Shown here piece by piece: positions 1 to 64,000 of a stretch of 64,000 nt of DNA. The position numbers and the translations under genes were made by a program. The notes beneath the pieces are model-generated. The model was not told where the DNA came from and did not search any database. It worked only from the letters and a program-made list of their open reading frames with translations. Position 1 is the stretch's first letter. Every line of letters starts with the position of its first letter. This DNA is from Rugalucina vietnamica (lineage: Eukaryota > Mollusca > Bivalvia > Lucinida > Lucinidae): positions 34,624,329-34,688,328 of the forward strand of contig OZ024880.1 of NCBI GenBank assembly GCA_964017185.1. Reading direction: 5' to 3'.

Positions 1-744
1 TCATGTATGTTGCCATGGCAACCATTACGCCATAAGGACTACCCTCGTTTTAAAAACCAGGTACGCCCTTTGTATTGCATGTTTTATCAAACAGTTTGTG
101 AATTTGTGCCTATTGCATAGTCTGTGCACTAGTATAGATGTTAAACTTCAAGAAACACATAGAATTTCGAGAATTTTAGTATTACCTTCTTTTACTTACA
201 GTGATTTAAAGACGTTGAAGTCATCAACGTCCAAACGTACGTCATCAACAGTTTTATGACGTCATGTTTATATCGCATCAACAGCACACCTTTCAACGTT
301 CATATCTTTGCTATTTGTAAAGATAATCTCTTCAAATTTTCAGGAAATACTCTGAGAAACTTGGTCTTTCATATGTTATAAATATCTTAATTTTGATTTT
401 TCTGCCATAAGACCCCTTTTATCAGATCTTGGCCCAAATGAATATATATACCAACAAGTAAGAAAACAAAGGCTTTTCATGTGCTTTTAAATGGTTCGAA
501 AATTAAGATGTATATAGTTCTTGTATTGCACTCCTTTTTCTTTAAATTTGTACCAGTAATTTGAATTCAACAGACAGACATTATACAATGCTTAATGTAT
601 GACTCTTTTTGCTCTGAACTATCACACGTTTTCACTTTACGTAGAAACCAAATTGAACAAACACATCTTTATATTTCGATATCCTTGTTGCTTTCTGTGA
701 CAAAATACAGTTCTGCAACTTGTGTATCTGCAATGTTTTATAAT
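1..744. other. 5' flank or intron of the + strand vWA gene; no exon recognised
   Basis: AT-rich sequence with no coding stretch I can support. It should be an intron of the vWA gene whose exons follow at 996, because that exon opens with a splice acceptor in phase 1 and has no start codon of its own. A short Ser/Thr-rich run after a fair acceptor near 200 could be a linker exon but is not convincing. Confidence 0.4.
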
Positions 745-980
745 TGAGCCGCCGCATGGTAAAACAAACAATCTGCATATGCGAAACCAAAGCCGCAGAT
801 CAGCTGTGCAGTAACTGCACAGCTGATCAGCGCCTTTGTTTTCGCTACACGGATAGCACAATTCCTCTACTTTCTAAATCCAAAATTTCCAACTTCTAGC
901 CTTCTTCTATGACTGTACAGCCCGGTTTGTGTCAAACCTGGTCGGAACCCAAATTGTTGGTTTTCTCACGCACTGGCTCA
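745..980. mobile_element. Family A MITE, copy 1
   Basis: A 236 bp near-palindromic element with ends TGAGCCGCC / GGCTCA and a central hairpin (AGCTGTGCAG / CTGCACAGCT). It ends 15 bp before the vWA exon, so it supplies much of the intron sequence just upstream of the splice acceptor. The ATG at 929, in frame with the exon, lies inside this element and is not the native start. Confidence 0.85.
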
Positions 981-995
981 ATATTATATTAACAG

Positions 996-1379
996 ATTGT
1001 CAGAAAGACATCATCATAGTCATTGACGAGTCTTCATCTATGAAGCCACACCAAGATGACCTTCTGAATTTCCTCGCCTCCTTGGTTGCTGACCTATCCG
1101 TTAGTCCTCAGGGAACGCACGTATCGGTGGTGACGTACAATAACCGTGTGCTACAGCACTTCACTCTAACCGCTCATTACAACGTTCAAGACCTGCAAAA
1201 CGCCATCAAGCAGATTAGTTTTAGAGGTGGAAATGATGATATCAGCGTTGGTTTAAGCTATGTACTGCAGCTTATATCGACAAGCTCACAGCTGTTAACC
1301 ACTGACAGACCAACTGTACCAGATGTGGTCATATTCATCACAGATCACAGTGATCAGAACTATTTGTCTAAGCTTTATG
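996..1379 (+). CDS. vWA-domain exon, N-terminal two thirds (partial gene)
   Basis: This 384 nt exon is bounded by acceptor TATTAACAG (AG at 994-995) and donor TATG|GTAAGC (GT at 1380-1381). It encodes the start of a von Willebrand factor A domain: strand IIIVIDE with the MIDAS motif D-E-S-S-S, then NFLASLVADL, THVSVVTY, SFRGG and VVIFITDHSD. The family's MIDAS Thr after the GG is not obvious. Known vWA domains bind ligands through a divalent cation held by these residues. The exon enters in phase 1 and leaves in phase 1, joining 1832-2004 to give a complete vWA C-terminus. Upstream exons lie outside the window. It is a close paralogue of the - strand exon at 12272-12646. The product is probably a secreted or cell-surface protein, by analogy with that complete gene. 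Confidence 0.85.
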
Positions 1380-1404
1380 GTAAGCTCTACGACATTACAG
1401 AAAC

Positions 1405-1585
1405 TTATCCATGCAATATACAGAGATTTTTTTTCAGCTGTGGGGACACGTTAGAACTGCATTGCCGAGGCGGTTCTAACGAGTACCCACAATTTATGCG
1501 TTGGACTAAAAAGTAAGAAAAAGTTATAATAAACCTTTGTAAACCCTAGTTTTTTCTATATAAAAGTGGGGTTCAATGGGGTATA
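1405..1585. mobile_element. Family B MITE, copy 1, inside the vWA intron
   Basis: Recognised by the sequence TCCATGCAATATACAGAGA, the centre around TTAGAACTGCATTGCCGAGGCGG, ACGAGTACCCACAA and the TATAAAAGTGGGGTTCAA tail. Both ends are eroded and the hairpin is partly lost. It lies in the 452 bp intron between the two vWA exons. Confidence 0.7.
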
Positions 1586-1767
1586 AAAGTGGGGCACCAG
1601 ATGTTATAGACGTGAATAAATCGCAGGATATTATCAGTGTATTATACCGTTTGTAACCAGTGTTTAAACCAAGAAGTGCTTAAATTATGCAAAAGATCAG
1701 AGTTTCAGTAAAGTGTTTTGTCCAATGAACTTTCTTAATCATGTTAATGTTTCTAGCAACGCTAATG

Positions 1768-1803
1768 TGAATGATCTGTGTCTTTGTTTTCGCATATGCA
1801 AAA
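1768..1803. mobile_element. Family A MITE fragment next to a splice acceptor
   Basis: About 36 bp matching the internal family A segment (TGATCTG.GTCTTTGTTTTCGCATATGC). It lies about 28 bp upstream of the acceptor of the last vWA exon. Confidence 0.6.
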
Positions 1804-1831
1804 CTCAGATCTGATGACAATATCTTTGCAG

Positions 1832-2004
1832 AACAACAGTTACACGCCCGGGTTTCTGACGTCATAGCTGTTGGTATCGGTCATCACAACAATGAGCAAG
1901 AGCTAGTACAGATCGCTACCGACGCAAAACACGTGCTCCGAGTGCCAGATGCTAGCAGTTTGAGCCAATTTCAACCTGAGCTAGTGAAAACGATATGTTC
2001 TTAA
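1832..2004 (+). CDS. Last vWA exon (C-terminus and stop) of the + strand gene
   Basis: This 173 nt exon starts after acceptor ATATCTTTGCAG and runs to TAA at 2002-2004. Its first two bases complete a Glu codon with the G left by the exon ending at 1379. It encodes the final part of the vWA fold (VSDVIAVGIG, ELVQIATDAKHVLRV, a closing amphipathic helix) and ends in ICS. The - strand paralogue has the same length, phase and ending (11769-11941). No clear polyadenylation signal is visible directly after the stop. Confidence 0.85.
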
Positions 2005-2419
2005 AACAACATAAAAAGCAATTATGTGAATTTGAATTACATCGAAGGTGTAAACGAGAGAAACATGAAATGCAGTATTTGCTAGTCTAGCTCCTAGACC
2101 TTGATGAATTCTTGTATCATATAGTGTTGTCTTCATTTTGATACAATTCTGCTAGCCCTTTAACCCCATATTTTCAGCTCGTCAGACACACTCACGAGTT
2201 TGAGCTACGAGTTAAGCTCCGTCCACTTTTTGGTGAACTCGTAGCAACTCGTAGAACTCGGCATATGTCTTCGGTTGTCGTACACAAGTCTTCTCAACTC
2301 GCCATAACTCGTAGCTTGTCGTGAAAAGGCTACGAGAGTTTTAAACGGTTTAAAATTCTCGTAGCAACTCGCCGTCTAAAAGTGGGCGGAGCATAACTCG
2401 TACTGATCTCGTAGCTCAT

Positions 2420-3617
2420 GCAGCTTTCACACTTATCACGATTCGACCACGATTGGTATCGTGGTGCTCATCGTGGACCAATCGGGACTATCGTATCCAA
2501 TCTTATCAGATCGTATCACATCTTGATGTCAATTGTGACAATCGGGCTAATCGTGGAAAATTTTTAGGCTGCCAAAAAATTTGCCACGATTACCACGATT
2601 GGAGGGACCATCGTGGCCATCGCATAAGATTGTATGATATCGTAACAAATCGCAACGAATCGTATCTCATCTTGTTCCTGAATCGCGGTTATCGGGATCG
2701 ACCAAAACACTACGATCTGTTGAGATGAGTTGCGATCTCCTACGAATTGTTACGGTCTGTTACGATTCGAGAAAATTGCCTGGCCCGATTTACTACGAGA
2801 CGATGCGAATCACTCGCGATATGATGCGATCTAATACGAGTAAATGCGATGAGACACGACACGACACGCTTTTGCTACGGATGTTTACGATCTGTTACGA
2901 ATTATCAATACATTGAATACATCGGGCACGATAACTGACTTTTATTCTTTGATCAACAATAGAAAACTTTATATTAATACGGTCATTTTCATTTTAATTA
3001 GAAATCTGAAGGTTTCCAGGAAATGGCAGCAGAGGCAGGGGTAGAAAGGGGAAGGATAAGGCTTTATCATAAACATACATAAATAATGTAAATATCGCAT
3101 TCTCTTCATTCTCAGCTCCTTCCATCATCAGTGTTATTTCGTCTTCAGAGATAAAAAACATAATGAGGTACATGTTTGTTTTCGAAGTTTAAATACCAAT
3201 CGTGGTCTCATCGTGACACAATCGTGACCACAATCACCAAAAATCAAGCCAACAGTCGTAATCTATCGCAACACATCGTATCAGTTCTTGAGACTCGTAC
3301 CAGAACGCATCTACGCGTATCAGTCCGTATCAAATCGCGGTCAAGTATCGTGATAATCTTATCAGATCGCATTGGAATCGGGGGCTTAATCGTAATAATC
3401 TTATCGGAACGCAACTAATCGTATCCGGGACCAAAATCGTAGCCCCAAATTTTGACCGATCACTACCCTATCGTATCAGATCGGAACAGATCGTATCAAA
3501 ACGCAACAACTCGCAACAGAACGTATCAGAACGTGAAATTTTTGCAAAATGTCCCGATTAGCTACGATTTGTCAATCGTGGCGATCGTAACAGATCGAGC
3601 TCTAGTGTGAAAGCCGC
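2420..3617. mobile_element. 1.2 kb TIR element with ATCGTATCAG-type repeats, nested in the larger element
   Basis: Terminal inverted repeats are GC(A/G)GCTTTCACACT on both sides, flanked by AT at 2418-2419 and 3618-3619, a possible 2 bp target duplication. The two arms (2430-2920 and 3190-3600) consist of roughly 10 bp units around ATCGTATCAG, in both orientations. The middle (2925-3185) is plain AT-rich DNA. The surrounding repeats at 2190-2420 and 3620-3840 are of the other type (ACTCGTAGCA), which supports insertion of one element into the other. It has no coding capacity. Confidence 0.65.
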
Positions 3618-3956
3618 ATTATCGTACAGAACTCGTACCAATGTCGTGGGTTTTCGCGCGTTCTCGGCGTCATGTCAAACACGGCGAGTTACCTACGAGT
3701 TGCTACGAGTTCCTACGATATATTACGACATTGAAGGCGACTTATCGCGAGTTGCTACGACATTTCTACGAGTATCTGCGAGTATTCACGACATCCGTAC
3801 GACATACCACGAGTTGTCTACGAGTTTGCCTTACTTTTTCTGCGACCACTTTCATTGTACAAGCAACATCTTAAAACATTAGAGTAAAGTTACTTCTAGG
3901 TTACTTCTAGAATGTCTCCTAGGAAGAAAACAACTGATTCAGAATCGCAGACATCA

Positions 3957-4010
3957 AAAAAAAAAAATAAATAAAATAAATAAATAAATAAAATAAATAA
4001 AATAAAACAA
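3957..4010. repeat. AAATA-type simple repeat
   Basis: An A run followed by AAATA/AAAT units. It resembles a SINE tail but no SINE body is attached. Confidence 0.85.
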
Positions 4011-4439
4011 TGGTGTCAGTAAAAGAGATACACCAACCCGGCTTTAAACACCAGATAAACATTCTGATGGAGAGTCCAGTCGGGAAGATGTTCGTTCCCC
4101 TGAGGACAAGCAGGTGCGAACGGCTATCCAGGAAGGAGCCGGTGCTCAAGAGCCAGAGCAACAAAGCTACCAGTCCATTGAAACTGAGCCTGACAGACAA
4201 CTAACAACAGACCCCCATCCCCCACCCCACGTCAAAGCGGATTTACAATAATTTTACCGATGAGGAAGAAGAAAACCTCGTTAACTAGTTGAAAGCGAAC
4301 CCTATCCTGTACAACAAAAGCCTCAAGGAGTACAAGATGAAAGCAAAGAAATCTGCTATGTGATCAGAGAGCTACACTTCTCTCATATTTCTTCAGTAAA
4401 ATTGTTTCTAGTCTCATGTACATTTCAATTAACATAGCA

Positions 4440-4622
4440 TAAAAATTCCCCATTCCAAGTCAATACTTCTATTGTGGTTTTAGTGATTCTTTGTTTTGTT
4501 GTTGATTTTTGTACTGGTTGCATCGTATGTACCTTTTCATATATTTAGTTAAGTCCGTGTAACCGAGTAGCCACCTATTGGGAAATGGATGATCACTCGG
4601 TATACCGTGTTAATTACAGCTT
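4440..4622 (+). mobile_element. Family C fragment inside the MADF pseudogene
   Basis: Matches the middle of family C: TTCCAAGTC.ATACTTCT, TTTGTACTGGTTGCATCGTATGT, and a GTAACCGAGTAGCCACCTATTGGG variant. It is more diverged than most copies. Confidence 0.65.
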
Positions 4623-5149
4623 AAACAGAGACTGACATGCCGCCCAAGAATCGAGACGGAAACCGCACAAAACCTTTCAGAGTCTGAGCAGTCAGAGGAT
4701 CCAGGAGACAATGCCGAAAACATAGCCGAAAACATAACAGAACAAGAACACGTTATACCCGCCAATACACATGCGTCCACCTCCGGTTCTGGGGAACGTC
4801 ACATGCGACAACGCCCGACTCCGGTTCTGGGGAACGTCGCTCGACAGGCAGTTTCAGCTGCGTCAGCAAACAAATCGAATGATCATGTTCCTCCCGCCAG
4901 TGCGCCCCCAAAAGGAAAGAAAAAGAAACAGTCTGACACTAGTGGCGCTGAGTTAGAGTATCTAATCACCAAGCTAACAGGGAGAATAGAAGGAAACAGG
5001 GAGGTAAAAGATAAAGTATCTGAGATGGTAAAGGCTGTTGAGAGCATTCACTAACTCTTGGGAGTATGCATCCTTTCATTCACCCGGATCTACGGGAAGA
5101 GTATCTACAGAACAGTTTTGAGACGCTCATGAAATACGTCAGACAATAA

Positions 5150-5374
5150 AGCCACCTCCGTAGGGCTCAACAGGGCAACATGGGTGAACAAATGATGCCA
5201 CTTTCACCGCTGTGTCTGGTGTGGGTTCGAGCCCCGCTCTGGCCACATGTGAGACAAGCCAAGTTCTGCTTGCGGGTGCGCCAGGTGGTTTTTCTCGTTT
5301 TTTTCCGTTTTCGCCCTACTGATTGGCCCGTCTCATATGAGCTGAAATAATCTTGAAAGGGACGAAAAACTGAA

Positions 5375-5409
<35 letters not shown>

Positions 5410-5420
5410 AAATAAAAAAA
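5150..5420 (+). mobile_element. tRNA-derived SINE with (AAAT)n tail
   Basis: The head carries a polymerase III B box (GGGTTCGAGCCCC at about 5224) and a diverged tRNA-like 5' part. The body shares GCGGGTGCGCCAGGTGG and GGCCCGTCTCATATGAGCTG with the - strand copy at 58105-58325. It ends in a long AAAT repeat (about 5370-5410). Confidence 0.8.
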
Positions 5421-6231
5421 ATCAATCTAGCCAGCGATCCTATATAATTTAATGACTATCAACGGTCAGTGGTTGGTCATATCATCCAAAGTCGTACTGA
5501 AGTCGTGTCGTATCGTGGATACCCGAGTGAAACTCGTACGTTGTCGTACTATTCTCGTACAGATGTCGGGGTATATCGTAGCAAACTCGGGGTGACTCGT
5601 GAGTACTGTGTAGAACTCGTACCAACTCGTAGCATCTCGAAGAAATGTCGTAAAGCTTCTCGTACTCATGTCGCGGGTACTCTTGCAGATGTCGTAGCAG
5701 CTCGTAACAACTCGTGAAGACTCGCAGAAATCTACTGAAATTTCAAGTCTTATCTCGCAGAGATGACGCGCAGAACTCGTAGGTCATTTTCTAGCCTTGC
5801 CCAAGGCTTAGAAATAAAGAAATACACCTTTCGTAATTTTCATTTTCGTTTTCACCTTTTTTTAATCTCTGTGGCTAGTCTAGTCTATAGATGGGGCTCG
5901 ATTTCTAAACTGTAACTCAGCCAAGTCGATTGGAGAAAAATTCATTGATAGACTAGCTGAACTCTGAATTTAAATTTCAATATAGAGAAAATAATAAAAG
6001 GTGAAAACAATAATCATATCACAATAATATGTTTTACAGACTAAAAGCTAGTCTAGTCCTTTTCTACTTTAAAATTTTCTACAAAACTCGTTGCAACTCG
6101 CGCGACAAGCGGCGACTTTTAACTTGTATTAACTCATAGCATGTCGTAGCTCAAACTCGTGAGTATGTGACAGGCATGGCAAATAATGAAATTCAATGAA
6201 TATTAAAATTGTATGAAAAAGTAATGATATG

Positions 6232-6848
6232 GGGACTTGTGGCTGGTGTAAGTATTTGCAAGCGGGTGCGCCAGGTGGACCGGGGTCCAACTGGTGTTTT
6301 TCTTTTGCTCCGGAGTTAGTAGGTTATTCGGCGCCCAGGGATCTCCATCGTCGGGCAGCTTACTCAGTCTGTGAGTCCTGGTTTTTGATTCATCAGGATG
6401 TTTATCATGATTTATTTGTTTGTTCTTGATGATTCATTGACTAGTTAGAGATTCACCACGAGGACCGAATAACTAACTAAATGTTATGAACCACTGCAGA
6501 AGCTGAGGGTGATGTTATGGCCATGTAAAACCGGTTTACGCCCGCCAGTAACTTTGTGTTACTGATCGTTCCAAGTCGATACTTCTGTGGTGGTTCTTTT
6601 TGTTTTATGTTTTGGTGTATAAAAATTTTTGTGCTGTTGGCGCCTTATGTATGTTTTCATATTTTTTAGTTAAGTTAAGGTAACTGAGTGGCCACCTATT
6701 GGGAAAATAGCTGCTCATTCGGCTTACTATATGTTTCATGGTATAAGTACCTGATTGTTAGTTTGGTTTTTTCCCACCTCGGTTTTTGGAGTGGGAATCT
6801 TTTTCTGATTGCGCCTTTTCCTGATCTTTGCCTACTTGTACCTTTTTT
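6232..6848 (+). mobile_element. Family C repeat, near full length
   Basis: Begins near GGGTCCAACTGGTG and ends TTGCCTACTTGTACCTTT. Features shared by all copies are GGCGCCCAGGGATC, GTCAATGAATC (complementary orientation here), GATCGTTCCAAG.CGATACTTCT, AACTGAGTGGCCACCTATTG and CCTCGGTTTTTGGAGTGGGA. The first 30 bp also match the SINE motif GCGGGTGCGCCAGGTGG. The short frames it contains (for example at 6229 and 6688) are not conserved as proteins. Confidence 0.75.
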
Positions 6849-6894
6849 GCAATTGATTTATTTGACAGAAATACATTTGTATTACAATTATATA

Positions 6895-7083
6895 AGAGCC
6901 GCGAAACCGGTCTTCAGGGTTTCCCACCAGGCGCGACACAAATTGGCCTGTACAGTCGCAGAAGCAGGCTTCAGGCTTGACATTTTGGCTATAAGTGACT
7001 ATCCGAGTAGCGAAATTAAAGGCGCTGATATGCGCCTTTGTTTTCGCATATGCAAAAATCCGGTTTTCTCATGATACGGTTCA
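6895..7083. mobile_element. Family A MITE, copy 2 (diverged)
   Basis: Ends AGAGCCGCG / GATACGGTTCA. The central hairpin is shortened to GGCGCTGATATGCGCC. Confidence 0.75.
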
Positions 7084-7164
7084 TATATATTCAATCAATA
7101 ACAAATAAAGTCTTGAACTCCTCGTCATCAACTGTACTGAATTTACAAATGTACATGAACATGA

Positions 7165-7595
7165 CATCAGGAAAACATATCCGTGAAATGTATACCCCCT
7201 TAAATAAAATATAATAAAGGTTTGATCCTTTGGAAACATGAAGAGGGAGATAGGATGGACTATATTGCGTAATTTCGGGTAATGAACCCTCATCAGTAGC
7301 CCTTTTAAAACCGGCAACGAAAGCCAGACTATTGTACTGTAATTTCGAAAATTTACATGATTATATAAAAAAAACAGGGGTTTGCAGGGGTATACCTTAT
7401 TTTCTTATTTTTGATCAAAAATATACATTGTGGGTACTCGTTAGAACCGCCTCGGCGAGGCGGTTCTAACGTGTACATGTACCCACAATGTATGTTTTAA
7501 GCAAACATATTAAAACTATCATTTTTTTTTCTGATGACATTTTGAATTTTTACTGCTGAAAAAATCTCATAATACATGGGCGTGTATTCGTAATT
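7165..7595. mobile_element. Family B MITE, copy 2, with an internal insertion
   Basis: Left end CATCAGGAAAACATATCCG, right end ATGGGCGTGTATTCGTAA, intact central hairpin at about 7440-7470. About 160 bp of unrelated sequence (7203-7365) interrupts the left arm. Confidence 0.75.
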
Positions 7596-10500
7596 GTATG
7601 TTACAACTGGCAGCACGAAATGTTCTTCATATAATAATTATTAGGCAAGTTAGTTTCTGGGGTAGCCTTGCTTGTTTTAAAGCCACATACAGTTGCAAAG
7701 ATGTTACATAATACTGATGTGATACGGTTGTATATAAGCAACTTACTACATACACTCTGGTCATGGTGGATTGCGGATATCATACTACTAAGCTGTAGTA
7801 TGTCCAACCACCTCTGTGTGCAAAATAAAGTAAACACAGCTTGAGTTGCATCTCTTGAACTAGTTTTCACGATGGAATCAGTTTTATTGTTCAAATACAT
7901 ACCTAGTAGGATGGGCTTGAAAGTACATGTATGCCCAACAATTGTTTTGTGCAATTAAACATGTATATGGACAGAGGCAAAAGTTAGGTCAGTGACAATG
8001 TGTGCTTGTTTAAAATACCATTTCACTTGGTTAGCACATTCAAGCTTAAAATATCATGGTAGTCAGAAAGTGAACTTGTCAGTAAAGAAGCTCTAAATTA
8101 TACCTGATATTCCCGGTTGGGAAAGAAAATCGTAAATATCACAGGTTTGGTCATAATTATAACAGTGCAAACAAATTTAAATCTTGAATAAAGTGATGAA
8201 ATTACAAAGTTCTGTATAGCTGACATATTATTTTTCCAAACTACAGTTCGCTGTGCACCTACCTAACAATAACCTGAAGATGGCATTGTTCACATACCTT
8301 TATAGAAGTTTAAAGCTTTTTCTAAAAGGGGCTATATCTTTGTCAAACCAGATGAGTTTGTATCAAACAGTACAAACTAATTAAGCAAATATTTCATTTT
8401 TTTATCAAATTAAGCAAGGAATGGGTTTTGCAAAAAAAGGCCTCGTCAAATGTAATGATTAAATTGTATCCTTGGAGTGTACATGTATACATCACGAAAA
8501 TCATTTTATACTCAGCTTGGCCTTTTAAGTTTTCCCACAAACTGGCTGTAAATACTGAGATGACGTATGCATTGTAGTTGTCTGGGGCTATTACATACAG
8601 TGTCCAAAAGCCGTCTTTGCGAGGTCCATAGTATTCTGCTGTAAAAATTGATACAAGTGCTGAAGAAGAGAGCATCATATTTTGTGGGGTTAAAGAAGAC
8701 GAGTGTCCAACAATCCAAAAAATGCTTCATCAGATTTTTCGATTCTTTATAAAAATTATTAAAATTTGGCAACTTAGTCATGCAACATGTAGTCATGGTC
8801 GAGGACGGTTATACTTTATTATTTTAATAGATTATATCCATATTACTATACTTCACTAAGTATTTGGAATCAGTTTCAAATTTTCGTCTCCTTAAAATAT
8901 TTTCGATCCCATATATTTGGACCCGATCCTTACCTATGGTACATCTCTTTCAAGATTTGGTAATTGAAAGGATAAAAGTAAGCAATGATCAGAAAATGGA
9001 GCAATCAGACAGAATTTTCCACTATGAGAACCGAGGTGGGAAAAAACTAAATTGACAATCAGTACTTATACAAAGAGAACATATCGTTATCCGCGTGAGT
9101 AGCTTTTGTTTTGGTCTCTTCAAGGTAAATCTCCTCCGCTGACGGAATCTAACGATGTAATTGTAAATTACAGTGTGGAAATTTATAAAATTATGTCTAG
9201 TTGTGTGAGCTCAACATACACTGATGGAAGTTTTCTTTACACTTTCATCACTTCATTTTCTTAGTCGCTCAAAATTCATTTACTGACTTTGACTATGGTG
9301 GATTTTATTTATATATTCTCTAGTTTGAAGTTCAATCAACCCCAAATGTCTTTCTGACATCGCTCTTTCTCCAACACTGCTGAAGCGTCCAATGTTAACT
9401 GGGCTAGGAACTCAGGGTTTTTTATTTGTTGACTAAGACTGTTGTTAAGAGTTTGAAATTTTAGAAGCATTTCAATATATTATGTTCTTTCTCTTTTGAA
9501 AAATTCACATCCACTTATAAAGTGTTGCCTTGTCTATAGAGATGCTGAAAACACCTTGCAGGTTGAAATCTAATAATACTGGTTATAGGCTGCTCTGTTC
9601 CCCTGGAGAATATATGTTCCCGTTAAGAGTTTACTTTTATTTGTGCCCTTCTACTGTAATGAATGCTATTTCGGGTTGGTGATCATACATGATGGCTTTT
9701 ACCAACTTTCAGTGAGTCTGTGTTTATATATTCCAGTGAGGATTTCCAAGTTGCCTTTCCGCTCAGTTTTTTAACAGGTAATAAATGAATGGCAGCTTAT
9801 AAAGCTTCAATGTTTCTCTTAAAGAACATAGATATTAGCAATTATAATTTTCAATTTTCATATACTAACTGCCTTAAAGCTTTGTCATTTTCATTTGAGA
9901 AGTTTAAATGTAGTGAGAGCATTTTCGTGTAATACTGCCTCCAGAGGCAATATTCCCAAGAGCGCTAGCCTAACAGTATTTTACGTTTTGTCAGGAAGAC
10001 CCTTGACCGGCGGTCACTCAGTTACTTGATACATTGAAACGTACATAAACGTTCGGTCTTCTATGCTTGTATAGCTCAGTTTTTTTTTTCGGATACCATA
10101 TTGTTGGTTTTCTCATGATGTGGCTCATTTTACCTCTTCGACATCGATTTACATCTAATCTATATTCCAATCTATGGAATCATATTGCACAAAATTACAA
10201 GCTTTAGTTTCATTCACATGTTGTATTTCATTATTAATCTTTCCAAGTCGAAAACAAATGATAATGGCCAGGGAATTGATTACTACTTAATAATATAGCT
10301 AAACATGTTGTGACCAATCAATCAGGTCTCAGTGTAATGCTTTGTGACAAACTTGTGTTCTTTCTGTTGAACCAATGATGCGTGTCAAAGTGCTGTGAAA
10401 CAACATATTAAAACCTTCATATTCTTGTCAATGGGACGCTTGCAGTAGGCATTCTTAAGCGGTTATTTATATCAAAGTTTGATCTTTATATAAATCACGG

Positions 10501-10603
10501 CTGGCTTTTCCACGCAAGTGAAAACAGATTTGCGCATTTTGCATGTGTTATGACGTCTCGGAGCAACTGTGTGGCGATGCACTTCCTGTCGCATATGTAG
10601 TAT
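7596..10603. other. Non-coding AT-rich stretch
   Basis: I find no exon here. A diverged family C piece (- strand) is visible at about 8960-9105 (GATCAGAAAATGGAGCAATC, CGAGGTGGGAAAAAACTAAA) and a family A terminus at 10086-10126. Two overlapping short frames on the - strand at 8394-8796 have no recognisable domain. Confidence 0.5.
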
Positions 10604-10926
10604 TCAGGGCTCACAAACCAGGCCAGTCCCACATGCTCGGCCAATTTTTATAAGCTGGGCCAATCCCAAAAATAGGGCTTAATCCACAAACTGTACGCTA
10701 CCCGTTTTCTCAGCTATACTCTTCTGCAATATATCATCGGTATTCGAAAACATTCACTTTGTTACCAGTCCTGGGAGTGAAAACAATGGCCGAGTTTGTG
10801 GGGATGATTAAATGTTGCGGAACACATTAACCTAGCTTGTGGGTAATTCGTGATGTTTTTCTTGGGGTTTGTCCAGTTTGTGGGAACTGGTCCTGTTTGT
10901 TGGAATGACCTAGTTTACGTGTCTTA
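10604..10926. mobile_element. Short inverted-repeat element with CCAGTCCCACAAACTGG-type subrepeats
   Basis: Both ends are rich in variants of one 15-17 bp unit (CACAAACCAGGCCAGTCCCA on the left; CCAGTTTGTGGGAACTGG and CCTGTTTGTTGGAATGACC on the right), in opposite orientation. The middle is unrelated. The build matches the larger subterminal-repeat elements in this window, in miniature. Confidence 0.45.
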
Positions 10927-11040
10927 CATAATTATGTTTGACTGTAAACCCGAAATCAATAAATACTTGAAATGCATTTCCTTTGGTACTCGTAGGAACG
11001 TTGACCGTCGTGTTGAATGTATTGCTTCAATTTCAATATA

Positions 11041-11276
11041 TGAGCCTGTGCGTTAGAAAACCAACGATTTGGGTTCCGACCAGGTTCGACATAAACCGGG
11101 CTGTACAATCATAGAAGAAAGCTAGAAGCTTGAAACTTTGCATAAAAGTAGAAGAGGAATTGTACTATCAGTGTAGCGAAAACAAAGGCGCTGATCAGCT
11201 GTGCAGTAACTGTACAGCTGATCTGCGTCTTTATTTTCGCATATGCAAATTATTTGTTTTCCCATGCACAGGCTCA
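11041..11276. mobile_element. Family A MITE, copy 3
   Basis: 236 bp with ends TGAGCCTGTGCG / CATGCACAGGCTCA and hairpin AGCTGTGCAG / CTGTACAGCT. The left and right termini have both changed to GAGCCTGTGC, and still pair. Confidence 0.85.
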
Positions 11277-11509
11277 TATATCAAATAACGCTTCAGAAAT
11301 ATGCAACATAAAATGTGATCGTGCGTTCTTCCATTTTTCAAAACATACTGAAAGGCTACCTTTCAAACGAACATATCCTATGTATAAACTCTTTTTTTGG
11401 AAATTATATAGAGCAAAATTATTCTGATCCAAAGACGTTTAGGAGTGTGCTATTATTGTAGAATAGCATTACAGCATGGTGAAACGATTGGTCACCGTCA
11501 GAAGAATCC

Positions 11510-11767
11510 GTTACGAAAACACCCCCAGCAATATACTGAGAAATTGAAAATTTCATTGGAAAGGTTTTGATAATTTTCATGTTTGTTCAAAATATAGATC
11601 GTGTGTACACGTTAGAACCGCCTCACCGAGGCGGTTCTAACAAGTACCCACAATCTATGTTTTGGACCAAAAATAAGAAAAATAGGTATACCCATGCCTA
11701 CCCCAGTTTTACTATAGAAAAGTGGGGGTCAAGGGGGTACTCATTGCACGGACGTGTTTTCCTGATG
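11510..11767. mobile_element. Family B MITE, copy 3, abutting a stop codon
   Basis: Left end TTACGAAAACAC, central hairpin at about 11617-11642, right end GGACGTGTTTTCCTGATGA. The right end is 1-2 bp from the TAG stop (complement at 11769-11771) of the - strand vWA gene, so the whole proximal 3' UTR of that gene is this element. Confidence 0.85.
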
Positions 11768-11768
11768 A

Positions 11769-11941
11769 CTAGCTACAAATCAGTTTAGCGATCTGAGACT
11801 GATACCGGTTCAGATCGCTTGAGTCTGTGACCATAAGCACGTGACCAGAGTCCGTTGCAATCTGTTGTAATCCCTGGGATGTAGATCGGCCACTTATACC
11901 AATGGCTATAATGTCGGGCACCTTAGTCTGTAGTTGACGCT
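11769..11941 (-). CDS. Exon 6: vWA C-terminus and stop
   Basis: 173 nt after acceptor CTTTCAATTACAG. It encodes VPDIIAIGIS, GLQQIATDSGHVLMV and a final helix ending in ICS, then TAG. Its AG plus the preceding G makes a Glu codon, as in the + strand paralogue. Confidence 0.85.
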
Positions 11942-13956
11942 CTGTAATTGAAAGAAGCTAAAAGGTTTTCGAGAAACTTACAATATACAAACTATTCGGC
12001 AAGCATTAGAATAATGTGACGAAGGGTTGCCTCAGATTAAAACAAAGAATAAAAACTATAATGACATAGCACATAGAACACATCGAAATGCATTCCGCTG
12101 ATTTTAACGAACCTGTTATTTTAAAACCGTCTTGTTAATATTTTAAAACATTCAAAATATTCGTATACAGTGTGTAGCAAAGCTGCGAGAGTACGTTGAC
12201 CAAAACAGTATGTTTTGCGCGTGAATGATGCCCGTAAGTTATTCAATATTGCTCGGCTCCCGTATACGTACCATATAGTCTACTCAGGAAGTTATTTGCA
12301 GTGTGATCTGTAACAAGCACCATTGCGTCCGGAACATTAGCCCTATCTCCGTTTGTCGGTGTTGTAATTTTGTTTATGACGTAAGCAAGTCCAGTGGACA
12401 GAGAGTCAAAGCCTCCTCTGAATTTCACACTGCGGATAGCAGTTTGCAGATCTCTGACATCAGAATATTGGTTAAACGGAAACTGAGTATAACCACTCAG
12501 TGAGTAAGTTGACATAGATACGTGAGTGCCCAGCAAGCTGACGCCAAGGTCACCAACAAGTGATGCGAGGAAATTTAAAATGCCACTTTGATATGGAAGC
12601 ATCGTGATCGACTCGTCGACAATGAATATAACATCCTTTAAGCAACCTGAAAAAGGGAATAGAAAATTATGCCAGACTGAATGGACTGAGAACAAAAACA
12701 TGGTGCCAGTTTCGTATCCTAATCATGCAAAAATATCTACAACGAGTGACCTGTTTTATGACAAAAAGCTAGTATCTCACTTGCTTTAGCTAGAGTAACA
12801 GTGTATTCATTCTGCGATGATGCAATTTGTGTATTTATATCGAACAAAAAAGGTTTTGAGGTTTTGTCGTACCCCACCCCCTTATTTCTACACGAGCCAC
12901 AAATGCCGTCGAGTAAAGAGTCTTACTACTCTGGGTTGGCTGGGGTATAAATGTCGATGTAACTGCTGAAGTCGTTGGGTTTCGTGTTGTCAAAGGAACG
13001 TCCACTGCTGGGTAGTTACACAAGTCGGACTCGCAACATTTAACACTTAGATCACGAGACGATAGACTGCGCTTTCCGACAAAAGGAAATTCTATGTTGG
13101 TTCCATCACAGTGCTGCAGAATGTTAAGACTGTTTTTATTTATTAATGAAAAACAGAATTGAAATAAACGTAAACTGATTCTTATCTACTAGATGTACTT
13201 GTACAATAAGAGTCATCTAGTGGCTAGTGAATAAGCAGATACTGTGATAAACCTATACAGATTTTCGAAAAATATTCATTGTCGTCATTATCAGAGTCTA
13301 TTTGCAATGCTGTACATGTTTACGTGTACGTCGTAAACAAGAAGTTGCTTTCAATACTTGTTTCAACTTTGTTGGAGAGCATATGATCAAACTATACCCA
13401 TGGTGCATCTACATGTACATGTATGCAATACCGAAATTTAGATAATCTAAATGTAATTGTTAATTTCTGAAAGACTCAGTTGTATAAGCATTTCTTACCG
13501 TTTTTGCTTCGCATGTCATAATAAATTCACGGTGCCGATCTACACTAGACTTCAATTCTTTCAACATACAAACCTAAAAATACGTCAAATATTTTTTTCA
13601 TTAGAAAATTTTAATTAAAAATATAAACCTAAAACAAGGTTAAATATTTTTTTTTCATTAGAACAAATATAGCATACTGTAAAGGCATAAACCCATTTTG
13701 ACAAATTGATTTTTCCATCATTGCCATATAGGTCAAAGGGCTTCACCAGGCTTAAATGAGTTTAGGTCTATAAATATTGAATTGGAGCTACTAGTACACT
13801 ATTGCTTACTACATGATCCCTACATCGATGTCTGAATGGGAACTTAATACTTTATTTTATTGTCTGAATTACAAACGAATATACACTACACGTTAAATAC
13901 ATGTAACTGATCGTTCCAAGGCGATACTTCTGTGGTGTTCTTTCGTTTTATGTCTT

Positions 13957-14000
<44 letters not shown>

Positions 14001-15291
14001 TGCTGTTGGCACCTTATGTATGTTTTCATATTTTAGTTAAATTTAGGTAACTGAGTGGTCACCTACTGATTGGGAAAATAGCTGCCCATTCAGCTTATGA
14101 TATGTTTTCATGGTATAAGTTCTTGATTGTCAATTTAGTTTTTTTCCCATCTCGGTTTTTGGAGTGGGAATCTTTTTCTGATTGCGCCTTTTCCTGATCT
14201 TTGCCCACTTGTACCTTTTAATATGCACGATAATAGGGCTATACTGCTGTTCACTGTGTAGAAAACGGTTTGTGCATATAATTTTAATTTACATGTACAA
14301 CTCGTGCTTTTTCTAATATTTAAAAGCTTTTTATAGCATATATTACAACAAACCTCTCCTGGCTCGCATATCTGAGTCGTGTTACAATCAGTAGCATTAA
14401 ACACTGGTAGGTCACACTGGTAACATTCTATACCTGTTGATATCACCCGGTAAATGATTATTTTACCACCATAAAATGATTATGTCACATGCTTTATGTA
14501 TCTATATAAAACATATAATAACGCGTATGCCATAAAATATTTTACCATTACAGTCTCAGCAGAGTAGCTTGACGTACGCTATTGACATACTTCACCTGTT
14601 AGTAACATTTGTACTCTTAGATGACGCTTTATAAGCAGCCTTAAATTTTATTTTGACTCTTGTCTACCTCTCTAAGGTTCTCATGTTTAGTTTTGACTGA
14701 TGTGAACCGGATGACTACCTTGCTAAGAAATAGCCAGTTGTCATTGATCTTCGTGCACGCTGTTACAAGTTATGATGTGATTTCTTTCCCACCTGGTTTC
14801 AGGATGGGTTTTTAATTTATTTTAGCAGTTCTTGGTCTTACTCTTCTAAGACCAATAGGAATATTGAATGTCAGGAAAACATGTACATGGAATATATACC
14901 GTCCTTGCACCCCACATTTATATACCAAAACTGGGCGTACTGGCATTTACATTTCTTTTCTTATTTTTGACCTCAAACATAGATTGTGGATAATAGGTTA
15001 GAACCGCCTCAGTCTCCGAAAATTTCTATTGATACACCCTGAACAAACTGTTGCTTTCTGCATCAGCGTCTTTTCGTAATGAAACTCACCACAGTTACCA
15101 CAAAATCGTGGGCACGTTGTCGTTGCTATGTTTGTGTCGTTACACAAGTCTGGCTTACTGGCGGCCAACAGTTGACATGCCTGAGGATTTACGTCATCGC
15201 ACTTCAATGCATTGACATCGCCCATAACGATACTGAATAACACTGACAGGTAGAAAATGAATGAGTATAAACCATAGCAATATATAATCAT
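11769..15291 (-). CDS. Secreted ShKT - Ly6/uPAR - Ser/Thr linker - vWA protein, complete six-exon gene
   Basis: Exons in transcript order: 15291-15090, 14433-14354, 13573-13499, 13113-12927, 12646-12272 and 11941-11769. Every intron is GT..AG and all phases fit (1, 0, 0, 1, 1), giving 1092 nt, or 363 residues plus TAG. Residues 1-32 look like a signal peptide with a hydrophobic core. Next comes a six-Cys ShKT-like module (C-x7-C-x10-C-x9-C-x3-C-x2-C). A three-finger Ly6/uPAR-like domain follows (starts ECYQC, ends KCCESDLCN), then a short Ser/Thr/Pro-rich linker and one vWA domain at the C-terminus. No transmembrane segment is seen after the signal, so secretion is inferred. vWA, ShKT and Ly6 modules usually mediate extracellular binding; the ligand is unknown. 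The 3' end is bordered by a family B element and the 5' flank by a large TIR element. Confidence 0.8.
12272..12646 (-). CDS. Exon 5: vWA N-terminal part
   Basis: 375 nt, acceptor CCTTTTTCAG, donor TATG|GTACGT. The MIDAS motif reads D-E-S-I-T: the last Ser of DxSxS is Thr, a conservative change. FLASLVGDLG, THVSMSTY, KFRGG and MVLVTDHT follow the vWA pattern. It aligns along its full length with the + strand exon at 996-1379, with a few residues deleted. Confidence 0.85.
12927..13113 (-). CDS. Exon 4: end of the three-finger domain plus Ser/Thr linker
   Basis: 187 nt, acceptor AACATTCTGCAG, donor AGTA|GTAAGA. It contains KCCESDLCNYPA, the CC...CN ending diagnostic of Ly6/uPAR three-finger domains. 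About 20 linker residues follow that are rich in Thr, Ser and Pro and likely to carry O-glycans. It joins exon 5 through a Ser codon. Confidence 0.8.
13499..13573 (-). CDS. Exon 3: middle of the three-finger domain
   Basis: 75 nt, phase 0 on both sides, acceptor TATTTTTAG, donor ACG|GTAAGA. It encodes VCMLKELK to MTCEAKT, supplying two cysteines. It is small, but the frame, both splice sites and the Cys spacing agree. Confidence 0.75.
13904..14222 (+). mobile_element. Family C fragment in an intron of the ShKT-Ly6-vWA gene
   Basis: Matches GATCGTTCCAAGGCGATACT, CTGAGTGGTCACCTACTG and the terminal GATCTTTGCCCACTTGTACC. It is antisense to the host gene, between exons 2 and 3. Confidence 0.75.
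13959..13999. repeat. Poly-T tract, about 41 bp
   Basis: An uninterrupted T run inside the family C copy at 13904-14222, in the intron between exons 2 and 3. Confidence 0.95.
14354..14433 (-). CDS. Exon 2: start of the three-finger domain
   Basis: 80 nt, acceptor TATCAACAG, donor GAG|GTTTGT. It encodes IECYQCDLPVFNA and ICEPGE, the typical first finger of Ly6/uPAR proteins, with one N-glycosylation sequon (NAT). Phase 1 in, phase 0 out. Confidence 0.75.
14870..15008. mobile_element. Family B MITE, copy 4 (left half only)
   Basis: Runs from GTCAGGAAAACATGTAC to the first arm of the hairpin (TTAGAACCGCCTC) and then stops abruptly. It sits in intron 1 of the ShKT-Ly6-vWA gene. Confidence 0.75.
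15090..15291 (-). CDS. Exon 1: signal peptide and ShKT-like module
   Basis: Starts at ATG 15291-15289; donor TGTG|GTGAGT. The first 25 or so residues are strongly hydrophobic (SFIFYLSVLFSIV), followed by a likely cleavage at VNA. The Cys pattern that follows, ending CPRFCGNC, is that of ShKT modules, which in animals occur both in secreted enzymes and matrix proteins and in anemone potassium-channel blockers. Its place in a multidomain vWA protein argues for the former. An internal alternative acceptor (ACCTGTCAG) could make this an internal exon. Confidence 0.7.
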
Positions 15292-16474
15292 ATATAATCA
15301 TGAAACTATACAAGCACAGTGTTAAATATGGCCCACGTTAGGCATTATTGCAAATACACTCCCGGTAAAAAAATAACAACATATTCCGCGTTTCTCCGCA
15401 ACCATGGCAAACGCGAAATTTTTATTTCTCGGAGAAACACCGCGAAATAAGCCAGGTAGACGAAATCGTCTGCGCGAAATTTCGCGGTGTTTCTCGGTGA
15501 AATTTCTCGGTGTTTCGCCGAGAAAGGTAATTACCTGGATTTATCGATAAAACTCTTTTTCTCGGAGTTTCTCGGAGGAATTTAAAAGACAAAGGCATGT
15601 TTATAATTTTTGAATAAATACACATGTAAAACAATAAATTAAAAAAATGATAAGTATTTGCAAGTATGAAACTTGCAGATGTTACGTATTTGTTTAGATG
15701 GCTTATAATCCACATAAATATATTCTTGATTACATTAAAATTTATGATGACCTTTGTCACTTGTGTTGCTTTTCACATCATCCATGATTATTCGATCTTT
15801 GAACAGAAGAATGGAAGCGAAAAAATCATTTAAAAATCAAGGGCGTCATTAAAAATTCGCGCCTTGAGCATTGTCCTTTCCGACAAAGAATAAAATTACC
15901 ACACTTCTAGTGACTATGTGGATAATCAGAATCATTTTCATTGAATGAATAAATAAGTTTAATGACATTTGATCAAAGGTATTTAATTATGTACAATAGC
16001 AATGATTTAACAGGCGGTTTACTTTAATTATGTCAGGATAAACACAAGTCATCAAAATAACATGAATATACCGGCCGGAGATCGAAATCGCAACTTTTTT
16101 TTTTCGAAGCGAACGCACTATCTATACATGTAAAACCATCGCGGCCTGTCTTATTAAATTTGTCCGCCAGCATTTCTTGGTAAGCTGTTAACGTAACCGT
16201 TATCAAATATTCAGATTATGGTTCCATATAAATCGCAAATAATTTGAGCATTCGTACATGTACATGTACATGTATATATACTCGTATGTTTTAGATCGAG
16301 ACTACATGTAGTAGGAAAGAATTTGCATCAAAAGTTATTCTCCATGAACAACCACAAAGCCGTTTAAATCATGAACTTATGGGATCGCCTAAATCGATGC
16401 CCTTTCACCCGTAATATTGCATGGTATTAATATACATAAATGGTCAACAAAATTTACAGAAATCACTGTTGACT

Positions 16475-16620
16475 GATTTGGCCAAGTGGTAGAATTTACA
16501 GCATTACCAGGAAGTGTGTTTCGGCATACACAGTCATGTTCTTGTGTCACATTCTCTAATGAACACGAAGTTGACACTGCTCCTTCACATGATAAGGAAG
16601 CTGGTTGCCGTAAAGTGAAA
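16475..16620 (-). CDS. Possible orphan Cys-rich exon
   Basis: Between acceptor GGCAACCAG and donor CCTG|GTAATG (phases 1 and 1) lies a short frame with LSCEGAV, TSCSLENVTQEHDCVC and RNTLPG: five or so cysteines and one N-glycosylation sequon. Symmetric phase 1 exons are typical of extracellular modules. No domain family is recognised. It lies upstream of the predicted signal peptide of the ShKT-Ly6-vWA gene, so it would belong to another transcript or an alternative 5' end. Boundaries are approximate. Confidence 0.25.
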
Positions 16621-16788
16621 TAAAAAGTCGAGCAAATAAAAATGCCGACCGTGCAGCCAACACTGTCATATGACTTACTCCCAATTGACGGCTAAATGCA
16701 TCACGTAGATATGAATGTACATGTCCATACATTGCTATTCACGCACATGCATTTGCATCATTAAAATCATTCTTGTTCAAACATTTTA

Positions 16789-17053
16789 CATCAGGAAAAC
16801 ATTTCATGGAAAATGTGTATCCCATCAAAAGCAAAACTGGGGTATGCAGGGGTATATCTATTTTTTTATCTTTTGCTCCAAAACATAAGATTGTGGGTAC
16901 TAGTTTGAACCGCCTCGGTGAGGCGGTTATAACGTGTACCCACAATCTATGTATAGAGCATGAATAAGAAAAAGCAAACATTTTCTACTGAAAATTTTCA
17001 TTTTTTTCCTCTTTAAACATCTCTGTATATTGCATGGGCATGTTTTTCGTAAT
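16789..17053. mobile_element. Family B MITE, copy 5
   Basis: Ends CATCAGGAAAACATT / GGGCATGTTTTTCGTAA. The central hairpin is GCCTCGGTGAGGC. Confidence 0.8.
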
Positions 17054-18034
17054 TTTAAAGTTACGGTATATGAAATTATTTCTTTAAAACATCATCGACA
17101 CAAAAGGCAGCAACGCTTTCGGAAGGAGAGATCGGAAAACCTCATAAATACATTTACATGTTTGTTATACCTTGTGCAGAATTGCGGTTTGTATGGAACA
17201 TTGTAAATGTACATGTATATACAGTCGAGAAATTTTAATGGTCTTAAATTTTTATTTCGCTCCCTCTTTAAATCTGATCGATATTATTAGATGAAAAATG
17301 CATTATGTGCAACAAATACTTTTGTATAGGATATGTCACACAGTGCATCAAAGTAAGTGGCTGAAATATACAAACTTTTCTTTACATGTACATGAATTTG
17401 GGACAATGTCGGTTATGATAGTATTTTTCTTTTATTTTTCTTTTACGTATGCACCATTATTTTGTCATCATTTGTGTTACGACATCGAGATATCAAACAT
17501 ACAAAACATACATACTCAAGAATCTGCAGTTCATAGCGTGTCGGATGCTGTTTCGGTAGTTTTTGTAAGTGAAGGGTTTACAAATACGAATGTTGTGTAG
17601 CCCATTTCGAACGTCAGGACATCCGAAACTTGTACAGTACCATAAAGCGACAAAAACGTACCGACATAACCGTGGCTGAGGACAAGGACGTTAGTAACAG
17701 CAATATTGCGCAGTGATTTTTCTATTCATGCACATGCATATTAAAGTTTGTATACTTAGACGGTCCCGGTAATTTTTAAAACTGACACCAAAATATAAGG
17801 TCATGTATTTGTTTTCGTGTAAAATGAGTGTATCCGTTCCTGCCTTCTACGGAAACATTAATAAAGGTTAAGTTTTAATGCGATTTAACGTGTAAATTTG
17901 ATGTAAAATATCCATACGCCAGTTGAGCTGTGTGCTAGTCGAGCTGCACATGTTTTTCGGAAACAATCAGGATGGAACAAGTGCACTTATTAGATCGAAT
18001 ACGGTGAAAAATTCATATCTATACATCTTGATCA

Positions 18035-18454
18035 TGTAAGGGGATAGCTTCCCTTGGAAATATGCAAATTTCAAACTCGAGACTTTGTGAATCGAGTAAG
18101 TGTTAGGTATACAGTAAACCACCCTTGGTGGATGAGCATGATTTTCCAAAGACAGGGTTTGCTGTGGCTCGGCTTGGCCGCTCGTTACATTTGGTGGCAG
18201 TGGTGGGATGATGACAACCGCCAGACCGGGGTTGCCTTACCCATGTAGTCCCCAGGCCAAGACTCGTGGCGAGTCTTCTCGGAGGGGGAAGTAATGTAAC
18301 GGGATAGCTTCACTTGGAAATATGCAAATTTCAAACCCGAGACTTTGTGAATCGAGTAAGTGTTAGGTATATAGAGCAGTAAACCACCCTTGGTGGATGA
18401 GCATGCTTTTCCATCGACGGGGTTTGCTGTGGCTTGGCTCGGCTGTACGTTACA
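18035..18454 (+). mobile_element. Miniature LTR retrotransposon (TRIM-like), tRNA-Leu primer site
   Basis: Two direct repeats, 18035-18189 and 18295-18454, both begin TGTAA(G/C)GGGATAGC and end GTTACA (TG..CA borders); the second has a few extra bases. Two bases after the first repeat is TGGTGGCAGTGGTGGGAT, complementary to the 3' end of leucine tRNA (CCCACCACTGCCA plus CCA), the expected primer-binding site. Directly before the second repeat is a purine run, GGAGGGGGAAGTAA, a good polypurine tract. The 105 bp interior has no coding capacity. Mobilisation by an autonomous LTR element elsewhere is inferred. Confidence 0.85.
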
Positions 18455-18505
18455 TGTAACGTACAGCCACGTTACATGTAACATACATCCTAGCCAAGCC
18501 ACAGC
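18455..18505. repeat. Inverted partial LTR copy downstream of the TRIM
   Basis: TGTAACGTACAGCC, then CCTAGCCAAGCCACAGC, is the reverse complement of the LTR 3' end. It makes a local palindrome with the 3' LTR terminus and leaves no clean target duplication. Confidence 0.6.
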
Positions 18506-18512
18506 GTACAGA

Positions 18513-18655
18513 AATATCAGATTAAAGAAGTAGGGGGATTGTACTAGCCGAGTAGTGAAAACAAAGGCGCTGATCAGCTGTGCAGATACTGCACAGTTGA
18601 TCTGCGACTTTATTATCGCATGAGTATAAGTCCAGCGTTCTCATGACGCGGCTCA
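18513..18655. mobile_element. Family A MITE, copy 4 (right part)
   Basis: Internal GTACTAGCCGAGTAGTGAAA, hairpin AGCTGTGCAG / CTGCACAGTT and right end GACGCGGCTCA. The left third is missing. Confidence 0.75.
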
Positions 18656-18700
18656 TATAAAAGTGGGGTATACATTACATGGACATGTTATCATGATGTG
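18656..18700. mobile_element. Family B MITE terminus
   Basis: AAAAGTGGGGTATACATTAC to ATGTTATCATGATG. It directly abuts the family A fragment before it. Confidence 0.65.
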
Positions 18701-20969
18701 TGTAAATATGTTGAGGAATACCTCATACAATGTATATGGGTTTAAAGCACATGAACATGTAAATGCGTTTGTTAATTTACTCGATTAATTATCAATTAAT
18801 TTATCAATTATCAGTAATTGATAAATTGTCTTTACTTGTCATTTTTCACCATGTATCATGCACTTTCCTATGCACTTGACATTTCGGACCGCACCTTGTA
18901 AAAACAACATGCCGCCAACACAAAATGTTCATGGCGGAGTTGTCGTTATGCACGGCAATAGGTTTTGCGTTTATGCATTTAGCAAGAAAAACAGATGCTT
19001 AAAAGAAGAAAAGTGTATAAATTGTTTTCTCTTTATCCGCCTTATTCTTATGTGAAGATTTGGTCATAAATTTGGTATGAAAAAAGTGTTTATGCGAACA
19101 GTGCCCCTGATAAACGAGTGATTTAGAGGTATTGACAAAACTTTGTGCTAGTTAAATACTGTGTATCCTTATCATCGAGAATGTTGTATTGCATATTCAT
19201 ATAGGAGTTAGGAGATCGCTGCAGGGTAATCGGGTCAATAAAATTTTACAAAAATAGCTTGCTCCATAAGCTGACAATGTGATGAAATTATGCCATTTCA
19301 TTCTACATGCACGTTTCCATAGCTTGACATACAACCAGAACCAGAAAACATTTATTTCATTACAATACGAATTCAAGAATTCGCAAAATGGTTACCTATT
19401 ATACTCGTACATGTTTATGGCCTATTGCTTTTATGTTTCCTAGCTCAAACAAATGAAACTACTTGGATAAAGACATAATTGAGATGAAACAAAGTACTTC
19501 TTAATTTGTATGTCAAATGCGAGTCGAGTCATGCCTGACCAACCGTAACGGAAACCAGTGAAGAAGATTGTGGAATGTTTGCTCAGTAAATAATGTGCCT
19601 TATTAAAGTGTGTCAAACTGTTAGAGGTGCCATATACAAAACACTTCTAAATACTGATCAGTTAAAGGTCTAAAACTATATTAATTATTAAAAATATGGT
19701 AAAATCGATTTTCACAATCGTGCACAATATTTCTCCGAGAAACACCGCGAACAGGTAAATCTGGACTTACCTGTTCTCACCGGTTAATACCTGCGGTCGC
19801 GGTGAAATTTCTCGGTGTTTCTCCGAGAAATCGAACTGAATGAAACGCGAAATATCTCAATGAAAAGAGAAATTTAGCGTTCTTTCTCCGAGAAAAATAG
19901 CTTAGGGTCCTCCGAGAAAAGAGGAATATGTTGTTGATTTTTTACCGGGACTGTATGTTATGAGAACAAACGTCTAGTAGTATGCTGTGGGACTTCGATT
20001 AATAGAGGTGTCATTAGTTCGAATGGTGTGTGACCTTAAAAAAGCACAATTACCGCCCATTATATTCTTTATCGCTTAAATTTACATGAATGTACTATGA
20101 ACAATATTACTTAAAAATATACACGAATTGAAATATCAAATTTTGATTTCATATCTAGTTGCTCCAAAAATGAGTTACGTCATTAGTACACCACGATCAC
20201 ATGCGTATATCGCTTTGAACTAAATTCGCGTATCCGGCTGCACTTAAAATGTAAACACCTTACCTGTAATAGCCAAATGCACTTTCATCATTTTTGGTGT
20301 TTTAACCATATTGTGAAGCACTAAATTGACCTACAGAGATTTGTATCAGGCGATTGGTTATATCATTTCGGTCACGGCCTTTAGGAACAACGTCAAAATT
20401 GTAAAATTGTTCTATGTCTAAACTAAAGAGATGAAATTGTACATGTCTACGGCTTACCTTTCATGCTTGAAATTTCTGAGAATAAAATGGACCTTATCAT
20501 AAAAAAGAAGATTTTTGCATTCTTGTTCAAAAGACTAACTGCTTGATTACTATGTCTTTGTTCTGGCTTCGTGAATAGGACAGTCCATCAGGTTTTCAAA
20601 CCAATTTTACAAGTCACTAGCTTTTCACAGGCTGTAGCTTTACAGCCGAATTGTGTTGGGTATTGCCAGTAAAACCAAAACAGTTTCCCGTATGTAGAAG
20701 CTCAGCCATGTATTCTGTTCTTTTCATAAACTTTCCAGAAATAAATGGCTTTAAACAAATGAAATAAGACATTGATAAATCGCACCTCCCGGGACTCCGT
20801 GTCTCTCTACATTGATGGATAGTAACGAATTAGTGTTTGGACAACCATTACTCTGATTAGAAAACCGCCAACTCGTGTAATCAACATTGGCGCTTTTATT
20901 TCTATAATCGAACGACGCTTTTGTCTTCTCCTGTCGGTAGCACAGACATTAGAGTGACGGTCAATAGGA

Positions 20970-21190
20970 CAGATTTAGTAAAAAATAAAATTAGGCAATG
21001 ATCAGGAAATAGTACAATTAGAAAGAAATTCCCGATCCAAAATTCGAGGTTGGAGAAACCTTAATAGACAATACGGTACTTATACTAATATCGGAAGCCG
21101 AGTAAATAGCTACTTGGCTATTCGTTTTAGTTGTTTGTGGCTGGAGCTTCTTGTCTGTTGCTTGGCCCAGCGGGGTTCAACTGGTGTTTT
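20970..21190. mobile_element. Two family C pieces, opposite orientations
   Basis: 20970-21110 is the 3' end region on the - strand (GGCAATGATCAGGAAATAGT, GAAATTCCCGATCCAAAATT). 21130-21190 is the 5' start on the + strand (GGAGCTTCTTGTCTGTTGCT, GGGTTCAACTGGTG). Family B copy 6 follows at once. Confidence 0.6.
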
Positions 21191-21199
21191 TTTTTAAAT

Positions 21200-21399
21200 T
21201 GATATTTTTCTTATTTTTGCTCCAAAACATAGACTGTGGGTACTTGTTAGAACCGCCTCGGCGAGGCGATTCTAACGTGTACCCGCAATCTATGTTTTGT
21301 GCAAAAATAAGAAAAATATCATTTTTTTTTCTGATGAAATTTTCAATTTTTACAGGTGAAAATAATCTCTGTTTTTTGCATGGGCAAGTTTTCGTAATG
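21200..21399. mobile_element. Family B MITE, copy 6 (left end truncated)
   Basis: Central hairpin TTAGAACCGCCTCGGCGAGG and right end GCAAGTTTTCGTAATG. The left terminus is replaced by family C sequence. Confidence 0.8.
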
Positions 21400-21782
21400 A
21401 CCAAGAAAACAAAAAGAACACATGTACCAATATGTTTATAAAACGAATAAAACAACATACGGAATTTACGTTTGCAAGTTCTCTTTGAATATCTGATTTA
21501 ACCACTTATTAGCGGAGTTTTGTTTTTCTTTTTCATGCGCTTAGAATGCAAATCATCACGACCCAGTTGTTCAAAACTTCGTTAGCTTAACATCATCGTT
21601 AAACCCTCAACTTGTTAAGTAAATGCCGACTACATAAGCAAATACATGTACACTGTTATTTTTTATTCTTAAAATGAACAGTGTATTTGTAAATTCGACG
21701 AATCGTTAACTATTTGAACAACTGTGTCCATTAAAAGTATATATTCTTAAAGTTCATAAAGTAAAATCAAGGTGCAAAGGGG

Positions 21783-22085
21783 TTTACTTTTCTTTTGCTC
21801 CGGATTTCAGGCGCCAAGGGATCGCCATAGGCGGGCAGCTTACTGAATCCGTGAGTCCTCTTTTTTGATTCATCATGGTGGTTATCATGATTTATTTGTT
21901 TGCCCATGAAGATTCATTGACTAGTTAGAGATTTACCACGATGACAGAACAACTAAATGTTGTGAAACACTGCAGAAGATGAGGGTGAGGTTAGGGCCAT
22001 ATTGAACAGGTTAAAGCCCCCATGTAGTTTTATATTACTGATCGTTCCAAGGCGATACTTCTGTTGTGGGTCTATTTGTTTTACG
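21783..22085 (+). mobile_element. Family C fragment
   Basis: TTTTGCTCCGGATTTCAGGC through GATCGTTCCAAGGCGATACT. It runs head-on into the - strand copy that begins at about 22091. Confidence 0.7.
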
Positions 22086-22090
22086 TGTTG

Positions 22091-22580
22091 GAAAAAGGTA
22101 CACGTAGGCAAAGATCAGGAAAAGGCGCAATCAGAAAAAGATTCCCACTCCAAAAACCGAGGTGGGAAAAAACCAGACTAACAATCAGGTCCTTATACCA
22201 TGAAAACATATCGTAAGCCGAATGAGCAGCTATTTTCCCAATAGGTGGCCACTCAGTTACCTAAACTTCACTAAAAATATGATAACATACATAAGGCGCC
22301 AACAGCACAAAAAATTTAAACACCAAGACATAAAACAAAAATAACCACCACGGAAGTATCGCCTTGGAACGATCAGGAACATAAAGTTACTGTCGGGCTT
22401 AAACCGGTTTTACATGGCCATAACCTCACCCTCAGCTTCTGCAGTGGTTCATAACATTTAGTTAGTTCTTCGGTCCTCGTGGTGAATAACTAACTAGTCA
22501 ATGAATCAGAAAAAGATTCCCACTCCAAAAACCGAGGTTGGGAAAAACTAATTAACAATCAGGTACTTATACTAAAGTAT
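22091..22580 (-). mobile_element. Family C copy with a second terminal piece
   Basis: AAAGGTACACGTAGGCAAAG to GTGGTGAATAACTAACTAGT (about 22500), followed by another copy of the AAAGATTCCCACTCCAAAAA segment (22508-22580). Confidence 0.7.
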
Positions 22581-22612
22581 CTGTATATTGCATGGGCAAA
22601 GTTTCGTAATGG
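22580..22612. mobile_element. Family B MITE terminus
   Basis: CTGTATATTGCATGGGCAAA then TTTCGTAATGG. Confidence 0.6.
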
Positions 22613-22666
22613 AAAACTTAATTGTTGCTCTAGACAATACCAGCGTTAGTATTGCGGCATTACATA

Positions 22667-22872
22667 TTAGCCGACGCATTAGAAAACCAACAATCTGCAT
22701 ATGCGAAAACAAAGGCGTCTTTTGTTTTCGCTACAAGGATAGTGCAATCCCTCTCCTTCTTCAATCCAAACTTTTGAGCTTGTTATTTTACCTTTCTCTG
22801 TGGCTGTACGGCCTGGTTTGTGTCGGGCCTAGTCGGAAAACAATATTGTTGGTTTTCTCATACGGGGTCTCA
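22667..22872. mobile_element. Family A MITE, copy 5 (central hairpin deleted)
   Basis: Ends TTAGCCGACGCATTAGAAAA / TCATACGGGGTCTCA. The centre is reduced to AAAGGCGTCTTTTGTTTTCG. Confidence 0.75.
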
Positions 22873-23084
22873 TATTTTTACAAACTGAGGCCTTGATATT
22901 CAGTGCCAAACAATTTCCGTTAAACAGATTAAGACTTCGCGTATCACTAGACAAAACGTACAATAGTTAAATTATGTATGTGCGAATCAAATTATAAGGG
23001 CAAAATCGGGTTAAACTTTACAGAATCAGGGTTCGTTGTAAATATGCCAGTATGATAGTTTATTTGTCTGCACTGCATGATATT

Positions 23085-23320
23085 TGAGCCGCCACATGGG
23101 AAAACCAACAATCTGCCTAGGCGAAAACAAAGGCGCAGATCAGCTTCGCAGTAACTGCGAAGCTGATCAGTGCCTTTGTTTTCGCTACTCTGATAGTACA
23201 GTTCCTCTTCTACTAAAATCCGAAATTTCAAGATTCTAGCTCTTTTCTGTGGCTGTACAGGTCGGTTTGTGTCGGACTTGGTCGGAAACCACATTGTTGG
23301 TTTTCCCACGAGGCGGCTCA
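23085..23320. mobile_element. Family A MITE, copy 6
   Basis: 236 bp with ends TGAGCCGCCACATGGG / CCCACGAGGCGGCTCA and hairpin AGCTTCGCAG / CTGCGAAGCT. Confidence 0.9.
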
Positions 23321-23557
23321 TTTACTTTTGAGATAACCAGGCGGTTTCTGGTCATGTTTTACTTTGTACACTTGATTATCACTCACCAACTTTCTGAGAA
23401 CAAGGATAAAGACCCCACCTCTAACGTTGCGCTGCGCAACTTCACGTTGTTGTTTTTTTTCTTATTTCTCTACTAAGTTCATTCTAAGTCTACCCTGTTA
23501 TAGAGCTTTTAATGGTTGCGTAAAGACAATATTTTATTTCTTGCGAATTTACTTTTC

Positions 23558-23830
23558 ATTGCGAAAACTTGCCCATGCAGTGCAATATACAGATTTTTTG
23601 TGCGTAAAAATCTATAATTTCATTAGATTTTTTTTTCAATTCTTCTTATTTTCTGGCTCAAAACATAGATTGTGTGGACACGTTAGAACAGAGGCGGTTC
23701 TAACGAGTACCCACAGTCTATGTTTTAGAGCAAATATAAAAAAAATATGTATATCCCTGCATACCCCAGTTTTTCTATATAGAAATGGGGTTTAAGGGTG
23801 TATATATTGCACGGGCATGTTTTCCTGATG
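23558..23830. mobile_element. Family B MITE, copy 7
   Basis: Ends CATTGCGAAAACTTGCCCAT / GGGCATGTTTTCCTGATG. One hairpin arm is shortened (TTAGAACAGAGGCGGTTCTA). Confidence 0.8.
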
Positions 23831-24252
23831 TTTTGGAAATTTTAAACGTTAGCGAAGTTTCTCGGAATACATTTAGCCACCACGGCGTCAAAGGAAAAGT
23901 CGCTTGAGCATCAATGTTGAATTACTTACCGTACATGTACTTTAATATTGCTTTCCAAATTAGATTACGTACTATATGTAAGTGTCGGATAATTCTTCTT
24001 TTTTGTTATTGTAGGACGTATGTGTTGGCGGAGGAAATAAAGCCATAACACGACAACAAATCATTATGGAGACGCTTCCGTAATGCTTCTGAGCGCTGCA
24101 TGCGATATGCATGCCAATCCTTCATAATGTAGCTAATTATCTGTCCTGTATTAACTGGATATAATTTCAAAATTTCCTGATATAATCAATTACAAACCAA
24201 TGCCAGCGCTCTTGCACGAAAAACAAACATACGTCAGCTTTTCTGTAACATT

Positions 24253-24488
24253 TGAGCCGCCTCGTGGGAAAACCAACAATCTGCATAGGCGAAAACAAAG
24301 GCGCAGATCAGCTTCGCGGTAACCGCGAAGCTGATCAGCGTCTTTGTTTTCGCTACTCGGATAGTACAATCTCTCTTCTTCCTAAATCCAAAATTTCAAG
24401 CTTCTAGCATGCTTCTGTGCTTGTACAGGTCAGTTTGCGTCGGACCTGTTCGGAAACCACATTGTTGGTTTTCCCACAAGGCGGCTCA
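24253..24488. mobile_element. Family A MITE, copy 7
   Basis: 236 bp. The hairpin is AGCTTCGCGG / CCGCGAAGCT: both arms changed together relative to copy 6. Confidence 0.9.
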
Positions 24489-24539
24489 TTTGTACGAAAA
24501 CGGTATCATCACGTGGTACAGACAGCTTTCTACCATCTC

Positions 24540-24812
24540 ATCATGAAAACACGTCCATGCTATGAATACCACCTAACCCTACTTTTATATAGCGAAAATG
24601 TAGTTTACAGGGGTTTTGATAATCTTTCTTGTTTTTGCTCCAAAATATAGATTGTGGTTACTCGATAGAACCGCTTCGGCTAGGCGTTTGTAACGTGTAC
24701 CCACAATCAATGATCTGAACAGAAATATAAAAAAAATATCAAAATGTTTGATGAAACTTTCATTTTACAGCTGAAAAAACTCTGTATATAGCATGGGCAA
24801 GTTTTCGTAATC
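24540..24812. mobile_element. Family B MITE, copy 8
   Basis: Ends CATGAAAACACGTCCATGC / ATGGGCAAGTTTTCGTAAT. The hairpin is eroded (GAACCGCTTCGGCTAGGCG). Confidence 0.75.
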
Positions 24813-24912
24813 CAGCGCCAACGAGCTTGGTTATGACCTTTCCGGGTTGTATGTACCTCTTGCATTTTGCATCCTTTTATAATAATTTATTCCTCTTCCT
24901 ATTGAGAACAAA

Positions 24913-25085
24913 TGAGCCGCCTCATGGGAAAATAAACAATCTGCATAGGCTAAACGGATAGTACACTTCCTTTTCTTCTTAAATCCGAAATTTCAAGCTT
25001 CTAGCTCTTTTCTGTGCTTTTACAGGCCGGTTTGTGTCGGACCTGTTTGGAAACCACATTGTTGGTTTTCCCACGAGGCGGCTCA
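24913..25085. mobile_element. Family A MITE, copy 8 (hairpin deleted, 173 bp)
   Basis: Both termini are intact (TGAGCCGCCTCATGGG / CCCACGAGGCGGCTCA). The left arm joins the right arm at CATAGGCTAAACGGATAGTA, so the central stem is gone. Confidence 0.85.
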
Positions 25086-25194
25086 AATGAACAAGCTAGG
25101 TTATATCCAACTTTCAAATTTCCTAGATTTTAGGTTATATCCCAACTTGAAATTTCTAAAACAAGGGTTATAAAAACATCTGTTTTAATTTTTC

Positions 25195-25440
25195 ATCATC
25201 CATAGTGGAGATTATATTTTTCTTTTGGTCCTTTGAGATCAGCGAGGATATTCTTAGAAATCAGAAACTGTTTACATTCATTTTCAAACCAACGTTTATT
25301 TGGCCCCATTTGGATAATACTTATTTACTACCCTGTTGAATGTTGCAAATCTACAGTATTCCGCTTTGGCTCCTTAATGCAAAAAAGTATATGAGGAGGC
25401 TTTAGTAACCGAAACCGCGTATGGCACATTCCCTTTCTCA
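25195..25440. mobile_element. Family D repeat
   Basis: Shares TTTTGGTCCTTTGAGATCAG, AACCAACGTTTATTTG.CCCC, TACCCTGTTGAATGTTGCAA and CGAAACCGCG.TATGGC with the copies near 39 kb and 63.3 kb. Confidence 0.65.
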
Positions 25441-25850
25441 TAGATACATGTATACTGAGTTCCACAGCCAACGCAACTCGTCATTAAAATTTGAAAAAAG
25501 AACTTATTGTGGTTTCAATCGATTCATCCGAAATTTCGCATATATGTCACTCAACCATTTTAAAAGATGACCTGTGAAAATCAACCGTCAAACATTTTTC
25601 GTTTTCCTACAAAGACGAAGGGGTCAGTTTGAAAAATGAAAGAAATCAGCGATTCTGACGAATTTCTTGTTAAACGGTGCACAGATAATAATTGAAAACT
25701 ATTAAGCTCAGAACCGGGGAAAGGAGCATGCAACAGAACTACATAGTGTACATGTCTTCAGTGCCAGGATAGCTAACAAAGGTAAAAGTAGGCTGTGCTA
25801 TGGAAACTGGGTAATAAGACAGAAATTCCTAGATAATTGGACTGGCTACC

Positions 25851-26110
25851 CATTACGAAAACTTGTCCATGCAATATACAGAGAATTTATTCATTGGAAA
25901 AATTTCGATACTTTTAATATTTTTGCTTAAAACATAGATTGTGGGTACACGTTATTACGAGTACCCACAACCTATGTTGTGGTGCAAAAACAAAACAAAA
26001 AAAAAAAAAAAAAAAAAAATAGACAGGTTTACCTCTACAAACCAGTTTTATTATAATCATAAAAGTGGGGTATGAGGGGTTATACATTACATGGACATGT
26101 TATCCTGATA
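25851..26110. mobile_element. Family B MITE, copy 9 (centre deleted)
   Basis: Ends CATTACGAAAACTTGTCCAT / GGACATGTTATCCTGATA. The centre reads GGGTACACGTTATTACGAGT, with the GC-rich stem removed. An A-rich run of about 35 bp follows at 25984-26019. Confidence 0.8.
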
Positions 26111-27171
26111 TGGCTTTTTTATTTTCATCTGCCGTCGACACCAGCCTTTACGTCAGTAAATTTAACGTTTAAAATTGTCTTGAATAAAAAGAAACAAAAC
26201 AAGTTTTGTTTTATAAAAGAAAAATAAAACCACCATTTGGAAAATTAAGTTTTATACTACTTCGCATTAAGAACGTGGTTTTATTTCGAACTGTTTTAAT
26301 GGCGCATTATAATATAAGTAAAGTAGAATATCGAGTGTTTAAGTAAAACAAATAGAAAATATTGAATAAGTTATAAAACATTTAATGACACCTTCAAACT
26401 TGTAACTAATGCTTCTTCTTTGAAATGTCTAGAAACAGTTTAATTGATTTATTTTAAGAATCGAATGTAGAATCAAGTTGTTAAGCCGGAGCGGAAACGT
26501 CAGACAAAATGCATCCTCGATGGCAAGTCTTCTAAGTCCAGTCGAAATATATGGTGTCAAACAAATTGACTCCTTGCGGGTTTTTTTCCGATAGAAGATT
26601 CAATGCATATTCACTTAATTAAAGCATGTGCTTTTAGTACTGCAGGTTAAATTTCAGGTACATGGCATAATCTAAGGTTAACGTATTCTACCAGAGATGT
26701 GGGTTTACGACCACGTAGGCAATTAAATAATCAGAGACGGGATATTTCAACATCTTGTAATCGAATTTCCATTAAACCATTAAATTTTATTTAAACATTT
26801 CCCAATAAAACAAATGCAGAATATTTCATTTAAAGTTGTCGGCATTCTGCGCTGGGAGTGTAAATCCGAAAACCATGATATTCAGTCGCGTGTCATGGGG
26901 TGTAGCCGCATGTTAGAAGGCGTTTTTAATGTAAAAGGAATGGCTGAACTTTGTAGCATTTGAGGTTTATGGAACACACATTCACTATGTGCGTAGGAAT
27001 ATAAACGGATCAAGACGCCTTACAACTGTTTGCAGGCTGGCATCACACACGATACAATTTCCCCTCGCTTGGATAGATATGAGTAGTTTTGACACCAAAA
27101 TCTACCACCTATTTTCATTTTGTTAAAAGAGATCACAGATCAAAGATTTCTCATAAGCACGTTTTGATATG
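26111..27171. other. AT-rich stretch, nothing recognised
   Basis: No exon, RNA gene or known repeat seen. Confidence 0.4.
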
Positions 27172-27640
27172 AAAAGGTACAAGAAGGCAATGCTCAGGAA
27201 AAGGCGCAATCAGAAATTCCCACTCCAAAAACCGAAGTGGGAAAAAACTAAATTGGCAATTAGATACTTTAACTAAGAAAACACATCGTAAGCCGAGTTA
27301 GCAGCCAATTTCCAATAGGCGGCCACTCAGTTACCTAAACCTAACCAAAATATGAAAACGCACATAAGTCGCAAAACAGCACAAAAATCAACATCAATAC
27401 ATTAAACAACAAGAGCCATAGCAGAAGTATCGCCTTTGAACGATCAGTAATACAAAATTACTGGCGGGCTTAAACTAGTTTTACATGGCCATAACCTCAC
27501 CCTCAGCCAATGCTGTGGTTCACAACACATAGTTATTCGTTCGGTCCTCGTGGTGAATCTCTAACTAGTCAATGAATCTCCAAGGACAAACAAATAAATC
27601 ATGATAACCACCATGATGAATCTTTCAAACCATCTTTATT
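27172..27640 (-). mobile_element. Family C copy
   Basis: AAAAGGTACAAGAAGGCAAT through CCTCGTGGTGAATCTCTAAC to CATGATAACCACCATGATG. Confidence 0.75.
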
Positions 27641-28091
27641 TAGATGGGTTGAACAGCAGTAGCTTTCTTTAAGCACGAAGGGGTGCTTCAAGCTGTGTTT
27701 AACTGGTGGACAAAAACCATTTGTTGAAGAGGTTAGCTACTTAGCTTTATCTGAGAATATAAACAAAATCTCAAAAGTCGTTATGACGATTCTTTGGACG
27801 AGAATGAATTTTTACCCCAAACAGTCAAAGTCTACTTCTTTCCTTTAAATAATTGCTGTCATTATCTCGAGTAAGTATATGAAACAAATCCAGGTTTGGA
27901 AATTCTGAAATAAAGTTGTAGGCTTCTTGCTGCACCCCAAATTTGGTGCTTTCGGAAATTTGCATTTAGCACTTTTTTTACTTAATCTTTTCAAATAAAT
28001 TAATGCTTTGTTATTTACCTGATACTGCCCTTTAAAACAACATATTTTTTTAATTGTTTGTAAAACATGTAGACTTCAGATGGTTATAAAA

Positions 28092-28327
28092 TGAGCCGCC
28101 TCGTGGGAAAACCAACAATGTGGTTTCCGAACAGGTCCGACTCAAATCAGGCTGTACAGTCACAGAAGATTGCTAGAAGCTTGAAATTTTGGATTTAAAA
28201 GGTAGAGGAATTGTACTATCCGTGTAGCAAAAACAAAGGCGCTGATCAGCTTAGCAGTTACTGCGAAGCTGATCTTCGTCTTTGCTTTCGCCTATGCAGA
28301 TTGTTGGTTTTCCCATGAGGCGGCTCA
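28092..28327. mobile_element. Family A MITE, copy 9
   Basis: 236 bp with hairpin AGCTTAGCAG / CTGCGAAGCT (one mismatch). Confidence 0.9.
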
Positions 28328-29848
28328 AATGAGAAAGATAATAAGTGGTGCAAAACTTCTTTTGATGAGTATATTAAGTCTCCGTCTTTCTCGCCTGATG
28401 CCTTTACTTGAATCAAACTCCTCGCCGGGTCGGGAGAAAGTCTATCTATTTTCACCCTAGCTGGTGAGCGCTAGTAATAATTGTAGTGGTGCTGGAGACA
28501 AAGCACATATTTGTGGGGATTTTATGAGAAAAAAGGTAATGATAAGAAAATACTCTTAGGGAGATGAAAATAGAGGATCTTACACGAGTAATGACCACAA
28601 GTGTAAAATTCGTTTTATCATATGACCTTTAAAATACGATTTTATCGCCTTCAAAGTGGGCAAATTTTCAATGAAAATTTACATTGTTGTCACGTACGTC
28701 GTCAATGACGTTACGTATTCTCGCAAAAGTGTTAATACACGTGTGGTCATAACAATTTTTATTACATGACGTTATCCACTGGAAAACAGCGATGTCATAT
28801 GATAAAACTCGGTTCTTTCAATGGTTTACTTTTATGGGACACGGAGAACAGAACCTTCTTGGAGGGGTCTCACAACAGACTTAAAACCAGTGGACAATCA
28901 CACATATTTGTATATGAACCATGTTAATCATCTCTGTTTGTCTTTGGAAGTTAAGCAACAGCATTTTCTGTAAGAAATTTATTCCTGACAACAAGCGCGT
29001 GTATATGAGCCAACCGTGAAGATATTTCCATAGAGTTCATCAGGTGAAGATCACTAACTGATGACGACAGAGAACGTTACTACATTTTTTATGTTAAACA
29101 GTCAATTGGTTTCATTTAATTAAACTATGAACACTATGGCAAAGTGTATTGAAATCATATAATATAGTTGTGTAGATCTCTAGCTTGTTCAGTATTCATT
29201 TTAATAAAAAGTAAATCTGTATTTGTCTTCGTAATGTTTCGCATGCTGTTTCGTAGATTTTACAATCGTCAATCCCATTTAAGGATAACTCGAATCACAT
29301 GTGCCATTCATTTGGTCTATATAATGTTGTTTCTGTGCGCATGTTTGGATTACAGTGATCGCGTGCATAACATAGCTTGGTATAATCCGTTAAAAAACTT
29401 TGTCACAGACAAGGAAAAAAAGAACTCTTAAAAAAACGATATCATAAAATATAATGTCTATCGGCGATTTTGCAAATAAGTTTTAGGCGAGTGGTGTGGC
29501 TGTGTTCAAAGTGTGTTACGCTAACTTACAAATTCCTTCATTATTTACTATGCTCTCACCCATAAATGGATTCATAACATAAAATTTCAACAAAAACGAC
29601 AAAAGCGACGATGCTGCGAGATTGTTGTCTGATGTTTCCGATGGCTATGATCGGATACTTCTTCGACCTCTTAGGGCTGTGAAACCATGATATCTTTTGT
29701 TGGGGTGAAAATCTGAAAATATAAAATGGAAAGTCTTATATGAAATTCCGCAATATTTGCACAAGTAAAATATACTTATGGTTTATTTATATACAGTTTA
29801 ATACGTTAGCATTTCTATTGTATGTTCACTTTTCCCGGCTGTCATAAT
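28328..29848. other. Non-coding stretch, nothing recognised
   Basis: One 87-residue frame on the + strand at 29168-29431 has no domain, signal or splice context that I can support. Confidence 0.4.
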
Positions 29849-29945
29849 GGCAATGACAATGACAATAGTTTATTGAATAATTTAGGCCACCGGCCCACAA
29901 TACAAACAAAAAAGCAATACATAAATATATTCTAATCGAGTACAT

Positions 29946-30968
29946 GATATACTACTCAAACTTTGATAAGCATCAAAAGTTTATTTTTGATTACAAGACA
30001 TACTGGTAATCTAACACTCGAAATTTTGCTACAGATATATAGCAGCACCATCACCGTGCAAACATTCCATCTTTTTTCGCATTGCCTGCGAGCCCTTCTC
30101 GCAGACTTGCAGGAACAATGGAAACCCCCTGAAATTGAAGTTGTCACTGTTTCCTACCCTATCCAATTCCGTCATTCATTCCCTCTTACTGGATCATTCA
30201 ACTGCAAAACTGTTTTGATACTCGAAATGTCGATACTTTTGTATCTAAAATGAACTTTTGGAAAATTCCAGAAATCTGTGATTTTTGGTTAAAAACACGA
30301 TTTTTTACCAAAAAAAAATTTTTCGCTTAAAATGTTGTCCTTTGCATGGTGATCATGAAACTGAAAACCGTTTTTGAATACGCACTCTGGTTTGCTCAAA
30401 CCAGCGTTTTTAAAATTTGTTGTCAGATGTTTTAATCACATAATACAAATTTCCATTAAGAAAACGTTCAGTCCAATGACAAATGTTTTAAAACGCTGTA
30501 AAATCTAAACCAATGCCCGTAGCTCAAATCGGTTTTCTGTTTCATACTCGCAGCCTAAAGGGCAGCGTTTTAAGCGAAAAAAAATTTTTTTGGGTAAAAA
30601 ATCGTGTTTTTAACCAAAAATCACAGATTTTTGAAATTTTCCAAATGTGCGTTTTAGACCCATAAGTATCGACATTTCGATTATGAAAACAGTTTTGCAG
30701 TTGAATGAGCCAGTAAGAGGGGGTAAATGACAGAATTGGATAGGGTAGACAACAATCAATGAGCAATGGCAACTTTAATTTCAGGGGGTTTCCATCGTTT
30801 CTGCAAGTCTGCGAAAAGCGCTCACAGACAACGCGAAAAAAAGATGAAATGTTTGCACAGTGATGGTTCTGCTTCATATCTATAGCAAAATTTCAGGTGT
30901 TAGATTACAAGTATGTCCTGTGAACAAAAATAAAGTTTTGATGCTTATCAAACTTTGAGTAGTATATA
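29946..30968. mobile_element. 1 kb foldback element inserted in the LINE 3' UTR
   Basis: Two arms of about 400 bp (29946-30340 and 30553-30968) are inverted copies of each other, starting TATACTACTCAAACTTTGAT on each side, around a 212 bp centre. Both arms carry a matching TGCTTATCAAA and TCAGGGGGTTTCC segment in opposite senses. Arm identity is high but not perfect. The frames read in it (29963-30253, 30542-30877) are mirror images from the same repeat, not genes. Confidence 0.85.
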
Positions 30969-31067
30969 ACGCTCATACTCTGTTTCAGCAATAGATGCAT
31001 CTCATAAATTCTTAACCACTAACAATACATATAAAATGTAGCTGAATTCATACATAAGTCTTATAGC

Positions 31068-31682
31068 TCAAACCCTATTTCTGAGATTAAAAGCATGAAA
31101 TATAAACATAGCAAGGTTTAATGTATTTTGATAATTATCATTAAACAAAGTATAAAAGGTTTCAGTGTTTCGTTCTCTATTTTCCAGTGATGGTATATAT
31201 GTAATTCTGAGATTTTCGTAAACCGGACAAATCATGACAAAGTGGAATTCATCTTCCACCTGGTTATAATCACATAAAGTACACAATCGACTTTCGTATG
31301 CTATATCGTCATGCCGACCTGTTTCTACTTTTAGTTTATGAACAGAGCATCTAAGTTTCGAAAGAGCTATTTGGTATTTTATTGGAAGATTAAATTTAAG
31401 ATAATTTGCAGTTTGTAATGTTGGCATAATAAATCGATAGTGTCTGGCTTTATCCGACTCTAAAAGTTTTGCATGCCAGTCTTGCTTACTACAATCAACG
31501 ATTCTTTGCTTGAAAGCCCTAATAAACATATTTATATCACCTACTTCTTCATTCATCCATACATACCCATAGCCATAAGAAAATAATAAATTTTTTACAT
31601 TCGTTGCCCATGTATTTCTACCTACTTCGTCCAACCGCCTTAGCATTTTATAACATTTGTATGGAATCCTTTCTCTATTCAT
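31068..31682 (-). pseudogene. LINE ORF2, C-terminal part (shifted frame)
   Basis: Continues ORF2 after a 1 nt frame change just before 31682. It encodes the thumb-like and C-terminal region, ending with a Cys/His cluster (CTLCDYNQVEDEFHFVMICP) of the CCHC type found at the end of many LINE ORF2 proteins, then a stop at 31068. Confidence 0.8.
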
Positions 31683-31684
31683 TC

Positions 31685-32203
31685 TTATAAGTCTGAGCCA
31701 ATATTTAATACATTATAAAAATAATCTACATATAATGGGTATCGACCACATTCGCCACAGGCAAAAGCATTTGTTGTACATACCGGCAATTTTAAGTATT
31801 TCTTACAAAAATTATTCTGAACGTTTTCAATAAAACTAGATTCTTGAAATCCCCAAATTTCTGCACCATATGTAAGAATCGGCTTGATCATAGAATCAAA
31901 TAATTTAAAGAATTCGTGATATTCAAAATATCCAATTGCATTTTGTAGTTTTGACATTGTAATTATACCACGCTTAGCTTGAATAGATAAACCCTCCTTT
32001 GCAGATGACCAGATTATCTTGGGTGTAACAAATATTCCCATGTATTTATACTTTGATACAGTTTCAATCCGATGTCCATTAAAGTACCATTTTTCATTTT
32101 CTCTAAGGTAACCCCCATTACGAAAAACTATTATTTTTGTTTTTGACATATTAATTTTCATTCCCGTTCTGTTACAAAAACCTGCTATAACATCAAGGTG
32201 TGC
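31685..32203 (-). pseudogene. LINE ORF2, RT-distal part after an in-frame stop
   Basis: In the same frame as the RT core. A TAA at 32204-32206 separates LYADDMANVSDNVRSL from the following AHLDVIAGFCN. The next residues (MKINMSKTKIIVF, GHRIETVSKYKYMGIF) are the usual post-YADD region. It ends at a premature stop where the frame shifts. Confidence 0.8.
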
Positions 32204-34540
32204 TTATAATGACCTCACATTATCGCTAACATTTGCCATATCATCTGCATATAAGATGGCTAAAATATCGGAACCATCAGCTGATATTTGTATACCCTGA
32301 ATACCAGATAATTTTAATTCTTCGATTAGTTCATTTATAAAGAGGTTAAATAGTATTGGGCTAAGCTTACACCCTTGTCTTGTTCCAATATTACATTTGA
32401 AATTGTCCGTGCATTTACCATTTCCTAACTTAACACAACAGCAAAGATTTCCATACATTTTTATTAATAGTTTTAGATACTTTCCATGTACACCTTTTCT
32501 TATTAAACAATTCATTAACTCAACATGATCAATATTATCGAACGCCTTGGAAAAATCAACAAACAAACAGTAAAATCTCCCTCCCTTTTTGCTTAGATAT
32601 TTTTGTCCCATTGACATCAAGGTAAACAAATTGTCTACCGTAGAATATCCTCTTCTAAAACCTGCCTGAGATTCATCTATTTTTGAATACTGATTTGACC
32701 AGTTACTTAATCTTGTATATAACATTCCAGTTAAAATCTTGTTAAAAACATCTATCAATGATATGCCCCTGAAATTATTTGGATCTAAAAGAGAGCCAGA
32801 TTTAAATATCGGGCATAAAATACTTTCAGCCCAATTTTCCGGAAACCAGTTTAATTCAAAAATTTTATTAAACAATATAAGAAGTATGGTAGAAATTTTC
32901 TCCGATGTGCATTTTATCATCTCTGCAATTATACCATCAGGTCCACTTGATTTACCAAGTTTAAGATTTTTGATACTTAGCAGCAGTTCTGTCATTGTAA
33001 AAGGAGCATTGAAATATTCATTGTAAGGACCGTCATCATTAAAATCGTGTAAATGTTCACTAAAATGCTCTGCCTGCTCACTGCATAACAGAGTTTTAAA
33101 ATGACTTACCCATGTACAACTATCTATTTCATTTGGTTGCTTAGGTTTATATCTAAATTTTTTAACATTTTTCCAAAACTTGTTATTGTCTGTTCTTGAA
33201 TCAATCAATGCCTGTCTGTTCATTTTTTGATGTGCAATTCGCTTTGTTTTACAAACTTCTTTGAAGATTTTGCGTTTATTTTTATAATTTTGTAAAGTGG
33301 TATTATCACCTTCCATTCTAAATGTGCGCAGCGCTTTATTTTTCTCTGCTTTTAATGTTTTACACTGATTATCCCACCAAGGTTTATTCCGTTGACTTTT
33401 ATCTTTTTTAGATTTACATTTCATTCCTTCAGAAGCTTTATGATATATCTTAACTAACTCCTTTATACCAGTATCAATATTTTCTTCAATCAAACCTAGG
33501 ATATTTTCCCTCTCATTTTCATATTGCTCATTAAAATCGTTAATAAATTTATCTTTTTGGTCATCATTCCATTTATATTTATCAAAGATCCTCCCAGCTT
33601 CTGCCATATCATCATTTACTTTTTCATATGTACCAACATTGAAAACAAAGGAACATTTTAATGGAAAATGTACTGACTCTGTTCGGTTTCCGACTTCAAA
33701 GTGGTTAACATAATCAAACAATTTACTTGATACAATAATATAATCTACGATACTTGAGCCTTCGTTAGCTGTACATGTTATCTCACCTTCTTTATTCCCA
33801 TTTACCCTACCATTTAAGAAATGTACACCATATGACATACACAAATCTATCAATGACCACCCAAATGTATTGCATATTTTATCTTTAGACTTCCTGTCTT
33901 GCAAAAAACTATCGGACTCATAAACTACATTTTCATCAAAAATAAAATCCACAGTATCATCAATCGTAATATCTTTAACCTCGCCACATCTTGCGTTAAA
34001 ATCTCCGGCCAATACTATCCCAGCATCAGGATAATGACTTACAATTTCAAACAGTTTGTTTTCAAATTTCTCTATACCATTATTGCCAGTTATGTCATCA
34101 TAAATCGGCGAGCCTTCTGGTGATATGTAGGTAAAACAAAATATGATATCATTTTCTAAGTCCAAAAGTTTTCCATTCAGTAATAAAACGATACAATCAT
34201 CAAAATTACTAAACACTCGTTTAATCAAATCATTACTTATTAATGTATGTTTTACAAAAACTGTAACACCACCAGAGCTCCTACCCTTTTTGTAACGCTT
34301 TTTGCGAACTGTAGAATAAGCCTTATAACCACCAAAAAAGTTGTCAAATTGTGATATAGAATTTCCCCATGTTTCACAAAAACTAATGATATCAAATGAC
34401 TTAACATATTTGTATATATTTTCATCATTTTCATATTTACCAAGCCCTTCAATATTCCATGAACCTATTTTTAGGGTAAAGTTTGAAAGATTCTGCCCAA
34501 GATCATTGTTAATTTTATTTTCTAGGCGTCGGCCATGCCC
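32204..34540 (-). pseudogene. LINE ORF2: endonuclease and reverse transcriptase core
   Basis: The frame is open from directly after the ORF1 TAG, with no ATG in the first 104 codons. Endonuclease motifs: GSWNIEGL, ISFCETWG, LAGDFNARCG, IVDYIIVSS. The last one, normally SDHxP, reads SVHFP, so the conserved Asp is Val. RT motifs: SSGPDGI, FRGISL, QAGFRRGYST, LFVDFSKAFD, GTRQGCKLSPILFN and the catalytic LYADD. The frame ends at TAA 32204-32206, about 15 residues after YADD. Together these mark target-primed retrotransposition machinery. Confidence 0.9.
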
Positions 34541-35482
34541 CTATCTTTCAGTTTGTACTTGTACAATGTCCTCGCTTGTTTCATCATACTCAAATGTTTC
34601 ACCATCTATAATTAATTTATCATATTTCAGATACGCTTCTTTCTTGTCTTTAAGTGCATTTCGTAGATAACCTCTCAAGTCATTTCTCGCTTTCATCACT
34701 CTACTCGGAAAATCTTCACATACTGTTATTTCCTTTCTAAACGTTTCATCTTCGACATTTTCCTCGTCATCTTCACCTTCTTGTGACCCATCTGCATTTT
34801 CATTTTTATTCTGCGCTCTGTCCCTTTTCTCATTACTTGCCTTTCTCTTTCGACGATAGGCTTTCAGAAACGCTTCCTTTTCTTTGAAGAAAGCAAATTT
34901 AGTTATGATTGGATATGGTTTCTGTCCACTTTTCATTCGATGTGCTCTTTCAATAGTTATTTCGGATACATTCATTTCAAGGTCCTTTGCTATGTAATCT
35001 TTGATTTTTCCCTCTGATTCTTGCCAAGTTTCATCTCTATCCTGCTCTATCCCATAGAATCGTAAGTTTTCTCTTCGCGATTGGGCCTCTAACTTTTCTC
35101 GTTTTAGTTCACTCTGTTTCAGATCTTTCTCTAACTGCGATACTCTTTCGCTTAGGTTACCAACAGCTTCATTTATCTCATTATTACTTTTAATGAGCTT
35201 TTCATTTGACTCCTTCACTTCACGCATTGACTTTTCCATATCTTCGAACTTGTTATCTATGTTTCTTATACTTGTCTGAACATTTAACATGATATTTTTT
35301 AGCTCTGTCATACTGATTTCTCCTCCATTATTTGCCCCTAAGAAATGCGACTGACCTTGCTGAAGCATAGGCATAGTTTGATTGGAACTTTGGCTAGGAC
35401 TTCCAAACCATGAGTTAATTGGTGGTTGGCTGCCTTGCATACCCGATGCATTGGTTGAATGAGTTGTACGGGAAGGCAACAT
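34541..35482 (-). CDS. LINE ORF1 (coiled coil plus RRM-like, Transposase_22 type)
   Basis: 313 residues, intact. A Ser/Gln/Asn-rich N-terminus (residues 1-50) is followed by a long heptad coiled coil (about 55-130), then ARRENLRFYGIEQ, the hallmark of the RRM-like core of L1-type ORF1 proteins, and a basic/acidic C-terminal region. Such proteins bind the element RNA as trimers. The frame is also open upstream of the ATG at 35482 for about 30 codons, so the start is not certain. It ends in TAG (34541-34543), and ORF2 continues in the same frame. Confidence 0.85.
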   Translation of the reverse strand: MLPSRTTHSTNASGMQGSQPPINSWFGSPSQSSNQTMPMLQQGQSHFLGANNGGEISMTELKNIMLNVQTSIRNIDNKFEDMEKSMREVKESNEKLIKSNNEINEAVGNLSERVSQLEKDLKQSELKREKLEAQSRRENLRFYGIEQDRDETWQESEGKIKDYIAKDLEMNVSEITIERAHRMKSGQKPYPIITKFAFFKEKEAFLKAYRRKRKASNEKRDRAQNKNENADGSQEGEDDEENVEDETFRKEITVCEDFPSRVMKARNDLRGYLRNALKDKKEAYLKYDKLIIDGETFEYDETSEDIVQVQTER

Positions 35483-35582
35483 TTCACTACTTCGTAACCA
35501 TCTCAGCGACTCTCGATCTCTTGGTGGTTCTCTACCACGACCAGCACCGAAGCTAGCACCGCAAAAAAGTAATTCATCATAA

Positions 35583-36477
35583 AAAGTAAAGGAATGAGTC
35601 GACGAGAACCATTATGAGATCAATGGTCTTTTCCTCCTTTTTCACTTTGATAAGCTCATTTTAGGGAGGAGCGATTCTAACTGTGATTTGAATTTAGGGA
35701 TCATTCCTCTAAGCAACAGAAGAGACCAAGTAGGAGCTTCATTGTTTACATATGTTACACAACTAGTACGTCAGGTTAGGGTAAATTCAGAAAGCTGAAT
35801 AAAGTGAAATTAAAAGCACTGTTTTGGATTAAAAAAAAAAAAAAGAAACCCATTAAACCCCGGTCGACCAAACACCATGAAACTCCGTAAAGCAAGGCTC
35901 TACAGGCAAAAACGCAAGGGTGCCTAACCATCAATCTAGCTCAAAACAATGTCGATTTGTGTACAAGATAATTCAAAGATGCATGATAATAAGGGATTTA
36001 CCAGTTTTCGCACCGACAGGTAAATGACAATAAATACTGATTGTAATCAGTACAGACGGACTCTAGCATTTGGGATAGCGTTTCCCATTGAAATAAGCAA
36101 ACTATTTAAAAGTAAGTAGTAAATACGACACACTAGTGAATCCCAAACGGTTTTCATTAAACTTGTCAGGATCTACAGCTGTATACGGACAACTGTATAA
36201 GCCAACGTCAAAAAATATTCTTTAACCTTTCACAGGTGGTTCTCATTGCTGCTTGACCTTTAGTAAAAACGTACATGTATTATAAATGACGGCATACAAG
36301 TGAATAAATGAAATGAAGTCCCAGGTATATAACGCCGTCCAGGGCCAACGGTTCAATCCAAGATCTCAACCTAGTTATACATTGCACATTACCAACAATC
36401 TTAAAAAAAACGCATATTACATAAGTTGTTTACTCTTCCTGTGTAAACGAAATTTATTGTTCGCAATCATTTCTTAC
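35583..36477. other. Intron-like region between the LINE and the neuropeptide exon
   Basis: No coding stretch with convincing splice sites. If the adjacent neuropeptide exon is spliced at 36478, this and the LINE would lie in its downstream intron. Confidence 0.4.
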
Positions 36478-36877
36478 CATCTAACAAGTCCATGTAATTT
36501 GCCAGTGATCTGGAGTAAGTATCATCTAACCTCTTTCCACGCATTGACACAAACATCTTCGGATGAAATCGTTTCCGCGGTCGTTGTTGATAGCTTGTGT
36601 ACCATCCTCTGTAGCCAGATGGCAACGAAGACAAGAAACCCATTCGTTTTCCTCTAGAACCAAAGAACTGATCCTCAAACGCACGTTTTACCGCCATGTC
36701 TTCATCATTTTCGCTTAAATGCTTATCTTCCATAATGTTCCCAAAGTTTGAATCCCACATTTGCGCGTTATCGTAGTATGATCTAGGTATAAAGTCGTCA
36801 GATTGTGACTCTGTGTCTTGGTATCGTGCATCGTTTTCGTCAGTATCGGCAGCGAGTCCCAGTTCGTCATTCTGGCC
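36478..36877 (-). CDS. Tachykinin-type neuropeptide precursor, internal exon
   Basis: Acceptor TTAAATTTCAG ends at 36878 and a strong donor, GATG|GTAAGA, follows 36478 (phase 0 in, phase 1 out). If that donor is not used, the frame stops 10 nt later. The product begins with an acidic spacer rich in Asp, Glu and Tyr. A Lys-Arg site then releases AFEDQFFGSR, followed by G-KR (amidation plus cleavage). A 23-residue linker peptide follows, then KR, FHPKMFVSMR, again G-KR, and a C-terminal peptide. Both amidated products end F-x-x-x-R-amide; protostome tachykinin-related peptides end FxGxR-amide and molluscan ones vary within FxxxR-amide. The signal peptide exon and any further copies were not found. 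Such peptides act on G-protein-coupled receptors in nerve and gut; that role is inferred. Confidence 0.7.
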
Positions 36878-36907
36878 CTGAAATTTAACGGATACAAAAT
36901 TAGTCAC

Positions 36908-37415
36908 CTCATGAAAGAGATTTATTTGGATTTCTTTGCCATTATCTCTATATGTATAGTATCATATTTGGTAAAAAGTCAAGTAATCTTTCTCTTTGTG
37001 TGGTGCAAAAATGTCTTGTTTAGATTTGGATTTCAGTCTCAATTGTTTCGACTCCTTTATATTCAACTCATTATATAAGAGGTGCAATTCGAAGGGTATC
37101 TGTCAAGTATATAGCTGAACCTGCGATAGAACCTTAGAATTGTTGAGATAAATACTAATGCTGTGCACATCAACAAATAACCCTCTAACATTAGGGTTAA
37201 TTCAAATTTGTTTCAATACAATTTATTTTTTATTTTATTATTTTTTGTACCGGTCTCAAGCCACTGTTATGCTAGTTTCTTTTTCATATTTCTTTTCATA
37301 AAATATTAAATTAGTTTGCACCAAGACCTATTTAAGATCAATTTTATTCATTATATTTTCCACAGACATGTAAGGTACACTGTTTCCAGGTATAGTCAGT
37401 AATTACCCTACTGTA
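36908..37415. other. AT-rich stretch upstream of the neuropeptide exon
   Basis: Presumably an intron of the - strand precursor gene. Nothing else recognised. Confidence 0.35.
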
Positions 37416-37803
37416 TGAGCCTTCGCATTTGAAAACAAACATTCTGGGTTTCCGACAAGTTTTGACATTAACTCATTTAAGCCTGGCGTCCCTTTATGGG
37501 ACATAGGCGTCCCTTTATGGGACATAGGCAAACAGAATAGCCCCAGATGTGACGCCACAGAACGCGGCGTCCTATCTAGGGCTATTATGTTTGCTTAGTG
37601 GAATTCCATCGAAAAATGGATTGGAAAGTCCATTCGTCAAATACGGGTTTACCAATATTACAGTCACAGATTCAAAGGTTGGATTTAAGAAGAAGAGGGA
37701 TTGTTCTACCAGTCTAGCGAATACAAAGACGCAGATCAGCTGTGCAGTAACTGTGCAATTATGCTTGCAAATAGTTGTTGTTGTTTTCTGACGCAGCGGC
37801 TCA
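37416..37803. mobile_element. Family A MITE, copy 10, carrying a nested insertion
   Basis: Ends TGAGCCTTCGCATTTG / GACGCAGCGGCTCA. About 120 bp of foreign sequence (37470-37595) lies in the left arm. It includes two adjacent copies of a 21 bp unit (GCGTCCCTTTATGGGACATAG) and outer inverted repeats GCAAACAGAATAGCCC / GGGCTATTATGTTTGC. Confidence 0.7.
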
Positions 37804-38131
37804 AATGAATGGGAACAATAGTGACTGGGTCAAGCACTGCGCTTTTGAATTATGTATGTCCTCTACGAGCTAATTGGTAATTGGTTTCTTGTCACAGGCT
37901 TAAGAAACTGTTCGACACATCATATATAACAATCGGGCCGTTTATAAACTGAATGAATTAAACTTTAACAATTAGAACATGTGCAATCCCAAACATATGA
38001 GGTGAAAATAAACCAAACTGACGATTAGTTACTGGTACAATGAGAAGTCAAAGTCAAAACTCAAAATCAACACTTATTTAAAGTCGGGAGCTAAAGCAGC
38101 CAATTTCCCACGGTCCCAAAAGGTGGATGCG

Positions 38132-38180
38132 TTTTTTTTTTTTTTTTTTTTTTTTTTTGTTTTTTTTTATTTTTTTTTTT
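38132..38180. repeat. Poly-T rich tract
   Basis: About 49 bp of T interrupted by a G and an A. Confidence 0.95.
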
Positions 38181-38595
38181 CAAAGATATCACCCGCTTTA
38201 TCATTTTGTACGCGTTAAATTAACGTTGCACATGTAAGATATTTATTTTATATCGGGAAGTTGTAACTCGGCATCCATGTATTGTATATAATCTCCATAT
38301 TTCCTGATACAGCCAATTATGAGTTAGTGACAATGCTGCATGCACGCACAAAATAAATACCTTACCAGGCTGGAAACCATAACACCCAAAGTTGTCTTAA
38401 TTTCATAAGATTTAGCACAATGTGTTACCAACGGCACCAGCAGACGTAATGGTTGCAGTAGCCGAAACCATTTAATTTAATTTACAGACTTCTATACAGT
38501 AAACTACTGCGCTACCGAAATACTAGGCTAATGCCAGGCCATCCATAGAATGCATTTACATGTTGCTGTCCAAAACCATCATATAAATAATAACA

Positions 38596-38893
38596 GAACT
38601 GAGATCCTTTAAGAGCATTGAGGATATTAATGAGAAAAGTGATGTGCCATACCGAGGTTTAAGCTTCTCAAAAACTGCAGTTTTCAAAATCTCACCTTTC
38701 AGAAACACCACAAGAAAAATATGACCATGTCATCTTTTTGCAACCTAAAAGTCTTAATCGGTACTGCAAAATTTTGAAAATCGGTTCAATAAATCTAAAG
38801 GATCACAGAGATGATTAAGTAGCCGAAACCGCGGTATGGCCCATCCCCTTTTCTCATTAATATGTTCACTGCTCTTAAAGGATCTCAGTTTTA
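38596..38893. mobile_element. Family D MITE, best copy
   Basis: About 298 bp with terminal inverted repeats of about 75 bp: AACTGAGATCCTTTAAGAGC at the left, GCTCTTAAAGGATCTCAGTT at the right. ATTAATGAGAAAAG and the TATGGC/GCCATA segments lie inside both arms. Confidence 0.8.
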
Positions 38894-38944
38894 TTTTCAT
38901 TTGCTATTACTGCAATTGGTGTTGTGCCGTGTAGCGGCCCTAAA

Positions 38945-39262
38945 AAGTATCCATAGTGCATATTATATTTTCCTTTTGGTCCTTTGAGATCAGCGATGGT
39001 ATTCTGAGAAATCAGAAAATTATTATTGGTTTAGATTCATTTTCTTACCAATGCTTAATACATTTGGATCCATTTTGATTATTCTAGTCTTTGTATCGAC
39101 TATCCTGTTGAAAGACGCAAAGTTACAGTAATTCCCTTTGGCTTAGTGTTGCCAAATCTAAAGGGTCACTAAAGAGGCTTAAGTAGTCGAAACCGCGGTT
39201 TGGCCCATCCCCTTTTCTCATTAATATGTTCACTGCTCTTAAAGGATCTCAGTTTTATTTTT
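38945..39262. mobile_element. Family D MITE, second copy (right part)
   Basis: Direct partial repeat of the preceding element. Shares TTTTGGTCCTTTGAGATCAG and the full right arm ending CTTAAAGGATCTCAG. Confidence 0.75.
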
Positions 39263-39825
39263 ATTTATCATTTATAGAAAAAAAAGACATTTTAAATAGG
39301 CATTTCGCATGTGCAAGGGAGGTAAATCAAACACCTTAAAACTGAAAATCAAGCAAATCTGTGGAACAGGTTTAAGAGATTGGCGCTCAGCTATGTTTAC
39401 TATACAATTTAGTTTTTGTTTGGTGCCTTTGAAATGAAAATTAATCAAGTTCGATATTTTTCGGAAAAATCAGAGATGATACTTCTACCGCAGTGAATGG
39501 GTTCAAAGACAACAAAATCAATTATGTGATTGGAATCATCTTCAAGAATTGGAATCAAAGTTTCTTTAAGCAGACATTGTACTTCTTGTCAAGTGAATAT
39601 GATCAAGCCCCTTCTCCTTCAAACCTAAGATTAAGAAACAAATTGCATTGCGTTTGGCTTAGTTTATGAGATGAGAAGCGAAGTATCAACACAAAATTAT
39701 TATAATGACTAAGAAAAATTCTACCAGCAGTTACAGAAAAGCATCGCAGTAATTGCAGATGAAGACTTTGATTTTCTATTTTTACCTTTAAACTGGTACA
39801 TGAATGCAGTGTTCAGTCTGACCAT

Positions 39826-40106
39826 CATGTTTACGAAAACTTGCCCATGCAATAAACAAATATTTTTGACCTTGAAAAATTGAAAATTTTCAGCTGAAAT
39901 GTTTTGATATTTTTCATATTTTTGCTCAAAACATAGATTAAGGTACACGTAAGAACCACCTTGCTAAGGCGGTTCTAACGAGTACCCACGATCTATGTTT
40001 CGGAGCAAAAATAAGAAAAAATAGGTATACACCTGCATACCCTATTTTTGCAAAATAAAATTGGGGTTCAAGGGGGTATACATGACAAGGGCATGTTTTC
40101 GTGATG
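39826..40106. mobile_element. Family B MITE, copy 10
   Basis: Ends CATGTTTACGAAAAC / GGGCATGTTTTCGTGATG. The hairpin is GAACCACCTTGCTAAGGCGG, with changes in both arms. Confidence 0.85.
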
Positions 40107-40183
40107 CTATCTGAAAAAGTTGCTTAAAAAGACGACCATCTCTGCAATTATATGAAGTTCATTCAAACACAAGTGAAACGATT

Positions 40184-40462
40184 CATCACGAAAACCTGTC
40201 CGTGTAAGGTATATCCCCCTGAACCCCACTTTTATATAGTGAAAATGGGGTATGCAGGGGTATACCTAATTTTCTTATTTTTGCTCCAAAACATAGATTG
40301 TAGGTACTCGTAAGAACCGCCTCGGCGAGGCGGTTCTAACGTGTACCCACAATCTTAGTTTCGAGCAAAAATAAGAAAAATATCGAAATTTTTCTATTGA
40401 AAATTTTTAATCTTTACAGCTTCAGAAAATCCTATATATTGCATGGGCATGTTTTCGTAATG
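40184..40462. mobile_element. Family B MITE, copy 11
   Basis: Ends CATCACGAAAACCTGTCC / GGGCATGTTTTCGTAATG, intact hairpin. It lies 77 bp from copy 10. Confidence 0.85.
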
Positions 40463-41348
40463 AACGATTTATGGGTGTGTTCCATGTCAAATAACAATTT
40501 TACTTTTCTCTCTGCAGCGTTGCCAATTTGAGTCGCGTCATCAGCCTAAAAGGCTTATTTCTGATTCAGCCCATACGAAAGCTAAATGTTTCCAAATGCA
40601 TTTGATGTCTTTACGTGAACATTGCAAAATACGTCTTTAAAATTAAATATCTAAAACGTTTATCAATATTTATTTCATATTTGCTATATAGCTAGTGGGA
40701 AACGTCGCAAATAGGTTTGCTGTTGTCGGGGCTCATACTAGTGATGGTAACAAATATACCGGAAGTTAGTTTGTCTTAATTGCGGCTAGTTCACTGCAAT
40801 GAATCTGTGGAACTGTAGACAGTAATTTGGGTCACGGAATTGGAAATTTAGAATTCATTTGTTGGCAAAGTTATATACGGTCAATTCAGCAAATCGCACA
40901 GTAACAACCTGAGAAAAGACAGTATTTAAATTTCCAATTGATTTGCTTTTCTGCGTCAGTTAATAGTCTCTAATTTAAGTAAAATATGAAGAGTGGAAAC
41001 TACAAGTATGTTTATCTTGAAGTTTTGTTTTTATCCAGATATTCAACTTGAATTCTAAAGAGATTTCCGCATGCCACATTGTTATATTTCTTGAGAGATT
41101 CATTTCTGTTGTTTTATGCTTTGTTTGCATTAATATTTGGTTAATTTGTTTCGTAATAGTTTGAATTTCTGAAACCAACTCTAAATTTGGATCATGAAAT
41201 GTCCTCAATATTTACGTGCGATCATTGTGAATTGCTCATATTTTATGTGCCTTAGTCACGCTTATGGTGTTCTGTTTTGCCAAGGATCGGCTTGACATCA
41301 CTATATACTGTATGTAGCACCGACATAACATGAAGTTTTAAAGTCGTA

Positions 41349-41350
<2 letters not shown>
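40463..41350. other. AT-rich stretch, nothing recognised
   Basis: No exon or repeat supported. A - strand frame at 40975-41208 lacks any domain. Confidence 0.35.

Positions 41351-41403
<53 letters not shown>
41351..41403. repeat. (AAT)n microsatellite
   Basis: About 17-18 uninterrupted AAT units. Confidence 0.97.
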
Positions 41404-42589
41404 GCACTTCTTTCTCATTTTAGGGGTTTGTTACGCAATAGTAGAGCATAGTTTTCAGCCATTTCATGAAAATGCTGAATATTTAGCCGTTTCGTCCGAC
41501 GGCGGAGTGGATCAGTCATTTCACGAAAATACTTACATTTTAGGCATTATTTCAAGGATTGGTTATAACATATGCAAATAATAAAAAGATAAAAATCCTG
41601 TTTTGGTTGTAGAGCTGTATACTGGCATTTGCTTAAAATCAATGCCAGTTGAATATATATGCCGGCGTATTTCTCACGTTGGATTGATCATATGAGTATC
41701 TCTTTCACCTGAACAGTTGCTTGTTCTGGTGTCTGTGATGTTAAAAGGAGAGCCTCCAAAGGAGCTGAAGAAGTATAATGATTGTTAATTCGATGTATGA
41801 CCCCTGCTGTTGCAAGCTGATTCAGCGATCAAAGGACTGTCTCAATAAATAAGGTGAATATCTTATCTCTGCAGGGGATAATAAAGAGTCGTAAAGGATA
41901 CTACCACTGGTCTCACTGTGTATTAGTTTTATGGTCCCTGATAACCTGCGCCTCCCTCTGCATTCATTTTTTGGCGGGGGAGCGGAAGGGCTGCCTGTAT
42001 TTAAAGTCATTGTCAGACAATGATTTGTCCCTTATCAATGATCAGCTGATGACCCTAAATATACATTAATACGGCCCTCCACAGGAATTGTTTCTTTGGT
42101 TGATGTTTGCTGAATAGTCAACTATTTGACTGGGCCATATCCACTAATCCTTTTCTTAAAGCGTGGTGTTGCGACAATCATTTGGATTGTCCGTATGAAT
42201 TCTTTCCCGCCCCCGTCTTAGACTGGGATTTCTTTTGGCAGAAGCAACTTTTAGTAGGTTAATGCGAATTGAAAAAAAAGTTAAATGTCGATTGTTAAAA
42301 ATATAATGCTTTGGCCTTAGTCTAAGGTTAAAATCACTTCATTAATTTGGTTTAAACTACAGTTTACTTTTAAAATGGCACCAGTAATTGTTTCCATTTA
42401 AGCGTTCAGAGAGTATTTTTCCCGTGTATGGAACGTCTTTTCGTTCAAACGTTTACTCGACTTTTAGATATGTAATGTAGACACGTGTGAGATATGTAAT
42501 GTAGACACGTGCTAGAAGGTTACATTCATTTCAGAGACAATACAAAAAAGACAATGGACCGTTATAAACCATTGCAACAATATCTGTAT
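41404..42589. other. Non-coding stretch with a GC-richer island at about 41.85-42.07 kb
   Basis: The island stands out by composition and carries ATTGTCAGACAATG (a palindrome). A - strand frame (41822-42010, PSAPPPKNECRGRRRL) runs through it without recognisable domain or good splice sites. Confidence 0.3.
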
Positions 42590-42800
42590 TTTTTTCTATT
42601 CTGTGTTAATGTCCGTTTTGAAATTATTTCAGCTTTCGTGAGATGGGCAAATCAGAAAGTAGGACCGAAACGGGAATATCCTCAAGGAAAAATATCTGAC
42701 ACACTCAAGAAGAATCTGGTGTGCCTCACGTGTGACTCGTACAAAGCTCGAACCCAGATTGGACAAAGCGACAATATTACTGTGGACAGAACCCATGTGT
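42590..42800 (-). mobile_element. Old tRNA-derived SINE copy
   Basis: TTGAAATTATTTCAGCTTTC, GTGAGATGGGCAAATCAG, CTCACGTGTGACTCGTACAA and AGCTCGAACCCAGATTGGAC match the copy at 58105-58325. The B box complement GCTCGAACCC is preserved. Confidence 0.7.
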
Positions 42801-44022
42801 GTGTGTCATTTAGCTGCTAATCTGACACATATCATCTTTTTAGCATTTCAAAGTGTCAGTCCGATGATATGTGCTTTATATTTAACAAGAAATACTAGTA
42901 GGAAGTGCTGAAAGTGTCTGAAAGTTCAGAACATGATTATTCGAGTTATGTGTTTTATTAATGATCTTAAATGTCTATCACATTACTTAAATCCGTCAAA
43001 CAGTGATATAACAACAGATCATTTAAGCTGTTATATAGACGTAAGTAACACCATTTCATATTCTATGATGACAGCAACAAAAGAGACAGAGGATAAATCA
43101 AAGACCAATGTCCGTTTTGTTTTATCTGACAACCGTTTGGGGAATTGTGTTCGACTTTGGTGCAGAAATATCGATTAATGGCGTTATTCATTTCCCAATT
43201 TATGTACTATTAATCGTTCTAGGATGGAAGTGTTGCTGCAGATCGTATTTGTATTTCTGCATGAGTATGTAACTCCTGCTTTTTAATATACTAAACAAAA
43301 GTGAAAACGCTACACAAACAGTATAGTGTCACAACAGTATGCCAAGTGTACATTAGCGAGTGTCGTGCAAACAACACAATGTTTCCTTTTACGGTCAGAC
43401 ACGCAATGTGATTACAACAATGTGATTATTGCTAAATGACTAAATCCTAATTTATGGTAGTAATGTGTTTCAAAACAACTCGAAAAAGTAGAGCTTGGCT
43501 CAGTCCTGACCTGGCATCAATTTTGAACCACTCTGTCTTTAGTTATTTAAAATCGAATGCTTATGCTAGCTGATTTCCCAAGAAACTCGTAAAAAGTTGA
43601 GTGAAGTTATTCCTTTCGTTCAGTCAGTTGTTTGTCATTTTAATGTGTCTTTAATTTCTGGAATTTGTGCGAATCGCATGTCTATTACTAATCGTAAATC
43701 AAATTAACTGCTATAATTTTACTTGCAGTACGCGAAATGTCTCGATGAATCAAAAACTCAAGTCTCAGCGAAAGGCGCCAATCAGTTATACCAGGGATTC
43801 ACTTTATCATATTCTGAGTTTCACGAAGTGCTCATCCTAGTAACATAATGCAATTGCTTGTTTCCAATGCCAAGGTTGAAGAAAACAAAATGACTGTTGT
43901 TATCCAATCCGACTTAAACCTATTTGATTTTATTAAGATTCATCTCCCCCAATGGTATATGTATATGTTCATTCAGTTTTTACATTTCGGTGTTCTCTCA
44001 GTAAGTTGGAGAGCATGGTTCT
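42801..44022. other. AT-rich stretch, nothing recognised
   Basis: Short frames only, without domains. Confidence 0.35.
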
Positions 44023-44340
44023 CATCATGAAATAATGTCCGTGCGATGTATACCCCCTTTAACCCCACTTTTATATAGGAAAACTGGGGTTTGCAGGGGT
44101 ATACCTATTTTTCTTATTTTTGCTCAAAAACATAGTTTGTGGGTACTCGTTAGAACCGCTTCGGAATCTCTTTCTGATTGCGCATTTTCCTGATCTTTGC
44201 CTACTTGTACCTTTCTAACGTGTACCCACAATCTATGTTTTGAGCAAAAATAAGAAAAGTATCAAATTTTTTCCTGTGAAAATTTTCATTTTTAAAACCA
44301 AAAAATTTTCTGTATATTACATGGGCGTGTTTTCGTAATG
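44023..44340. mobile_element. Family B MITE, copy 12, hairpin loop replaced by a family C fragment
   Basis: Both termini are present. Between GTTAGAACCGCTTCG and CTAACGTGTACCCAC lies about 52 bp of the family C end (GGAATCTCTTTCTGATTGCG to TTGCCTACTTGTACC) instead of the second stem arm. Confidence 0.85.
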
Positions 44341-44384
44341 TCAGATTTTGCGTTGCCAACAATTATAGGTAAATGACTTGCCAG

Positions 44385-44630
44385 CATTACGAAAACATGC
44401 CCATATGATATACAGTATTTTTTCAGAGGAAATTTTTTGTTATTTTTGCTCAAAACATACATTGTGGGTACACGTTAGAACCGCCTCGGCGAGGCGGTTC
44501 TAACGAGTACCCACAATCTATGTTTTGGAGCAAAAATAAGAAAAATAGGTATACCCCTGCATACTCCAGTTTTGCTATATAAAAGTGGGGTTCAAGGGGG
44601 TATACGTTGCACGGACATGTTTTCCTGATG
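44385..44630. mobile_element. Family B MITE, copy 13 (best preserved)
   Basis: Ends CATTACGAAAACATGCCC / GGACATGTTTTCCTGATG, with a perfect central stem TTAGAACCGCCTCG / CGAGGCGGTTCTAA. Confidence 0.9.
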
Positions 44631-45890
44631 AGTTTGAGCATGCACAATTTCTTATAGGGCAGTTGAACCCAAAAGCTTGCCGCTTGTCATGCAGAGGGTT
44701 GTCTTTATCTGGCATTTGATCTCTTCAAATTGATATTTTGTTTTTAAGTGTCCGAAGGAGCAGACAATATTTGCGACATGTTACATTGTTACAAGAGCTT
44801 TTTGTTTGCACTAAATATGGTTAAAGGCACCTTCTGTATTAGTTTCATGTTCTGTCCTCAGGCTTATTGCGTTCTCAAGCGACATAATAATACAATGCAA
44901 CATATTGAATGTATGGTACACGTGTATGTATTTTCTGACGATATCGACGATAAAATCTTCTAGAAATATACTGAGTTCAAATATTAATAAACTACGATGC
45001 TAAAGGTGGAAGTTTTAATTCTTTCATGACTCATTATGAAGGAAAGCAGATGCAATAAAAAGAAAATCAGCAATCGTTTTCGCTAAAGGCAAATATTTGA
45101 ATATAACTAGAACATACTGTAATACTGTACTTTATGCTGCATCGTTCTTTGCATCATCTGTGACTAACGCGTGGTGTTGCCGGGCAGATCTGATCTCATA
45201 TTCACTCTGTTTACGTGTGCCGTCGTAAATTCATACAGTGCAACCCAACAACCTGGCCTTCTAGCGATTGGGCAATAATGTTACATTTTGTAAGACAGCA
45301 TAGTATGTCAAAATGCACAGATCACTCCAAAACATTTATACACTATATGTAAGAACAAAATAAATTATAGACTGTTTTAGGTTGCGTCAGCGGCACGTGA
45401 CATTGATTAATGTAATCACTCTTAAGTGGTTTGCGTTCAGTCACTTTTCGATTTTTAATTAAGTCTATTGTTAGAACTAGAATGAACGAGTACTTATCAT
45501 TTCCCGAAACTGTACCAACGAACGCTATACATTTCAGATACACCACGAGAAGATTTAAAGTCAGCCCTTCCTATGGGATTCAACACAAACAGGCCATTCA
45601 TAAGACAATTACACCATGCAAGACGTGCAGCCCGATAAACAAACCCAGTACCTTGTAATTATTTCAATTATTTCATTATTGTTATATAAAAGAGCTCTAA
45701 CCAACATGTGCATACGTAGCAGTTGGCTCAAATGTGTTGTTGGCATAAAAGGGATTAAACCATGCCTTTCTACGCTGACAGCCATTACTAACATTAGTCA
45801 AATATCTTTCTTTTGTAGTTCAACGCCAACGCTTCCTGTGAATTAACCAGGACTGTCGTGCGTTAATACATCTTACGCAAGGACACAAAC
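44631..45890. other. AT-rich stretch, nothing recognised
   Basis: No supported exon. Confidence 0.35.
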
Positions 45891-45894
45891 CGGC

Positions 45895-45980
45895 TCCACT
45901 TGGGTACGAAGTCATGGCATCTCCATCCAGAATCCAACGTTTAACCACTAGATCTACGCGTTTCCCGCACCACCTCTGAT
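45895..45980 (-). mobile_element. tRNA-like SINE head (weak)
   Basis: On the - strand, GTAGATCTAGTGGTTAAACG resembles an A box of a tRNA with the CTAGTGGTTA loop, and GACTTCGTACCC a degenerate B box about 45 bp on. It cannot fold into a convincing tRNA, so a SINE remnant is more likely than a gene. Confidence 0.3.
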
Positions 45981-46185
45981 ATACGATCTGTGCTGTTGCG
46001 CAAGGTGTTAAAAGTTATGAAAATAAGCAACAATCAAGGAACAGGCACATACAAACACCTTCATGAATCCCAAACGAGAAAATACTGAAGCAGCAAATAT
46101 ATCAAATACAATGAGAACAAATTGTAGACCGACACAGAAGTTATTTCTCAGAAAGTGATCAATCAGCTTCCTCAACTGAACCAAA

Positions 46186-46360
46186 TGCGCCGCGTCATGA
46201 CAAAACCAACAATGTGGTTTTTGAACAGGTCCGAAACATATCGAACTGTACAAGCACAAAAGATGGCTAGTGGAAATTCGTGGTAAGCGCGAAGCTGATC
46301 TGCGTCGTCTTTGTTTGTAAACGCAGATGCAAAATGTTGGTTTCTTCATGATACGGCTCA
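46186..46360. mobile_element. Family A MITE, copy 11
   Basis: Ends TGCGCCGCGTCATGACAA / CATGATACGGCTCA. The central part is partly deleted. Confidence 0.75.
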
Positions 46361-46683
46361 AATATGATACGTACATCTGCAATAAATAGACGTCGCTGTA
46401 CATCAAAACGAGAAACAGAACGTACCATAATCAAATTGTATCCTTGGAACGGACAAAGCTTTTTATGTTTTACAGATCCTGGATGTTACTATATATGATG
46501 TGTTTGCTTTTAATATTGTACCTTTCATCGACATAGACAAGATAAATGCATCACAATGTATGATGCCTGTTGGCTCTGTGATAAAAGGTACACAAAATAA
46601 GCCCCGATGAGAAAAACGAGGAATCAATTTTTGTAAACACGTACATGTAATTTAACCAAAATTTTGAACTGTAAAAGGTATAT

Positions 46684-47340
46684 GATTAAAGTGTAAAAAG
46701 GTACAAGTAGGCAAAGATCAGGAAAAGGCGCAATCAGAAAAACATCCAAACCGAGGTGGTAAAAAATAAATTAACAATCAGGTACTTATACCATGAAAAC
46801 ATACCGTAAGCCGAATGAGCAGCTATTTTCCCAAAAGGTGGCCACTCAGTTACCTAAACTTAACTAAAAAATATGAAAACATACATAAGGCGCCAACAGC
46901 ACAAAAAAAAACAACAAAAAACAAAAAAAAAACACCAAGACATAAAACAAAAAAGAACCACCACAGAAGTATCGCCTTGGAATCAGTATCAGTAATATAA
47001 AATTACTGGCGGGCTTAAATCGATTTTACATGGCCATAACCTCACCCTCAGCTTCTGCAGTGGTTCATAACAGTTAGTTGTTCGGTCCTCGTGGTGAATC
47101 TCTAACTAGTCAATGAATCATCAAGAACAAACAAATCAAATAAATCATGATAAACATCCTGATGAATAAAAAACGAGGACTCACAGATTGAGTAAGCTGC
47201 CCGACGATGGAGATCCCTGGGCGCCGAATAAGTTACTAACTCCGGAGCAAAGAAAAAACACCAGTTGGACCCAGATGGGCCAAGCAACAGACAAGAAGCT
47301 CCGGTCCCAACCAACTAAAATGAATAGCTTTATGTCGGGG
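46684..47340 (-). mobile_element. Family C repeat, the longest copy
   Basis: AAAGGTACAAGTAGGCAAAG through GGCGCCGAATAAGTTACTAA to CAGACAAGAAGCTCCGGTCC. The family boundary on this side is set by comparison with 21130-21190. Confidence 0.8.
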
Positions 47341-48465
47341 CCATCATAGAGTCTGACGCTCGACCCACCGGCGTGCAATTAAAGAAGGCAGCATAGTTAT
47401 CAACCATGATTGAGTTAAAAACTAAGCATGCAGGCTGTCCGCATAACATTCGAGTTACAACCTATACATCTGTAACGTGTTTTAAACTGGCAATGATTTT
47501 TCTGAACTGAAAAGAAAAATCGTTGCTTCCTATAAGATCGGTTTTGGTATCATCCTCAATGAATTTCAAAAATCTGTGATGTTACGAATAAAGCATGTTA
47601 TTGAAAGTCATAAGTGAAATACAATGCTGCCTATGCCCTCTGTTGCCAGGTTGTTCATCAAGTATGTGCACTGTATATATATATATATATCAATAATGGC
47701 GGTTCGCCTTTAAGTGATTATGACGTCATAAAGCCCTATTTAAATATCCATGATCAGTATTAATGAAACCTTATCAAATATTTATCTGTTTATTTTTGTT
47801 GTAATGTTTTCTTCAATTGATTTACTATCAATTCTGGACATATTTTACCAAATTAATATTGAAATATAGAATTCACACATCGTTTTTGATTTTAAAGTTT
47901 CTAATTTAATATTCAAAATGGCGACCAAGAGTCACTTCGTTCCAGAAATATTAAAGTCCAAGATCCCACTTATTCCTTGACTGATTTGAACAGAATTTGC
48001 ACTAAAATGTTTGTTTTGATTAGTTCTTAACTTTAAATGCTATTATTGTTGCCTACTGCGTTCTTCTTAAGTCAAACAGCCTTGTTTATGCAAACACTAC
48101 CAAAGCAACAATAGGCTGTATACCATTTCGGTATTTAGGTCAAACATGTTAAATTTCGGGCATTTTATGTTTACATTACAGTGTATTGTGTGCAATGCAT
48201 CGATTCTATATCAGAACAGCATTCACCCTTAAGCATTCCAACTGTGTACATCAATGACACTCAAAGACAAATGTGATGGCTTATGTATCACACAGTGTTA
48301 AACTGACATTTCAATATGCTTTATTTATTAGTCTGAAACAAGCATTTATATCATTCGAACCCCCAAGACGATTGCCATTGTACGTGTTTAATATTAAAGT
48401 AATGTGACTGAAGTTCGATAATTCAAGTTCAATGTAATGTCCAAAGTACGATCATGCTAACCTAA
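47341..48465. other. AT-rich stretch, nothing recognised
   Basis: Includes a short AT dinucleotide run at about 47673-47690. No exon supported. Confidence 0.35.
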
Positions 48466-48620
48466 CCTATAGGCTATACCTATTTTTCTTATTTTTGCTC
48501 CAAAACATAGATTGTGTTTTGAGCAAAAGTAAGAAAAATAGCAAACAGTTTCTACTGAAAATTTTCATTTTTCACAATTTTAAAAATCTTTGTATATTGC
48601 ATGGGCATGTTTTCTGAATG
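48466..48620. mobile_element. Family B MITE, copy 14 (hairpin deleted)
   Basis: ACATAGATTGTGTTTTGAGC joins the two arms directly. The right end is GGGCATGTTTTCTGAATG. Confidence 0.8.
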
Positions 48621-48689
48621 ACCAGATTTTAGTTGGCTTCCACATAATTCCTAGGCTGAATGATGTGGGAAAGAGTGCATATTATCATA

Positions 48690-48909
48690 TGAGCCTTCGC
48701 ATGGCAATGCAACAATTTTGGTTTCCGACCAAGTCCGACACAACCGGCCTGTGCAGTCACAAAAGTAGCTAGAGGCTTGAAATTTTCGATTTTAGAAAAA
48801 GAGGGATTGTACTATTTGTGTAGCGAAACCAAAAGCTTTGATCAGCTGTGCAGTAATCTGCACCTTATTTGTGCCTAATGTGTTGTTTGATTTCTTATGC
48901 GGCGACTCA
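48690..48909. mobile_element. Family A MITE, copy 12 (diverged)
   Basis: TGAGCCTTCGCATGGCAATG to TTATGCGGCGACTCA; the hairpin is partly eroded. Confidence 0.75.
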
Positions 48910-49014
48910 CTTGTGAATCTTCTCAACTATATTAGCCAGAATTATTAATACTTTCAGAGTGTTCATCACTGCCATGTTATACATTGTAGAATCTTATTCT
49001 TCACAATGTTAGAT

Positions 49015-52000
49015 TGTCATTCGTAAATGGTCAACCTGAATCGAAAATCATCATTTGTATAGATTGCATCGGGTATAAGGCTTACAATATCATATTATAT
49101 AGTTTTGTTCAAAACCAGTCCACAATTTCTTCGGAAGAAATAGCCAAAATGGTTTTCTGCATATGGACATGACGTTGCTGGTAAATAGGCTTGCTCCAAT
49201 TCTATCCTGCCAGTCTGTCCATTTCCACAACCACAATGTTAACCGCTGAAGGGACATTGCCATTGCCAAACAATGTAACAAGATACACCGGCTCTTTCAT
49301 CAATTATACTGCTTCCTTTTATGGGTACTAATATGTTATCTGTCGAAATAAAATCTCCGAAATACTTTGAAGTAAAATACACAGAATGTGGATAAATTGA
49401 ATTCATTTAAGGTTTAACATGTGCATTTACATCAGTTAAATACTTTCCAAAATAGGTGTTTCTTGTCGACCAAACGTTTTCAACTGCCATTTTAGGTAAT
49501 ATGACCATAGATCAGTCTTACGCCATGTTCTTACAACTGGAAAAGCAAGAAACGAAAGACAAGTTATTGAAACAATTTTAAAATTCCAACTTAGACGCCA
49601 GACGGCTGAAAACGACACCGCAAGACATTAAAAAAGGACCTGAGAAGACTATAGGTTTTCCGCCCAAAGTTTGAGTGTTTCTGGTAGCTTCTGCGTTAAT
49701 TGTATAGAATATCTGTTGCATTCTCTGTAAAAATTAAAGGTTTTATAAATGCAACAACATGGTGGAATCCTCTTGATGTTACATACCTGCAGCATAAATC
49801 TGTGTCACAGGAGGAGGGTGTCAGATTTGTTTTTAAAAATATTTTGTCAGAAAACATCTTTTTTGCCACAGAGTATAAAGAAAATACTACAATTAAATAT
49901 GCTTATCGCAACCTAAAAGTTTGGGTAGGAACTATTTATGCACGAATAACAGGTACATCATCTTTATCAGATTTATAACTCTAAATAACACTGTCCATCA
50001 CTTTTGCAAAAACATGTACCTTAAATAAACTATGCAAAAATTAAACAACTGTTACTGTGATTAGTGACACCATGTGTTTTGTTGACATCAGGGAAGTTCT
50101 TCTGACAATGGCTTGCATATCTCAAATACGTTTTAAACCATTAGAAATTGTTTTTTGCACAGTATATTTATATGCATTGCAACATGTACACTTTATGTGT
50201 ATACCTGTTACAATAGGACAGATACTCTGTTCATACTCTGTTCATTCAGCTAGAACATATATAGACAGTATATTTCCATAGCCTTGGTCTATTACAAATA
50301 ATAGCGCTGAGCCCATTTATTGGTTTTCGGGCATTTTGACAGCCCCCCCACCCTCACCTTGCCCAAACATGACATTTTTTATATAATATGTCATTTACAA
50401 AAATACAGTTGTGTTAGAATATTTTGATTGGGCAAGGGGGAAAAAAAGTTTGCTATTTCCTACATGTATATGATCATATATTCAATTCAAAGATTTTGTC
50501 CAATTTTTAAAGTAGTCATTTCTTGGCTTACACACAACATAACATGTCTAAATACAACAGAAAGTTACTTTTCGACTGTAATAAACTTCATCTAAGTGCC
50601 TGGAACATGAGATTTTGAAAAATTCTTGGGCAATCTCACTAAAGAAATCTTCCCAGATCCTTACCAGAAATCAAAGGTGAGGAGAACACCACTAAGGATG
50701 ACAGAATAATTAAAACACAAGAAGATAAATCACAGCAGAACCGTCTTATGACTGTCAGTGAAATTCTGAAGGTGGAGGGGGGGGGGGGAGGTTAATGCTT
50801 TGTCGGAGCCACAATCCTCTGCGTATGTCTGGTTTGGATTCGAGCTCAGTATCAATTGGACAGAAACCCAATGGTTCGCTCTTATCACTGCAAAAGTCGC
50901 ATAGTGTTCAAGCTACAAGTTTAAGCTTTTCGAAAACGCTTGCTCTTTCACAATGCTATTTTTCAGATTCAACTGCTCGAATATTCTCGTGGCGATATAC
51001 CGAAATAGCTAAGATGTTTTATCTACCTTAGATGGGTGTTATTCGAGATCTGGTAAGTGATTTGGGTAGGCTTACTTTGGAACTTTTGTGCGTACTCACC
51101 CAGGCCGAAATGGTATTTATCGCTCAAATACATGTATTAAGTAAGATTTCATAATTTTCTTTCAGATGACCAGCTCTCCAGTCATTTGATTGGTTCAAGA
51201 TCAGTTGACCTTTATAAAGACTGCTTTTCATGATGACCATTCCGAAATGGTCAATAAAACTTTTTCGGAATTCTGCTCATATAATATGCTTTTTCGCCAT
51301 GATTGCCGACATAACAACAATTGACCCAATATACAAGGTTGCATATTATATGTCTTAAGAAGTCCAAGGCATTCAATAATTTGTCTGTAAACGAGATCGT
51401 TTCATTGTTCGTCATCCCTTAATTCTTTAGTTGACCTGTCATTATCTCTTATTAATGAGGCAAGTGAATCCTCGTGCAATGACATGAAGAGCATTCCGAG
51501 TATTTATACAACTTCCGGGACTGGTGATTGGCAATATTGTTGTCCAGGTTATTCGAAAACGTGTTCGTGTCAATATAACATGATCAAATTGAACAAGAAC
51601 TACACACACCCGAACAACAGATGCATATCATGATGTTTGTACGCAGCAAAATGACACAATATTTTAATCTATAATACGTTGGTGTAGCTTTGTAATGTAA
51701 AAGTTTTTTAAAGACGCCGCGCATTTTCCAAAATAAAATGAGTGGGAAAGAAATGAAATAAGTACATACAGATATTACTGTAAACATGTTGTAAAGTTTA
51801 TGTTTTTGATCTTTATATCTTATTCAGCATACGCCTTCAAAACAATTCCAATATGTTTGTTGAATATATTTTGTTGAATATATGTTTGCATATATAGGTG
51901 TTATGGTCCAGGTCCAAAGGTGACCACCTTAAATGCAATTGTTTGTTGACCGATTTTAACAATTGTATTTAAAGACCTTACGTTCGATCAGCATGTATGC

Positions 52001-52390
52001 CATATTACACACTCACATTATTCAACTCGTGCTTACCACCCGCTGTTTGAGGCGATAATATTCTGACAATGGCGTGCAAATTAAACGCAATTTTCTTGAC
52101 ATGCATATTTTTAATGCTATACACTTATGAGGAATTCAATCTAAATCTATTGAGCTACGTTGGAACGCTTGCAACTGAATATCTTAACTTCAAAAGCTCG
52201 GAAGTTGTTTTTACATTGGTAGAAATACAATTAAAGCGGCCGGACAAAGGGCTGCAACTTAGGACGGTTTTGGCTGGGCAATGATTAGTATTTTGGAACA
52301 AAATAATTTGCTGTTTACATTTGTACAATATTTGACATTAATTCCTTTTGACCTTAATTATGCATTTTACCTTGTGATACCATATTAATG
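49015..52390. repeat. Segmental duplication, unit 1
   Basis: Blocks shared in the same order and orientation with unit 2: 49060-49330, 49430-49620, 50810-51130, 51140-51350, 51360-51560, 51710-51840 and 52020-52290. About 1.2 kb at 49620-50790 has no counterpart in unit 2 and contains a 92-residue frame at 49700 of unknown meaning. Confidence 0.8.
52069..52284 (+). CDS. Hypothetical 71-residue protein with signal-like N-terminus
   Basis: The ATG is in a good context (GACAATGG). Residues 5-18 are hydrophobic (LNAIFLTCIFLMLYTY), giving a plausible signal peptide or anchor; the rest is polar with no Cys pattern and no family I recognise. It could be a first exon: a weak donor (TTG|GTAGAA) lies near its end. 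The duplicate at 62456 has ATA instead of the start codon and a TAA within the hydrophobic stretch. So the frame is either recently lost there or never functional. Confidence 0.3.
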   Translation: MACKLNAIFLTCIFLMLYTYEEFNLNLLSYVGTLATEYLNFKSSEVVFTLVEIQLKRPDKGLQLRTVLAGQ

Positions 52391-52744
52391 ACTCAGTATG
52401 GTTGACGCGACGTTAAACAACAAACAAACATAATTTACATATTTGCTTTTATTTTTAATGACCAGTGCACACAGTGGACGCTATATTTTGTCCTCCTTAG
52501 CCGCTAACCGCATCTGGAAACCTGCTCTAGAAAACGAATGATGCCTGTGAAACTGCCTATTGCCCATATTTCAGAAAAGATTCCTGGATGAAGGTAGCAC
52601 CAAATATAGGTGACGTTTAGCCATCACAGCATTTATTAGGTGACTCATACGGAACAATAGACAAATACACATGCATCTATAATTAACCAAATTTATAGTG
52701 CATATAGTTTTATGTGCCTTGAACTTATTGACTATAACACGTAC

Positions 52745-52912
52745 TTTGTGCTGTTGGCGCCTTATGTGTGGTCACCTATTGGGAAAATAGCTGCTCATTC
52801 GGCTTACGATATGTTTCATGGTATAAGTACCTGATTGTTAGTTTGGTTTTTTCCCACCTCGGTTTTTGAAGTGGGAATCTTTTTCTGATTGCGCCTTTTC
52901 CTTGTACCTTTG
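52745..52912 (+). mobile_element. Family C fragment (3' end)
   Basis: TGCTGTTGGCGCCTTATGTG, then TGGTCACCTATTGGGAAAAT to GCGCCTTTTCCTTGTACC. Confidence 0.75.
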
Positions 52913-53366
52913 TATAAGTCACGAGCCTTGTGTTCGATCCAGACTTTCACAACAGTCAAGGTTGATTACTATGGTTTCCTTATTTACTTGCATGGTTCTG
53001 AATGCTTCTGGTCATTACTTACACTAAGGTTTTCAGATCAGACTTGAAACCGCGGTTCCGTCTCCGTATGACCCCAGATATTGGTAGAACGTAAACTCCG
53101 GCAAACAAATAAACAAGCGTGAGCCGTTTTTGCATTAGATTATATTAAAGCGAATTATGACATATTGTAGGCAAGACGTGCAAGGAATGAATGACAAACA
53201 TACTTCTGACAGTAGATTAACGCATCGCGTAGACCCCGTTTAGTTAATTGAATACACATACATTTTATACGTGACTTGTAAATGCGCTGTAGGTAGTTTC
53301 CACGGGGTAGAGTGTGCTTTGGCTCTGACAAAGTATCAGCCAACGCCTTGATTTCTTCATAACAAA

Positions 53367-53603
53367 TGAGCCGTCTCGTGGGAAAAACCAACAATGTGGT
53401 TTCCGAACAGGTCTGACACAAATCGGCCTGTACAAGCACAGAAGCAGGCTAGAAGCTTGAAATTTCGGATTTAAGTAGAAGAGGAATTGTACTATCCGAG
53501 TAGCGAAAACAAAGGCGCTGATCAGCTTCGCAGTTACTGCGAAGCTGATCTGCGCCTTTGTTTTCGCCTATGCAGATTGTTGGTTTTCCCACGTGGTGGC
53601 TCA
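53367..53603. mobile_element. Family A MITE, copy 13
   Basis: 237 bp, complete, with hairpin AGCTTCGCAG / CTGCGAAGCT. Confidence 0.9.
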
Positions 53604-53944
53604 AATGTAAAACGCTATTCCCATAGCGGGGAAATTGTAATGTTAGGTCGCGAGACTACAAAGTGACATTAAACGTCACGGGAAAGAAAGACGTCAAACG
53701 TCTCGAAAATTGTTGTCAAACGTGAAGTCAAAAGTCTAGAGAAAATACGTAGAATGTCACGAGATTACGAACGTCGCGCGCCAATTAGCAAAATGACAAT
53801 GAAATCGCTGACAAACACCCTGGTCCAGTTGGAAAATAAAGCTTAAAAAAACTTAACATACTAAATTTCACACGTATATATACTAGTACTCGTGTTGTGT
53901 GTTAAATATTCACGGTAATAGGCAAATAAAATCTAAAATTATTA

Positions 53945-54018
53945 ATTTCCCGCCTCGGTTTTTGGAGTGGGAATTTCTTTTTTATTGCGCCTTTTCCTGA
54001 TCATTGCCTTTTTGCTTG
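53945..54018 (+). mobile_element. Family C terminal fragment
   Basis: CCCGCCTCGGTTTTTGGAGT through GCGCCTTTTCCTGATCATTG. Confidence 0.7.
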
Positions 54019-54636
54019 GCGCAACAGCGTCAAGCAATTGAAACGGAACGAGTATTTCTCCTCAGTCTGTGGGGTTTTTCCTTCAATCTGTGGGGTTTCC
54101 CTTTGACATCCAGGGGCCTGGTTCCAGTCGCAATGTTTTGCTACACTTCTTGCATAATAAAGCAATTGAAGACGGAAACCAGACTTGCTCTCCGCCGTTT
54201 TTATTAGGACTTGTGGGAAGAATGACGTACTTGGATCTAACGTTAAACATTTAGTTGGCATTCTGGACGGATAATGCTAAAACCCGGAACTTTGTCGTAG
54301 GTCCGACCAAGTACGAAAGCTTGAAATCCACCGTAGCGAGGAAGTGTTCATGCGATCCATCGAGTTACCGAAAAACTCCACAAACCTACGAAAAACCACA
54401 ACACACGGACAAATAATGGTATATACAGACCAGCCAAGCGTACCTTTTAACAAGGAAAATTTATCATATTATTGTACATTGCACTGTATATTTACTATAC
54501 AGTGATCTTTTGAAGACGATTAGAAAATTTATAAAGTACTTGGAACACCTACATACTAGTCGGTTTGTTCATTTTGCTCATGGGCACAATGCCTGAATGT
54601 TAATTGCCTAACGTTGTCATTTATCTACCATTATTG

Positions 54637-54736
54637 GAGCCGCATCATGAGAAAACCGGATATTTACCTATGCGAAAACACGCACAGCTGATCAGCGCCT
54701 TTGTTTTCGCTAACCGGATAGTACAATTCCTCTTTA
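54637..54736. mobile_element. Family A MITE, copy 14 (left half)
   Basis: GGAGCCGCATCATGAGAAAA to GCTAACCGGATAGTACAATT, truncated just before the palindrome that follows. Confidence 0.7.
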
Positions 54737-54754
54737 CTTATAGCCAAAATTATA

Positions 54755-54871
54755 GCAGATTTATAACAATGCGACAAAATAGTACAAACAACAATCGTTA
54801 TCAGTAACTCAATTTGAGTTACTGATAACGATTGTTGTTTGTGCAATTTTGTCGCATTGTTATAAATCTGC
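54755..54871. repeat. 117 bp near-perfect palindrome
   Basis: Two 58 bp arms, GCAGATTTATAACAATGCGA outermost and GTTATCAGTAACTCAA innermost, with only two mismatches and essentially no loop. Confidence 0.9.
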
Positions 54872-55387
54872 GCGTGGTAAAATCTCGTTAGTTTATCCGT
54901 CAGTTACTTAGGTATATAAAAAACTAATATCTGAAATGTGTCCTTAACTCCTGGGAATTCACGAACTTATGTCTGCTTACTGTTCTCGACAAGTCAACAT
55001 GATCTAATGTTGATTGTTTTCTTAGCAATTAATCCGATGGGATTTGCTGACATTATCTCGAAGTTTGTAGACTCATAGTTTTGTAAGACAGTGTGAATGA
55101 AAGCAGACTCCAGACCAACACATTCTAGTACAAAGCTGAATCTAAGCTAGATTACAAAATAATGTGTGGATTCTATGAACTTCTGATTGCACCCTTTCAT
55201 ATCGGCTCCATATCAGTTTGTCTGAATAGTCTAAGTTGACATATTTATTAGTTTGATAAATGGGTTTGGTAACTTGACTTCATGTTTCCTTCCCACTACA
55301 TTTACAACAGTAAATTTCATGTTTTGAATCCAGTTTCTCATGAACTCAAGGCATTGGAACATCGACTTAAGTCTGAGTTCTTATAAG
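54872..55387. other. AT-rich stretch, nothing recognised
   Basis: No exon or repeat supported. Confidence 0.35.
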
Positions 55388-55660
55388 AAGGTAAAAGTAG
55401 GCGATGATCATACACAGGCGCAATCATAAAGAAATGCCCACTCCAAAAACCGAGGTGAGAAAATCAGGTACTTATACTAAGAAAACATATCGTAAGCCGA
55501 GTGAGCAGCTATTTCCCAATAGGCGGCCGCTCAGTTACCCAAACTTAACTAGAATTATGTAAACGTACATAAGGTGCAAACAACAAAAAAATCAACATCA
55601 AAACATAAAACAATTACAACCACCACAGAAGTATCGCCTTGGAACGATCAGTAATGTTAA
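55388..55660 (-). mobile_element. Family C fragment
   Basis: GAAGGTAAAAGTAGGCGATG through CAATAGGCGGCCGCTCAGTT to CGCCTTGGAACGATCAGTAA. Confidence 0.7.
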
Positions 55661-57337
55661 AAATATACTATTCGGGTATATGGTGCACGTTACTGAGGGC
55701 ACGCGAATGGTCTAAACGACAAGTGCACCTTTGTATCAGCAACATTTCAAATATGATTTGCAGTTGATATGTACTACGTGTACATCTTAGCCCAATATTG
55801 CACTTTCAATATAAGGACATAAGAATAAGTTCTGCCCTATATTTTGTATCTTCCCTTTATTCTTGACGATACAGTAAATCGTTATGTTCACACCTTTTAA
55901 ATTTCTGAAAGAAATTGCTCAACACCATGGCGACAATTTACTTTAACAAGGGATTGACATTTAAGTAATACGTGTCTGCCTGTGTGTCTCTTTATACAAG
56001 ACCGTGCTGGGGTATAAAATGCCAAACGGGTATAACTTAGCTTTTGTCTATGTCTGTTGAATTGTTAATATGGATAATTTGGATACGATTGGTAGAATAG
56101 AAGGCAGATGTATACTGAGCCAAACTTATAACGCAACATCGGTTTATTTTTAATGTTATACTCCGAAACGTTAACAAATAAACGTTGTCTCTACTGAATT
56201 AGATTACCAGACGATCGACACATCTCACAACATCTTGGTTGTAACATTCTGTGTTATGCGTCTCAAGAAAGTCATCATTTTTCAGAGGTAGGGTCTTGGC
56301 AAAAAATGAAATGCATTGTGATTTTCCAGAACGCGATGTGTGACGTGTATTCGTACCCTAGAAATTAATGTCGGTTTTCAGGATAATCCCTGCTCCACTT
56401 TAGCCAATGAATAATTTTACTGTCAAAAGATCAATTTTGCTCAATTTTGAGCAGGGATGAGAACTCATTTTCGCCCCCAACCATTCAAGTTTACTCACAT
56501 TTTAACATTTGTTACAGACGGTCCTGACCCAACAATTGGATGCTATTGTGTTTTCTAACAATGCTGAACGACGGAATGAACATGTTTCCACAAAGGTTTC
56601 ATTAAAAACATTCGCCGTTACAATTTGTCACCAATTCCATTTTCTATTGCGTTCAATGGAATATACAGTATTAAACGTTCAATTTTCAATGATTCAAACT
56701 TTGATTTAAAATTTTGGGTACAAATGGAAGGCATTCAACAATTACCTTATCCAGCTTCACTGGACGATCCATAAAGAATCAATTTGCGTTAAAACTGACT
56801 TCCAGAATCTCTCAGGAGGCGCATGCCACCCAAATAACCGCTTTGACCAATCAGATTCGAGCTCAGTGACCCATGCTCTGAAAACCAAAATTTTTGTACC
56901 CAATTTATTCACTGGCGATTGCTGACCAGCATTTGTCTAGTAGACCGTCTTGCATTACATTAAAATGCGAAAAACATGTCTTAACCGTGTTGCGTTATAA
57001 GATTGGCTCAGTATATTTAAACAATTCAAATTACATCCCAAGATGGAAATACAGCATATTGTAACACACCTCGCCTATATAGCCAATGGTAAGAAACGTG
57101 TTATATTGTGCAACAATTTTACTGGGCGAATAAGCGTGACGTTACTTTGCGGCATTTGTGACGTCAGCTATCCCACAACGCAGCGTTAGACGGTGAAACG
57201 TCGACAAACGTAACAAGTGTGTGTAAATACCAGCTTACAGTCAAATATTTGGCGGGATATCTGCAATGCAATGGCGAAAAGCTGAACGATATCGACGGTT
57301 TCAGCAACATTTATTCCGTTTATTGTGTGTTAGAATC
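55661..57337. other. Non-coding stretch between duplication units
   Basis: AT-rich, with no supported exon. Confidence 0.35.
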
Positions 57338-57509
57338 GAAATAGATCAGCTCAAGTGCGTGAATTGTTGAGTAATAATTCACTGTTTGTCGGTCAGTTGT
57401 AAGAAGATAAATCACTCGCGCTACGCGCTCGTGATTTGATCTTCTTTACAACTGACCTCCAAACAGTGAATAATTACTCAACAATTCACTGCTAGAGCTG
57501 ATCTATTTC
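57338..57509. mobile_element. 172 bp foldback element
   Basis: The arms (GAAATAGATCAGCTC.AGTG and GAATTGTTGAGTAATAATTC with their complements) are nearly perfect. The centre is CACTCGCGCTACGCGCTCGTG, itself a palindrome. No coding. Confidence 0.8.
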
Positions 57510-58104
57510 TTAAATTAACCATCAGGATGTTACAACACACATGAACAACAGGATGACTAGCTCAGTCGCGAATTGGAGGATTATCATACAAAAAGATTGC
57601 ATCGGGTGTTAGGATCCATGTATCATCTTAGTTTTGGTCAAAACCTGCCTACAACAAGTCGAAATGTTTTCCGCCTATTGCGTATCGGTTACACTCTAGT
57701 TCCATCCTGCCTGTCTGACCATTTCCACAACCATTGACCAGACATTGTCACTGCACTGTCATACAATGCGACAAGACACATTGGCTCTATTAGCAATTAT
57801 ACTGCTTCCAGGAATTGGTACTAATGCGTTATCTGTCGAAATAAAAGCTGAATTTAACGAGAACTGTTAATCAGGTCTTATATAAAAGATTTTGCAATAA
57901 TATACACTGACTGTATATCAATTTAATTCAACTAAACTATTACGTGTGCATTTACATCATTTTCATACTTCCAAAAATATGATTTCTTGTGGGTTAAACC
58001 TTTAAATCTGGCATACTAGGCATTATGTCATGTTCATGAATGTATCATGAAAAAAGAAAAGAAAAGAAGGACAAGTAATTGAAACGATTTTTTAAAATCA
58101 GTCT

Positions 58105-58325
58105 TACGTCCCTTTCAATATTATTTCAGCTCATATGAGACGGGCCAATCAGTACGTGGGCGAAAACGGAAGAACCCTAGAAAAACCACCTGGCACACCC
58201 GCAAGCAGAACTTGGCTAGTCTCACATGTGGTTAGTGCGAGGCTCGAACCCACACCAGACACAGCGGTGAGATGCTCGAGTGATTAAGAAGCAGCACCCT
58301 GAACCGCTCGGCTATGGGGGCTGCT
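58105..58325 (-). mobile_element. tRNA-derived SINE with intact A and B boxes
   Basis: Read on the - strand, the head is CCCCCATAGCCGAGCGGTTC (A box TAGCCGAGCGG) followed at about 65 bp by GGTTCGAGCC (B box), a tRNA-Leu/Ser-like head. The body holds the CATGTGAGAC, GCGGGTGTGCCAGGTGG and CCCGTCTCATATGAGCTG segments. Confidence 0.85.
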
Positions 58326-59342
58326 GAAACGAATTTAAAAAAAAACAACATAGACACAAGACAAGGAAATCAACACGCGTCAAGAGTAAGATGACTTAGT
58401 AGCCATACGGCCGTCATCAACCGAAATCAAAAGTAATAAGTACACCAGAGACTATCATAGAATTAACAGAAAACATAGTAGAGCCGTCTTGGAACGGTCA
58501 GTAAATATCGTAGGTCTTAACTTGAATTGATTTTACGGGCCCCGGACCCATTCCTGAGTGATTTTTAATTGTATCCATCTGACCCATGAAGCAAACTTTG
58601 AAGCAAGTAAAATTTACCTGACTGGAGCTCAGTATCCATTTGACAGAAACCCGTTGCTACTAAGCCAAAGTGTTAAATATATTTTGAAGCTTTAAGTTAA
58701 AAGTCTTTTGAAAAAGCTTGCTCTTTCTCAATACTATTTTAGATGTATAACTTCATTTGCATTCTCGTGGCGATACGCCACAAAATATAAAATAATATTT
58801 GGCCTAAGTTGGGTGTTATTGGATCTCAAATCTAAGTTGGATATTATTACTTCGGACTTTTAGCAGGGTATGAATCTATTGCGATCGTAGTTGGCTCACA
58901 TCGCAGAATTACCGTTACTATTAGAAATGGAATGATGAATGATTGTATTTGACCAATCTGGACATGCGTGTCATTCAGATTTATAAATCTGTGACGTGAA
59001 TCTACTACGATCATGATAACTGTCATATTGTGCGCCCTCATCCAAACAAAACAACAACGGCCTACGTGGCCGCAACGACCTTTCGATATTAATCGCTTAA
59101 AAGGTTAAGTCGGATTTCATCATTTTCTTTCAGTCGACGGGCTTTCTGGTCATTGTATAATTGGGCAAATAGGTCACTGTATAGGCGGCAACTTTAATGT
59201 TCATATCTGGGCGTGGTCGGCTAATCCATCTGTTCAAGTAGGGAGATTATAGAAAAGTCGAACTCGGACAGCCTACAGTGCTGTCACATATTAACCGTTA
59301 GAGATCAGCTACTTGTATTTTGCCCAATCCAGTGAATTAGAC

Positions 59343-59650
59343 AAAAAAGGAAAAGTATGCAACGATCAGGAAATGTGGCAATCAGAGTGAAATTCCCACT
59401 CCACAAACCGAGGGGTAGGAAAAAAAAACAAAATGGCATTTAGGTACTTAGAGCAAGAAAACATACCGTAAGCCGAGTGAGCAGCTATTCCCCAATAGGG
59501 GGCCACTCAGTAACCCGAACTTAACTAAATATATGAAAGCGTACATAAGGCTCAATTAGCACAGAAATTCGACTCCAAAACACAAAACAGTAACTTCGGA
59601 ACCACAACAGAAGTATCGCATTGGAACGATCAGTAATATAAAATTACTGC
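59343..59650 (-). mobile_element. Family C fragment within duplication unit 2
   Basis: AAAAAGGAAAAGTATGCAAC to GGAACGATCAGTAATATAAA. It is absent from unit 1, so it inserted after the duplication. Confidence 0.7.
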
Positions 59651-61089
59651 AAATAATACGTATTCCATTCATATTTTCTAACGGACACCACGTGAGTTGA
59701 ATCTTTCATTAACTGTTCAACTGTATACCTTTAGCTTTTACCTAGGTCAAACGTAGACCATACCCAATAACGTATTCATGATGTAACGACCATAAAGTAA
59801 CCTATTTGCCGAATTATACTGATTCACTTGACCTCTATATAGACCGCTTTTTGCGATTACCGTATCGTAATGGTCAATAAACAACTTCATCGGAATCCTG
59901 CTCAACTATACTGACGTCAACAAAGAAACGCCTCAGTCAACTTTGACACGTCATACTGCCAAGATAAACAACTTAAATTATTTTAAATATTGGTCATATC
60001 TTTTGCTAATCTTTTACGCTTTCGGAAGTGCTGAAACGAATTTATTCAGACAGCTGCTTGAAAAATGACATGCTGTTGGAAACCTACACCCCTCGCAAAA
60101 TCCCCATTCTGTTCATGAACCGGTCTATCAGACATCGCTTCTTTCGATCACTGAAAGTCTCCTCTGCAATACCAACACATTAGCCATAGAGTGCCGATAT
60201 CCATACGTGGCCATATGTTGTTGAAAGACATTTTCTGAAAACCGAATTTCATTCTCTATCGTTATTGACGTCATTGCTGCTAATGCTTAAATGGTAATCG
60301 CCGTCAAAATGACCAAAAAGTTTTAAAAGGCTATCCTGGCATGGCTAATTAACATTGAATAGTTTCTATAGTTACTTCTTCTGGCTTTCAGCATGAAACA
60401 AACGTCCTTATGGATAACGTGCTTTTGACGTCTAAGGATATACGCGTCAGAATAACATTGCTCCATTCTTGGCTATTCATTTGAAAAATGCGAGTACGTT
60501 ATGAAAATTAACTATCCGAGGTCTGCATCCGAATATAGCGGCATCGTTTCTGAAATGGTTCATCATTAGAAAGATTTTTCTACAGAACGACGGAGTAAGA
60601 GCTACTGTATCAAACATCGATAGCGGGAATTTTATGCCGAAGCCAACGATGGTCCGAGACTATGGACTCACTTCACTTCGAACGCCAGAAACTGAACAGT
60701 ATAATTTTTTTCGTTACGTCAGTTTCTTTTCCTTTGAAATGTCCCTATGTTATTTTCAGTATTTCAACTTCACGTAGTCCAGTTATGTTACGTTTCAAAA
60801 TTTTGATGTTCTTAAGTTTGTAAAACGACTTTGCACGGTTTTCAAGAAATTTCACATCAAAAACGTCTGTATAATGATGTCAGGATGCATTTTTCAAAAT
60901 ATTGCACCCACGCAAATTTTGAGAAAAGTGCGCATCTTAACCAAATTTGGTTTGTGCTATACCATGAGAGAGAACGTAAAATAAGGGAAATGCAAAGTTC
61001 GTTCATATTGTATATCTATTGGCCAAGTTATGCAACATTTTCGATGAGGCGTTTTTATTGACGTCAGTATATTATTTGCCTTTTTGTCA

Positions 61090-61234
61090 TCATCACGAAA
61101 TTATGTCCGTGTAAGGTAAACATCCTTGAACCCCACTTTTATATAGCAAAACTGGGGTATGCAGGTGTATACCTATTTTTCTTATTTTTGCTCCGAAAAT
61201 TCCCTGTATATTGCATGGGCGTGTTTTCGTAATG
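61090..61234. mobile_element. Family B MITE, copy 15 (hairpin deleted)
   Basis: CATCACGAAATTATGTCCGT to GGGCGTGTTTTCGTAATG, with about half the element missing. It lies immediately before the block shared with unit 1. Confidence 0.8.
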
Positions 61235-61599
61235 ATGCCGAAAGTGCAACACTTGACCCAATGTACGATTTTGCACATTATATGTCTTAAGAAGTCCAGG
61301 ATATTTATTAGGATTTCTGTCAGCGAAATTGTTTTATTGTTCTTTATCCGTTTAAAAACTACATCATTAGCTGACCTCTCATTATGTCTTATAAATGAGG
61401 CAAGTGAATCCTCGTGCAATGACATTAACAGCATTCCAATACTTTATGCTACATCCGGGACTGGTGATTGGCGTTTGCTGTCCAGGACATTCAAAAACGT
61501 CTTCGTGTCAACATTATCAATAATATCAGATCAAACCGAACATAAACTAAAGATATTCTAAACATTGGAACAAATAAAATCGACTCATCCGCGTTTTAG

Positions 61600-61948
61600 G
61601 GTCAGCAGAAGCTGAGGATGAGGTTAGGTACCTGTAAAATCGATTTAAGCCCGCCAGTAATTTTATATTACTGATCGTTCCAAGGCGATACTTCTGTGGT
61701 GGGTATTTCGTTTTATGTTTAAGTGTTCAAAATTTTTTGTGCTGTTGGCGCCTTATGTATATTTTAGTTAAGTTTAGGTAACTGAGTGGCCACCTATTGG
61801 GAAAATAGCTGCCCATTCGGCTTACGATATGTTTTCATGGTACAAGTACCTGATTGTTGATTTAGTTTTTTCCCATCTCGGTTTTTGGAGTGGGAATCTT
61901 TTTTCTGATTGCGCCTTTTCCTGATCGTTGCCTACTTGTACCTTTTTA
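61600..61948 (+). mobile_element. Family C copy (3' half) within duplication unit 2
   Basis: AGCAGAAGCTGAGGATGAGG to GATCGTTGCCTACTTGTACC. Absent from unit 1. Confidence 0.75.
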
Positions 61949-62455
61949 CAGCGTCGTTTACCGCGTTTTACCCGTTCGTATGAAAAATGGTATAGCCATA
62001 TTACTGTACATCTCTGAATCGACTGTACATCAACCCTAATGATTATACTTTGTATGATCTGTGCACGTAGGAAGACATGGAGTTACTATGTAAACGTTTC
62101 TAAGGAGACGCCGCGCATTTTCCATAGTGAAATGAGTGGAGAAGAAATTTCCAGATGCTGAATACGGGTTTGTAATTAGTACATACAAATATACTGTAAT
62201 ATTGTGTAAAATTTCTGTTTTTGATCTTTGATCTTTGCTGAATATATACGCGTTCGCTCAATAAATGAGTTCCAAAGATGACCATCTTAATTAGAATTCT
62301 TCTGTTTGTTGATCGAATTTTTAACCATTGTGATTACATACCTAATAAAGCTTCTAGTATGGTCGATCAGCATGTATGCCTAATTACCCACTGCCATGAA
62401 ACATTATGCTACTTGTGCTCACCACCAGCAGTTAAGGGTATTTATATTCTGACAA

Positions 62456-62650
62456 TAGCGTGCAAATTAAATGCAATTTTCTTGACATGCATATTTTAAA
62501 TGCTTTACACTAATGAGGAATTCGATATAAATATGTATCGAGCGTCGTTGGAACGATTACATCTAAATATTCGAACTTCAATAGCTCGGAAGTTGTTTTT
62601 ATATTGATACAATGCAATTTAAGGAAAGAGTGCAACATAAGACGGTTTTA
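62456..62650 (+). pseudogene. Broken duplicate of the 71-residue frame at 52069
   Basis: The start codon reads ATA, and a TAA lies within the hydrophobic stretch. The downstream sequence is still alignable (AAGCTCGGAAGTTGTTTTTA in unit 1). Confidence 0.4.
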
Positions 62651-62932
62651 ATTGGACTATTGTATAGTATTGTAGTAACATAGTAGATAGTATGTGTTTT
62701 GATGTAAATGACCTTGAACAAATGAGGCATTGGTGAATGATTAAAATGATTGACAGGTTCTGTCTACTGTATATCATCGAACGCTGTTACATGCATCTTA
62801 CTTACGAAACATCAAACACACTCTATCACTGGTTTCCACTATTCTGAAATCGAGGAATCTCAATAAAAACAAGAGTGCAAATGGTCCTTTAAACGCCGAT
62901 TTGACGTGGGCCAAGTTCTGTTCTTGTACTTG

Positions 62933-63155
62933 TGATTCTGCTGAGGGTGATGTTAGGATGCCGTAAAACCGGTTTAAGCCCCCCCCCCCCTTAGAAATTA
63001 TATATTTCTCACCGCTCTAAGGTGGTACTTCTGTAGTGGTTTATTTTTGTTTTATATTTTGATGTGGAATTTGGTGTTATTCATGTTCGTGTTCATATAT
63101 TCGTTTAAGTTCGGGTAACTGAGCCGCCATCTATAGTGAAATAGCTGCTCTATAG
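62933..63155 (+). mobile_element. Family C fragment (diverged)
   Basis: TTCTGCTGAGGGTGATGTTA to CCGCCATCTATAGTGAAATA. Confidence 0.65.
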
Positions 63156-63440
63156 TGAAATAGCCGAGAAATTAGAAAATCGTAATCGGTTTAGATTCAT
63201 TTTCTAACCAACGTTTAACGTAAATAAAATTAAAACTCTAAGTAGCCCCATTTGGATTATACTAGTCATTGTATCGACTACCCTGTTGAAAGATGCAAAG
63301 TGACAGTAATTCTCTTGAGCTTCACATTGCCAAATCTGTAGGGTCACCAAGAGGATTAAGTAGCGGAAACCGCTGTATGGCCCATCCCACTCTCATTAAT
63401 ATGTTCAGTTCTCTTAAAGGATCTCAGTTTTTATTCACTT
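63155..63440. mobile_element. Family D MITE fragment
   Basis: TTAGATTCATTTTCTAACCA through GCTGTATGGCCCATCCCACT to CTTAAAGGATCTCAG. Confidence 0.75.
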
Positions 63441-63639
63441 AGCTTAAGATATGTTATCTTCGTAATAGTACTTTATTATTTTGGGTTTCCAAACTCTGGT
63501 TTTAAGATGGGATATAATATTGCACCAGTTCCTGATCATTGCTTATTTTTACCTTTAGCTTTTTTAGCCAGAGGATTTAATAATTCATATGGATCATTAT
63601 TGTCACGTTATTAAACCTCTTATTTTCAAATATTATGTG

Positions 63640-64000
63640 TTCATTCGTTACGGTACATGGTCAAACTAAATCGAGGGACATTATTTGAATAAATTGTATC
63701 GGACATAAGGCTACATGTATTAAATTAGGTTTGGAAAAAACACCTAATTTTCCTCGGAAGAACTTGTCAAAATGTGTTTTTTTCCGCAGATGGACATGGC
63801 GTTAATGGTAAAATACATGTGAGTATCTATTATACTCCAATTCCATCCTGGCTGTCTGACAATTTCTACAACCACACATTTGCATGTAACCACTGACCAG
63901 ACATTGTCATTACCATACAATGTGACCAGACATATTGGCTCTTTTAGCAAATATACAGCTTCCAATTATGGATATTAATACGTTATCTGGTGAAATAAAA
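63640..64000. repeat. Segmental duplication, unit 3 (start only)
   Basis: ATTGTATCGGACATAAGGCT through CAATTCCATCCTGGCTGTCT to GTTATCTGGTGAAATAAAA match the first block of units 1 and 2. The unit runs off the window. Confidence 0.75.

Follow-up and report, generated by a model that had tools for sequence, protein, structure and literature searches.

We found that the minus strand of the window, i.e., the whole 64,000-nucleotide stretch of DNA analysed here, very probably carries a gene for a lophotrochozoan tachykinin(-related) peptide precursor with three predicted coding exons. The organism is most likely a bivalve mollusc. The model encodes 187 residues on coding exons whose lengths are 96 nt for the first, a candidate, 400 nt for the second, and 68 nt with the stop codon for the third, and the introns were calculated from the coordinates to be 40.4 kb and 6.8 kb (Table 1). 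The precursor is probably a member of a known family, and its gene appears to be one peptide richer than an earlier sequence-only reading had seen.

Table 1 Features of the predicted precursor gene. Extended positions count on past the window end into the adjoining upstream DNA; a slash marks a splice junction.
Feature	Position	Strand	Remarks
AATAAA poly(A)-signal-like hexamer	28978..28983	-	3' of the stop codon; weak evidence, three similar hexamers nearby
Proposed terminal coding exon	29645..29712	-	Completes Asp, then FHPN-KR-YHGFTALR-GRR-SIRS-stop; acceptor TTTTATATTTTCAG/ATTTTC, in-frame splice
Predicted peptide 3, YHGFTALR-amide	29669..29692	-	Last five residues are those of oyster FRFTALRamide
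Proposed intron 2	29713..36477	-	6,765 nt; putative splicing; mostly occupied by a LINE that has the gene's orientation
LINE	about 29850-35611	-	About 5.8 kb; endonuclease and reverse transcriptase domains
Central coding exon	36478..36877	-	400 nt; enters in phase 0, leaves in phase 1; from ORF and splice contexts
Predicted peptide 2, FHPKMFVSMR-amide	36539..36568	-	FxxxR type without Gly; KR before, GKR after
Linker peptide MGFLSSLPSGYRGWYTSYQQRPR	36575..36643	-	23 residues
Predicted peptide 1, AFEDQFFGSR-amide	36653..36682	-	FxGxR type; KR before, GKR after
Nearer signal-peptide candidate MHKTVLKIFVLLLNCFVIFGLPFLKPDIGYRQ	extended 77375-77280 (G000:C12:34701703-34701608)	-	Start context AACCATGC; donor CAG/GTAAGA; phase 0
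Rival signal-peptide candidate MCKTLVFSLCTQLCFLLLFLLAVQTCQ	extended 114712	-	Start context TTGCATGT (poor); donor CAG/GTGAGC; 78 kb upstream

Both peptide units described in the sequence-only reading, which gave no strand, were encoded on the minus strand by a 400-nt exon (36877-36478). The reading frame at 36961-36467, which comprised 164 codons from stop to stop, contained KR-AFEDQFFGSR-GKR and KR-FHPKMFVSMR-GKR; the KR and GKR flanks reported for the two segments were borne out exactly in this single frame, and the peptide between them had the expected length. The acceptor was TTTCAG/GGCCAG, in its fuller form GACTAATTTTGTATCCGTTAAATTTCAG/GGCCAGAA, and the donor was TTAGATG/GTAAGAAA (GATG/GTAAGA), with the fuller left side ACTTGTTAGATG/GTAAGAAA. 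The interval that had been proposed as an exon coincided with the one bounded by these splice sites. When the exon was used as a DNA query of the 1.09-Gb assembly, the one match obtained was the exon itself, and as a protein query it returned itself and two weak matches, L003 (E 2.6) and L004 (E 9.55). As far as DNA and protein searches can see, the exon is single-copy in the assembly. No G[KR][KR] was found by eye in the frames listed for L003, and this match was taken as chance.

A six-frame pattern scan revealed a further unit, KR-YHGFTALR-GRR, at 29660-29698 on the minus strand, 3' of the central exon. Two peptides had been counted previously; both are present, and this third flanked unit (FTALRGRR, 29660-29683) had been missed. 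It was located in a 45-codon frame preceded by a strong acceptor, TTTCCATTTTATATTTTCAG/ATTTTC. Joining the phase-1 end of the central exon (GAT G/) to the start of the terminal one (AT/TTT) would form Asp and continue in frame to FHPNKRYHGFTALRGRRSIRS, followed by TAG. From the phase and the splice sites, we infer that the two exons are joined. The precursor would then contain three units as paracopies, namely KR-x-GKR, KR-x-GKR, and KR-x-GRR, the third of which hinges on this putative splice. A short terminal exon with an entire neuropeptide can thus go unnoticed when exons are read singly.

To gauge how often such units arise by chance, the window was shuffled 400 times with a third-order Markov model and searched with a pattern picked after the exon was known. 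FxxxRG[KR][KR] strings occurred five times in the window, against a shuffle mean of 0.21, and three of them were preceded by a dibasic site at a distance of 2-14 residues from the F; such flanked strings averaged 0.03 per shuffle, with a maximum of 1. Neither two flanked units within one ORF nor FTALRG[KR][KR] was observed in any of the 400 shuffles. Together with the splice sites that bound the 400-nt exon and with an independent third unit of the same orientation, these results argue against a chance open reading frame, which we regard as very unlikely, to the point of near dismissal. The other two strings, FNCLRGRK (26704-26727, minus) and FDWARGKK (50423-50446, plus), were dropped as units; both had no dibasic site in range, and their frames were of 27 and 28 codons, respectively.

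The element in the proposed intron 2 was also characterised. The frame at 35611-34541 was taken as ORF1 by its position and gave no Pfam match above the cut-off; the endonuclease and reverse transcriptase domains were located within 34540-32204, and the reading on the reverse transcriptase side was broken by one stop and a frame change. A CATTGT-like short repeat near 29850, some 140 bases short of the terminal exon, was read as the 3' end of the LINE. A 1,001-base stretch of the reverse transcriptase had at least 41 further matches in the genome, of which at least four spanned the whole query at 94-99% identity, indicating that this LINE family moved recently. The insertion, with copies of its reverse transcriptase stretch up to 99% identical elsewhere, speaks for an alternative in which the LINE has split a tachykinin gene and the locus is a remnant that is decayed or no longer transcribed. 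However, the central and terminal exons were open, in phase, and provided with good splice sites, and no second precursor was seen in the genome in a search of low sensitivity. LINEs within introns are, moreover, common in large genomes. We therefore give the remnant reading a slim chance and favour an intact tachykinin-type gene.

Several other features were recorded in the window. An inverted repeat of about 1 kb (29947-30967) with three arm blocks (176, 131, and 78 nt; 87-89% complementary) is perhaps a foldback element inside the LINE, towards its 3' end. A likely MITE family is represented by short elements at 28073-28346 and, by eye, at about 24240-24490 and 24910-25090, the inverted ends of which are GAGCCGCCTCGTGGGAAAACCAACA-like. 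Frames with von Willebrand A domains were found at 878-1516 (plus) and 12243-13185 (minus), and a frame adjoining the latter matched an activin-receptor-type domain at 22.4 bits (cut-off, 20.9).

With a phase-0 entry and a frame that lacks a start codon upstream of the acceptor, the central exon needs a separate 5' exon. We scanned the window joined to 80 kb of upstream DNA (144 kb) for signal-peptide exons. At the later thresholds (h-region of at least 2.8 and donor score of at least 12), which were fixed after the candidates had been seen, two phase-0 candidates were obtained, both minus-strand, while the plus strand had none. In the looser scan, phase-0 candidates within the window had lower scores. 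In the Markov control at these same thresholds, three hits in total were obtained in 60 sequences of about 107 kb, and an earlier, differently scored control gave two phase-0 hits in 30 Markov sequences. When the thresholds were loose, hits were more numerous on the plus strand (24) than on the minus strand (18).

The nearer candidate (77375) was located about 13 kb past the window end and 40 kb upstream of the central exon. The stricter first filter missed it and the looser scan placed it second, while the rival at 114712 was more hydrophobic and ranked first in strict and looser scans alike. Nevertheless, we prefer 77375 owing to its start context (AACCATGC versus TTGCATGT), its nearness, and the fact that no gene was recognised between 36.9 and 77.3 kb; for this interval ORFs of at least 100 codons were viewed, and the one that was Pfam-scanned (46008-46430) gave no match. 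In our judgement, 77375 is fairly likely to be the signal-peptide exon of the gene, and 114712 is a rather unlikely candidate for it. As the tachykinin gene needs one such exon, one candidate or both must have arisen by chance with respect to it. Between them lies a plus-strand gene that appears galactosyltransferase-like. Two similar plus-strand genes were observed, at extended positions 102786-108248 (L008-L009) and 140721-142183 (L012), and their ORFs resemble core-1 type beta3-galactosyltransferases (LKADDDTYVIVENLRHFLSEQ). An upstream signal peptide had been set beforehand as a point on which the precursor reading could fail; putative exons for one were found, although 40 and 78 kb away.

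Searches by profile and by peptide unit were also performed. A Pfam scan of the two-exon protein gave nothing above the cut-off, and a match to DUF5881 (E 0.22) below its cut-off was taken as chance. When known tachykinin units and those of this gene were used as a query of the genome, four matches were obtained at E of 10 or less; three were the gene's own units, weakly matched (E 0.083, 0.382, and 3.11), and the fourth, likewise weak, was located on C5 (E 3.56). No second tachykinin precursor was seen in this search, the sensitivity of which was low, as the own units at E 0.083-3.11 indicate. Myomodulins mark lophotrochozoans, and the myomodulin-type repeats GLSMLRLGRGLQMLRLGKRGLPMLRLGR that this genome contains are consistent with a mollusc.

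We then compared the predicted peptides with known ones, using the parts of the cited papers that describe them. The two mature tachykinins printed in the oyster survey of Stewart et al. in 2014 (Pinctata fucata / Crassostrea gigas) are FGFAPMRamide and FRFTALRamide, both without the Gly (PMC4200219). They and the present peptides are amidated and end in FxxxR; peptide 3 shares the FTALR-amide end with FRFTALRamide, and peptide 2 has the FxxMR-amide form of the other (FVSMR versus FAPMR). The oyster link comprises five residues, FTALR-amide, and the processing sites. Unlike the two printed oyster peptides, the present precursor would contain three, one of them still canonical FxGxR. FVSMR-amide had been regarded as a possibly divergent paracopy; it need not be one and does not appear aberrant among bivalve tachykinins, since neither of the two oyster peptides in print has the Gly. 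Furthermore, only F and R are critical at the oyster receptor, as reported from other work in PMC9521575. In a literature text search for FTALR, the oyster study alone appeared relevant as judged by title-level entries, and the text matches for FFGSR/FVSMR-like strings included a conotoxin table (PMC10892987) and the oyster study.

The tachykinin-related precursor of Aplysia, as described in the portion of PMC11365428 consulted, has three exons, 165 residues, a signal peptide, and two FxGxR sequences, and its linker peptides were observed by mass spectrometry. The present model resembles it in exon number, in length (187 residues), in the candidate signal peptide, and in having several dibasic-flanked amidated units together with non-tachykinin linker peptides. 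The Aplysia peptides FKPSGFMGSRa and QPHLGFHGSRa share the GSR-amide end with peptide 1 and keep the Gly (PMC11365428), whereas peptides 2 and 3 are without it. The tachykinin precursor of Patinopecten yessoensis has five copies, versus three here, according to the part of PMC5996578 that treats it.

Peptide 1 (FFGSRa) has the FxGxR-amide signature in full, and peptides 2 and 3 keep the F and R only. This raises the question of whether the precursor belongs to a different family of amidated peptides (luqin, FxRIamide, natalisin-like, or lineage-specific), with a likeness to tachykinins at F and R only. Such a precursor would account for peptides 2 and 3, which have no FxGxR Gly and share the FxxxR-amide C-terminus of arthropod natalisins (PMC6880623, PMC9521575), and for the missing profile match. 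However, natalisins are described in the sections consulted from the Panarthropoda lineage and with a separate receptor, unlike the present gene (PMC6880623, PMC9521575); peptide 1, with its complete FxGxR form, and the myomodulin-type repeats, which point to a lophotrochozoan, likewise speak against membership in that family. The printed oyster luqin, APQWRPQGRFamide (PMC4200219), and the scallop FxRIamide (PMC5996578) have different endings, while FTALR-amide is a published tachykinin ending and the other printed oyster tachykinin also lacks the Gly (PMC4200219). Another family is accordingly improbable. The tachykinin-type reading that had been proposed is supported by the phase-compatible third FxxxR unit with the ending of a published oyster tachykinin, by the lack of any rival Pfam family above the cut-off, and by the candidate signal-peptide exon upstream.

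A composite receptor query of the genome gave 719 GPCR candidates, of which 150 were scored and four loci (L013-L016) were viewed. L013 was neuropeptide FF receptor-like, and L014 and L016 were read as ORFs only. The 11 best solved-structure matches of the GPCR exon at L015 were NK3R, NK1R, and NK2R (85-93 bits), and the next kind was NPY2R (75 bits). To our knowledge, luqin receptors are absent from the solved structures. Since luqin receptors are also paralogues of tachykinin receptors, as stated in the part of PMC5940834 used here, L015 is a candidate for a tachykinin or luqin receptor.

Taken together, these findings suggest how the gene would be expressed. Spliced together, the candidate signal-peptide exon 40 kb upstream and outside the window, the central exon encoding peptides 1 and 2, and the terminal exon encoding peptide 3 would yield a 187-residue prohormone. 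After signal peptidase cleavage in the endoplasmic reticulum, a prohormone convertase would cut at KR/RR, a carboxypeptidase would trim the basic residues, and the C-terminal Gly would be converted into the amide. The predicted products are AFEDQFFGSRa, FHPKMFVSMRa, and YHGFTALRa, with calculated [M+H]+ values of 1202.5589, 1278.6598, and 963.5159, respectively. The released peptides may act on a tachykinin-type GPCR, for which a candidate exon is present in the same genome.

With two exons bearing clear splice sites, one proposed farther off, and three predicted peptides, the locus provides a near-complete model for a bivalve-type tachykinin system. If the canonical FxGxR peptide and the two Gly-less, natalisin-like FxxxR peptides were to have unequal potency at the receptor or to be spliced differently, peptide 3 standing alone on an exon behind the LINE, they would represent a tachykinin/natalisin-like divergence within one lophotrochozoan precursor; we consider this unlikely. 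A precursor with FxGxR beside Gly-less peptides could help to date the loss of the Gly in bivalve tachykinins.
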